Assembly: GCF_000341105.1 (NCBI RefSeq)
Contig: NZ_ANBB01000020.1
Span: forward strand, 1-41,781
Length of the DNA: 41,781 nt
From: Nocardiopsis potens DSM 45234
GTDB lineage: Bacteria > Actinomycetota > Actinomycetes > Streptosporangiales > Streptosporangiaceae
Reading direction: 5' to 3'
Shown here one piece after another: positions 1 to 41,781 of this stretch; positions within the stretch are counted from its first letter, which is position 1, and every line of letters starts with the position of its first letter. The translations under genes and the position numbers were made by a program. Under the pieces are notes generated by a model that did no database searches, was not told the DNA's origin, and was given only the letters and a program-made list of their open reading frames with translations.

Positions 1-697
1 GGTGCGGATGCTTGCGCCCGCCCTGCGGCGGAACACTGGCCGTGGTCCCCTCCAAGATCTTCAACAGCGCCTGCTGCACCCCCTCACCCGACACGTCCCG
101 GGTGATCGAGGGGTTCTCCGACTTGCGGGCGACCTTGTCCACCTCGTCGATGTAGATGATCCCGGTCTCGGCCTTCTTCACGTCGTAATCGGCCGCCTGG
201 ATCAGCTTCAGCAGGATGTTCTCCACATCCTCGCCCACATACCCCGCCTCGGTCAGCGCCGTGGCGTCGGCGATCGCGAACGGAACGTTGAGGATCTTGG
301 CCAGCGTCTGGGCCAGCAGCGTCTTGCCCGACCCCGTCGGCCCCAGCAGCAAGATGTTGGACTTGGCGATCTCCACGTCCTCATCGCGCGGGCGCTCCCC
401 CTCCGAACGCACCCGCTTGTAGTGGTTGTACACCGCCACCGACAAGGCCTTCTTCGCCTGCTCCTGACCGATCACATACGAATCCAGGAACTCATAGATC
501 TCACGCGGCTTGGGAAGGCTGTCCCACTTGAGCTCGGTGGAATCGGCGAGTTCCTCTTCGATGATCTCGTTGCACAGGTCGATGCATTCATCGCAGATGT
601 ACACACCCGGGCCGGCAATGAGCTTCTTCACCTGCTTCTGGCTCTTGCCGCAGAACGAGCACTTCAGCAGGTCTCCACCGTCGCCGATGCGTGCCAC
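1..697 (-). CDS. clpX: ATP-dependent Clp protease ATP-binding subunit ClpX (3' part outside window)
   Basis: AAA+ unfoldase that recognises substrates and feeds them into the ClpP barrel in the cytoplasm. The first 232 codons are visible. The N-terminal zinc-binding domain has C13-x2-C16 and C35-x2-C38, and Walker A GPTGSGKT is at residues 119-126. It is followed by the AAA+ block ([14 protein letters not shown]) and Walker B ([10 protein letters not shown]). The reading frame is open to the window edge, so the C-terminal half is missing only because of the cut. The GTG start at 697 is chosen because AAGGAG lies 8 nt upstream. It is downstream of clpP1-clpP2 on the same strand, but a strong hairpin at 870-923 separates them, so it probably has its own promoter in 698-860. 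Identification is firm. Confidence 0.97.
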
Positions 698-869
698 CCA
701 GCCACTCCTTATAACGTAGGCCGCCCCGTCACCGGCGCTCGCGCGCCCGCCCGACCGGATGTCGTTCCCGGGTCCTCGGGGCCGGCTCCCGCATTTGCAG
801 GATATGCCCTCCGGCGCCGTGTTCGTACGGGGTGATCTGTGCGTCGTTCCTCTGAGCGTAAGCGAAGAA

Positions 870-923
870 GGGGACCGGCTTCACCACCCGGCGGCGTCCG
901 GCGTGTGCTGAAGACCGGTCCCC
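870..923 (-). terminator. Intrinsic terminator of the clpP1-clpP2 unit
   Basis: The arms GGGGACCGG (870-878) and CCGGTCCCC (915-923) pair perfectly. They are extended by CTTCA/TGAAG with one bulged base, around a loop containing a second small hairpin. On the minus strand it lies just after the clpP2 stop and is followed by a T-rich tract (TTCTTCGCTT), unusual for this GC-rich genome and typical of a true Rho-independent terminator. Confidence 0.8.
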
Positions 924-930
924 TGGGGAC

Positions 931-1593
931 CTACTTCATGGAGGTCTTGCGGTACGGCAGGACGAAGTCGACGATGCCGTAGTCCTTGGCCTCCTCGGCG
1001 GTGAGGATCTTGTCCCGCTCGATGTCGGCCGAGATCTGCTCCTCGGTGCGGTCGGTGTGCCGCGCCAGGGTGCTCTCCAGCTGGCGGCGGATCCGCATGA
1101 TCTCGTTGGCCTGGATCTCCAGGTCGCTGGCCTGGCCGCGGCTCACGTCGGTGGCCGGCTGGTGGATCAGGATCCGGGCGTTGGGCAGGCAGCCGCGCTT
1201 GCCCTTGGTGCCGCCGGCGAGCAGCACCGCGGCGGCCGAGGCGGCCTGGCCGATGCAGACCGTCTGCACGTCCGGGCGGACGAACTGCATGGTGTCGTAG
1301 ATCGCCATCAGCGAAGTGAACGACCCGCCCGGCGAATTGATGTACATCTGGATGTCGCGCTCGCCGTCGATCTGCTCGAGGGTGAGCAGCTGCGCCATGA
1401 TGTCGTTGGCCGAGGTGTCGTCGATCTGCACGCCGACGAAGATGATCCGCTCTTCGAACAGCTTGTTGTACGGATTCATCTCCTTCACGCCGTACGACGT
1501 GCGCTCGACGAAGGACGGAAGGATGTAGCGGCTCTGCGGACTCGGCGGGGCCATCCCGCCGGCGCCGTACGCCTGGAAGTCGTACTCGTTCAT
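931..1593 (-). CDS. clpP2: ATP-dependent Clp protease proteolytic subunit ClpP2
   Basis: Serine protease subunit of the ClpP tetradecamer, 220 residues. The catalytic Ser119 is in GQAASA and His144 in ILIHQP. The third residue is an Asp in the C-terminal [17 protein letters not shown] block. The handle region and NSPGGS loop (residues 86-91) are typical. The N-terminal extension before [17 protein letters not shown] is about 35 residues and is normally a processed propeptide. The ATG start at 1593 has GGAGGG 8 nt upstream. It lies 95 nt after clpP1 with no hairpin between, so the two are probably cotranscribed. In actinobacteria ClpP1 and ClpP2 form a mixed complex, and the two copies here fit that. 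The Ser motif GQAASA, compared with GMAASM in clpP1, is the usual ClpP2-type variation. Confidence 0.96.
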
Positions 1594-1688
1594 TGTTCTG
1601 GCCCTCCACGGTGCACCGGACGGTCGGCGGTACGGCTCGGGCCCCCGCCCCGCCCGCTCGATTCTGGGGTCTCCTGGGTCCGCTGCGG

Positions 1689-2369
1689 TCAGCCGCGGCC
1701 GGAGACGTCGAGGGTGCCCTGCAGCACCTCGTCGATGAACCCGTACTCCCGGGCCTCGTCCGCGGTGAACCAGCGGTCCCGGTCGGAGTCCTTCTCGATC
1801 TGCTCCACGCTCTGCCCGGTGTGGAAGGCGATCCGCTCCTGGAACATCTTCTTCACGTACAGCAGGTCGTCGGCGAGGATCCGGATGTCGGACGCGGTCC
1901 CGCCGATGCCGCCGCTGGGCTGGTGCATCATCACCCGGGCGTGCGGCAGCGCGAAGCGCTTGCCGGGCGCGCCGGCGCAGAGCAGGAACTGCCCCATGGA
2001 GGCGGCCATCCCCATGCCCACGGTGCGGACGTCGTTCGGGATGTACTGCATGACGTCGTAGATCGCCATGCCGGCGGTGACCGAACCGCCGGGGGAGTTG
2101 ATGTAGAGCGTGATGTCCCGGTTGCGGTCCTCCGCGGACAGCAGCAGCAGCTCACCCACGATGCGGTTGGCGATCTCGTCGTCGACCTGCTGGCCGAGGA
2201 AGACGATGCGCTGGCGCAGCAGGCGCTGCGACGTCTGCTCGATCACCTGGGGAAGAGGCGACTCGGCCGTACGGGCTTCGACTCGCATGGACTCATTCAA
2301 GGTCGGCGGCACTCTCGTCACCTGCTCCGATTTCGAAACGGTTGCGACGCTTGCGACACTAACGCTCAT
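1689..2369 (-). CDS. clpP1: ATP-dependent Clp protease proteolytic subunit ClpP1
   Basis: Second ClpP peptidase subunit. The nucleophile lies in [12 protein letters not shown], His in VMMHQPSGG, and the downstream acidic residue in [21 protein letters not shown]. The body from [18 protein letters not shown] onward aligns with all ClpP proteins. The start is uncertain. The ATG at 2369 gives 226 residues but has only a poor Shine-Dalgarno sequence. In-frame alternatives are GTG at 2321 and 2312 (near GGAGCAGG) and ATG at 2288, which would leave a short propeptide before the mature domain. A ClgR-like site only 34 nt upstream of 2369 suggests translation may begin at one of these later codons. 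It is first of the clpP1-clpP2 pair and is separated from tig by a hairpin. Confidence 0.93.
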
Positions 2370-2402
2370 CGCCGCCCCGCTCGGACGGTTCGGCGCCCTG
2401 TT

Positions 2403-2413
2403 CGCTTTGAGCG
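2403..2413. promoter_or_regulatory. Candidate ClgR operator upstream of clpP1
   Basis: The sequence CGCT-TTG-AGCG is a perfect 4-bp inverted repeat with a 3-nt spacer, flanked by TT on the left. ClgR of Streptomyces and Corynebacterium activates clpP1P2 through sites of the general form CGC-N5-GCG, and this site fits that form. Function here is inferred from match and position only. Confidence 0.5.
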
Positions 2414-2460
2414 CAGGTTCCGGGGCGGCCCCGCCACGGCCTTCCGCCGCAAGCGAACGG

Positions 2461-2491
2461 GCCCCCGGGCGCACGGGGTGCGTCCGGGGGC
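2461..2491 (-). terminator. Hairpin terminator after tig
   Basis: The arms at 2461-2474 and 2478-2491 pair over 14 positions with one G-T wobble and a GGG loop. It lies 31 nt beyond the tig stop on the minus strand and before the clpP1 promoter region. There is no T-tract, as is common in actinobacteria. Confidence 0.65.
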
Positions 2492-2521
2492 CCGGGGGCC
2501 GGGCGGCGGTGCCGCCGCGCC

Positions 2522-3925
2522 CTACTTCTGCTCCTGCTCCTCGGCCGGGGCCTCCTGCTCGGCGGCCTCGGCGGCGGCCTCGGGGGCCTCCTCGGAGGAC
2601 TCGGCGGCGGCCTCGTCCGCGTCGGCGGTCCGCACCTCGTTGCCGGACTCGTCGACGACCTTGGCCTTCGCCGCGACCAGGTCCATCGCCTTGGACCGGA
2701 CGACCTCGGTGTAGGCGACCTGGATCTGGTTGGACTGCACCAGGTGCTGCACCAGCTGGTCCGGGGAGACGCCCATCCGCTGCGCCTGCTCGATGACGTA
2801 GCCGCTGAGCTCCTCCTGGCCGGCGCTGAGCTCCTCCTGGAGGGCGAGCTGGTCGAGGACGAAGCCGGCCTTGACGGCCGCGGTGGCGCTCTTCTCGAGC
2901 TCCTGCTCGAACTCCTCCTCGGACTGCTCCTGGGACTCCAGGTAGGACTCCTTGGACAGCCCGCCCTGCTGGAGCTGCTGCTCCAGGCTCTGCCGGCGGC
3001 GGTTCACCTCGTCGGTGACGACCGAGTCGGGCAGCGGGATGTCGATGGAGTCGACCAGCTTCTCCATCGCGCGGTCCCGGGCCTGCGCGCGCTGCTGCGC
3101 CTCGCGCATCTCGCCGAGCCGCTTGCGGACGTCGGCGCGGAGCTCCTCGATGGTGTCGAACTCGCTCGCCATCTGGGCGAACTCGTCGTCGAGCTCGGGC
3201 AGCTCCTTGACCTTGACCGAGTGCACGGTGACCGTGACGTCGGCCTCCTTGCCCTCGTACTCGCCGCCGACCAGCTTGGTGGAGAAGGTCGCGGACTCGC
3301 CCTCGGACAGGCCCTCGATGGCCTCGTCCAGCCCCTCCAGCATGGTGTTGGTGCCCACCTCGTAGGAGACACCGCTGGCCTGGACGTCCTCCAGCACCTC
3401 GCCGTCGATGGCGGCGGACAGGTCGATGGAGACGTGGTCCCCGCTCTGCGCGGCGCGTCCGGCGCCGGCCAGCGTGGAGAACCGCTCGCGGAGGTTGCCG
3501 AGCTGGTCGTCGACCTGCTCGTCGGTGACCGCGGCGTCGTCGACGGTGACCTCGACGCCCTCCCAGTCGGACACCTCGAACTTCGGGCGGACGTCGACCT
3601 CGGCGGTGAAGGTGAGCTCGTCGTTGTCCTCCAGCTTGGTGATCTCCACGTCGGGCTGGCCGAGCGCGAAGACCTCCTCCTTCTGGATGGCCTCGTTGTA
3701 GAGCTCGGGAACGGCGTGGTTGACGGCCTCGCTGATCACCGCGCCGCGCCCGACGTAGCGGTCGATCAGCCGAGCCGGAGCCTTACCGGGGCGGAACCCC
3801 TTGATCCGGACCTGCTTGGCCAGCGACTTGTAGGTCACGTCGAAGGCGTGATCCAGTTCCTGGAACGGAACCTCGATGGTCAGCTTGACCCGGGTCGGGC
3901 TGAGCTCCTCGACATCGGTCTTCAC
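2522..3925 (-). CDS. tig: Trigger factor (ribosome-associated chaperone and prolyl isomerase)
   Basis: Ribosome-bound chaperone that meets nascent chains at the exit tunnel, 467 residues. The ribosome-docking signature GFRPGKAP is at residues 43-50, followed by the FKBP-type isomerase domain (about 150-235) and the helical C-terminal domain. The last roughly 35 residues are an Ala/Glu-rich acidic tail, a common feature of actinobacterial trigger factors. The GTG start at 3925 has AGGAG 9 nt upstream. It is the first gene of the conserved tig, clpP1, clpP2, clpX order, with its own terminator. A likely promoter lies in 3926-4168, where two copies of AGACTTGGT (minus strand) are found. One is preceded by CCT and forms the -10-like TAGACT. 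Confidence 0.97.
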   Translation of the reverse strand: MKTDVEELSPTRVKLTIEVPFQELDHAFDVTYKSLAKQVRIKGFRPGKAPARLIDRYVGRGAVISEAVNHAVPELYNEAIQKEEVFALGQPDVEITKLEDNDELTFTAEVDVRPKFEVSDWEGVEVTVDDAAVTDEQVDDQLGNLRERFSTLAGAGRAAQSGDHVSIDLSAAIDGEVLEDVQASGVSYEVGTNTMLEGLDEAIEGLSEGESATFSTKLVGGEYEGKEADVTVTVHSVKVKELPELDDEFAQMASEFDTIEELRADVRKRLGEMREAQQRAQARDRAMEKLVDSIDIPLPDSVVTDEVNRRRQSLEQQLQQGGLSKESYLESQEQSEEEFEQELEKSATAAVKAGFVLDQLALQEELSAGQEELSGYVIEQAQRMGVSPDQLVQHLVQSNQIQVAYTEVVRSKAMDLVAAKAKVVDESGNEVRTADADEAAAESSEEAPEAAAEAAEQEAPAEEQEQK

Positions 3926-4168
3926 GGGGCGGTACTCCTAGATTTCCGGCTGTTTTCCGGGACGACCCGGCACGCAGGGCACGCTAGCGCGGTCGCGGCG
4001 CCGCGGGCGCCGACCGTGCAGTCCGTGAACCGAGCCGTGGGGCCTTGGACCAAGTCTGGACCGGTCTTCGCGTGTCCCCTGCTGATCTCACCAAGTCTAG
4101 GGCAGATGAACAGGGGCTCATGGCCGACGGGCGCAGCCCGCTCCGGCCAGGAGCTCGCGAGTTTCTCG

Positions 4169-4243
4169 TCGGGGAGGCGGGATTCGAACCCGCGGCCTCA
4201 TGCTCCCAAAGCATGCGCGCTAACCAAGCTGCGCTACTCCCCG
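4169..4243 (-). tRNA. tRNA-Pro (anticodon TGG)
   Basis: Full cloverleaf on the minus strand. The acceptor stem CGGGGAG/CTCCCCG has discriminator A at 4169. The anticodon stem CATGC/GCATG surrounds the loop TTTGGGA, and the T arm is GCGGG-TTCGAAT-CCCGC. No CCA is encoded. It is upstream of tig on the same strand and divergent from tRNA-Gly. Confidence 0.96.
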
Positions 4244-4316
4244 TGCTCCCGCGCCGGCCTCGCGCGGAGTCCTCCGGGGATTCTCGTGTGCGACCGGCAC
4301 TCCGGAGACTGTAGTG

Positions 4317-4346
4317 TTGTCCCCGTCGGCCCCACGAGTCTAGAGG
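4317..4346 (+). promoter_or_regulatory. Putative promoter of tRNA-Gly
   Basis: A -35-like TTGTCC (4317-4322) and a -10-like TAGAGG (4341-4346) are separated by 18 nt. Transcription would begin near 4353, about 17 nt before the mature tRNA end. Confidence 0.45.
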
Positions 4347-4369
4347 AAACTCCGAGGGGCCGGTGCCAC

Positions 4370-4440
4370 GCGGGCGTAGTTCAATGGCAGAACTCCAGCC
4401 TTCCAAGCTGGTCATGCGGGTTCGATTCCCGTCGCCCGCT
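4370..4440 (+). tRNA. tRNA-Gly (anticodon TCC)
   Basis: Compact 71-nt tRNA. The acceptor stem GCGGGCG/CGCCCGC has discriminator T. The D arm is GTTCAATGGCAGAAC, the anticodon stem CCAGC/GCTGG has loop CTTCCAA, and the T arm is GCGGG-TTCGATT-CCCGT. CCA is not encoded. Confidence 0.97.
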
Positions 4441-4450
4441 CTGCGCGGAG

Positions 4451-4484
4451 AGGCCGGGCCCCGGGCCCGGCCTTCTCTGTGTTC
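4451..4484 (+). terminator. Terminator of tRNA-Gly
   Basis: The arms AGGCCGGGCC (4451-4460) and GGCCCGGCCT (4464-4473) pair perfectly around a CCG loop and are followed by a T-containing tail (TCTCTGTGTT). It lies 10 nt after the tRNA. Confidence 0.75.
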
Positions 4485-4533
4485 CGGGGCCCGCGTTCCG
4501 GGCCCGCACCGCGCGCCCCGCCCGGCCGCATGC

Positions 4534-4594
4534 CGGCGCCGGGAAGATGCCGGACAGCGGCCCCGGGAAGACCGGACATCGGCGCCGGGAAGAT
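4534..4594. repeat. Short degenerate tandem repeat, about 2.7 copies
   Basis: The element CGGCGCCGGGAAGA recurs at 4534, 4558 and 4580, once as CGGCCCCGGGAAGA, with CCGGACA between the first two and the last two copies. The periods are 24 and 22 nt. It lies in the leader of the downstream nucleotidyltransferase gene. Confidence 0.6.
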
Positions 4595-4672
4595 ATGTTG
4601 TTGCGGGCGGCGGCGTCCGCACGGCGCCCCTGCCCAGGTCGGTCGTGCGAACCGCGTGCGAAGGTTGAGCTG

Positions 4673-5170
4673 ATGTCGAGTCCCGGTCCCATGCAGGCTC
4701 CCGCGCTGTCCGCCCACTGGACGGCGGAGCCGCCCGCGGGCGCCCGCCCCGCCGTGGTCACCGGCGTGTTCGACGTCCTGCACGTGGGCCACCTGCGCTT
4801 CCTGTCCGCCATCCGGGAGCGCGGCCTGCCGCTGGTGGTGGGGGTCGAGGACGACCGCCGGGTCAGCGCGTGGAAGGGCCCGGACCGCCCGGTCAACCCG
4901 GACACCGAGCGGGCCGAGATGCTGGCCGCGCTGCGCTGCGTCGACGGGGTCTTCATCGTCTCCGGCCCGCCGGAGGTCAACGGCGCCGACGCCTACGCCG
5001 AGCTGCTCCGGCCGCTCCGGCCCGCGGCGCTGGCCTACACCGCCGGCGACCCCTACGCGGAGGCCAAGGAGCGCGGCGCCGCCGCCCTCGGCGCGCAGGC
5101 CTGGGAGCTCCCGCTGACCCGGGGCCGCTCGACCACCGCGACCCTGGGCCAGCTCACCCGCTCGCCGTAG
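4673..5170 (+). CDS. Small nucleotidyltransferase (cytidylyltransferase-like / RfaE-like)
   Basis: 165-residue protein of the HxGH nucleotidyltransferase superfamily. The core GVFDVLHVGHLRFL puts HVGH at residues 37-40. It is followed by the glycine-rich, charged VGVEDDRRVSAWKGPDRPV stretch and RAEMLAAL, as in glycerol-3-phosphate cytidylyltransferases and RfaE/HldE C-terminal domains. These enzymes transfer a nucleotide from CTP or ATP to a phosphorylated alcohol or sugar. The substrate here cannot be read from sequence. The C-terminal RGRSTT block resembles the ISTT/RSTT motif of the family. The ATG start at 4673 has AAGGTTGAG upstream. The first roughly 25 residues, before the domain, are low complexity. 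It converges on corA with only 9 nt between stops. Confidence 0.8.
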   Translation: MSSPGPMQAPALSAHWTAEPPAGARPAVVTGVFDVLHVGHLRFLSAIRERGLPLVVGVEDDRRVSAWKGPDRPVNPDTERAEMLAALRCVDGVFIVSGPPEVNGADAYAELLRPLRPAALAYTAGDPYAEAKERGAAALGAQAWELPLTRGRSTTATLGQLTRSP

Positions 5171-5179
5171 CCGCCGGCC

Positions 5180-6157
5180 TCAGAGCCACTTGCTCCGCTT
5201 GAACAGCAGGAACAGGGACGTGCAGACCAGCCCGATGAGGCCCAGCACCATCGGGTAGCCGAGCTCGGACTTGAGTTCGGGCATGTGGGTGAAGTTCATC
5301 CCGTAGACGCCGGCGATCAGGGTGGGCACGGCCATGATGGCGGCCCAGGCGGAGATCCGGCGGGAGTCGTCGTTCTGCATGATGCTCATCTGGGCCAGGT
5401 AGGCCGAGAGCACCTGGGGCAGCAGCTCGTTGAGGGCCTCGACCTTCGCGGAGACCTGCACGGCGTGGTCGGCCACGTCCCGGAAGTAGGGCAGCGACTC
5501 CTGGGTGACCCGGATCGTGTCGCCCGCGACCAGGGCGTTGGTGACCGGCAGCAGGGGCTGGACGGCGTTGCGCATCTCCAGCACCTCCCGCTTGAGCTCG
5601 TAGATCTCCCCGGCGAGGGTGTCCTTGGCGGACAGGAAGACCCGCTCCTCCAGCTCGGTGACGGCGTCCTGGACCTGGTCGGCGATCTCGACGTAGTCGT
5701 CCACCACGGCGTCCAGGACCCCGTAGAGCACCACCGGCGCGCCGAACGCCATCAGGTCGGGGTCGGCCTCCAGCCGCCGGCGGAGGGCGCCCAGCGGGTC
5801 GACGTCGCCGTGCCGGACCGTCACCACGTAGTTGCGGCCCAGGAAGACCAGCACGTCGCCGGAGCTGACGTCGCGCGAGTCGGCGTCGTAGGCGAGGGAC
5901 TTGAGCACGACGAGCACCACCCGCCCGTACCGCTCCAGCTTGGGGCGCTGCTGGGCGGTGAGGGCGTCCTCCACCGCGAGCGGGTGCAGGTCGAGCTCCT
6001 CGGAGGCGAGCCGGAACTCGTCCTCGGTCGGCTCGTGCAGGTCGATCCAGCAGAAGGCGTTGTCGTCGGCGAGCAGAACCTCGTCCAGGGTGTCGCTGAT
6101 GTCCCCTTCGATCGCGGATCGCCCGTCGGCCCGGTAGATAGCGCATTCCATCATCAC
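5180..6157 (-). CDS. corA: CorA-family magnesium/cobalt transporter
   Basis: Pentameric membrane channel for Mg2+ (also Co2+), 325 residues. The long soluble N-terminal alpha/beta domain covers about 1-255. It is followed by two C-terminal transmembrane helices with the diagnostic GMN at 286-288 in VYGMNFTHMPEL and a positively charged end (KRSKWL). The start codons GTG-ATG-ATG lie in tandem at 6157, 6154 and 6151, none with a clear Shine-Dalgarno sequence. The first is listed, but any could be used. The upstream region shared with the ABC exporter holds a large imperfect hairpin (6179-6220). A second Mg2+ transporter gene, mgtE, is about 7 kb away. Confidence 0.95.
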   Translation of the reverse strand: MMMECAIYRADGRSAIEGDISDTLDEVLLADDNAFCWIDLHEPTEDEFRLASEELDLHPLAVEDALTAQQRPKLERYGRVVLVVLKSLAYDADSRDVSSGDVLVFLGRNYVVTVRHGDVDPLGALRRRLEADPDLMAFGAPVVLYGVLDAVVDDYVEIADQVQDAVTELEERVFLSAKDTLAGEIYELKREVLEMRNAVQPLLPVTNALVAGDTIRVTQESLPYFRDVADHAVQVSAKVEALNELLPQVLSAYLAQMSIMQNDDSRRISAWAAIMAVPTLIAGVYGMNFTHMPELKSELGYPMVLGLIGLVCTSLFLLFKRSKWL

Positions 6158-6178
6158 GACGGATCATTATGTGGCTGG

Positions 6179-6220
6179 TTTCACCCTGCCGAACCCGTTT
6201 CAGAGTGGTTCGGGGTGAAA
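6179..6220. promoter_or_regulatory. Two-part inverted repeat between corA and the ABC exporter
   Basis: TTTCACCC (6179-6186) pairs with GGGTGAAA (6213-6220), and CGAACC (6190-6195) pairs with GGTTCG (6207-6212). There is a 3-nt bulge on the left side and an 11-nt loop. It sits 22 nt upstream of the first corA start codon. It could be a corA leader structure, a terminator or an operator. Nothing in the sequence decides which. Confidence 0.5.
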
Positions 6221-6389
6221 AGTTCCCTTTCCCGGTTGCCGGTTCCGGCCACCGGGCGGGAACAGAGCCCCGCGGCGCGCTGTTGACGCCCCTGCACGAC
6301 GGCTTCCGGGCGACCGCCGGCCCGCAGGCCGGCCCGGGGACCCGCACTTGCGCCGTGCACATCCGCGCACCCAGGTGAATGAGGTCGAT

Positions 6390-8267
6390 ATGGCGATGAT
6401 GGGCGGTCCACCCCTCTACCGGTCCCTGGTCAACGACGGAAGCTCCGCCGGCACCCGGCTCTCCGAGGGCATCGTGCGGCGGATCGCCGGCTACGCCCGC
6501 CCGCACTGGCGGGCGATCGCGCTGTTCCTGCTCGGCTCCTCGCTGGCCTCGGCGATCGTGGTGGCCAATCCGCTGCTGCTGAAGCGGATCATCGACCACG
6601 GCGTCGCCCAGCAGGACTCCTCCCTGGTCACCTCGCTGGCCGCGGCCGTCGCCGGGCTGGCGGTGCTGGAGGCGGTGCTCGGGCTGGCCAACCGGCTGCT
6701 CTCCTCCCGGATCGGCGAGGGGGTCATCTACCAGCTGCGCACCGAGGTGTTCCGGCACGTCCAGCGGATGCCGCTGGCCTTCTTCACCCGGACCCAGACC
6801 GGATCGCTGATCAGCCGGCTCAACACCGACGTGGTGGGGGCGCAGCGGGCGATCACCTCGGTGCTGCAGTCGGTGGTGTCCAACCTGATCAGCGCGGCCG
6901 CGGTGATCAGCACCATGTTCGTGCTGTCCTGGCAGATCACCCTGGTCGCGCTGGTGCTGGTGCCGCTCTTCCTGGTGCCGGCCAAGCTCATCGGGCGCCG
7001 GCTGGCCGGGATCTCCCGGGACGGGATGAACCTCAACGCCGAGATGAGCTCGCTGATGACCGAGCGGTTCAACGTCGGCGGGGCGATGCTGGTCAAGCTG
7101 TACGGGCGGCCGGAGGAGGAGGCCGCGGCCTTCTCCGAGCGGGCCGCGCGGGTACGCGACGTCGGCGTCTCCCAGTCGGTCTTCGGCGGCCTGCTGTTCA
7201 CCAGCATCGGACTGATCACCGCGCTGGCCACCGCGGTGGTCTACGGGGTGGGCGGCAACCTGGTCATCGGCGGCTCCTTCCAGCTGGGCACCCTGGTGGC
7301 GCTGACCACCCTGCTGGCCCGGCTGTACGCGCCGATCACCGCGCTGTCCAACGTGCACGTCGAGGTGATGACGGCGCTGGTCAGCTTCGACCGGGTGTTC
7401 GAGGTGCTGGACCTGAAGCCGATGCTGCGCGAGGCGCCGGACGCCCGGCCGCTGCCGGACGGGCCGGTGGACGTGGAGTTCGACGGCGTCTCGTTCCGCT
7501 ACCCCACCGCCGCCGAGTCCTCGCTGGCCTCCCTGGAGCTGACCCCGCAGCCGGACGAGGCCGACGCGGCGCAGGTGCTCAGCGGGGTGTCGTTCAGCGC
7601 GCCGGCCGGTTCGCTGGTCGCACTGGTCGGCCCGTCCGGCGCCGGCAAGACCACCCTGACCCACCTGGTGTCCCGGCTGTACGACCCGACCGAGGGGGCG
7701 GTCCGGATCGGCGGGACCGACCTGCGCGAGGCGCGCTCCCAGTCGGTCCGGGACACGGTGGGCGTGGTCACCCAGGACACCCAGCTCTTCCACGACACGG
7801 TCGCGGCCAACCTGCGCTACGCCCGGCCCGGCGCCACCGACGCCGAGCTGGAGGAGGCGATGCGCGCGGCGCAGCTGGGCCGGCTGCTGGAGTCGCTGCC
7901 GGACGGGCTGGAGACGATGGTCGGCGACCGGGGCTACCGGCTCTCCGGCGGGGAGAAGCAGCGGCTGGCCATCGCGCGGCTGCTGCTGAAGGAGCCCTCG
8001 GTGGTGGTGCTGGACGAGGCCACCGCCCACCTGGACGCCGAGTCCGAGGCCGCGGTGCAGCAGGCGCTGGCCACCGCGCTGGAGGGCCGGACCTCGCTGG
8101 TCATCGCGCACCGGCTGGCCACGGTGCGCGACGCCGACCGGATCCTGGTGCTGGAGGACGGCCGCCTGCTGGAGGAGGGCACCCACGAGGAGCTGCTCGC
8201 CCGGGGCGGGCTGTACACCGCCCTGTACCGGACCCAGTTCGCCGCGCAGGAGGAGTCGCGGGCCTGA
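6390..8267 (+). CDS. ABC exporter half-transporter (fused membrane and ATPase domains)
   Basis: 625-residue half-transporter of the multidrug/lipid exporter class (type IV fold), expected to work as a dimer in the cytoplasmic membrane. The six-helix membrane domain is at about 40-330. The nucleotide-binding domain has Walker A GPSGAGKT at 414-421, Q-loop TQDTQLF, signature LSGGE at 518-522 and Walker B VVVLDEA with D542/E543, followed by the H-loop IAHR. All catalytic residues are intact, so it can act as a homodimer. The single gene suggests that rather than a heterodimer. The ATG start at 6390 follows GAGG by 5 nt. An in-frame GTG at 6375 is an alternative. A 12-bp hairpin follows the stop. 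The substrate is unknown. Confidence 0.93.
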   Translation: MAMMGGPPLYRSLVNDGSSAGTRLSEGIVRRIAGYARPHWRAIALFLLGSSLASAIVVANPLLLKRIIDHGVAQQDSSLVTSLAAAVAGLAVLEAVLGLANRLLSSRIGEGVIYQLRTEVFRHVQRMPLAFFTRTQTGSLISRLNTDVVGAQRAITSVLQSVVSNLISAAAVISTMFVLSWQITLVALVLVPLFLVPAKLIGRRLAGISRDGMNLNAEMSSLMTERFNVGGAMLVKLYGRPEEEAAAFSERAARVRDVGVSQSVFGGLLFTSIGLITALATAVVYGVGGNLVIGGSFQLGTLVALTTLLARLYAPITALSNVHVEVMTALVSFDRVFEVLDLKPMLREAPDARPLPDGPVDVEFDGVSFRYPTAAESSLASLELTPQPDEADAAQVLSGVSFSAPAGSLVALVGPSGAGKTTLTHLVSRLYDPTEGAVRIGGTDLREARSQSVRDTVGVVTQDTQLFHDTVAANLRYARPGATDAELEEAMRAAQLGRLLESLPDGLETMVGDRGYRLSGGEKQRLAIARLLLKEPSVVVLDEATAHLDAESEAAVQQALATALEGRTSLVIAHRLATVRDADRILVLEDGRLLEEGTHEELLARGGLYTALYRTQFAAQEESRA

Positions 8268-8280
8268 GCCCCGTCCGACC

Positions 8281-8308
8281 GGGGGCCGCCGAGCGTTCGG
8301 CGGCCCCC
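8281..8308 (+). terminator. Hairpin terminator after the ABC exporter
   Basis: The arms GGGGGCCGCCGA (8281-8292) and TCGGCGGCCCCC (8297-8308) pair perfectly around GCGT, 13 nt after the stop codon. There is no T-tract. Confidence 0.75.
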
Positions 8309-8360
8309 GCTCGCGTTCCGCGGCCGGGGCGCTCCGCCCTATTCCCGCCCGAACCGGAGA

Positions 8361-8410
8361 TGCACGTCACGCAGTATTTCATTTGGCGCATTTTTGCATG
8401 ACGTGCAAAA
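8361..8410. promoter_or_regulatory. TetR-type operator pair upstream of the tetR-efflux genes
   Basis: A perfect palindrome, TTTTGCA-TGACG-TGCAAAA, spans 8392-8410. A second site, TGCACGTCACGCA (8361-8373), matches the complement of the palindrome centre (8395-8407) at 12 of 13 bases, in opposite orientation and 34 bp away. The region is AT-rich compared with its surroundings. The main palindrome overlaps the promoter of the regulator gene, as expected for autorepression by the downstream TetR protein. Confidence 0.72.
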
Positions 8411-8411
8411 T
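8383..8411 (+). promoter_or_regulatory. Promoter of the tetR-efflux unit
   Basis: A -35-like TTGGCG (8383-8388) and a -10-like CAAAAT (8406-8411) are separated by exactly 17 nt. Each matches 4 of 6 consensus bases. The spacer and -10 element lie inside the operator palindrome, so a bound repressor would block RNA polymerase directly. Confidence 0.6.
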
Positions 8412-8458
8412 AAAGGGTGTCCGGAGGGGCCGGGCGCATCGCGGGAGGGAGCGGCGGG

Positions 8459-9142
8459 ATGGGGCTGCGCGAACGCAAGAAGCTGGCGACCCGCCGGGCG
8501 CTGCAGCGCGCCGCGGTCCGCCTCGTGCTGGAGCGCGGCCTGGACCAGGTGACCGTCGACGACATCGCGGCCGAGGTCGAGGTCTCCACCCGCACCTTCT
8601 TCAACTACTTCGGCTCCAAGGACGAGGCCCTGATCGGCGACGGGCCGCCGCGCGCCTCGGAGGAGGGGCGCGCCGTGTTCATCGCCGGCGGCCCCACCGG
8701 GGACCCCTTCGCCGACCTCCGGGCCTACCTGGGCTCGTTCCTGGACGACTCCCCGGAGGGCTACCGGAGCGCCATGGCCGACCTGCGCATGCGCAAGTCC
8801 CTGGTGCACCGGGAGCCGTCGCTGGTGCCGCAGATGATGGCCCGCTTCGCCGAGGCGGAGCAGGCCATCGCGGCCGACGTCGCGGCCCGGCTCGGCACCG
8901 GCCCGGACGACCTGCGGCCGCGGCTGGGGGCGCTGCTGGCCACCACGCTGATGCGGTTCACCATGCAGCGCCTGCAGGGCGGCGAGCCCGGCGAGGCCCC
9001 GGCCGAGCCGGACGCGCCGGCCACCGCCGAGGAGCGCGCCGCGCTGGAGCGCTCCTTCGACGAGACCTTCGAGGCGCTCCGCGCCTTCTTCACCGGTGCC
9101 GCGGGGGCCTCCCCCTCCGAGCGGCCCGACGGGACCGCCTGA
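8459..9142 (+). CDS. TetR/AcrR-family transcriptional repressor
   Basis: 227-residue regulator. The N-terminal helix-turn-helix is within residues 8-55 (VTVDDIAAEVEVSTRTFFNYF is the recognition region), followed by a helical ligand-binding domain. The ATG start at 8459 has GGGAGGGAG upstream. An in-frame GTG at 8417 would give a 14-residue extension but lies at or next to the predicted transcription start. It precedes the DHA2 efflux gene on the same strand with a 102-nt gap and no obvious terminator, so the pair probably forms a drug-responsive unit. The palindrome at 8392-8410 is its likely operator. The inducer is unknown; by analogy with similar pairs it is probably a substrate of the pump. 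Confidence 0.9.
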   Translation: MGLRERKKLATRRALQRAAVRLVLERGLDQVTVDDIAAEVEVSTRTFFNYFGSKDEALIGDGPPRASEEGRAVFIAGGPTGDPFADLRAYLGSFLDDSPEGYRSAMADLRMRKSLVHREPSLVPQMMARFAEAEQAIAADVAARLGTGPDDLRPRLGALLATTLMRFTMQRLQGGEPGEAPAEPDAPATAEERAALERSFDETFEALRAFFTGAAGASPSERPDGTA

Positions 9143-9244
9143 CCCCCGGCCCCGCACCCCGTCCCCGGCGAGGGGACCGAACAACGGCGCCCGCTCTCCG
9201 CGCGCGCGGCGCCGCCCACCACAACGGGGAAGCGAGTCTGACCT

Positions 9245-10864
9245 ATGACCACCACCGGATCCGGGGCGAGCCCCGGCGGAGCCGAGGCGGCCCCGGCCGC
9301 CGGCGCACCGGCGGGACCGAAGCCGAAGATCGGCTGGATCTTCCTCAGCGTCATGCTGACCATGCTGCTGGGCGCCCTGGACCAGACGATCGTCTCCACC
9401 GCGCTGCCCACCATCGTCGGCGAGCTCAACGGGCTGGAGCACCTGTCCTGGGTGGTCACCGCCTACATGCTGGCCGCCACCGTGGGGATGCCGATCTACG
9501 GCAAGGCCGGCGACCTGTTCGGCCGCAAGCGGGTCTTCCTGTTCGCGATCGGGGTCTTCCTGGCCGGCTCGGTGCTGTGCGGCATGGCGCAGGACATGAC
9601 GCAGCTCATCCTGTTCCGCGCGCTGCAGGGCATCGGCGGCGGCGGGCTGATGATCAGCGCCCAGGCGATCATCGCCGACGTCGTCCCGGCCCGGGAGCGC
9701 GGCCGGTACATGGGCATGATGGGCGGCGTCTTCGGCCTCGCGTCGATCGCCGGCCCGCTGCTCGGCGGGTTCTTCACCGACCACCTGGACTGGCGGTGGA
9801 TCTTCTACATCAACCTGCCGCTGGGCGCGGTCGCGCTGGCCACCGCGGCGCTGGTGCTGCGGCTGCCGCGGCCGTCCGGCCCGCGGCCGCGGCTGGACTA
9901 CGCCGGCACCGTGCTGCTCGCCGCGGCCAGCACCTGCATCGTGCTCTTCACCAGCTGGGGCGGCGGCGAGTACGCCTGGACCAGCCCGGTCGTCATCGGC
10001 CTGGGCGCCGGGTCGGTGCTGTTCGCCGCGCTGTTCGTGCTGGCGGAGCGGCGGGCCGAGGAGCCGATCATCCCGCTGTCGCTCTTCCGCGACCGCGACT
10101 TCGTGCTCACCGCGCTGATCGGCGTCACGGTCGGCATCGCCATGTTCTCCACCGTCTCCTACCTGCCGACCTTCCTGCAGATGGTGAACGGGGCGAGCGC
10201 CACCGAGTCGGGGCTGATGATGCTGCCGATGGTGGCCGGCATGCTGGCGGCGACGATCACCTCGGGGCGGCTCATCTCCCGGACCGGCCGGTACAAGGTG
10301 TGGCCGGTGGCGGCGATGCCGACCATCGCCGCGGGGCTGGTCCTGCTCTCCCGGATGGACGCCGGCACGTCCTACCTCTACAACGCCGCGGGCATGCTGG
10401 TGCTGGGGCTGGGCGTGGGCATGGTGATGCAGAACCTGGTGCTGATCGTGCAGAACTCCGCGCCGCGCCGGCACCTGGGCACGGCGACCTCGGCCAACAA
10501 CTACTTCCGGCAGATCGGGGCGTCGTTCGGGATCGCGGTGTTCGGCTCGGTCTTCGTCGGCCGGCTGAACGAGCAGATGGCGGCGGCCCCGCCCGGGGGC
10601 GGCCTGGAGGTGCAGGGCGGCGAGGCCGGGATCGGCTCGCTCACCCCGGAGATGCTGCAGGCGCTGCCCGCGCCGGTGCGCGAGTTCGTGGTGAACGCCT
10701 TCGCCGAGGCGCTGCCGCCGGTCTTCCTCTACGCGCTGCCGCTGCTGGCGGTCGGCTTCGTGCTCACCCTGCTGCTCAAGGAGAGGCCGCTGGGCACCGA
10801 GGTGGCGGAGGAGGAGCCGGAGGCCGGCTCCCGGGACGGGGAGCGGGCCCCGGTCCCGGCCTGA
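9245..10864 (+). CDS. DHA2-family (14-helix) MFS drug efflux transporter
   Basis: 539-residue proton-coupled exporter of the EmrB/QacA type. Motif C/D1 LDQTIVSTALPTI lies in the first helix (about 45-58) and motif A GKAGDLFGRKRV in the first cytoplasmic loop. WRWIFYINLP, diagnostic of the DHA2 family, follows helix 6. The hydrophobic profile fits 14 spans, with a periplasmic insertion near residues 440-480 and a soluble acidic tail. The ATG start at 9245 is preceded by a weak GGGGAAG. It follows the TetR gene and is probably controlled by it. The substrate range cannot be predicted. A wobble-paired hairpin lies 22 nt after the stop. Confidence 0.94.
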   Translation: MTTTGSGASPGGAEAAPAAGAPAGPKPKIGWIFLSVMLTMLLGALDQTIVSTALPTIVGELNGLEHLSWVVTAYMLAATVGMPIYGKAGDLFGRKRVFLFAIGVFLAGSVLCGMAQDMTQLILFRALQGIGGGGLMISAQAIIADVVPARERGRYMGMMGGVFGLASIAGPLLGGFFTDHLDWRWIFYINLPLGAVALATAALVLRLPRPSGPRPRLDYAGTVLLAAASTCIVLFTSWGGGEYAWTSPVVIGLGAGSVLFAALFVLAERRAEEPIIPLSLFRDRDFVLTALIGVTVGIAMFSTVSYLPTFLQMVNGASATESGLMMLPMVAGMLAATITSGRLISRTGRYKVWPVAAMPTIAAGLVLLSRMDAGTSYLYNAAGMLVLGLGVGMVMQNLVLIVQNSAPRRHLGTATSANNYFRQIGASFGIAVFGSVFVGRLNEQMAAAPPGGGLEVQGGEAGIGSLTPEMLQALPAPVREFVVNAFAEALPPVFLYALPLLAVGFVLTLLLKERPLGTEVAEEEPEAGSRDGERAPVPA

Positions 10865-10886
10865 TCCGCGGCCGGGGCGGCGGAGG

Positions 10887-10912
10887 GGCGGTCCCGCGCG
10901 GGCGGGGCCGCC
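10887..10912. terminator. Hairpin between convergent efflux and [2Fe-2S] genes
   Basis: The arms GGCGGTCCC (10887-10895) and GGGGCCGCC (10904-10912) pair with one G-T wobble. It lies between the two convergent stop codons and could serve both strands. Confidence 0.55.
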
Positions 10913-11410
10913 TCACTTCCTCCCGGCCTTCTTCTCCGCCTTCTTCCGGGCCTTCCTCTCCTTCTTCGCGGCCTTCTCCGCCGCGCCGCCCTTCTTCTCC
11001 TTCTTCGCCTTCTTCTGCTTCTTGGCCTTCTTCGGCTTCTTGGCGTCCTTGGAGGTGACGTGCTCCTCCAGAGCGGCGGGCAGCGGGGCGATGCCCGGAC
11101 CGCCCTCGAAGATCCAGTCGTCCAGCTCGTCGACGAGCTCGTCCCGGGCGAAGTCGCCGAGCCAGACCGGGCGGCCGCCGGAGGCCCGCCCCTTGGAGGA
11201 GGGCTGCACCACCACGACGTTGGCCTTGAAGCAGATGTCCAGGCACTTGCTGACCCGCACCGGGACGCTGCGCCCCTCGTGGTCCTCCAGCCCGCTCAGC
11301 CGGGCCAGCTGGGCCTTGTGGTCCACCCCGGGGACCTTCTTCTTCGTTCCGCAGCAGCAGCCGCGGCACACCACCAGCCGGCACGGCCGGTCCGCCGGGT
11401 CAGCGACCAC
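10913..11410 (-). CDS. Thioredoxin-like [2Fe-2S] protein with a lysine-rich C-terminal tail
   Basis: 165-residue protein. The first roughly 110 residues match the small (2Fe-2S) ferredoxin-domain proteins found in actinomycetes. Cys-rich CRGCCCGTKKKVPG (Cys15, 18, 19, 20) and KCLDIC (Cys56, Cys60) provide candidate cluster ligands, followed by the conserved NVVVVQPS and GGRPVWLG. From about residue 117 the protein changes to a tail of almost only Lys, Ala, Glu and Arg, strongly basic and unlike the folded domain. The GTG start at 11410 has GAAGGGG 7 nt upstream. It is divergent from the ABC ATPase gene. Electron transfer or redox sensing is likely from the family. The tail could bind nucleic acid or membrane, but this is inference. 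Confidence 0.8.
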   Translation of the reverse strand: MVADPADRPCRLVVCRGCCCGTKKKVPGVDHKAQLARLSGLEDHEGRSVPVRVSKCLDICFKANVVVVQPSSKGRASGGRPVWLGDFARDELVDELDDWIFEGGPGIAPLPAALEEHVTSKDAKKPKKAKKQKKAKKEKKGGAAEKAAKKERKARKKAEKKAGRK

Positions 11411-11626
11411 CTGTCCGCCCCTTCTCAGCAGTTTCGTCCGCTTAGTCGCGTTCTACGGTATACGTGCAGGTCGGCGGGTGCGCAGCGGAGTCCGACCGGT
11501 GAGACGCGGCACCGCTGTAAGGTGTCCCGGTCGGCGCGCCCCGGCACCGGAACCGCGTACGGGCCGCCGGCGGCGGCGCGGGGCGCCCCCGCCCCGGGGC
11601 CGCGGACGACGCGGGAAGGTGTGAAC

Positions 11627-12451
11627 GTGCAGAGCGGTACGGACGTCGGAACCGTCATCGAAGCCGACCGGGTGGACCTGGTCCGCTCCGGCAGGACCCT
11701 CCTCGACCAGGTCAGCATGGTGGTCCGGCCCGGCGAGCACTGGGCCCTGCTCGGTCCCAACGGCGCCGGGAAGACGACGCTGCTCGGCCTCCTCGGCGCG
11801 CGGCGCCACCCCACCCGCGGCTCGGTGCGGGTGCTCGGCGGCACCCTCGGCCGGGTGGACCTGCGCGAGCTGCGCGCGCACATCGGGCACGTGGACCCCC
11901 GGCACGACCTGCGCTCGGCCCTGCCCGGCCGGGACGTGGTGCTCACCGGAGCCACCGGCAGCATCGAGACCCCGCCGCGCTGGCGGCCCACCGGGGCCCA
12001 GCTGGAGCGGGCCGCGATGCTGATGGAGGTGCTGGGCGTCGCCGGCCAGGCGGACGCCCCGTGGACCACGCTCTCCCAGGGCGAGCGGGGCCGGATCCTG
12101 ATCGCCCGCGCGCTGATGCCCGAGCCCCGGCTGCTGCTCATGGACGAGCCCGCCACCGGGCTGGACGTGGCGGCGCGGGAGCGGCTGCTGTCCGCCGTCG
12201 ACCGGCTCCGCCGGGCCCACCCGGAGATGGCGACCGTGCTGGTCACCCACCACCTGGAGGAGCTGCCCGCGTCCACCACGCACGCGCTGCTGCTGCGCGC
12301 CGGGCAGGTGGTCGCGGCCGGCCCGGCCGCCGAGGTGGTCGCCTCCAAGCCGGTCTCGGCCTGCTTCGACCACCCCATCGACATCGAGCGGTCCGGCGGC
12401 CGGTGGCAGGCCCGCGCCGCGGCCGCCGACGCGGCCGGCCTGGAGGGCTGA
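11627..12451 (+). CDS. ABC transporter ATP-binding protein without adjacent permease
   Basis: 274-residue ATPase. Walker A GPNGAGKT is at 43-50, signature LSQGE at 149-153, Walker B LLLMDEP with D173/E174, and the H-loop TVLVTHHLEELP. The domain layout resembles the YlmA/ModF-like group of lone ATPases. No membrane partner is visible within several kilobases, so it may energise a remote permease or have a non-transport role. GTG at 11627 is chosen because GGAAGG lies 7 nt upstream. GTG at 11621 is in frame but would sit only 1 nt from that site. A 16-bp hairpin follows. A possible -10 (TATACG) lies near 11459 in the 216-nt divergent region. Confidence 0.88.
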   Translation: MQSGTDVGTVIEADRVDLVRSGRTLLDQVSMVVRPGEHWALLGPNGAGKTTLLGLLGARRHPTRGSVRVLGGTLGRVDLRELRAHIGHVDPRHDLRSALPGRDVVLTGATGSIETPPRWRPTGAQLERAAMLMEVLGVAGQADAPWTTLSQGERGRILIARALMPEPRLLLMDEPATGLDVAARERLLSAVDRLRRAHPEMATVLVTHHLEELPASTTHALLLRAGQVVAAGPAAEVVASKPVSACFDHPIDIERSGGRWQARAAAADAAGLEG

Positions 12452-12469
12452 GGGCCGCCCCGCGCACAG

Positions 12470-12504
12470 GCGGGGGTCCCGGGGCCGGGCCCCGGGACCC
12501 CCGC
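12470..12504. terminator. Strong bidirectional hairpin terminator
   Basis: The 16-nt arms at 12470-12485 and 12489-12504 are perfectly complementary around a CGG loop. It lies between the convergent ATPase and antitoxin-like genes. Confidence 0.8.
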
Positions 12505-12517
12505 CGCACCGTGCGGA

Positions 12518-12736
12518 CTACGCGTCCTTCCCGCCGTCCGCATCGCGCTTCTTGGCCGCCTGCTTGCGCAGGTACTCGGTCGCGGCTCCGCCGGCCTTGT
12601 CGATCTTGTCGTCGTACTTGCCGCCGGTCTTCTCCTTGGCGTACTCGGCCGCCTTGCCGACCCCCTCCGCGACCTTCTCGCTGTTCTCCGTGGCGGCCTT
12701 CTTGACCTTCTCGAAAGCGTCCCCGATACCGGACAT
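12518..12736 (-). CDS. MT0933/Rv0909-type antitoxin-family small protein
   Basis: 72-residue, highly charged helical protein (MSGIGDAFEKVKKAATENSEK...). The core EKTGGKYDDKIDKAGG matches the DKTGGKY-type motif of the MT0933 antitoxin family. The ATG start at 12736 has AAGGGGG 5 nt upstream. The family is named from a mycobacterial toxin-antitoxin pair whose partner is a polyketide cyclase/START-like protein. No such gene lies next to it here, so a toxin-neutralising role is doubtful, and a general stress or envelope-associated role is equally possible. The 150-nt region to mgtE holds only a short CCCGGG hairpin at 12851-12872 and no gene. Confidence 0.75.
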   Translation of the reverse strand: MSGIGDAFEKVKKAATENSEKVAEGVGKAAEYAKEKTGGKYDDKIDKAGGAATEYLRKQAAKKRDADGGKDA

Positions 12737-12887
12737 TCCATCCCCCTTCGGCGCGCTCTGCCGGTGTCTGCGTGCTGCCGGGCCCCGCGGCGCGGATCGC
12801 GGCCGGGGCCGCGGCACCCGCGGGCGCCCTCGGGGTAGGCGATACCCGGCCCCGGGTGGTGTATGCCCCGGGACCTGCGGCACCGGC

Positions 12888-14231
12888 TCAGATGTGCAGG
12901 ATCATCCGGGCGATGGAGAAGTAGATGAGCAGGCCGGTGGCGTCCACCAGGGTGGACACCAGCGGCGCCGAGACCACGGCCGGGTCCACCCCCGCCTTCC
13001 GGGCCAGCAGCGGCATGCAGCTGCCGATGGTCGCCGCCCAGATGCAGATGCAGATGACCGAGGTGGCGACCACCGCCGCGATGACCGGGCCGACCAGGGC
13101 CGAGCCGATCGCCAGCGCGACGCAGGCCAGCATCGCCCCGAGCAGGAAGCCGACCCGCGACTCCTTCCAGGCCACGCCCGGCAGGTCGCGGACCCGCACC
13201 TCGCCGACGGCCAGCGCGCGCACGATCGCGGTGGCCGACTGCGAGCCGACGTTGCCGCCGGTCCCGGTGAGCATCGGCACGAACAGCGCCAGCGCGGTGA
13301 CCTCCTCCAGGGTGGCCTCGTAGGCCTGCATCACGTTGACCGTCAGGGTCGCGGCGACGATCAGCAGCAGCAGCCAGGTGGCCCGGGCCCGGGCGAGGCG
13401 GAACACCGAGGCGGCCACGTAGTGCCCGGGGACCGGGCTGGCGCCGGACTGCCGGGCGATGTCCTCGGAGTCGGCCGCCTCGATCAGCTCCAGGGCGTCG
13501 TCGAAGGTGAGCAGCCCGACGAAGCGCTCCTCGGAGTCGACCACGGAGAGCGCCACCAGGTTGGCCTCCTGCATGAGGCGGGCGGCGTCCTCGGCCGGCT
13601 CGGTGGCCCGCACCCGGGGCACCAGCACGTCCACCAGGTCCTTGAGCCCGGTGTCGTCGTCGGCCCGGACCAGGTCGCTCAGCTCCACCGTGCCGGCGAA
13701 CCGGCGGCCGTCGGCGACGACCGGCAGCGTGTAGACGGTCTCGGCCTCGGCGCTCTTGGCCCGGACCACCTCCAGCGCCCGGCCCACGGTGAGGTCGCGG
13801 TGGAGGATCACCGTCTCCGGGGTCATGTACCGGCCGACGGACTCCTCCGGGTAGCCGAGCAGCGCCGCGGTCATCTTCCGCTCCGCGGGGCTCAGCCCGG
13901 CCAGCGCCCGGGTGGCGATCTTGGCCGGGGCCTCCCCGATCAGCCGCGCCCGGTCGTCGGGGTCCATCTCCTCCAGCAGCTCGTGGAAGGCCGAGTCGCG
14001 CAGGCCGAGCAGGATCTCCTGCTGGTGCACCGGGTCGAGCTCCTCGAAGACCTCCAGCTCCCGGTCCTTGTCCAGGAGGCGGAACGGCACGATGGCGGTG
14101 CGGGCGTCCATCCGGGCCAGCTCGTCGGCGATCAGATAAGGGGGATGGTCGGCCAGCCATAGCCGGATACCGGTGAGGTCGTTCTCTTCGATCAGCCGGT
14201 TGAGCTCTGCGCCGTTGTCCTCTTCGGCCAT
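12888..14231 (-). CDS. mgtE: MgtE-family magnesium channel
   Basis: 447-residue Mg2+ channel, normal length for the family. The soluble N-domain (about 1-125) contains AELARMDARTAIVPFRLL-type helical repeats. It is followed by a CBS pair (about 135-250, VGRYMTPETVILHRDLTVGRAL and SVVDSEERFVGLLT) and five membrane helices (about 270-447) with the pore signature GTGGNVGSQSA. In this family Mg2+ binding between the N and CBS domains closes the pore when the cytoplasm is replete. The ATG start at 14231 is chosen over upstream in-frame codons because AAGGGGG lies 8 nt before it and the protein then aligns end to end with the family. The upstream 134 nt hold no gene. Confidence 0.95.
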   Translation of the reverse strand: MAEEDNGAELNRLIEENDLTGIRLWLADHPPYLIADELARMDARTAIVPFRLLDKDRELEVFEELDPVHQQEILLGLRDSAFHELLEEMDPDDRARLIGEAPAKIATRALAGLSPAERKMTAALLGYPEESVGRYMTPETVILHRDLTVGRALEVVRAKSAEAETVYTLPVVADGRRFAGTVELSDLVRADDDTGLKDLVDVLVPRVRATEPAEDAARLMQEANLVALSVVDSEERFVGLLTFDDALELIEAADSEDIARQSGASPVPGHYVAASVFRLARARATWLLLLIVAATLTVNVMQAYEATLEEVTALALFVPMLTGTGGNVGSQSATAIVRALAVGEVRVRDLPGVAWKESRVGFLLGAMLACVALAIGSALVGPVIAAVVATSVICICIWAATIGSCMPLLARKAGVDPAVVSAPLVSTLVDATGLLIYFSIARMILHI

Positions 14232-14365
14232 GCCGAGCACCCCCTTCGCGGTCCCCTCGCTTCGGCGCCCTCCGCAGATGCCGCCGCGGAGCAGCGCCGC
14301 GGGGCCGGAAGGCACCATGCGACCATACCGGGCGGAGCACGCCCGCCCGGCCGCACCCGCCGGGC

Positions 14366-15469
14366 TCAGGAGCGCCAGATCACCACCAGGGCGGTGTCGT
14401 CGCTCTCCCCCTGGGCGAGGGTGTCCACGACCCGCCGGGCGCCCTTCTCGAACCCCTCGGCGACCAGGCCGTCGGCCGCTCCGAGCAGGCGGTCCACCCC
14501 GGCGTCCAGGTCCTCGCCGGGCCGCTCGATCAGGCCGTCGGTGTAGAGCATGAGGGCGTCGCCGGGGCGCAGCCGCCCCTCCACCGGGGTGTAGGTCATC
14601 TCCGGGATCACTCCGAGCACCACCCCCTTGGCCTCGCTGCTCGCCCACTGGCCTGCGCCGTTGTCGAACTGGACGGCCGGGGGGTGGCCGGCCGAGGTGA
14701 TCCGGTAGGCGCCGCTGCCCAGGTCGAGGCTGAGGTGCACGGCTGTGACGAACCCCTCACCTTCGGCCGTGCGGATGAGGTGGTCGTTGCAGTAGGCGAG
14801 GAACTCGTCGGAGGGGACCGCGCTGAGCATGCCGCTGAAGGCCCCGGAGAGCAGCAGCGCGCGGGTCCCGGCGTCCACGCCCTTGCCGGAGACGTCGACC
14901 ACGGCCAGGTCGAGGCGGTCCCGGTGCAGCCGGGAGACGACGAAGTCGCCGCCGAAGGAGGAGCCGCCGGCCTGGCGGAGGACCGCGGTGGCGCCCCACC
15001 CCCCGGGCAGCTCCGGCAGCCGGCCCTGGGCGCGCAGCCGGTCGCGCAGTTCGAGGAGCATCTTCTCGCCGCCCAGGCCCTGCACGCCGAGCCGCTCGCG
15101 CACTCCGGACAGCAGGTAGGCGAGGACCGCGGTCACCCCGATGGTGACCAGCAGGCCCGGGCCGACCTGGCCGAAGTCCAGCGCGAAGGCGGTGAACAGC
15201 AGCACCGAGGCGACCACGCCGAGCAGGAACGCCAGGCTCTTGCGCTTGAGCAGCAGCCCGCCGGCCAGCACGGTGAGGATCACCGCGCTGGGCGGGAACC
15301 AGCCCGCCGGGCCCCACACCGCGCCCACGCCGATGCCGACCGCGAGCAGCACCAGGGTGATCAGGACCAGGCGGTAGCGGAAGAGCACCTTGCGGCGGAG
15401 GAAGGCCACGCCGCGCTGCCACAGCGACCGCAGGCGGCGGCTGATCTTGGCGGTGGGCGAGGCGTTCAT
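14366..15469 (-). CDS. Membrane-anchored SpoIIE/PP2C-type serine phosphatase
   Basis: About 367 residues. A basic N-terminus is followed by four hydrophobic helices (about 30-120) and a cytoplasmic SpoIIE-type PPM phosphatase domain. The metal-binding and catalytic motifs are visible: GGDFV, VVDVSGKGVDA, ITSAGHPPAV, LYTDGLIE and GESDDTALVV. Such phosphatases typically dephosphorylate anti-sigma-factor antagonists in partner-switching pathways. No sigma, anti-sigma or antagonist gene is adjacent. The ATG at 15469 is the preferred start from domain layout but has no clear Shine-Dalgarno sequence. An in-frame start at 15532 would add 21 basic residues. It is divergent from the acetyltransferase gene across 291 nt in which I see no other gene. 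Confidence 0.88.
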   Translation of the reverse strand: MNASPTAKISRRLRSLWQRGVAFLRRKVLFRYRLVLITLVLLAVGIGVGAVWGPAGWFPPSAVILTVLAGGLLLKRKSLAFLLGVVASVLLFTAFALDFGQVGPGLLVTIGVTAVLAYLLSGVRERLGVQGLGGEKMLLELRDRLRAQGRLPELPGGWGATAVLRQAGGSSFGGDFVVSRLHRDRLDLAVVDVSGKGVDAGTRALLLSGAFSGMLSAVPSDEFLAYCNDHLIRTAEGEGFVTAVHLSLDLGSGAYRITSAGHPPAVQFDNGAGQWASSEAKGVVLGVIPEMTYTPVEGRLRPGDALMLYTDGLIERPGEDLDAGVDRLLGAADGLVAEGFEKGARRVVDTLAQGESDDTALVVIWRS

Positions 15470-15760
15470 CGTGCCCGCACTGTAGCGTGCGCAATCTTCT
15501 CGAGCACGCCACCGGGTCGGTAACCGCACCACTCCGCCACATATGGGATCAACCGATATCTCCCCAGCGTGCGACCCGGAACTCGTACAGGTGACCTCAT
15601 GGTCAAGTATGGGCAGAGACGGCCCTTCACGTCAGGCATCCGGCCCTCTCCGCCGCGATTCGCCGGAAAAAAGCCGACACGGCCGAACCGGAACGCGCCT
15701 CCGGGCCGCACCGGAAAATCCGATCGCCGTTCCGGCCCCTCCGATGATAGGCAGCCGTCC

Positions 15761-16996
15761 ATGGAACCGACCCCGTGGCCGATCCGGCCGATCACCGACG
15801 ACGAGTACCCCGCCTTCATCCGCGTCCTCCGCGAGGCGCTGCTCTCCCACCGCGACCCGTTCGACACCGAGCGGTCCCCCGTCACCGACATCGGGCGCAC
15901 CCTCGCCGCCTTCGACGGCGACCGGATCGTCGGCACCACTCTGGTGCACGCCCTGGAGATGGCCATGCCGGGCGGGCTCCGGCGGGTCGCCGGGGTGTCC
16001 GCGGTCGGGGTCTGGCCGACGCACCGCCGCCGCGGCCTGCTCACCGCGCTGATGCGCCGCCAGCTCGCCGACGTCCGCGAGGCCGGCGAGAGCACCGCGG
16101 CGCTCTTCGCCAGCGAGGGCGGGATCTACGGCCGGTTCGGCTACGGCCCGGCCGCGCCCCTCGCCCAGGTGCGGATCGGCCCCCGGGAGGCGGTGCTCCG
16201 GCCCGACCTGCCGCACGACCCCGCGCTGGAGGTCCGCTTCGGCGCCCCCCGCGAGCTCCGCGCGGAGCTCGCCGCGGCCCACGACGCGGCGCTCCCGCAC
16301 CGCTGGGGGACGTTCCGGCTGACCGACGCGTGGTGGCAGGAGCTGCTCAAGGACGGCGAGTCGGACCGGGGCGGCCGCTCCGCGCTCCGGGTCGCGGTGG
16401 CCGAGCGCGACGGCGGGCCCCGGGGCCTGGTCCTGTACCGGACCGCCCAGCGATGGCGGGACCAGGGCACCGCCGACTCCGGGCTGGACGTGGAGGCGCT
16501 GCACGCCGCCGACCCGGCCGCCGCCGTCCTGCTGTGGCGGCACGTCCTGGAGCGGGACCTGGTCGGCGAGGTGCGCGCCGAGGCGGTGCCGGTGGACGAC
16601 CCGGTGTTCCGCCTGTTCACCGACCCCTACCAGGTGGAGTCCAAGGTCCGGGACGGCCTCTGGCTCCGCCTGGTCGACCTGCGCCGGGCCCTGGCCGAGC
16701 GGCCCTACGCCGCCCCGGTCGACACGGTGCTGGAGGTCTCCGACCGGGACTGCCCGTGGAACGCCGGCCGCTGGCGGCTGCGCGGCGGCCCGGAGGGGGC
16801 CGAGTGCGCCCGCACCGATGCCGGGCCCGACGTGCGGCTGGACACCGCGCACCTGGCCTCGGCCTACCTGGGCGGCCACCGGCTGTCGGAGTTCGCCGAC
16901 GCCGGGCTGGTGGAGGAGCGCTCCCCCGGCGCCGTCACCGCCCTCGACCTGGCGCTGACCCCGCCCCGGGCACCTCACTGCCCGGTGGTCTTCTAG
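15761..16996 (+). CDS. Eis-like GNAT N-acetyltransferase
   Basis: 411-residue protein with the three-part Eis layout: an N-terminal GNAT fold, a second GNAT-like half and a C-terminal SCP2-like domain. The acetyl-CoA loop RRRGLLTALM (about 89-98) and the Eis block SEGGIYGRFGYG (118-129), which carries the catalytic tyrosine in characterised members, are both present. The chain ends in Phe, as in Mycobacterium tuberculosis Eis, where the terminal carboxylate acts as general base. Mycobacterial Eis acetylates aminoglycosides and lysine side chains; the substrate here is unknown. The ATG at 15761 gives the usual family length. An upstream in-frame ATG at 15569 would add a low-complexity extension. 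GATGATAG just before the start could be a -10, making the mRNA nearly leaderless. Confidence 0.88.
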   Translation: MEPTPWPIRPITDDEYPAFIRVLREALLSHRDPFDTERSPVTDIGRTLAAFDGDRIVGTTLVHALEMAMPGGLRRVAGVSAVGVWPTHRRRGLLTALMRRQLADVREAGESTAALFASEGGIYGRFGYGPAAPLAQVRIGPREAVLRPDLPHDPALEVRFGAPRELRAELAAAHDAALPHRWGTFRLTDAWWQELLKDGESDRGGRSALRVAVAERDGGPRGLVLYRTAQRWRDQGTADSGLDVEALHAADPAAAVLLWRHVLERDLVGEVRAEAVPVDDPVFRLFTDPYQVESKVRDGLWLRLVDLRRALAERPYAAPVDTVLEVSDRDCPWNAGRWRLRGGPEGAECARTDAGPDVRLDTAHLASAYLGGHRLSEFADAGLVEERSPGAVTALDLALTPPRAPHCPVVF

Positions 16997-17081
16997 TCGC
17001 CTTCCCGGCGGGCGCCTTTTCAGCGGCGCCCGGGCGTACTACCGTCGCGGCAGGGGCCGACGGCCCGGGAAGGCGGTGCCG

Positions 17082-17345
17082 ATGGGGCGGACGCACATCA
17101 CCCTGTCGGCCGCGATGCGCGCACGCGACGTGTCGCGCCCGCGGCCCGGCGACGCCGAGCCCCCGCCCGACGGCGCCCCTTCCGCCGAGGGCACCGCCTC
17201 CGGCCCGGAGACGGGCGACGGAGGGTCCGGCGGGCCCGCCTCCCGGCAGCGCAGCGGGCCCGCCGCACCCGCCCGCCCCGACGACCTGGTGGTCCCGCCC
17301 CCGCCCCGGCCGCGGCGCGGCAGGCGCGCCCGCCGGCGCCGCTGA
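17082..17345 (+). CDS. Small hypothetical protein, Pro/Arg-rich
   Basis: 87-residue protein without a recognised domain. It opens with a structured-looking segment (MGRTHITLSAAMRARDVSRP), followed by a disordered Pro/Gly/Ala stretch and a basic end rich in Arg. The ATG at 17082 has GGGAAGG 8 nt upstream, the main support for translation. It follows the acetyltransferase gene by 85 nt on the same strand. The arginine-rich end may simply reflect base composition. Expression is plausible but unproven. Confidence 0.5.
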   Translation: MGRTHITLSAAMRARDVSRPRPGDAEPPPDGAPSAEGTASGPETGDGGSGGPASRQRSGPAAPARPDDLVVPPPPRPRRGRRARRRR

Positions 17346-17384
17346 CCCCGATCCGGCCCGCCCGGACCGGCCGGACACGCACCG

Positions 17385-17417
17385 AGGCCCCGCCGCCCTG
17401 GTCGGGCGGCGGGGCCT
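17385..17417. terminator. Hairpin terminator between small ORF and rpiB
   Basis: The 14-nt arms 17385-17398 and 17404-17417 pair perfectly around TGGTC. It lies between convergent stops and can serve both rpiB (minus) and the small plus-strand gene. Confidence 0.75.
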
Positions 17418-17436
17418 GCGGGGTGCCGGGGCCGGG

Positions 17437-17904
17437 CTACGGCAGCGGCGGGAGCTCGCCGGTCCGCTCGTAGTCGGTGAGCATGCCGATGCGCCGGCCG
17501 TGCCGCTCCTCGCCGCTGTAGGGCGTGCCGAGGAAGAGCTCGACCAGGCGGACCGCCTCCTCGGTGCTGTGCATGCGGGCGCCGATGCCGATCACGTTGG
17601 CGTCGTTGTGCTCGCGGGCCAGGACCGCGGTGTCCTCGCTCCAGGCGAGCGCGGCGCGGACGCCCTTGACCTTGTTGGCGGCGATCTGCTCGCCGTTGCC
17701 GGAACCGCCGATCACCACGCCCAGGGAGCCCGGGTCGGCGGCGACGCCCTCGGCGGCGCGGAGCACGAAGGGCGGGTAGTCGTCGACGGCGTCGTAGACG
17801 GCCGGCCCGGCGTCCACGACCTCGTGCCCCCGCTCCTTGAGCCAGGAGACGAGGTGCTCCTTCAGTTCGAAGCCTGCGTGATCGGATCCAAGATAAACTC
17901 GCAC
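17437..17904 (-). CDS. rpiB: Ribose-5-phosphate isomerase B
   Basis: 155-residue cytosolic isomerase that interconverts ribose 5-phosphate and ribulose 5-phosphate in the pentose phosphate pathway. SDHAGFELKEHL at 7-18 forms part of the phosphate and base-binding site. The anion-hole loop GGSGNGEQIAANKVKGVRAAL and EHNDANVIGIGARM are typical of RpiB. The GTG start at 17904 has CTGGGGG upstream. The gene begins only 37 nt after a 13-bp hairpin that follows the 51-residue membrane-protein ORF. That leaves little room for a separate promoter, so partial read-through from that ORF is likely. Confidence 0.95.
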   Translation of the reverse strand: MRVYLGSDHAGFELKEHLVSWLKERGHEVVDAGPAVYDAVDDYPPFVLRAAEGVAADPGSLGVVIGGSGNGEQIAANKVKGVRAALAWSEDTAVLAREHNDANVIGIGARMHSTEEAVRLVELFLGTPYSGEERHGRRIGMLTDYERTGELPPLP

Positions 17905-17941
17905 GCCCCCAGTGTGGCAGGTCAGCCGGGTGGAAGTGCAG

Positions 17942-17971
17942 CGGCCCGCCCCGCGGGCGCGGGGCGGGCCG
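17942..17971 (-). terminator. Hairpin between small membrane-protein ORF and rpiB
   Basis: The 13-nt arms 17942-17954 and 17959-17971 pair perfectly around GGGC. It is a candidate terminator or attenuator between the two minus-strand genes. The distance to the rpiB start is 37 nt. Confidence 0.65.
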
Positions 17972-18011
17972 TTCGGGGGGCGCGTCCGCGCCGCCCGGAG
18001 TCCTCAGGTCC

Positions 18012-18167
18012 TCAGAAGGCGAGGGTGCCGTTGGCCGCGTAGGCGACGCTCAGGCCGAGCGCGGCGAACAGGGCCATCGACAGGATCGCGACGACGTTGG
18101 TGACGACGATGCTCTTGATGTCCTTGCTCAGCGGACCGGCCTTCGACACCTTGGGCTTGCTGCTCAA
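18012..18167 (-). CDS. Small single-span membrane protein, 51 residues
   Basis: This ORF begins with TTG at 18167, 6 nt after GAGG (TTTGAGGTGTGAG). It reads MSSKPKVSKAGPLSKDIKSI and then one hydrophobic helix (about 20-43, VVTNVVAILSMALFAALGLS), with a short end (YAANGTLAF). The basic N-terminus before the helix predicts N-in, C-out topology. No domain is recognised. It has good ribosome-binding-site spacing and its own hairpin. A cluster of charged residues next to a clean hydrophobic span supports it as a real gene. It is upstream of rpiB on the same strand and may be cotranscribed with it. Confidence 0.65.
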   Translation of the reverse strand: MSSKPKVSKAGPLSKDIKSIVVTNVVAILSMALFAALGLSVAYAANGTLAF

Positions 18168-18276
18168 CTCACACCTCAAAGAATGGGTAACCCGGACATA
18201 ACGTCGGACCCATGGTATGCAGCGGACCCGAGTGCCCCGACCCGCCCCCGAGCTGTGCGGCCCGGCCTCCCCGGGG

Positions 18277-19698
18277 CTACCGCTGGATGGCCTTGACCTC
18301 GCAGAACTCGTCCAGCCCGTGCAGGCCCCACTCGCGGCCGACGCCGGACTGCTTGTAGCCGCCGAAGGGCACCCGCGGGTTGACCCCGCCGCCGTTCACC
18401 GAGACCTGCCCGGCGCGGAGCCGGCGGGCCACCGCCATCGCCCGGTCCGCGTCGCCGGACCAGACCGCCGCGGCCAGCCCGTAGACGGTGTCGTTGGCGA
18501 TCGCGACGGCGTCCTCCTCGTCCTCGTAGGGGATGACCGCGAGCACCGGGCCGAAGATCTCCTCCCGGGCGATCCGCATGTCGTTGCGGACGTCGGCGAA
18601 GACGGTGGGCCGGACGTAGTAGCCGCGCTCCACCCCCTCCGGCGGCTCCGCGCCGCCGGTGACCAGGCGGGCCCCCTCGGCCACCCCGGCCTCGATGTAG
18701 CCGCGGACCCGCTCCAGCTGCTGGGCGGAGACCAGCGGCCCCATCCGGGTGGACTCCTGCATCGGGTCGCCGGGGGCGTACTTCTCCGCGGCGCGGGCGG
18801 CGAGCCCGACGGCCTCGTCGTACCTCTCCCGGGGCACCAGCATCCGGGTGAGGGCGTTGCAGCTCTGCCCGGTGTTGCGCATCACGTCGGCCACCCCGGC
18901 CTTGACCGCGGCCTCCAGGTCGGCGTCGTCCAGGATGACGTTGGGCGACTTGCCGCCGAGCTCCAGCGCGACCTTCTTGACCGTGGCCGCGGCCACCTCG
19001 GTGATCCGCTTGCCGGCCCGGCCGGAGCCGGTGAAGGAGACCATGTCGACGTCGGGGTGGGCGGCGATCGCCTCGCCGACCACCGGGCCCAGGCCGGAGA
19101 CCATGTTGAACACCCCGGCGGGCAGGCCGGCGTCGTGCAGCACCTCGGCGAAGGCGTAGGCGCCCAGCGGGGCGACCTCGGTGGGCTTGAGCACCACGGT
19201 GTTGCCGGCCAGCAGCGCCGGGACGACCTTGAGCACGATCTGGTGCAGCGGGTAGTTCCACGGGGTGATCGCGCCGACCACTCCGTAGGGTTCGCGCACC
19301 ACGATCGAGGAGCCGACCTCCTCGCCGGTGAAGTAGCGCTCGCCGACCTCCTCGGCCAGGTCCAGGTAGGTGGAGAACATCAGCAGCGGCAGGCCGGCCT
19401 GGACCTTGGCGGCGAACTTCAGCGGGGCGCCCATGTCCGCGGCCATCGCCGCGGCGATCTCGGGGGCGCGCTCGGAGAACAGGGCCAGCGCCTTGCCGAG
19501 CACGGCGCGGCGCTGCTGCACCGGCAGCGCGGACCAGGCCGGGAAGGCGGCCCGCGCCGCGGCGACCGCGCGGTCCGCGTCGGCCGGGTCGCCGGCCGGA
19601 ACGGTGTCGATGACCTCTTCGGTCGCGGGGTTGACGACGTCGAGGGAGGCGGTGGAGGCGGACGGCGTCCAGGCGCCGTCGATGTAGAGGGAACGCAT
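18277..19698 (-). CDS. NAD(P)-dependent aldehyde dehydrogenase
   Basis: 473-residue enzyme of the ALDH superfamily that oxidises an aldehyde to the acid. The catalytic Cys280 is in NTGQSCNA, general base Glu246 in [10 protein letters not shown] and the oxyanion Asn148 in TPWNYP. The nucleotide loop is [12 protein letters not shown]. The ATG at 19698 is chosen over an upstream in-frame codon at 19731 because AAGGTGGG precedes it and the protein then starts directly with the family fold. The substrate is unresolved; the sequence resembles broad-specificity or betaine/semialdehyde-type enzymes. It is separated from the upstream small gene by a 13-bp hairpin, so it is likely its own unit. Confidence 0.93.
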
Positions 19699-19751
19699 GC
19701 CGCCCACCTTCCCAGAACGGCGTTCGGTCATGCCCGGGCGCGTCCGGAAAG

Positions 19752-19794
19752 GCGCCGCGGGCCGCCCGCCCGGGGGCGGCCCGGCCCGCGGCGC
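19752..19794 (-). terminator. Hairpin terminator after the 54-residue gene
   Basis: The 13-nt arms GCGCCGCGGGCCG (19752-19764) and CGGCCCGCGGCGC (19782-19794) are perfectly complementary, with GC-rich loop sequence that can extend the stem. It begins 4 nt beyond the small gene's stop. Confidence 0.65.
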
Positions 19795-19798
19795 GGGC

Positions 19799-19963
19799 TC
19801 ACCCCCAGTGCGGCGGGCGGTCCTCCAGCAGGCGCGCCGTGTCGTCCTCGGCGGCCTCGCCCCAGGACGAGCCGCGCTCGTCGTCGGTGATGTCCGGCAG
19901 GACGTCCAGGCCGTCGTCGAAGGCGGACAGGTCGATCCGCCGGTCGTCGTCGGGAGCGGTCAT
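19799..19963 (-). CDS. Small acidic conserved-type protein, 54 residues
   Basis: Strongly acidic protein beginning [17 protein letters not shown], with [19 protein letters not shown] in the centre and ending LEDRPPHWG. The ending looks like one recurring in small actinobacterial hypothetical proteins, which is recall and not a search. No domain or membrane segment is visible. The ATG at 19963 has GGAGG 7 nt upstream. It follows the Rv2466c-like gene by 20 nt on the same strand, so the two form an operon. A role with the redox protein can only be guessed from that linkage. Confidence 0.7.
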
Positions 19964-19983
19964 CGGTGCGCCTCCAGCGCTGC

Positions 19984-20610
19984 TCAGTCGAAGATGGGGT
20001 CGCGGGTGCGGGTCCGCTTGAGCTCGAAGAAGCCGTCGGTCCCGGCGACCAGGACCACGCCGTCCCACAGCCGCCCGGCGGCCTCGCCCTTGGGGGCGGG
20101 GGTCACCACGGGGCCGAAGAAGGACACCCCGTCCACCGAGATGACCGGGGTGCCGACGTCCTCGCCGACCCGGTCCATGCCGTCGTGGTGCGAGCGGCGC
20201 AGGGCCTCATCGTAGTCCTCGGAACCGGCCGCCTCGGCCAGGTCCTCGGGCAGGCCGGCCTCCTTGAGCGCGTCCCGCACCGCGGGCAGGCCGACCTCCT
20301 CGCCGCGCAGGTGGAAGCGGGTGCCCAGGGCGGTGTAGAGCGGGCCGAGGACCTCGTTGCCGAACCGCTGCTCGGCGGCGATGGCGACCCGGACCGGGCC
20401 CCAGCCCTGCTTCATGATCTCCCGGTACTTCTCCGGGAGCTCGTCGCGGCCCTCGTTCAGCACCGACAGGCTCATCACGTGCCAGCGGGCCTTCACCGGC
20501 CGGACCTTCTCCACCTCCAGCAGCCAGCGCGACGCGAGCCAGGCCCACGGGCACATCGGGTCGAACCAGAAATCGGCGGTCTTCACGGGTTCCATCGGCG
20601 TCTCGGCCAC
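19984..20610 (-). CDS. Rv2466c-like DsbA-fold protein (mycothiol-dependent reductase family), CPWA active site
   Basis: 208-residue protein with a thioredoxin fold interrupted by a helical insert, closely resembling mycobacterial Rv2466c from [10 protein letters not shown] through [17 protein letters not shown] and [15 protein letters not shown] to [10 protein letters not shown] at the end. Rv2466c uses mycothiol and a CPWC centre. Here the second cysteine is Ala (Cys20-Pro-Trp-Ala23), so only the nucleophilic cysteine remains. That would favour a monothiol mechanism with mycothiol as resolving thiol. The GTG at 20610 has GCGAGGAG 7 nt upstream. An internal ATG five codons later is less supported. 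It is first of a two-gene unit with the acidic 54-residue protein. Substrate unknown. Confidence 0.88.
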
Positions 20611-20879
20611 GTCTCGGCTCCTCGCAGAGTTCAGGGCGGCGTCTCGGGGGTCGCGGGGGCGCCCTGAAGACCCCCACGCGAGCGTCAACCGCGCCCACGC
20701 ACGCCGCATTCCGCCCGGTTCGTCCGCCCGCTCGGCATCCGGGGCCCGGAAGTGGCAGGATCTAGGCCCAGGGAAGCACAACCTGGCAGGGCCTCCCAGG
20801 GACGCGGCCGACCGCCGCGCGGTGGAGGCCGCCTTTCGATTGCGGCCGGCGACGACGACGGCCGCGAAGGGAGCGGTAC

Positions 20880-23426
20880 GTGGCGGGCAACCTGACACGC
20901 GACGAGGCACGCGAGCGCGCGAGGCTCCTCGACGTCTCCTCCTACGACGTCGAGCTCGACCTGACCACCGGGGACACGGCCTTCCGGTCCGCCACGACGA
21001 TCCGCTTCGACTGCACCGAGCCCGGCGCGTCGACCTTCGTCGACCTGGTGGCCCCCGCGGTCTCCGAGATCGTGCTGAACGGCCGCGCACTGGACCCGGC
21101 CGAGGTGTTCGACGGCGGCCGGATCGCGCTGAGCGGCCTGGAGGCCTCCAACGAGCTGCGCGTGGTGGCCGACGCCGCCTACATGCGCACCGGCGAGGGG
21201 CTGCACCGGTTCGTCGACCCGGTGGACGGCAAGACCTACCTGTACACGCAGTTCGAGACGTCGGACGCGCACCGCATGTACACCTGCTTCGACCAGCCGG
21301 ACCTCAAGGCCCGGTTCGAGCTGGCGGTGCTCGCCCCGGCCGACTTCGAGGTGGTGAGCAACAGCGCCCCGGACGCGGTGCGCGAGCCGGTGCAGGACTC
21401 CGGCGCGGAGAAGGTCCGCTGGCACTTCCCCGCCACCGAGCCGATCTCCACCTACATCACCGCGCTCATCGCCGGGCCGTACCACGTCGAGCGGGACTCC
21501 CACGACGGCATCCCGCTGGGCGTGTACTGCCGGGCCTCGCTGGCGGAGTTCCTGGACGCCGACGCCATCTTCGAGGTCACCAAGCAGGGCTTCGACTTCT
21601 TCCACGGCGTGTTCGGTCTGCGCTACCCGTTCGGCAAGTACGACCAGCTCTTCGTGCCGGAGTTCAACGCCGGCGCGATGGAGAACGCCGGCGCGGTCAC
21701 CTTCCTGGAGGACTACGTCTTCCGGTCCCGGGTCACCGACGCCCGCTACGAGCGCCGCGCGGAGACCATCCTGCACGAGATGGCGCACATGTGGTTCGGC
21801 GACCTGGTCACCATGCGCTGGTGGGACGACCTGTGGCTGAACGAGTCGTTCGCGACCTACAGCAGCGTGCACTGCCAGGCCGAGGCCACCAAGTGGACCG
21901 ACGCCTGGACCACCTTCGCCAACGTGGAGAAGGCCTGGGCGCTCCGCCAGGACCAGCTGCCCTCCACCCACCCGATCGCCGCCGACATCCCGGACATGCA
22001 GGCGGTGGAGGTCAACTTCGACGGCATCACCTACGCCAAGGGCGCCTCGGTGCTCAAGCAGCTGGTGGCCTACGTCGGGGTGGACGCGTTCTTCGCCGGG
22101 GTGCGCGAGTACTTCAACGAGCACGCCTGGGGCAACACCGAGCTCTCCGACCTGCTCCGCCAGCTGGAGCGCGCCTCCGGCCGGGAGCTGTCCGGCTGGT
22201 CCCGGGAGTGGCTGGAGACCGCGGGCGTCAACACCATGCACCCGGACTTCGAGGTGGACGCCGAGGGGAACTTCACCTCCTTCGCGGTGCTGCAGGAGGC
22301 CCCGGCCGACCACCCGACGCTGCGCTCGCACCGGCTCGCGGTCGGCCTGTACGACCGCACCGACAAGGGCATCGTCCGCCGCGACCGGGTGGAGCTGGAC
22401 GTCAGCGGTCCGCGCACCGAGATCCCCGAGCTGGTCGGCAAGGCCCGCCCGGACCTGGTGCTGATCAACGACGACGACCTCACCTTCACCAAGATCCGGC
22501 TGGACGACCGGTCGCTGCGCACCGTGGTGGAGTCGGCCGGCGAGATCGCCGAGTCGCTGCCGCGCGCGCTGTGCTTCTCGGCCGCCTGGGACATGACCCG
22601 CGACGCGGAGATGGCCGCCCGCGACTACGTGCGGCTGGTCGTCTCCGGCATCGGCGGGGTCGGTGACGTCTCGGTCGCCCAGATGCTGCTCCGCCAGGCC
22701 GTCTCGGCGCTGGTCAACTACGCCGCCCCGGAGTGGCGCGAGACCGGCTTCCGGCTCCTCGCCGACCGGCTGCGCGACCTGCTCACCGCCGCCGAGCCCG
22801 GCAGCGACCTGCAGCTGGTCTACGCCACCGGTTTCGCCGACGCCGCCGTCGGCGACGAGCACCTGTCGCTGCTGCAGGGGCTGCTGGACGGCGCGATCAC
22901 CGTGGACGGCCTCACCGTCGACACCGACCTGCGCTGGACCCTGCTGCGCCGGCTGGTCGCGGCGGGCAAGGCCGGGGAGAAGGAGATCGCCGCCGAGCTG
23001 GAGTCGGACGCCACCGCCACCGGCGAGCGGCACGCCGCCGGCTGCCGGGCCGCGGTGCCCACCGCCGAGGCCAAGGCGCAGACCTGGGAGCGGATCGTCC
23101 GCGGCGACATGGCCAACGCCGAGTTCCGCGCGACCCTGGCCGGGTTCGGCGAGCCGGCCCACCGCGAGCTGGTCCGGCCCTACGTCGACTCCTACTTCTC
23201 CCGGCTGGGCGACATCTGGGAGAACTGGACCAAGGAGTTCGCCCAGTCCTTCGCGGAGATGGCCTACCCGGGCCAGCTCGTCGAGGAGGAGACCCTCCGC
23301 CGCACCGACGCCTACCTGGAGTCGGAGTCGCCGGCCCCGGCGCTCCGCCGCCTCCTGGTCGAGGGCCGCGCCACGGTCGAGCGCGCCCTGGAGGCCCAGC
23401 GCCGCGACGCCCGCGCCGCCGAGTAG
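20880..23426 (+). CDS. pepN: Aminopeptidase N (M1 family zinc metallopeptidase)
   Basis: 848-residue enzyme that removes N-terminal residues from peptides in the cytoplasm. The exopeptidase motif GAMEN is at 265-269. The zinc site HEMAH begins at 299, with the third ligand in LNESFATY. The C-terminal half is the ERAP1-like helical domain. The length is standard for actinobacterial PepN. The GTG start at 20880 follows AAGGGAG by 6 nt. It is divergent from the Rv2466c-like gene over 269 nt, in which no further gene is seen. Two short tandem duplications and two strong hairpins follow the stop. Confidence 0.96.
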
Positions 23427-23433
23427 CCGGTCC

Positions 23434-23516
23434 CGGAACGGCGGCCTCGGAACGGCGGCCGGGCGGCGCACCCCGCCCGGCCGCCCCGACCGGAGAACCC
23501 GGTCGGAGAACCCGGT
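23434..23516. repeat. Two adjacent tandem duplications downstream of pepN
   Basis: The 14-nt unit beginning CGGAACGGCGGCC is duplicated at 23434-23447 and 23448-23461. A different 13-nt unit, CGGAGAACCCGGT, is duplicated exactly at 23491-23503 and 23504-23516. Confidence 0.85.
23454..23485 (+). terminator. First hairpin after pepN
   Basis: The arms GGCGGCCGGGCG (23454-23465) and CGCCCGGCCGCC (23474-23485) pair perfectly around an 8-nt loop. It lies 27 nt after the pepN stop. Confidence 0.65.
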
Positions 23517-23533
23517 CCGAGGTCCCGACCACT

Positions 23534-23563
23534 GAGGGGGCGGCCCGCCCGGGCCGCCCCCTC
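23534..23563. terminator. Second, bidirectional hairpin between pepN and malQ
   Basis: The arms GAGGGGGCGGCCC (23534-23546) and GGGCCGCCCCCTC (23551-23563) pair perfectly around GCCC. It lies between convergent genes and probably also ends malQ transcripts. Confidence 0.75.
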
Positions 23564-23625
23564 GCCGCGTCTTCCCGCCTTCGCCGTGCCCGGGGGCGCG
23601 GGCCCGCGCGGGCCCGCGCCCGCCG

Positions 23626-25725
23626 TCAGGACTCCAACCAGCTCGGCGGGAGGCGCGGGGCGTCCGGGTGGGGCTCGTCCGGCAGGCCTCCGGTGAGCGG
23701 GTGCAGGGCGCGGCGGACCACCGCGGACAGGTGCGGGTCGGCCATCAGCTCGTCGAGCAGCACCGGCTCGCCCTCCGCGCTGGTCAGCGGGATGCGCCAG
23801 TTGGGGTAGCCGGTGCTGGTGCCGGGCTGGTTCTGCATCCGGCGCTCGCCGACCACGTCGGTCAGCGCGATGCCGACCAGCCGCGCCGGGGTGCGGACCA
23901 GGTAGGCGTGCAGCGCCGCGACGACGGTCTGCGGGTCGGAGACCGGGTCCACCCCCGGGTCCAGCAGGTCCAGCTCGATGAGGAGCCGGCGCCACGCCTC
24001 GACCTGCGCCTCGGCGTCGGCGAGCTCCTCGGCCACGGGGCGCTTCAGCAGCCCCAACCGGTCGCGCAGCTCGACGTGCTCGGCGGTGAGGAACGAGGCG
24101 ACCGGCGGCAGGTCGTGCGTGGAGACGGTGGCCAGGCACTGCTCCCGCCACTCCTCGGGGCGGCGCGGGGCGCCGTCCGGGCCGCGCTCGAACCAGAGCA
24201 CCGAGGTGCCCAGCACGCCCCGTTCGGCCAGGTGCTCGCGCACCTCCGGCTCGACCGTGCCCAGGTCCTCTCCGATGACCAGCGCCCCGGTCTCCTCCGC
24301 GGTGAGCAGCAGCGAGCCGACCATGCCCTCGTGGTCGTAGCGGACGTAGGTCCCCTCCTCCGGGGAGGCGCCCTCGGGGATCCACCAGAGCCGGAACAGG
24401 CCCATGACGTGGTCGGCGCGGACCCCGCCGGCGTGCCGCATGCACTGGCGGAGCACCTGCCGGAACGGCGCGTAGCCCTGCTCGGCCAGGCGCACCGGGT
24501 GCCAGGGCGGCTGCGCCCAGTCCTGCCCCTGCTGGTTGAACTCGTCCGGCGGGGCGCCCACGCTGACCCCGTCCAGCAGCGCGTCCCGGTACATCCAGGA
24601 GTCCGAGCCGCCGGGCCGGACGCCCACCGCGAGGTCGTGCACGATGCCGATCGGCATGCCCGCCGCCCGCGCCCCGGCCTGGGCGGCGGCCAGCTGGTCG
24701 TCGAGCACCCACTGCATCCAGCGGTGGAAGTCGATCCTGTCCCACCGGTCCAGGGCCTGCGCGCCGACCTCCTGCCCGTAGGCGTCGCGCAGCACCGAGG
24801 GCCAGCGCCGGTGGTCCGGCCCGTGCTCCTCGGCCAGCGCGCACCAGGTGGCGTACTCGATCAGCGGCGCCCCCTCCCGCTCCAGGTAGGCCTGGAAGGC
24901 GGCCTCCCGCGACGGGGAGCGCTGCACCTGGAACAGGGACTCCAGGGCGACGCGCTTGGCGCTCCACACCGCGTCCCGGTCGAGCAGGTCGGCGGTGCGG
25001 CCGCGCTCGCGCAGCGGCCGGGCCAGCCGCTGCACGGCCTCCCGCTGCGCCGGTTCCAGGCGGCTGTACTCGGGGACGTCCTCGACCCGGATGTAGAGCG
25101 GGCTGGCGTAGCGGCGGCCCACCGGCAGGTAGGGCGAGGGTTCCAGCGGCGGCGCGGGCTCGGTCGCGTGCACCGGGTTGACCAGCGCGAAGGCGGCGCC
25201 GAGGTCGCGTGCGCTCCAGTCCGCGAGCTCGGCGAGGTCGCGCAGGTCGCCCATGCCCCAGGAGGCGCGCGAGCGCACCGAGTACAGCTGGGCCATCAGC
25301 CCCCAGCAGCGCCGGCCGGCCAGCGCGGCGGGCAGCCCGATCCGCTCCGGGACGATGAGCAGCGGGGCGCTCTGGCAGGCGCCGCCGTACTCGGCGTAGA
25401 GCGTGTGCACGCCCAGCGGCAGGCCGGGGCCGAGCCCGGTCTCGCCGCCGTCGGCCAGCTCGACCCGGGCCACCGCCCCTTCGGGGAGGGGCGGCCGGGG
25501 CGAGCGGCCGGCTCTGGCGACCACGGCCGGCGGCAGCAGCCGGCGGGCCTGGGCCTCCCGGTGCGCCTCCAGCGCCGCCCGCGGATCGGACGGGTCCACC
25601 CCGAGGGCGCCCAGGACATGGCGGAGCGTATCGGCGCCCACGCGCACCCTGCGGCCCCGCCAGTCCTCGTAGGCGGTCGCCACCCCGTGCTCTTCGGCCA
25701 GCAGTGCCAGGTCCTCATCGCTCAC
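23626..25725 (-). CDS. malQ: 4-alpha-glucanotransferase (amylomaltase, GH77)
   Basis: About 699-residue cytosolic disproportionating enzyme that moves maltosyl and longer units between alpha-1,4-glucans. GH77 features are visible: YSVRSRASWGMGDLRDL near the N-terminal third, and the nucleophile Asp in VRADHVMGLFRLWWIPEG. The acid/base Glu is in VIGEDLGTV and the stabilising Asp in VSTHDLPP. An N-terminal extension domain of about 130 residues precedes the barrel, as is common in bacterial MalQ. The start is not settled: GTG at 25725 (VSDEDLALLAEEHGV) fits the usual N-terminus, whereas ATG at 25773 adds 16 residues. Neither has a strong Shine-Dalgarno sequence. The upstream side borders the repeat region. 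No other glycogen or maltose gene is in the window. Confidence 0.93.
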   Translation of the reverse strand: MSDEDLALLAEEHGVATAYEDWRGRRVRVGADTLRHVLGALGVDPSDPRAALEAHREAQARRLLPPAVVARAGRSPRPPLPEGAVARVELADGGETGLGPGLPLGVHTLYAEYGGACQSAPLLIVPERIGLPAALAGRRCWGLMAQLYSVRSRASWGMGDLRDLAELADWSARDLGAAFALVNPVHATEPAPPLEPSPYLPVGRRYASPLYIRVEDVPEYSRLEPAQREAVQRLARPLRERGRTADLLDRDAVWSAKRVALESLFQVQRSPSREAAFQAYLEREGAPLIEYATWCALAEEHGPDHRRWPSVLRDAYGQEVGAQALDRWDRIDFHRWMQWVLDDQLAAAQAGARAAGMPIGIVHDLAVGVRPGGSDSWMYRDALLDGVSVGAPPDEFNQQGQDWAQPPWHPVRLAEQGYAPFRQVLRQCMRHAGGVRADHVMGLFRLWWIPEGASPEEGTYVRYDHEGMVGSLLLTAEETGALVIGEDLGTVEPEVREHLAERGVLGTSVLWFERGPDGAPRRPEEWREQCLATVSTHDLPPVASFLTAEHVELRDRLGLLKRPVAEELADAEAQVEAWRRLLIELDLLDPGVDPVSDPQTVVAALHAYLVRTPARLVGIALTDVVGERRMQNQPGTSTGYPNWRIPLTSAEGEPVLLDELMADPHLSAVVRRALHPLTGGLPDEPHPDAPRLPPSWLES

Positions 25726-25904
25726 AGCATCCGATGATGCCGCATACGGCCCGCATCGGGACGGGAACGCCATGCCCTGTTCCACGCTGCGGCCGGACCG
25801 TATCGGGGGCCCGCCCCGCCCCTCCCCGGCAGACGCCCCGGTCCGCCCCCACCGCTCCGCACCCCGTTCCGCCCCCTCCCGACAGACCGAAACCGCCCGG
25901 ACAC

Positions 25905-26331
25905 GCCCCGAGCGGCGACGGCAAAGGTGGGGGCGAGGCGAAGGCGGCCACCCGGGCGCGGCGCCCCACGGGGCAAGGGTTCAAGCGAGCGGCGAAGGCG
26001 GGAAGGGGGCGTGCCGGCTGGTCGGTCAGGCGCGGCGCCCCACGGGGCCGGGCTTCAAGCAGGCAGCGACGGCAGCGGCGGGGGCGAGGCGAAGGCGGCC
26101 ACCCGGGTGCGGCACCTCGCGGAGCGAAGGTTCAAGCGGGCGGCGAGGGCAGGGAGGGGACCGGCCGGTCGATCCGGTGCGGCGCCCCACGGGGTGACGG
26201 CTCAAGCGGGCGGCGACGGCAGCGGTGGGGGCGGGGTGCAGGCGTCGCCCGGGTGTCGGGCCCCACGGGGTCGGGGTTCAAGCGGGCGGCGAAGGCGGCG
26301 GTGGGAACCGGCCGGTCGATCCGGTGCGGCA
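25905..26331 (+). repeat. Forward array: five 42-nt repeats plus fragments
   Basis: Full copies lie at 25954-25995, 26028-26069, 26105-26146, 26175-26216 and 26251-26292. A truncated end copy lies at 25905-25918 and a start fragment at 26322-26331. The consensus opens GGGTGCGGCGCCCCACGGGG and ends GGTTCAAGCGGGCGGCGA. All copies are exactly 42 nt with no indel but several substitutions. Linkers of 28-35 nt alternate between a GGGGGCGAGGCGAAGGCG-like type and a GGGACCGGCCGGTCGATC-like type. The copy-to-copy distances (74, 77, 70, 76) are not multiples of 3, so this is not a protein repeat. It is a noncoding repeat family of unknown role. Confidence 0.88.
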
Positions 26332-26859
26332 GAGCAGGGCGGGAGTGGTCGGAGCGGTCAGAGGGGGGCGGGATCGCCGCGCCCGCGCCGCCCCGGGCAC
26401 CGTGGTCGGCCACCCCTGAAACCACCACACCCCTCTGACCTGGATGAATACGCAGGGTGATGGCGGGTTGGGGCGCCCTGCGCACCGCGAGAGCACCCCG
26501 GTGATTCCTGAGCGCGCATCCCGGCCCGGATCGGCCCCCGAGAGGCCCGAATCGCCCCGGCCGGGCCGGTGTTCGGGGGTTCGAGCCGCCCGCAAGCCCG
26601 CAAAGCAGGGGGCCGGAACCCGGGAAGAGCAGAGGCGGGGGCGAGATGTCGTATTTGCCCTGCCGGGAGGGCCCACCTTGACCACTCTGGGTAACCGGGG
26701 AGGGGGTGGTGAGGGCTTCGGGGCTTACTACTCGCTGGTAGATGTAATCGGGGTGCTGCGGAGGTGCGCAAGGTGCTGCCGCTCCCGCCCGTTCCCTGCC
26801 GCAAACCCGGCATAGGGGATAAGGCCCCCTGGTTGGCGCGGGCGGGCGGCCCGCTGCCG
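26332..26859. other. Unique core between the inverted repeat arrays, no supported gene
   Basis: 528 nt enclosed by the two arrays. Base composition is less extreme than in the arrays, with AT-richer patches near 26415-26460 and 26720-26755. Open frames run through it on both strands, for example 26444-26815, but none has a convincing ribosome binding site, codon bias or recognisable domain. It may carry a noncoding RNA or be the payload of a small mobile element. I cannot assign a function. Confidence 0.4.
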
Positions 26860-27131
26860 TCGCCGCCCGTCTGAACCTGCACCCCGCGAGGCGCCGCGCC
26901 CGGGTGAGACGCCCGCCCCGCTCCCACCGGCGCCGTCACCGTCGCCGTCAGCCTGAACCTTCGCTCCGCGAGGCACCGCACCCGGCTGGAGTGCCCGGCC
27001 CCGGCCCTACCTTCGCCGTCGCCGCCTGCTTGAACCTCCGCTCCGCGGGGCGCCGCACCCGACCGACCGGCCGGTCCCCCTCCCCGCCCTCGCCGCCCGC
27101 CTGAACCTTCACCCCGTGGGACGCCGCACCC
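26860..27131 (-). repeat. Inverted array: four 42-nt repeats
   Basis: Copies in the opposite orientation lie at 26860-26901, 26942-26983, 27019-27060 and 27090-27131, again exactly 42 nt each. Read on the minus strand they match the forward consensus, for example GGTTCAGGCGGGCGGCGA and GTGCGGCGTCCCACGGGG. Linkers are 40, 35 and 29 nt. The last (27061-27089) is clearly the CCGGCCGGTC type of the forward array, and the sequence after the last copy resembles the other type. Together with the forward array this forms a large inverted structure around the core. Confidence 0.88.
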
Positions 27132-27357
27132 GGGCGACCGCCTCCGCCCCGTTCCTGCCTTCCGCCGACAGCGTCTCGCCGGGGTTCCGGCGGGGCTCCG
27201 GCGGCCGCTCAGGGGGTGCCGGGGGCCGGCGCGCCGTCGTTTCGCCCGTCATGTCGCCCACCGTGCCGCCCGTCGGGCTCGCTCCCGCCAGGGACTCGGA
27301 GCGGCCGGAAAACGGATTAAACATGGGACGACTCTGTGCTTCACTGGGACGGTGCTC

Positions 27358-28668
27358 ATGTCCTATCGCCGTCTCTTCGCCGTGCCCGACGTGGGCTCCC
27401 TTCTCTTCTGGTCGCTGGCCGCCCGGATGCACATCGGCGGCATGCCGATCGCGGTCACCTTCCTGGTCGCGGGCTGGACCGGCTCCTACGCCCTGGCCGG
27501 GCTGGTCGCCGGCGGGCTGACCGCCGGCACCGCGCTGGGCGGGCCGGTCCGCGGGCGGATGGCCGACCGGCAGCCCAACGACCGGCTGCTGCTCGCCTCG
27601 GCCGCGGTGTACGGGGGCGGGCTGACCGCGATGGCGCTGCTGCCCGCGGCTCTGTGGTGGGTCGCGGTCCCGCTGGCCGTGGTCACCGGGGTGTTCCAGC
27701 CGCCCGCCACCCAGATCGGCCGGGCGCTGTGGCCCCGGATCACCTCCGGCCCGACCCGCCAGACCATGTTCGCCGCCGAGGCGACCCTGCAGGAGCTGCT
27801 CTTCATCGTGGGGCCGCTGCTGGCGGCCGTGGTGGTCGGCTTCGGCGGCGGCCGCACCGGCCTGCTGGTGCTGGGCGCCATCGGCTGCACCGGGGCCGTC
27901 GGCTTCGCGCTGGCGCTGCGCCGGGCCGGGCACACCCTGCCGCCGCGCCCCTCCGGGGAGGCGGGCTCCGGGGCGGCCGACTCCGCCGGGCCCGCCGGGC
28001 GCCGCCGGTCGCTGCTCACCGACCCCCAGGTGCTGCTGGTGATCACCGTGATCATGCTGATGGTCGCCGGGCTGGGCTCGATCGATCTGGCCATGGTCGC
28101 CTGGTCCCGCGAGCTGGGCACGCCCGGCTACGCCGGCGGCCTGATGGCGATCTACGCGCTGGGGTCGCTGGTGGGCGGCCTGATCGCGGGCACCCTGGCC
28201 GGGCGGCCGCGGATCCCGCGGCGCGCCTTCGGCACCGCGGCCGGGGCGCTGCTGGTGGTGCCGCTGCTGCCGCCGGTGCTGCACCTGCCGACGCCGTGGC
28301 TGATCGGCCCGGTGCTGTTCATCGCCGGCCTGGCCATCGCGCCGACGGTCGCCGCGGTGACCGAGCGGGTGGGCGAGCTGGCCCCGCCGGACCGGCGCGG
28401 CGAGGCCTACGGCTGGATGACCACCGCGACGACCGGCGGCATCTCGCTGGCCTCGCCGCTCACCGGCTGGCTGATCGATCTGGGCGGGATCGCTGCGGGC
28501 GCGGCCGGGGCCGCCGCTCTGGCGGCCCTCGGCGCGCTGCTCACCCTGGGGATGAAGGTCAGGCGTCCCACAGCGGAGGACGCCGGTCCGCCCACGGACG
28601 GGCCCCCTCCAGCTGGGCCGAGAGGGACAGCAGAGTCGCCTCCTCCCCCATCCGGCCCGTCAGCATGA
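27358..28668 (+). CDS. MFS transporter (12-helix, unknown substrate)
   Basis: 436-residue major facilitator protein with about 12 hydrophobic helices and a motif-A-like loop (GPVRGRMADRQPNDRLLL) after the second helix. It has a central cytoplasmic linker (SGEAGSGAADSAGPAGRRRS) and conserved-looking ERVGELAPPDRRGEAYGW near the C-terminal half. It most resembles the uncharacterised MFS proteins of actinomycetes related to sugar and drug exporters. The ATG at 27358 is listed; GTG at 27352 is also in frame. Both lie near CTGGGACGG. The last 36 residues are hydrophilic and Pro-rich and lie inside the 3' end of the convergent amidase gene. The upstream region borders the repeat array. Confidence 0.85.
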   Translation: MSYRRLFAVPDVGSLLFWSLAARMHIGGMPIAVTFLVAGWTGSYALAGLVAGGLTAGTALGGPVRGRMADRQPNDRLLLASAAVYGGGLTAMALLPAALWWVAVPLAVVTGVFQPPATQIGRALWPRITSGPTRQTMFAAEATLQELLFIVGPLLAAVVVGFGGGRTGLLVLGAIGCTGAVGFALALRRAGHTLPPRPSGEAGSGAADSAGPAGRRRSLLTDPQVLLVITVIMLMVAGLGSIDLAMVAWSRELGTPGYAGGLMAIYALGSLVGGLIAGTLAGRPRIPRRAFGTAAGALLVVPLLPPVLHLPTPWLIGPVLFIAGLAIAPTVAAVTERVGELAPPDRRGEAYGWMTTATTGGISLASPLTGWLIDLGGIAAGAAGAAALAALGALLTLGMKVRRPTAEDAGPPTDGPPPAGPRGTAESPPPPSGPSA

Positions 28669-29989
28669 CGCCGACCGGCAGCCCTTCGGGGGTCCAGTGC
28701 AGCGGGACGCTCGCGGAGGGCTGGCCGGTCACGTTGAACATGGAGGTGTAGGGGGTGAACCGGGTCATCCGGGCGAACTCCTCCTCCGGGTCGTTCCCGG
28801 CGTCGAAGTGGCCCACCGGCGCGGGCAGCGCCGCCAGCGTCGGGCTGAGCAGCACGTCGTAGCCGAGCATCGCCGGCATCGCCTTGCGGATGGCCAGCTG
28901 CAGCCCGGCGGTGGCCCGCATGTAGTCCTCCACCGAGAGTGCGCGGGCCTTGGCGCGCAGGCTCCGGGTGAGCGGGCGCAGCCGGTCCTCGTACTCCGGC
29001 GGGACCGGGCCGGCCACCGCCATCGCCGCCCAGACCACCGAGAACATCTGCAGCATCGAGGCGTCGAACGGGCAGTCGGCCTCCTCCACCTCGTGGCCGA
29101 GGCCGGTCAGCAGCCGGGTGGCGTCCTCATAGGCCTCCAGCACCGCCGGGTCGGGCCGCACCCCCGGGACCGGGGTCGCGCTGAACCTGCCGATGCGCAG
29201 CCGCTTCGGCTCCCGGCGGGCGTGGTCCAGGAAGGTCTCCCCGGCGGGCAGCGGCGGGGCGGTGTAGTAGTCGCCGGGGAGCGACCCGGACATCACGTCG
29301 AGCAGCAGGGCGGCGTCGGCGACGGTGCGGGCGAGCGGCCCGGAGGTGGACAGGCCGATGTAGTCCGGGCGGGCCGGGGCCGAGGTGATCCGGCCCCGGG
29401 ACGGCTTGATCCCGAACAGCCCGCAGACGCTGGCCGGGATGCGGATCGAGCCGCCGCCGTCGCTGCCCTGGGCCACCGGGGCCAGCCCGGCCGCGACGGC
29501 CGCGGCCGCGCCGCCGCTGGAGCCGCCGGCGGAGCGGGAGGCGTCCCAGGGGGTGCGGGCGGGCGGGGCGATGTCGTTCTCGGTGTAGCAGGGGCTGCCG
29601 AACTCGGGGGTGTTGGTCTTGCCGGTCATCACCGTGCCGGCCGCGCGCAGCCGGACCACGAACTCGGCGTCGACCGCCGCGGTGTTGTCCGCGTAGGCGA
29701 TCGACCCGAAGGTGTGCCGGACGCCCGCAACGGGGTCCAGGTCCTTGACCGGAACCGGTACGCCGAGGAGCGGAGGGAGGTCCTCCGGCGCGTCGCGGAG
29801 CACCTGGGCCTCCGCCTTGCGGGCCTGTTCCCGCGCCGATTCCGCGGTGACCGTTATGAAGGCTCCGACCTGCTCGTCGAGCCGGTCGATGCGGTCCAGG
29901 TAGTGGTCGGTGATCTCCACCGGGGACAGCTCCCGGCGGCGGACCGCCTCGGCCTGCTCCAGCGCCGTCAGGTCGTGAATCCTACTCAT
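28559..29989 (-). CDS. Amidase-signature family hydrolase
   Basis: 476-residue hydrolase with the Ser-cisSer-Lys triad. Lys82 is in VPVPVKDLDP, cis-Ser157 in AGGSSGGAAAAVAAG and nucleophile Ser181 in GSDGGGSIRIPAS. The length and the order of motifs match cytoplasmic amidases that cleave carboxylic amides, such as acetamidase or aryl-acylamidase types. The GatA role is unlikely because gatB and gatC are absent. The natural substrate is unknown. The ATG start at 29989 has no clear Shine-Dalgarno sequence, so the start codon is a best guess. The 3' end overlaps the convergent MFS gene by 110 bp. Confidence 0.92.
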   Translation of the reverse strand: MSRIHDLTALEQAEAVRRRELSPVEITDHYLDRIDRLDEQVGAFITVTAESAREQARKAEAQVLRDAPEDLPPLLGVPVPVKDLDPVAGVRHTFGSIAYADNTAAVDAEFVVRLRAAGTVMTGKTNTPEFGSPCYTENDIAPPARTPWDASRSAGGSSGGAAAAVAAGLAPVAQGSDGGGSIRIPASVCGLFGIKPSRGRITSAPARPDYIGLSTSGPLARTVADAALLLDVMSGSLPGDYYTAPPLPAGETFLDHARREPKRLRIGRFSATPVPGVRPDPAVLEAYEDATRLLTGLGHEVEEADCPFDASMLQMFSVVWAAMAVAGPVPPEYEDRLRPLTRSLRAKARALSVEDYMRATAGLQLAIRKAMPAMLGYDVLLSPTLAALPAPVGHFDAGNDPEEEFARMTRFTPYTSMFNVTGQPSASVPLHWTPEGLPVGVMLTGRMGEEATLLSLSAQLEGARPWADRRPPLWDA

Positions 29990-30154
29990 GGGCGGAGGCT
30001 AGCGCGGCGGGCCCGCCCTGCGGTACCCCGCCGGAGCAGCGGGCGGGCCCGGCACTTCTCTAGAGAGGTCCGGGTAAAGGGTCATCATTCCCTCCCTCCG
30101 GTAACGAACACGTGAGATTCCCCCAAGAAGAAGGGAACAAAAGTGTGAGTTTCA

Positions 30155-30997
30155 ATGGACTGGGACTCGCATATGGATGGAACTAATCTGTGCACCGTGG
30201 AATCGGCAACCAGTGCGAAGGACGGCGCCAAGCGCCCTGAGGCGGCATCCCTGTCGCCCTTTTTCGTGTCGGCGGACAAACAGAGCGGCGAGGGCTCGAA
30301 AGGCGGGCTCCTCGGCACCTACGGCGACCTGGTCACCCCCGAGGCGACCCGCAGGTGGGCGGTGCGCGGCGCGATCGCGCTGGCCGTCGGGCTCGTCACG
30401 GGCCTGCTCACCCGGGACTGGCAGATCGGGGCGACGTTCACCGCCGCCGTGCTCATCGGGTTCATCGTCCGCACCGCGCGGCGCCACTCGGAGGTCCCCC
30501 GCTGGCGGAAGCCCTCCATGGCCCAGCGGCGGACCGAGGCGCAGCTGCGGGTGATGAAGCGGCTGGGCTACCGGGTGCTGCACGCGCGCGGCACCCCGGG
30601 CGGCAACGGCCAGATCGACCACTTCATCGTCGGGCGGCGCGGCGCGTTCGCGATCGACTCCGAGTCGTGGGACAAGCGGCTGCCGCTCCGCAACAAGCTG
30701 GAGAGCCTCTACCACGGGCGGTTCTCCAAGAACGAGCGGATCGACGAGGCGCTGGAGGAGGCCCGGACCGCCCAGCAGCTGATCAGCGACGAGCTCGGCC
30801 GGCCGGTGGAGGTCCGCGCCTCGCTGGCCATCTACGGCCCCGGGATGCCCTGGGACAGCCACAACCTGCGCGGGGTCGACATCATCCGCGGCACCAAGGT
30901 GCGCAAGTGGCTGCGGACCGGCAAGAGCCGCCTCACCGAGCAGGAGATCGAGGACATCCACCGCGCGGCGGAGAAGGTCCTGCCCGCCAAGTACTGA
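30155..30997 (+). CDS. Membrane-associated NERD-domain protein
   Basis: 280-residue protein. A disordered N-terminus (1-65) is followed by two hydrophobic helices (about 69-86 and 90-106, split by TRDWQ) and a cytoplasmic NERD domain (about 125-230). In the NERD core, RTEAQLRVMKRLGYRVLH and NGQIDHFIVGRRGAFAIDSESWD correspond to the usual E...L, G-IDH-VVG and IETK-like strands of a nuclease fold. Asp155 and Asp168/Glu170 are conserved acids, but the Lys of the ExK active site appears as Glu-Ser-Trp, so cleavage activity is doubtful. ATG at 30155 is listed; ATG at 30173 is an alternative. Its role is unknown; the NERD family is linked to DNA processing. A G-T-wobble hairpin follows. Confidence 0.8.
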   Translation: MDWDSHMDGTNLCTVESATSAKDGAKRPEAASLSPFFVSADKQSGEGSKGGLLGTYGDLVTPEATRRWAVRGAIALAVGLVTGLLTRDWQIGATFTAAVLIGFIVRTARRHSEVPRWRKPSMAQRRTEAQLRVMKRLGYRVLHARGTPGGNGQIDHFIVGRRGAFAIDSESWDKRLPLRNKLESLYHGRFSKNERIDEALEEARTAQQLISDELGRPVEVRASLAIYGPGMPWDSHNLRGVDIIRGTKVRKWLRTGKSRLTEQEIEDIHRAAEKVLPAKY

Positions 30998-31014
30998 CCC
31001 GCGGAGCCCGCAAC

Positions 31015-31041
31015 GGCCCGTCCCGGCGCCCGGGGCGGGCC
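31015..31041 (+). terminator. Hairpin terminator after the NERD gene
   Basis: The arms GGCCCGTCCC (31015-31024) and GGGGCGGGCC (31032-31041) pair with one G-T wobble, 17 nt after the stop. Confidence 0.65.
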
Positions 31042-31063
31042 GCCGCCGTGTCCGGCCCCGGAC

Positions 31064-31107
31064 ATGTCATCTCAAAATATGAGACATAAATCTTTGGAGT
31101 CGAGACA
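31064..31107. promoter_or_regulatory. Palindromic operator candidate upstream of ilvD
   Basis: TCTCA (31070-31074) and TGAGA (31080-31084) form a perfect inverted repeat with the AT spacer AAATA. ATGTC (31064) and GACAT (31083) flank it. GAGACA recurs 21 bp downstream at 31102-31107, two helical turns away. The AT-rich island sits 60-105 nt before the ilvD start in a very GC-rich background. IclR-type regulators such as NdgR or LtbR control branched-chain amino acid genes in actinomycetes; binding of such a protein here is inference. Confidence 0.5.
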
Positions 31108-31168
31108 CAGGCAGGTGGGCGCCGGGGATACCATCGGTCTGAAACACCGTTCTCGTTGGGAGAATCCC

Positions 31169-33031
31169 ATGCCGCAGCTCCGCTCACGCACCGTCACCCA
31201 CGGCCGGAACATGGTCGGCGCCCGCGCGCTCATGCGCGCCTCGGGCGTGGAGCGCGAGGACTTCGGCAAGCCGATCGTAGCGGTGGCCAACAGCTTCACC
31301 CAGTTCGTCCCGGGCCACGTGCACCTGCGCGAGGTCGCCGACGTGGTGGCCGGCGCGGTCCGCGAGGCCGGCGGCGTCCCCCGCGAGTTCAACACCATCG
31401 CGGTCGACGACGGCATCGCCATGGGCCACGGCGGCATGCTCTACTCGCTGCCCAGCCGCGAGCTCATCGCCGACGCGGTGGAGTACATGGTCAACGCGCA
31501 CTGCGCGGACGCGCTGGTCTGCATCTCCAACTGCGACAAGATCACCCCCGGGATGCTGCTGGCCGCGATGCGGCTGAACATCCCCACCGTGTTCGTCTCC
31601 GGCGGCCCGATGGAGGCCGGCCGGGTCACCGTGGTCGACGGGACCGCCACCAAGGAGCGCAAGCTCGACCTGATCGACCCGATGGTCGCCGCCGCCGACG
31701 AGAGCGTCTCCGAGGAGGAGCTCGCGGTGCTGGAGGAGGCCGCCTGCCCCACCTGCGGCTCCTGCTCCGGCATGTTCACCGCCAACTCGATGAACTGCCT
31801 CACCGAGGCGATCGGCCTGGCCCTGCCCGGCAACGGCACCGTGCTGGCCACCCACGTCGCCCGCAAGCGGCTCTACCAGGACGCCGGCCGGCTCGTGGTG
31901 GACGTGGCCAAGCGCTACTACGAGGGCGACGACTCCTCGGTGCTGCCGCTGTCCATCGCCACCCCGCAGGCCTTCGGCAACGCGATGGCGCTGGACATCG
32001 CGATGGGCGGCTCCACCAACACCATCCTGCACCTGCTGGCCGCGGCCACCGAGGCCGGCGTGGAATTCGGCCTGCCGGAGATCGACGAGCTCTCCCGCAA
32101 GGTGCCCTGCCTGTGCAAGGTCGCGCCGAACACGGACAAGTACCACGTCGAGGACGTGCACCGGGCCGGCGGCATCCCCGCCATCCTCGGCGAGCTGGCC
32201 CGCGGCGGGCTGATCGACACCTCGCTGCCCACCGTGCACGGCAAGACGGTCGGCGAGTTCATCGCCGAGTGGGACATCTCCCTGCCCAGCGCGTCGCCGG
32301 AGGCGGTCGAGCTGTTCCACGCCGCCCCGGGGGGGCGGCGCACCACCAAGGCCTACTCCCAGGACACCCGGTGGGAGAGCCTGGACACCGACCGGGAGGC
32401 CGGCTGCATCCGCTCGGTCGGCCACGCCTACAGCGCCGACGGCGGGCTGGCCATGCTCTTCGGCAACCTGGCCGTGGACGGCGCGGTGGTCAAGACCGCC
32501 GGCGTGGAGGAGGAGCTGCTCACCTTCACCGGCCCGGCCAAGGTCTTCGAGAGCCAGGAGGACGCCGTCGAGGGCATCCTGAACAAGCGGGTGGAGCCGG
32601 GCGACGTGGTGGTCATCCGCTACGAGGGCCCCAAGGGCGGCCCCGGCATGCAGGAGATGCTCTACCCGACCAGCTTCCTCAAGGGGCGCGGGCTGGGCAA
32701 GGCGTGCGCCCTGGTCACCGACGGCCGGTTCTCCGGCGGCACCTCCGGGCTGTCCATCGGGCACGCCTCCCCGGAGGCGGCGGCCGGCGGCGACATCGCC
32801 CTGGTCGAGGACGGCGACGTGATCGGCATCGACATCCCGAACCGCGGCATCGTCCTGGAGGTTCCCGAGGACGAGCTGAACGCCCGCCGCGAGCGGCTGC
32901 TCAAGGAGCTCGGCGGGTTCCGGCCGCGCACCCGCGAGCGGTCGGTGACCGCCGCGCTGCGCGCCTACGCCGCGATGGCGACCTCGGCCTCCACCGGTGC
33001 CGCCCGGGACGTCTCCCAGATCGAGGGCTGA
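31169..33031 (+). CDS. ilvD: Dihydroxy-acid dehydratase
   Basis: 620-residue Fe-S enzyme of valine, leucine and isoleucine synthesis, converting 2,3-dihydroxy acids to 2-keto acids. The Cys ligands lie in SNCDKITPG (Cys122) and [17 protein letters not shown] (Cys196/199). The DHAD signatures [12 protein letters not shown] and [16 protein letters not shown] are intact. The ATG at 31169 has GGGAG 6 nt upstream and gives the normal length. An in-frame start at 31064 is unsupported because it lies in the operator region. No other ilv gene is adjacent, so it is a stand-alone unit with its own operator candidate and a 12-bp terminator. Confidence 0.97.
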
Positions 33032-33049
33032 GCCCCGCACCGGCACCGG

Positions 33050-33089
33050 CGGAGCCCGGGTCCCGCCCGCACGGCGGTGACCCGGGCTC
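33050..33089 (+). terminator. Hairpin terminator after ilvD
   Basis: The arms GGAGCCCGGGTC (33050-33061) and GACCCGGGCTCC (33078-33089) pair perfectly around a 16-nt loop, 18 nt after the stop. Confidence 0.75.
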
Positions 33090-33208
33090 CGCCCGTTCCG
33101 GACCGGACCGCCTGCCGGAGAAGGGCCCGCCCCGGTGATCCCGGCAGAGCGGCCCCGTCGACCCGCCCGGTCAAGGCCGCAGCGTCGGGACCACCGCTCG
33201 GGGAGGGG

Positions 33209-33228
33209 CCGGCCCGCCGAAGGGCCGG
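33209..33228 (-). terminator. Hairpin after the FmdB-type gene
   Basis: CCGGCCC (33209-33215) pairs with GGGCCGG (33222-33228) around GCCGAA. On the minus strand it lies 10 nt beyond the stop of the zinc ribbon gene. Confidence 0.5.
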
Positions 33229-33238
33229 GCGTGCGCGG

Positions 33239-33445
33239 TCAGCCGCAGCACCCGCCGCCGCAGCAGCCCCCGCCGCCGCCTCCGGCGGGCTCGGCGGCCA
33301 TCCCGCCGACGGCCACCCGGGACAGCAGCTTCACCGTGTCGCCGTGCCCCTGCGGGCAGTCGGCGGGGTCGGCGGACTCGGCCATCGGCCGGGACAGTTC
33401 GAAGGACTCGCCGCAGGTCCGGCAGGCGTACTCGTATCGAGGCAT
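33239..33445 (-). CDS. FmdB-family zinc ribbon protein
   Basis: 68-residue protein. The N-terminal zinc ribbon MPRYEYACRTCGESFE has CxxC and is paired with a single-Cys CPQGHG segment, followed by VKLLSRVAVGG, as in the FmdB/CxxC_CxxC_SSSS family of putative regulators. The C-terminus is an unusual Gly/Cys tail, six Gly followed by CCGGGCCG, which could bind metal. The ATG at 33445 gives the family N-terminus; a start at 33463 would add six residues. No strong Shine-Dalgarno sequence is seen. Function in this organism is unknown. Confidence 0.82.
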   Translation of the reverse strand: MPRYEYACRTCGESFELSRPMAESADPADCPQGHGDTVKLLSRVAVGGMAAEPAGGGGGGCCGGGCCG

Positions 33446-33518
33446 GGCACCGATGATAGGCACCGGCCGCCCGCGCGGCGCGCCGCCGTCTCAGCCCCGC
33501 CCCGCTCCTGGAACGGGC

Positions 33519-33550
33519 GACGCGCCCCGGGTGGTCCCCCGGGGCGCGTC
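33519..33550 (-). terminator. Hairpin terminator after the HNH gene
   Basis: The arms GACGCGCCCCGGG (33519-33531) and CCCGGGGCGCGTC (33538-33550) pair perfectly around a 6-nt loop. It lies 32 nt beyond the HNH stop on the minus strand. Confidence 0.75.
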
Positions 33551-33582
33551 ACGGTGGGCGCTGCGCGGTTCGGTTGTCCTGA

Positions 33583-34128
33583 TCAGGCCGCCTGGCGGGG
33601 CATGTACGGCGCCCACTGCGGGTCGCCGTGCTGGTCTCCGTTGATCAGCCGCCAGTGCAGACCTCGTGGAACGCTGGGGGTGATGTTGAGCGTCCACCCC
33701 AGCTCGTCGAGGAGACGGTCGGCCTTCTTGTGGTTGCAGGGCTTGCAGGAGGCGACCACGTTCTCCCAGATGTGGGCGCCGCCCCTGCTCCGGGGGATGA
33801 CGTGGTCGATGGTCTCGGCGCGCTTGCCGCAGTAGGCGCAGTGGTTGCCGTCCCGGCGCATCAGCGCGATCCTGGTCAGCGGAACGCGGCGGCGGTAGGG
33901 AACCCTGATGTAGCGGCGGAGCCGGATCACCGACGGCACCGAGAGCACCGTGGTCGCGGAGTGCAGTACCGCACCGGCCGCGTCGCCGTGGACGACCTCG
34001 GCCTTGTCCCTGAGCACCAGGAGCACGGCCCGGCGCAGGGGGAGCGTGGTCAGGGGTTCGTAGCTGGCGTTGAGCAGGAGGACGTGCCTGCGGAGTGTGC
34101 CGCCCTCCGTGCCGGTGCGGGCGCTCAC
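33583..34128 (-). CDS. HNH endonuclease-domain protein
   Basis: 181-residue protein of the conserved actinobacterial HNH type: LLLNASYEPLTTLPLRRAVLLVL at the N-terminus, RLRRYIRVPYRRRVPLTR in the middle, then the HNH domain. The zinc cysteines are C97-x2-C100 and C128-x2-C131. The catalytic block is D108-H109, N123 and H133 (CNHKKADR). All residues of a working nuclease are present. Members of this group are chromosomal, stand-alone and of unclear role, possibly DNA repair or processing. The GTG start at 34128 overlaps the TGA of a 35-codon ORF, so translation is probably coupled. GGAGCGG also lies upstream as a Shine-Dalgarno candidate. Confidence 0.9.
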   Translation of the reverse strand: MSARTGTEGGTLRRHVLLLNASYEPLTTLPLRRAVLLVLRDKAEVVHGDAAGAVLHSATTVLSVPSVIRLRRYIRVPYRRRVPLTRIALMRRDGNHCAYCGKRAETIDHVIPRSRGGAHIWENVVASCKPCNHKKADRLLDELGWTLNITPSVPRGLHWRLINGDQHGDPQWAPYMPRQAA

Positions 34129-34232
34129 AGCACCGCTCCGGCCGTACGTGTCTCTACCCCGGCCAGCCGATCGGCCAGCCAGGAGACCTCCTTGTGGGCC
34201 GGCCTCGCGGCCGCCTCTGTCGACTCTTCCAC
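34125..34232 (-). CDS. Small ORF, 35 residues, translationally coupled to the HNH gene
   Basis: The GTG start at 34232 lies 5 nt after GGGAGG, the best Shine-Dalgarno sequence in this region. It encodes MEESTEAAARPAHKEVSWLA and ends DRLAGVETRTAGAVL. The stop TGA (34127-34125) overlaps the GTG start of the HNH gene by 2 nt. The product is amphipathic and likely helical, with no known domain. It may be a leader peptide that sets HNH translation, or a small functional partner. The overlap and ribosome binding site are seen directly; function is inference. Confidence 0.6.
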   Translation of the reverse strand: MEESTEAAARPAHKEVSWLADRLAGVETRTAGAVL

Positions 34233-34400
34233 ACGGACCTCCCGTGGGTGGTTCCCGCAGCGTTTAGTCCCGCATTCAGTTTGCTGGGTCGGACCCGTCC
34301 GCCGCCACCCCAATTCTGCGGGCTCGTGGAAAACCCCTGGCTTCCGATAATGGCGCACGGTATGAATCGGCGACGTGAAGCGCGCCGATAGGGTGCGGTC

Positions 34401-36509
34401 ATGCCTCATCACCGCTACCCCGCGGCCGGCCGCTCGGACCTGGTCGAAGATCTGCACGGCCGTTCCGTCGCCGACCCCTACCGCTGGCTGGAGGAGGCGG
34501 ATTCGCCCGCCTCCCGGGAATGGTCCGCGGCCCAGGACGCCCTTTACGCCCGGATGCGCGACTCCTGGCCGGAGCGGTCCGCCTTCGCGGCGGACATCGC
34601 CGCGCTGATGCGGGCCGGCCACGTCGGCCCGCCGGTGTGGCGCGGCGAACGGTGCCTGTTCGTCCGGCGCGAGCCCGGCCAGGAGCACGGGGTGCTGGTG
34701 ACCTCGGCCCCGGGCGAGGGCGAGCGGGTGCTGATCGACCCCACCGCGATCGACCCGAGCGGCACCACCACCCTGGACGGCTGGTACCCCGACGACGAGG
34801 GGCGGCTGCTCGCCTACCACCTCTCCGAGGGCGGCGATGAGGAGTCCCTGCTCCGGGTCATGGACATCGCCACCGGCGAGACGGTGGACGGCCCGATCGA
34901 CCGCACCCGGCACTCCGCCCCGGCCTGGCTGCCCGGCGGCAAGGCGTTCTACTACGTCCGGCGGCTCCCGCCCGAGCAGGTGCCCGAGGACGAGCGCCAG
35001 TACCACCGCCGCGTCTACCTGCACCGGGTCGGCCGCCCCACCGACGAGGACGTACTGGTCTTCGGCGAGGGGCGCGGCATGACCGAGTACTTCGGGGCGG
35101 CCGTGGACCGCTCCGGCCGGTACCTGCTGCTGACCTCCTCCGAGGGGACCTCGGTCAGCAACGACGCCTGGATCGCCGACCTGGCCGAGTCCGGCCCGGA
35201 GACGCCCTGCTTCACCCCGGTGCAGGAGGGCGCGGACGCCGAGGCCGAGCCCTACGTCGGGCGGGACGGCCGGCTGTACGTCTCCACCGACCGGGACGCG
35301 TCCCGCGGCCGGCTGTGCGTCTGCGACCCCGCCGACCCAGGCCCGGAGAACTGGCGCACCCTGATCGGCCCCGACCCGGAGGCGGTGCTCGGCGGGTACG
35401 CGATCGCGGACGGGCCGGAGCTGGACCGGCCGCAGCTGGTCGCGGTCTGGGCCCGGCACGCGGTCTCCGAGATCACCCGGCACGACCTGGCCACCGGCGA
35501 CCTGCTGGGCAGGGTGGAGCTGCCCGGCCCGGGCAGCGTCGGCGCGCTGACCGAGCGGCCCGAGGGCGGCCACGAGGTGTGGTTCACCTACACCGACCAC
35601 GCCACCCCCGCCTCGGTGTACCGGCTGGACGCGCGGACCGGCGAGGCCTCGCTGTGGGCCGCCGCGCCCGGGGCCGGGGACCTGGACCTGCCCGGGGTCC
35701 GCGCCGAGCAGGTCGCCTACGCCTCCAAGGACGGCACCACCGTGCGGATGCTGGTGCTCTCCCCGGAGGGGGCCGAGGGCCCGCTGCCGACCGTGCTGTC
35801 CGGCTACGGCGGCTTCGCGCTCTCCGTCACCCCCTTCTACTCCGCGACCGCGCTGGCCTGGGTCCGGGCCGGGGGCGTCTACGCCGTCGCCGGCCTCCGC
35901 GGCGGCCTGGAGGAGGGCGAGGAGTGGCACCGGGACGGCATGCTCGACCGGAAGCAGAACGTCTTCGACGACCTGGCCGCCGGCGCCGAGCACCTCATCG
36001 CGTCCGGCGCCACCGCCCCGGACCGGCTCGCCGTGATGGGCGGCAGCAACGGGGGCCTGCTGGTGGGCGCGGCCGTCACCCAGCGGCCGGACCTGTTCGC
36101 GGCCGCGGTGTGCTCGGCGCCGCTGCTGGACATGGTCCGCTACGAGCGGTTCGGGCTGGGGCGGCTGTGGAACGTGGAGTACGGCTCCGCCGACGACCCC
36201 GAGCAGCTGGACTGGCTGCTCTCCTACTCCCCCTACCACCATGTCCGGGAGGGGGTGCGCTACCCGGCGGTCCTGTTCACCGTGTTCGAGAACGACACCC
36301 GGGTGGACCCGCTGCACGCGCGGAAGATGTGCGCCGCCGTGCAGCACGCCACCTCCGCCCCGCCCGAGGAGCGCCCGGTGCTGCTCCGCCGGGAGTCCGA
36401 GGTCGGGCACAGCTCCCGCTCGGTCAGCCGCAGCGTGGCGCTCGGCTCCGAGCAGCTGGCGTTCCTCGCCCGCTGCACCGGGCTGCGGCGCGGCTCCGGC
36501 GGGGCCTGA
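34401..36509 (+). CDS. Prolyl oligopeptidase family serine peptidase (S9A)
   Basis: 702-residue peptidase that cleaves short peptides, typically after proline. It has an N-terminal segment and a seven-bladed beta-propeller (about 75-420), then an alpha/beta-hydrolase domain. The triad is Ser549 in GGSNGGLL, Asp636 in NDTRVDPLHA and His670 in EVGHSSRS. The stretch SGYGGFALSVTPFYS near the domain boundary is typical for S9A. No signal peptide is visible, so it is probably cytoplasmic. The ATG at 34401 has AGGGTG upstream. It is divergent from the small ORF and HNH pair across 168 nt, which holds AT-richer promoter-like sequence (GATAAT near 34345). Confidence 0.94.
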   Translation: MPHHRYPAAGRSDLVEDLHGRSVADPYRWLEEADSPASREWSAAQDALYARMRDSWPERSAFAADIAALMRAGHVGPPVWRGERCLFVRREPGQEHGVLVTSAPGEGERVLIDPTAIDPSGTTTLDGWYPDDEGRLLAYHLSEGGDEESLLRVMDIATGETVDGPIDRTRHSAPAWLPGGKAFYYVRRLPPEQVPEDERQYHRRVYLHRVGRPTDEDVLVFGEGRGMTEYFGAAVDRSGRYLLLTSSEGTSVSNDAWIADLAESGPETPCFTPVQEGADAEAEPYVGRDGRLYVSTDRDASRGRLCVCDPADPGPENWRTLIGPDPEAVLGGYAIADGPELDRPQLVAVWARHAVSEITRHDLATGDLLGRVELPGPGSVGALTERPEGGHEVWFTYTDHATPASVYRLDARTGEASLWAAAPGAGDLDLPGVRAEQVAYASKDGTTVRMLVLSPEGAEGPLPTVLSGYGGFALSVTPFYSATALAWVRAGGVYAVAGLRGGLEEGEEWHRDGMLDRKQNVFDDLAAGAEHLIASGATAPDRLAVMGGSNGGLLVGAAVTQRPDLFAAAVCSAPLLDMVRYERFGLGRLWNVEYGSADDPEQLDWLLSYSPYHHVREGVRYPAVLFTVFENDTRVDPLHARKMCAAVQHATSAPPEERPVLLRRESEVGHSSRSVSRSVALGSEQLAFLARCTGLRRGSGGA

Positions 36510-36559
36510 CCCGGGGGCGGTGTGCGGGCGGTCCGCCCGGCGCGGGAGAATCGGCCGGT

Positions 36560-36586
36560 GGGCGGCCCGGTGCGTACGGGCCGCCC
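36560..36586 (+). terminator. Hairpin between peptidase and thioesterase genes
   Basis: The arms GGGCGGCCCG (36560-36569) and CGGGCCGCCC (36577-36586) pair perfectly around a 7-nt loop. It likely ends the peptidase transcript. Confidence 0.65.
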
Positions 36587-36621
36587 GGGATCGCGGCGGC
36601 GGAGAGGCAGGGACCTGAGCA

Positions 36622-37086
36622 GTGGTGGAGATCGCGACCGAGGCGCCCCCCGGACGGACCGCGGGGGGCGGTGAGCGCCATGTGCACCTGGCCCAGGTCC
36701 GCTTCGCCGACCTCGACCCGCTGAACCACGTCAACAACGTGCGGATGCTGACCTACCTGGAGGACGCCCGGATCGCGTTCCTCAAGTGGGACTCCGAGCC
36801 GGACGGGGGCGGGGAGCGGCTGTTCGGCGCGCTGGTCGTCGCCCGGCACGAGGTGGACTACCTGCGGCCGCTGCTGCTCCGCCGCGCCCCGGTCCGGGTG
36901 GAGACCCGGGTCACCGAGGTGCGCAACGCCAGCTTCCGGCTGGCCTACGAGATCCTCGACGACGATGCGGTCTACCTGCGGGCCGAGTCGGTCATCGTCG
37001 GCTACGACCTGGACCGCCAGGCCGCCCGCCGGCTGGACGCCGGCGAGCGGGCCTACCTGCTGCGCTACCGGGACCCGGCGGCCTGA
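36622..37086 (+). CDS. Acyl-CoA thioesterase (hot-dog fold, 4HBT type)
   Basis: 154-residue protein of the 4-hydroxybenzoyl-CoA thioesterase type. The active-site block RFADLDPLNHVNNVRMLTYLEDAR carries the catalytic Asp and the HxNN-type motif. VARHEVDYLRPLLLR and RVETRVTEVRNASFRLAYE form the later strands. It would hydrolyse an acyl-CoA to acid and CoA; the chain preference is unknown. GTG at 36622 is listed with AGGCAGGGA upstream, and the adjacent GTG at 36619 is an alternative. Its 3' end overlaps the convergent MHS transporter gene by 22 bp. Confidence 0.9.
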   Translation: MVEIATEAPPGRTAGGGERHVHLAQVRFADLDPLNHVNNVRMLTYLEDARIAFLKWDSEPDGGGERLFGALVVARHEVDYLRPLLLRRAPVRVETRVTEVRNASFRLAYEILDDDAVYLRAESVIVGYDLDRQAARRLDAGERAYLLRYRDPAA

Positions 37087-38435
37087 TCCGGGTCGGCCGC
37101 CCCGTCCTGGGCGGGGCGCTCGGCCAGGTCCCGGCCGCGGGTCTCCGGCGACACCGCGACCGCCGCCAGGGTGAGCACCGACGCCGCGGCCACGTAGACC
37201 GAGATCGGCACCGAGGAGGCGAACTCCGCCAGCAGCGCGGTGGCGATGAGCGGAGCCAGGCCGCCCGCGGCGATCGAGGCCAGCTGGTAGCCGATGGAGG
37301 CGCCGGAGTAGCGGGTCCGGGTGCCGAACAGCTCGGAGAAGTAGGCGGCCTGCGGCCCGTACATGGCGGCGTGCAGCACCAGGCCGACCGCGGCGGCGGC
37401 GAGCAGCGCGCCGAACGTGCCCTGGTCGATGATCGGGAAGAACGCGAACGCCCAGGCGCCCACCCCGACCGCGCCGAAGGCCACCACCGGGCGGCGCCCC
37501 ACCCGGTCGGAGAGCAACCCCCACAGCGGGATGGCGGCCAGCTGCACCACCGAGGCGACCAGCAGCGCGTTGAGCACCGTGCCGTCGTCGACGCCGGCCT
37601 CCTGCACCGCGTAGACCAGGATGAACGCGGTGATGACGTAGTAGGAGATGTTCTCCGCGACGCGCACGCCCATGGCCACCAGCAGCTCGCGCCAGTGGTC
37701 CCGGAGCACCAGCAGCAGCGGGGCCCGCTCGACGGCGCCCTCGGCGGCCCGGGCCCGCTCCGCCCGCGCGGCCGCCTCCAGGAAGACCGGGGACTCCGAC
37801 ACCGCCAGCCGGATGTAGAGCCCGATCAGCACCAGGATCCCGGAGAGCAGGAACGGGATGCGCCACCCCCAGGCCTCGAAGGAGGCGTCCGACATGGTCG
37901 CGGCCAGCACCGCGAGGACCGCGGTGGCCAGCAGGTTCCCGCAGGGCACGCCGGCCTGCGGCCAGGACGCCCAGAAGCCCCGGTGGCGCGGGCTGCCGTG
38001 CTCGGAGACGAGCAGCACCGCCCCGCCCCACTCGCCGCCCAGCGCGAAGCCCTGGACGAGCCGGAGCAGGATGAGCAGCAGCGGCGCCAGCAGGCCGATC
38101 GCGGCGTGGCCGGGCAGCAGCCCGATCGCGAACGTCGAGGCGCCCATCATCAGCAGGCTGATGACCAGCAGCTTCTTCCGGCCGATCCGGTCCCCGTAGT
38201 GCCCGAAGACCAGGCCGCCGACCGGCCGGGCGACGAACCCGACCGCGTAGGTGCCGAACGCCAGCAGCGTCCCGGTCAGCGGGTCGGATTCGGGGAAGAA
38301 CACCGAGCCGAACACCAGCGCGGCCGCGGAGCCGTAGAGGAAGAAGTCGTACCACTCGATCGTGGTACCGATCAGGCTGGACGTCACCACCTTCGCGAAC
38401 GAGCTGCGCGGGGTGCCGTCGCGGGTCGTGGCCAT
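37065..38435 (-). CDS. MHS-family (metabolite:H+ symporter) MFS transporter
   Basis: 456-residue permease of the metabolite:proton symporter group. It begins with the typical KVVTSSLIGTTIEWYDFFLYG. Motif A is GHYGDRIGRKKLLV after helix 2, with RLVQGFALGGEWGGAVLLVSE in helix 4 and a repeat motif A (SDRVGRRP) in the second half. Related proteins carry carboxylates such as citrate, shikimate, proline or hydroxy acids. The ATG at 38435 has GGTGGAG 6 nt upstream and gives the family N-terminus. It is divergent from the 3-hydroxybutyrate dehydrogenase operon, so import of the dehydrogenase substrate or a precursor is a reasonable inference. Confidence 0.93.
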   Translation of the reverse strand: MATTRDGTPRSSFAKVVTSSLIGTTIEWYDFFLYGSAAALVFGSVFFPESDPLTGTLLAFGTYAVGFVARPVGGLVFGHYGDRIGRKKLLVISLLMMGASTFAIGLLPGHAAIGLLAPLLLILLRLVQGFALGGEWGGAVLLVSEHGSPRHRGFWASWPQAGVPCGNLLATAVLAVLAATMSDASFEAWGWRIPFLLSGILVLIGLYIRLAVSESPVFLEAAARAERARAAEGAVERAPLLLVLRDHWRELLVAMGVRVAENISYYVITAFILVYAVQEAGVDDGTVLNALLVASVVQLAAIPLWGLLSDRVGRRPVVAFGAVGVGAWAFAFFPIIDQGTFGALLAAAAVGLVLHAAMYGPQAAYFSELFGTRTRYSGASIGYQLASIAAGGLAPLIATALLAEFASSVPISVYVAAASVLTLAAVAVSPETRGRDLAERPAQDGAADPDQAAGSR

Positions 38436-38794
38436 GGGGTTCTCCACCTTTTCCGCACGGTCGGGGGGCAGGGCCCGAGGCCTTCCGGACGCCCGGAGGG
38501 CCTCGGCAGCTGCACCGTAGGCCGCACAGTGTGGCCCATGCCATAGCGGCCGCCCACCCACGGTGCGGCGCGCCCATGTATCCGGGGCACACCCCTGGGC
38601 CCCGGACGCCGGCGGCGCCCCCGCGGGCGGCCCCCGGGGCCGCGGCCGGCGAGGCATGTCGCCGGGCGCCACTCCCGGGCCGTCCGGCATGGAGGCGGGC
38701 CCCATGCGCCGGGGGGCCGGGCCCGCCTAGATTGAGCTGCGACCGCTCCCGCCGGGGCTCCGGCCCCGGCCCCGTGCAGGACCAGGAGGGCTCG
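38436..38794. promoter_or_regulatory. Divergent control region between MHS transporter and bdhA
   Basis: 359 nt without a gene. A long hairpin spans 38475-38506 (CCGAGGCC/GGCCTCGG with an inner TCCGG/CCGGA). A second inverted repeat, TCCGGGGC/GCCCCGGA, lies at 38581-38606. CATG-N4-CGG occurs three times, at 38575, 38655 and 38688, with looser versions nearby. A -10-like TAGATT at 38728-38733 could serve bdhA. The repeated elements upstream of it suit an activator such as the linked PucR-type protein, but this is inference. Confidence 0.45.
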
Positions 38795-39613
38795 ATGGCC
38801 ACCACCGACCGGCGCGCGCAGCCTGCGGCGCCCGTTCCGGCGCCGGCCGCGGCCGGCGCGTCCGCCCCGCTCGACCTGCGCGGGCGGACCGCCGTGGTGA
38901 CCGGCGCCGCCTCCGGCATCGGCCGGGCGTGCGCGCTGCGGCTGGCCGCCGCCGGCGCCGAGGTCCGGCTGGTGGACCGGGACGCCGAGGGGGTGCGCGC
39001 GCTCGCCGAGAGCGGGGCGGGCACCGCCGTCCCGGCCGACCTGGCCGACCCCGAAGCCGCCGAGGAGATCGGCAGGGGCGCCGACATCGTGCTGAACAAC
39101 GCCGGGTTCCAGCTGGTCTCCCCGGTGGAGGAGTTCCCTCCGGAGGAGTTCTCCCGGATGCTGCGGGTCATGGTGGAGGCGCCGTTCCGCACCGTCCGGG
39201 CCGCCCTGCCGCACATGTACCGGCGGGGGTGGGGCCGGGTCGTGAACGTCTCCTCGGTGCACGGGCGGCTCGCCTCGCCCTACAAGTCGGCCTACGTCAC
39301 CGCCAAGCACGCCCTGGAGGGGCTGTCCAAGGCCGTCGCGGTGGAGGGGGCCGCCCGGGGCGTCACGTCCAACTGCGTCGCCCCCGGCTACGTGCGCACC
39401 CCGCTGGTCGAGGGCCAGCTCGCCGATCAGGCCGCCGCGCACGGCCTGGACCCCGGCGAGGTGGCCGAGCGGGTGCTGCTCGCCCGCACCCCGGCCAAGC
39501 GGCTGCTGGAGCCCGAGGAGGTCGCCGAGGCCGTCGCCTACCTGTGCGGCCCCGCCGCCTCGTTCGTCAACGGGGCCTCGCTCACCCTCGACGGCGGCTG
39601 GAGCGCCGGGTGA
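38795..39613 (+). CDS. bdhA: 3-hydroxybutyrate dehydrogenase (SDR family)
   Basis: 272-residue short-chain dehydrogenase that oxidises 3-hydroxybutyrate to acetoacetate with NAD+. The nucleotide motif TGAASGIGRA is at 36-45, NNAG at 101-104, the catalytic Ser in NVSSVHG (151-157), Tyr167 and Lys171. The stretch YKSAYVTAKHALEGLSK plus SNCVAPGYVRTPLVEGQLADQA and KRLLEPEEVAEAVAYLCG is characteristic of 3-HBDH among SDRs. The first roughly 25 residues are an Ala/Pro extension. The ATG at 38795 has AGGAGGG 4 nt upstream. The TGA overlaps the GTG of the next gene, so the two are coupled. Confidence 0.88.
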   Translation: MATTDRRAQPAAPVPAPAAAGASAPLDLRGRTAVVTGAASGIGRACALRLAAAGAEVRLVDRDAEGVRALAESGAGTAVPADLADPEAAEEIGRGADIVLNNAGFQLVSPVEEFPPEEFSRMLRVMVEAPFRTVRAALPHMYRRGWGRVVNVSSVHGRLASPYKSAYVTAKHALEGLSKAVAVEGAARGVTSNCVAPGYVRTPLVEGQLADQAAAHGLDPGEVAERVLLARTPAKRLLEPEEVAEAVAYLCGPAASFVNGASLTLDGGWSAG

Positions 39614-41562
39614 CCCGGTCGGTCCCGCCGCCGGACCCGGCCGGCCCGGAGAGCGCGCAGACCCAGTTCCTGCGGCTGCTGCTGCGCGACGCGCCCGCCG
39701 TGGAGTACGAGCGGCCGCTGATGGAGGCGCGGGCCGCCGGGTGGGACCCGGAGGCCCTGGCCGGGCTGGAGACGGCGAAGGTGCTCGCCCTGGAGGTGCG
39801 CACCGTGCTGGCCGACCGGCGGCGGCGCGAGTCGGAGCTGGCCGCGCTGTACGAGACCGCGAACGACCTGGCCGGCATGCGCGACCTGGACCGGGTGCTG
39901 CGCGCCATCGTGGACCGGGCCCGCAACCTGCTCGGCACCGACACCGCTTACCTGACGCTGCGCGACGCCGATCCGGGCGACGGCGGCGGCACCGTCATGC
40001 GGGTCACCTCGGGGTCGGTGTCGGCGCGGTTCCAGCGGCTGCGGCTGAGCCCCGGGGACGGGCTGGGCGGGCTGGTGGCGCAGACCGCGCTGCCCTACGT
40101 GACCGCGAACTACTTCACCGACACCCGGTTCGCGCACACCGACCCGATCGACACCGCCGTCAGCGAAGAGGGCCTGATCGCCATCCTCGGGGTGCCGCTG
40201 CAGCTCAACGGCAGGGTGATCGGGGTGCTGTTCGCGGCCAACCGCCGGGAGCGGCCCTTCTCCCGGGACGAGGTGGCGCTGCTCGGCTCGCTCGCGGCGC
40301 ACGCCTCGATCGCGATCGACAACGCCGGCCTCATCGAGGACACCCGGGCCGCCCTGGCCGAGCTGGGCGAGGCCAACCAGCGGCTCACCCTGCACAGCAC
40401 CGGCGTGGAGCGGGCCGCGGCCGCCCACGAGCGCCTCACCGACCTGGTGCTGCGCGGCGGCGGGATGGAGGAGGTGGAGGCCGCGGTCAGCGAGGTGCTG
40501 GGCGGCTCGGCGGTGCTCTACGACGCGGGCCCGCCCGGGGCCGGGCGCCCCGGTCCGGACGGCCCCGCCGGGGAGGACGCCGAGGCGGTGCGGGCCGCGC
40601 AGGCCGGCGGCCGGGTGGTGCAGGTCGGCGAGACCTGCGCCGCACCGGTGCTGGCCGGCGGCGAGCCGCTGGGCACCCTGGTGCTGCGCGGGGTGCGGCT
40701 GGACGCCGCCGACCGCCGGATCCTGGAGCGGGCCGCCCTGGTGGTCGCCCTGCTGCTGGTGATGCGCCGCTCGGCGAGCGAGGCCGAGCACCGGGTCCGC
40801 GGCGACCTGCTGGACGCGGTGCTGGACTCCCCGGACGACGCCGACGCGCTGCGCCGCCGGGCCCGGCTGCTCGGCGCCGACCTGGACGCCCCGCACGTCG
40901 TGGTGGTCGCCGAGGCGCCCGGGGCGCACGCCGGGCGGCTCCGCTCGGCCGCCCAGCACCTGGCGGAGACCGGCGACGGCCTGGCGGGGACGCGGGCCGG
41001 CGGCACCGTGCTGGCGCTTCCCGGGAAGGACCCGGCCGAGGTCGGCGCCCGGGCCGCCGAGGCGCTGTCCGCGGCGGTGAACACCCCGGTGACCGCGGGC
41101 ACCGCGGGCCCCACCGCGGGGGTGCCGGGCTTCCGGGGCGCCTACGCCGAGGCGCGGCGCTGCCTGCGGGCGCTGGTCTCGCTGGGCCGCACCGGGGACG
41201 TGGCCTCCCCCGCCGACCTGGGTTTCCTCGGGCTGCTGATCGGCGGCGACCGGGACGTCCCCGGGTTCGTCGAGGCGACCCTGGGCCCGCTGCTCGCCTA
41301 CGACCGGGAGCGCGGCACCACCCTGGTGGAGACGGTGCGCGCCTACTTCGCGCACGGGGCCAGCCCGGCCCGCGCCAAGGACGCCCTGCACGTGCACGTG
41401 AACACCGTCGCCCAGCGCCTGGACCGGGTCGGCCGGCTGCTCGGGCCGGACTGGCAGAGCCCGCCGCGCGCCCTGGAGCTCCAGCTCGCCCTGCGCCTGC
41501 ACGCCCTGCTCGGCGACGGCCTGGACCTCGACCCCCCGCCCGCCGGCCGCCCCCCGCGCTGA
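39610..41562 (+). CDS. GAF-domain PucR/CdaR-type transcriptional regulator
   Basis: 650-residue regulator. A short helical N-terminus (about 15-80) leads to a GAF sensor domain (about 85-240, ALYETANDLAGMRDLDRVLRA through VPLQLNGRVIGVLFAANR and SLAAHASIAIDNA). A helical linker and a second alpha/beta region follow. The PucR-type C-terminal helix-turn-helix (about 578-645) contains YFAHGASPARAKDALHVHVNTVAQRLDRV. Such proteins usually activate a neighbouring catabolic gene in response to a small acid or aromatic compound. The GTG at 39610 overlaps the bdhA stop (GTGA), with GGAG just upstream, so it is made together with the dehydrogenase. The likely targets are bdhA itself and the divergent MHS gene. 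Confidence 0.9.
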   Translation: MTRSVPPPDPAGPESAQTQFLRLLLRDAPAVEYERPLMEARAAGWDPEALAGLETAKVLALEVRTVLADRRRRESELAALYETANDLAGMRDLDRVLRAIVDRARNLLGTDTAYLTLRDADPGDGGGTVMRVTSGSVSARFQRLRLSPGDGLGGLVAQTALPYVTANYFTDTRFAHTDPIDTAVSEEGLIAILGVPLQLNGRVIGVLFAANRRERPFSRDEVALLGSLAAHASIAIDNAGLIEDTRAALAELGEANQRLTLHSTGVERAAAAHERLTDLVLRGGGMEEVEAAVSEVLGGSAVLYDAGPPGAGRPGPDGPAGEDAEAVRAAQAGGRVVQVGETCAAPVLAGGEPLGTLVLRGVRLDAADRRILERAALVVALLLVMRRSASEAEHRVRGDLLDAVLDSPDDADALRRRARLLGADLDAPHVVVVAEAPGAHAGRLRSAAQHLAETGDGLAGTRAGGTVLALPGKDPAEVGARAAEALSAAVNTPVTAGTAGPTAGVPGFRGAYAEARRCLRALVSLGRTGDVASPADLGFLGLLIGGDRDVPGFVEATLGPLLAYDRERGTTLVETVRAYFAHGASPARAKDALHVHVNTVAQRLDRVGRLLGPDWQSPPRALELQLALRLHALLGDGLDLDPPPAGRPPR

Positions 41563-41781
41563 TCCCGGCGGTGCGGTCCCGTCAGAGCGGGCGGCCCCCC
41601 GTGCCCGACGCGGCACCGCGCGCCGGGCGGGACCCGGCCCGCGGGGAGCGCATCCCCATCGAGGCCCTGCGGAACGGGGTGCACGGCGCCGGAGGGACCG
41701 CCCGGCGCCGCACCGTGCTGCGGCCGGCCCGGCCGCAGCGGGACCCCGCCGCCGTCCGCCCACCGGCGGGGGGGGGGGGGC
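41563..41781. other. Downstream flank with terminal poly-G run, no supported gene
   Basis: 219 nt after the regulator gene. Open frames exist on both strands, but none has a ribosome binding site or recognisable product. A plus-strand frame contains GERIPIEALRNGVHGAGG, which might belong to a gene cut by the window edge, without further support. Positions 41768-41780 are 13 consecutive G. Confidence 0.4.

Follow-up and report, generated by a model that had tools for sequence, protein, structure and literature searches.

The window element and its layout

The window, the whole stretch of 41,781 nucleotides that was analysed, carries one copy of an element of about 1.2 kb, built from a forward array of repeat units, a core of about 520 bp and an inverted array. 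The parts of the element, together with the two neighbouring genes, which lie outside it and are given for context, are as follows:

23626..25785, minus strand: left neighbour, a 4-alpha-glucanotransferase-like gene (PF02446, E 9e-107)
25905..25953, plus strand: outer edge of the forward array, a degenerate partial unit (GAGCGGCGACGG at 25910-25921) and linker, seen in the sequence and not reported by the unit matrix
25954..25995, plus strand: forward unit 1 (this and all other units from sequence and unit matrix)
26028..26069, plus strand: forward unit 2
26105..26146, plus strand: forward unit 3
26175..26216, plus strand: forward unit 4
26251..26292, plus strand: forward unit 5
26330..26850, plus strand: core, about 520 bp, 82-87% identical to the other own copies fetched
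26436..26451, plus strand: core motif TGACCTGGATGAATAC, common to families A, B and C (motif search)
26473..26500, plus strand: left arm of the core's inner inverted repeat (window repeat analysis)
26726..26749, plus strand: conserved 24-mer TACTACTCGCTGGTAGATGTAATC, which served as copy counter (core comparison)
26749..26776, plus strand: right arm of the inner inverted repeat (window repeat analysis)
26806..26824, plus strand: CCCGGCATAGGGGATAAGG, right core edge (core comparison)
26860..26901, minus strand: inverted unit 1
26942..26983, minus strand: inverted unit 2
27019..27060, minus strand: inverted unit 3
27090..27131, minus strand: inverted unit 4
27352..28668, plus strand: right neighbour, an MFS transporter-like gene (PF07690, E 6e-34)

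The sequence-only reading of this DNA had reported nine copies of a 42-nt unit, five forward and four inverted, and a 42-column matrix made from those copies finds exactly these nine places in the window. The controls were clean, with no match at 15 bits or more on a single strand of 200 kb of random sequence (GC content chosen as 72%) and none for the column-reversed matrix at 22 bits or more on both strands of 772 kb of real sequence, and the nine copies are thereby confirmed at their positions. Because they are recovered by construction, independent support for the unit comes from other loci: at 22 bits or more the matrix reports 485 units in 48 elements of the window's own genome (G000), the nine of the window included, and 275 units in 35 elements of a congener, G004. 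The left arm of the inner inverted repeat has 26 reverse-strand matches of 86-100% identity among the own core copies scored. ARAGORN also calls a tRNA-Gly at window positions 25483-25569 on the minus strand, within the 4-alpha-glucanotransferase-like gene, and this call is probably false.

For the layout, the 50 own loci that scored best out of about 126 were read, together with 36 loci of G004, and the 48 and 35 with a recognisable marker were used; L016, L051 and L128 were dropped from the count. In these 83 elements, termed family A, the 358 forward units are all on the left side of the core and the 402 inverted ones all on its right, with 0 of 760 on the wrong side (230 forward and 255 inverted in G000, 128 and 147 in G004). 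The number of units in an own copy ranges over 2-10 in the forward array and 1-9 in the inverted one, and three G004 copies are without one array within the stretch read. The spacing of units clusters at 70/71 and 76/77 bp. The earlier observation that two linker classes alternate describes the own genome well, where 185 neighbouring linker pairs alternate against 39 short-short and 14 long-long, but it fails as a general rule, as G004 has mostly long-long pairs (85, with 26 alternating and 12 short-short). The near-identical repeats and unrelated spacers of a CRISPR array are not what is seen here: 460 of the 485 own units are distinct and the linkers fall into repeated classes.

A possible stem within the unit would pair positions 13 and 19, where 690 distinct units carry CG 216 times, TG 199, CA 157, TA 116 and TC twice. 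The two positions vary independently, with no covariation, and a unit hairpin was rejected on this ground. The same result bears on the proposal that the feature is a structured RNA, which would make the copies a family of large non-coding RNA genes and which the conserved non-coding core with its inner inverted repeat might suggest. Against this, none of 4227 Rfam families matches window positions 24000-29000 at E<=1, and the consensus fold collapses when the G004 cores are added, from -114.3 kcal/mol for 48 own cores to -23.3 kcal/mol for 81 cores (L123 and L124 left out) on the plus strand and from -79.7 to -17.7 kcal/mol on the minus strand, with a covariation term that is positive throughout. 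We therefore regard an RNA gene family as highly improbable.

Copy number and placement between genes

The core had been described as unique. In the G000 assembly (6.9 Mb in 133 contigs) its 24-mer is found, with up to three mismatches, in about 126 copies, which divide 64 to 62 between the two strands, and the control has none; the window element as a whole has at least 39 further near-full-length matches there at 76-82% identity, and for the core alone at least 40 copies were scored. Two own contigs that were read whole, C27 and C46, both begin and end inside elements, so the element probably caused these contig breaks and the true count may differ somewhat from 126. This disturbance of the assembly by the repeats is what an assembly artefact or a local duplication accident could appeal to. 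However, with about 126 places in G000, and with the same layout in the near-complete assembly of G004 (3 contigs) and in four further genomes, we give this explanation virtually no weight; a single duplication accident is refuted by the copy counts, and the repeat is far from being a single unique locus.

The copies lie between genes. In those read, gene calling (own codon scoring, with an overlap of up to 250 bp allowed at the edges) placed nothing between the outermost units found, except in L105 of G004 and its ortholog in G000, L216, which have genes between the core and the inverted array; the expectation that the feature does not code for protein thus holds for nearly all copies read. 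The genes flanking the 83 elements are convergent in 36 cases, on the same strand in 39, divergent in three and unresolved in five, whereas a comparison set of 510 gaps over 60 bp, taken from four long stretches, includes 111 divergent ones. The window copy, between the 4-alpha-glucanotransferase-like and MFS-like genes, belongs to the three with divergent flanks.

No transposase or other enzyme tied to the element was found in the roughly 50 of about 126 own copies read. The interrupted copy (L216:6511-8600, G000:C2) and its G004 ortholog (L215:6226-8350, G004:C2) contain an ISL3-family transposase gene (PF01610) directly after GGGATAAGG, then a mycothiol-S-transferase-like gene (PF04978), with the inverted array beyond; in L216 a 99-bp part of the transposase region is also duplicated. 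The ISL3-like sequence GGCTCTTC..., which we take to be the terminal sequence typical of ISL3, begins exactly at the break. Because the other copies read hold no genes, and because of the ISL3-like end at the break, the second gene and the 99-bp duplication, this transposase was set aside as the element's own enzyme and is read as a later insertion.

Beyond the genus, phage and plasmid records gave no match to the window element and viral contigs none to a degenerate 22-mer, and with zero matches in phage, plasmid and viral records an origin from a phage or plasmid was rejected. The same 22-mer has one isolated match in the genome_contigs collection (Enteractinococcus), from which near relatives may have been left out, and this match was judged to be chance. 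A search of 60 genomes with the core gave matches in 13, G000 included; besides G000 and G004 they span only 25-55 bp at up to 47.3 bits, and no long core match beyond the genus was found among the 60.

Diverged families and shared slots in six species

With one mismatch allowed, the degenerate 22-mer has 124 matches in G000, 36 in G004 (two of them only 600 bp apart) and none in the other four congeners. These four (G001, G002, G003 and G005) carry other families in the same facing layout. Core pieces of family B, which are not to be read as loci, number at least 54 in G001, at least 75 in G002 and at least 70 in G003, with eight in G005, three in G000 and one in G004 (best 40 candidates scored per genome). 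The units face the core correctly in all 20 family-B loci, of which 11 show both arrays and nine show one, and in G003 the facing arrays have a period of about 217 bp. At five distinct places in G005, four have both arrays facing correctly and the fifth has none.

Little sequence is common to all of these loci. When the 150 commonest 10-mers of each locus set were compared (20 own, 20 G004, seven G003, six G002, seven G001 and four G005 loci), only GGGCGGCGAC and CGTCGCCGCC, together GGGCGGCGACG, were present in all six. Pairs of GGCGGCGACG lying 68-78 bp apart number 85, 67, 97, 120, 81 and 37 in G000 to G005, with 0 in each control, and among 144 other genomes of the family 66 have one to seven such pairs and the rest none. 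When up to two changes are allowed, the motif TGACCTGGGCGAAYAC of the core is present in 81 of 83 family-A loci, in all 21 family-B loci, L142 among them, and in three of four G005 loci, against a background of 48 matches in 772 kb of sequence that itself contains 24 unit clusters, some of them partial. Given the GGCGGCGACG pairs and the TGACCTGGGCGAAYAC motif common across families, the families look like one diverged superfamily, limited to the genus as far as sampled. At the right core edge ACCGGGCATA is present in 17 of 83 family-A, 12 of 20 family-B and one of four family-C cores. Long hairpins were also seen in cores of families B and C, of the form GATGATCTCGAC...GTCGAGATCATC and, in G005, TATCGCCACGCAA...TTGCGTGGCGATA (L139 of G003:C66; L159, L164 and L172 of G005).

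The gap that holds the window element is occupied differently from species to species. G004 has a family-A element there in the opposite orientation, 66% identical, between flanks that are 94% identical; G003 has a family-B element with facing arrays; in G002 two contigs end in the slot, each carrying family-B units there and one of them also a piece of the family-B core; G001 has a single family-B unit, and G005 has 911 bp with no arrays. An element of G005 (L172, G005:C241:14367-17402) lies in the gap adjoining this slot, which suggests that neighbouring gaps are interchangeable targets.

When 12 complete elements on two own contigs were compared with G004, three slots held family A in both genomes, eight were without family A in G004 and one was unresolved. 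Of the eight, four measure only 68-193 bp, two are taken up by a gene and the last two contain other sequence, of 634 and 678 bp. The empty sites could be deletions in G004; at two of the four that are short (near 22 kb of C27 and near 74 kb of C46) genes present only in G000 are missing as well. A reverse case was also noted, with a G004 element at C1:433959-435055 and, in the same slot of G000 (C27:202873-204332), no units and a perfect 60-bp palindrome.

A comparison of the flanks of the 48 own and 35 G004 loci gave six orthologous slots in which the element has the same orientation. In these the flanks are 88-96% identical and the cores only 67-81%, whereas the nearest own paralogs of the six cores, among the copies read, are 86-95% identical. 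The nearest G004 paralogs among the copies read also exceed the ortholog match in all six, at 74-86% in five and 100% in one, and because of the lower values in five of the six slots we take homogenisation to be weaker in G004. A copy thus resembles its nearest paralogs in the same genome more closely than its ortholog in the other species. In addition, two G004 copies about 0.62 Mb apart share an exactly identical 619-bp core between differing arrays (90% over 1480 bp). As the cores have diverged more than their flanks, and as an identical core is set within arrays that differ, these comparisons point to conversion or turnover between dispersed copies.

It could be argued that such elements are sites of host architecture, whose oriented arrays bind a host DNA-binding or translocating protein in nucleoid organisation, segregation or recombination and which are kept for that role. 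Several observations speak for this: six species retain one motif, spaced 68-78 bp apart, in families that for the most part cannot be aligned; the units are strictly oriented, with 0 of 760 on the wrong side of the core; the 24-mer is conserved; and slots are shared. Slots that are shared with unchanged orientation would equally suit old residents retained for a function, and host use could lie behind the 24-mer and the shared array motif. The sequence-only reading had listed a nucleoid or replication-associated site, a role that the elements could have. On the other hand, eight of 12 slots are without family A in G004, that genome has 36 marker matches against 124 in G000, the orientation at the window slot is flipped there, and the GGCGGCGACG pair signal is near background in the 144 other family genomes. 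On balance we think a host-architecture role unlikely, although it is the rival that we take most seriously.

Probable palindromic targets and proposed mode of movement

A separate repeat family, a dispersed near-perfect palindrome of 62 bp (CGATGATCTTGACGTTGCGG...) with matching changes in its arms, bears on how the elements reach their slots. By exact pattern, 53 whole palindromes are present in G000 (for example C27:74477-74538), 21 in G004 and none in the other four congeners. Palindrome halves pointing inward from outside flank 10 of the 48 own elements at both ends and 17 at one or both ends, leaving 31, the window's among them, without a half; in G004 two of the 32 elements having both arrays carry halves at both ends. 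A half pointing the wrong way was seen once in each genome. A looser cut gives 15 elements with both halves (13 own and two of G004), and similarity between halves is higher within an element than across elements (0.72 versus 0.66, permutation p=0.003). Halves at both ends fit insertion into a pre-existing palindrome. The reverse, in which the palindromes are collapsed elements, would also fit but is less likely in view of this agreement between the halves within an element. No clean target-site duplication could be read at the element ends, which are blurred in most copies, and the closest pair (L116 and L117, 96% over 1.3 kb), read for clean ends, gave no clear duplication either. The genes around 14 whole palindromes are convergent in five cases, on the same strand in eight and divergent in one; the palindromes are possibly terminators.

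The sequence-only reading had listed a REP/BIME-like mobile element among the possible roles, and the mobile part of that suggestion is well supported by the roughly 126 copies, by slots that are filled here and empty in G004, and by the palindrome halves at both ends of a subset. An array of REP/BIME or REPIN type mobilised by a RAYT would share with the present element a high copy number and an intergenic position, more often downstream of genes and rarely between divergent ones. Repeats inserted in palindromes are reported for REP elements (PMC3733652). However, the present units never alternate in orientation, their stem does not covary, and the elements are at least 1.2 kb in size with a conserved core. 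A RAYT/TnpA-REP gene, proposed as a check, was not found in the two genomes with family A: the RAYT domain PF01797 (Y1_Tnp) has no match in G000 or G004, while it is present in five of 14 control genomes and once in each of the four other congeners, where two of the matches are weak (28.6 and 23.3 bits, with a cut-off of 23). A RAYT-driven REP array accordingly earns very little credence from us.

Insertion sequences that target REP palindromes carry transposase genes, and in this they differ from the present elements. The likeness lies in insertion into dispersed palindromic repeats, described for ISPa11, ISPsy8, ISPpu9/10 and others in PMC1525189. MITEs and other non-autonomous derivatives of insertion sequences are, like the present element, non-coding, multi-copy and presumably moved in trans. 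Here, however, the ends are arrays and not simple terminal repeats, the families vary by species, and a parent element was not found.

By anatomy, the closest kind is the eukaryotic foldback element (FB, Galileo, Tetris), with which the present element shares long inverted ends made of direct subrepeats around a middle segment, and dispersed copies that are present or absent between related genomes. FB elements are variable in repeat number and many of their copies are non-coding. For Galileo, PMC3573991 and PMC4168063 describe long inverted ends with internal repeats, and inversions that arise when copies recombine ectopically. The present element differs in its bacterial host, in its 70-77-bp units sharing GGCGGCGACG, in its conserved 520-bp core and in being without a known transposase. 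Among the matches listed, the papers that mention foldback elements in the title or the opening of the abstract all deal with eukaryotes, and in the open-access literature we found no description of kilobase-scale non-coding elements with facing arrays in bacteria.

The explanation that we favour, and consider probable without being confident of it, is a superfamily of non-coding, non-autonomous, foldback-like mobile elements moved by an enzyme acting in trans. The long inverted ends are the arrays of 70-77-bp units, typically ending in GGCGGCGACG, that face the core of about 520 bp; according to this model, a putative enzyme would act in trans on the facing sites, on the core motifs or on both to bring about movement, with insertion at least sometimes in the centre of the 62-bp palindromic repeat. 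Homologous recombination between copies would then change array length, invert elements and convert cores. Copy number, layout and the differences between slots are observed directly, as are different families and opposite orientations in a single slot; the enzyme, the role of the GGCGGCGACG motif and the exact ends of the element we infer.

A more far-reaching version, which we offer only tentatively, is that this is a previously undescribed, genus-wide foldback-like superfamily in which a dedicated enzyme reads the oriented GGCGGCGACG sites in facing arrays, and in which conversion within each genome, species by species, would replace the sequence while keeping layout, spacing and in part the slots, in the manner of eukaryotic satellite DNA.

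Dispersed repeats of bacteria are usually either short, such as REP sequences and MITEs, or coding insertion sequences. In the present genome an estimated 2% or so (126 copies of about 1.25 kb) consists of a kilobase-scale non-coding element with satellite-like behaviour, and the repeats appear to break assemblies, as at the ends of C27 and C46. The six related species form a natural series in which the sequence has changed almost wholly while layout, spacing and one short motif are kept, and this series makes it possible to test for an enzyme or host protein that reads the motif, for the spread of arrays and for gene conversion that overwrites dispersed elements.
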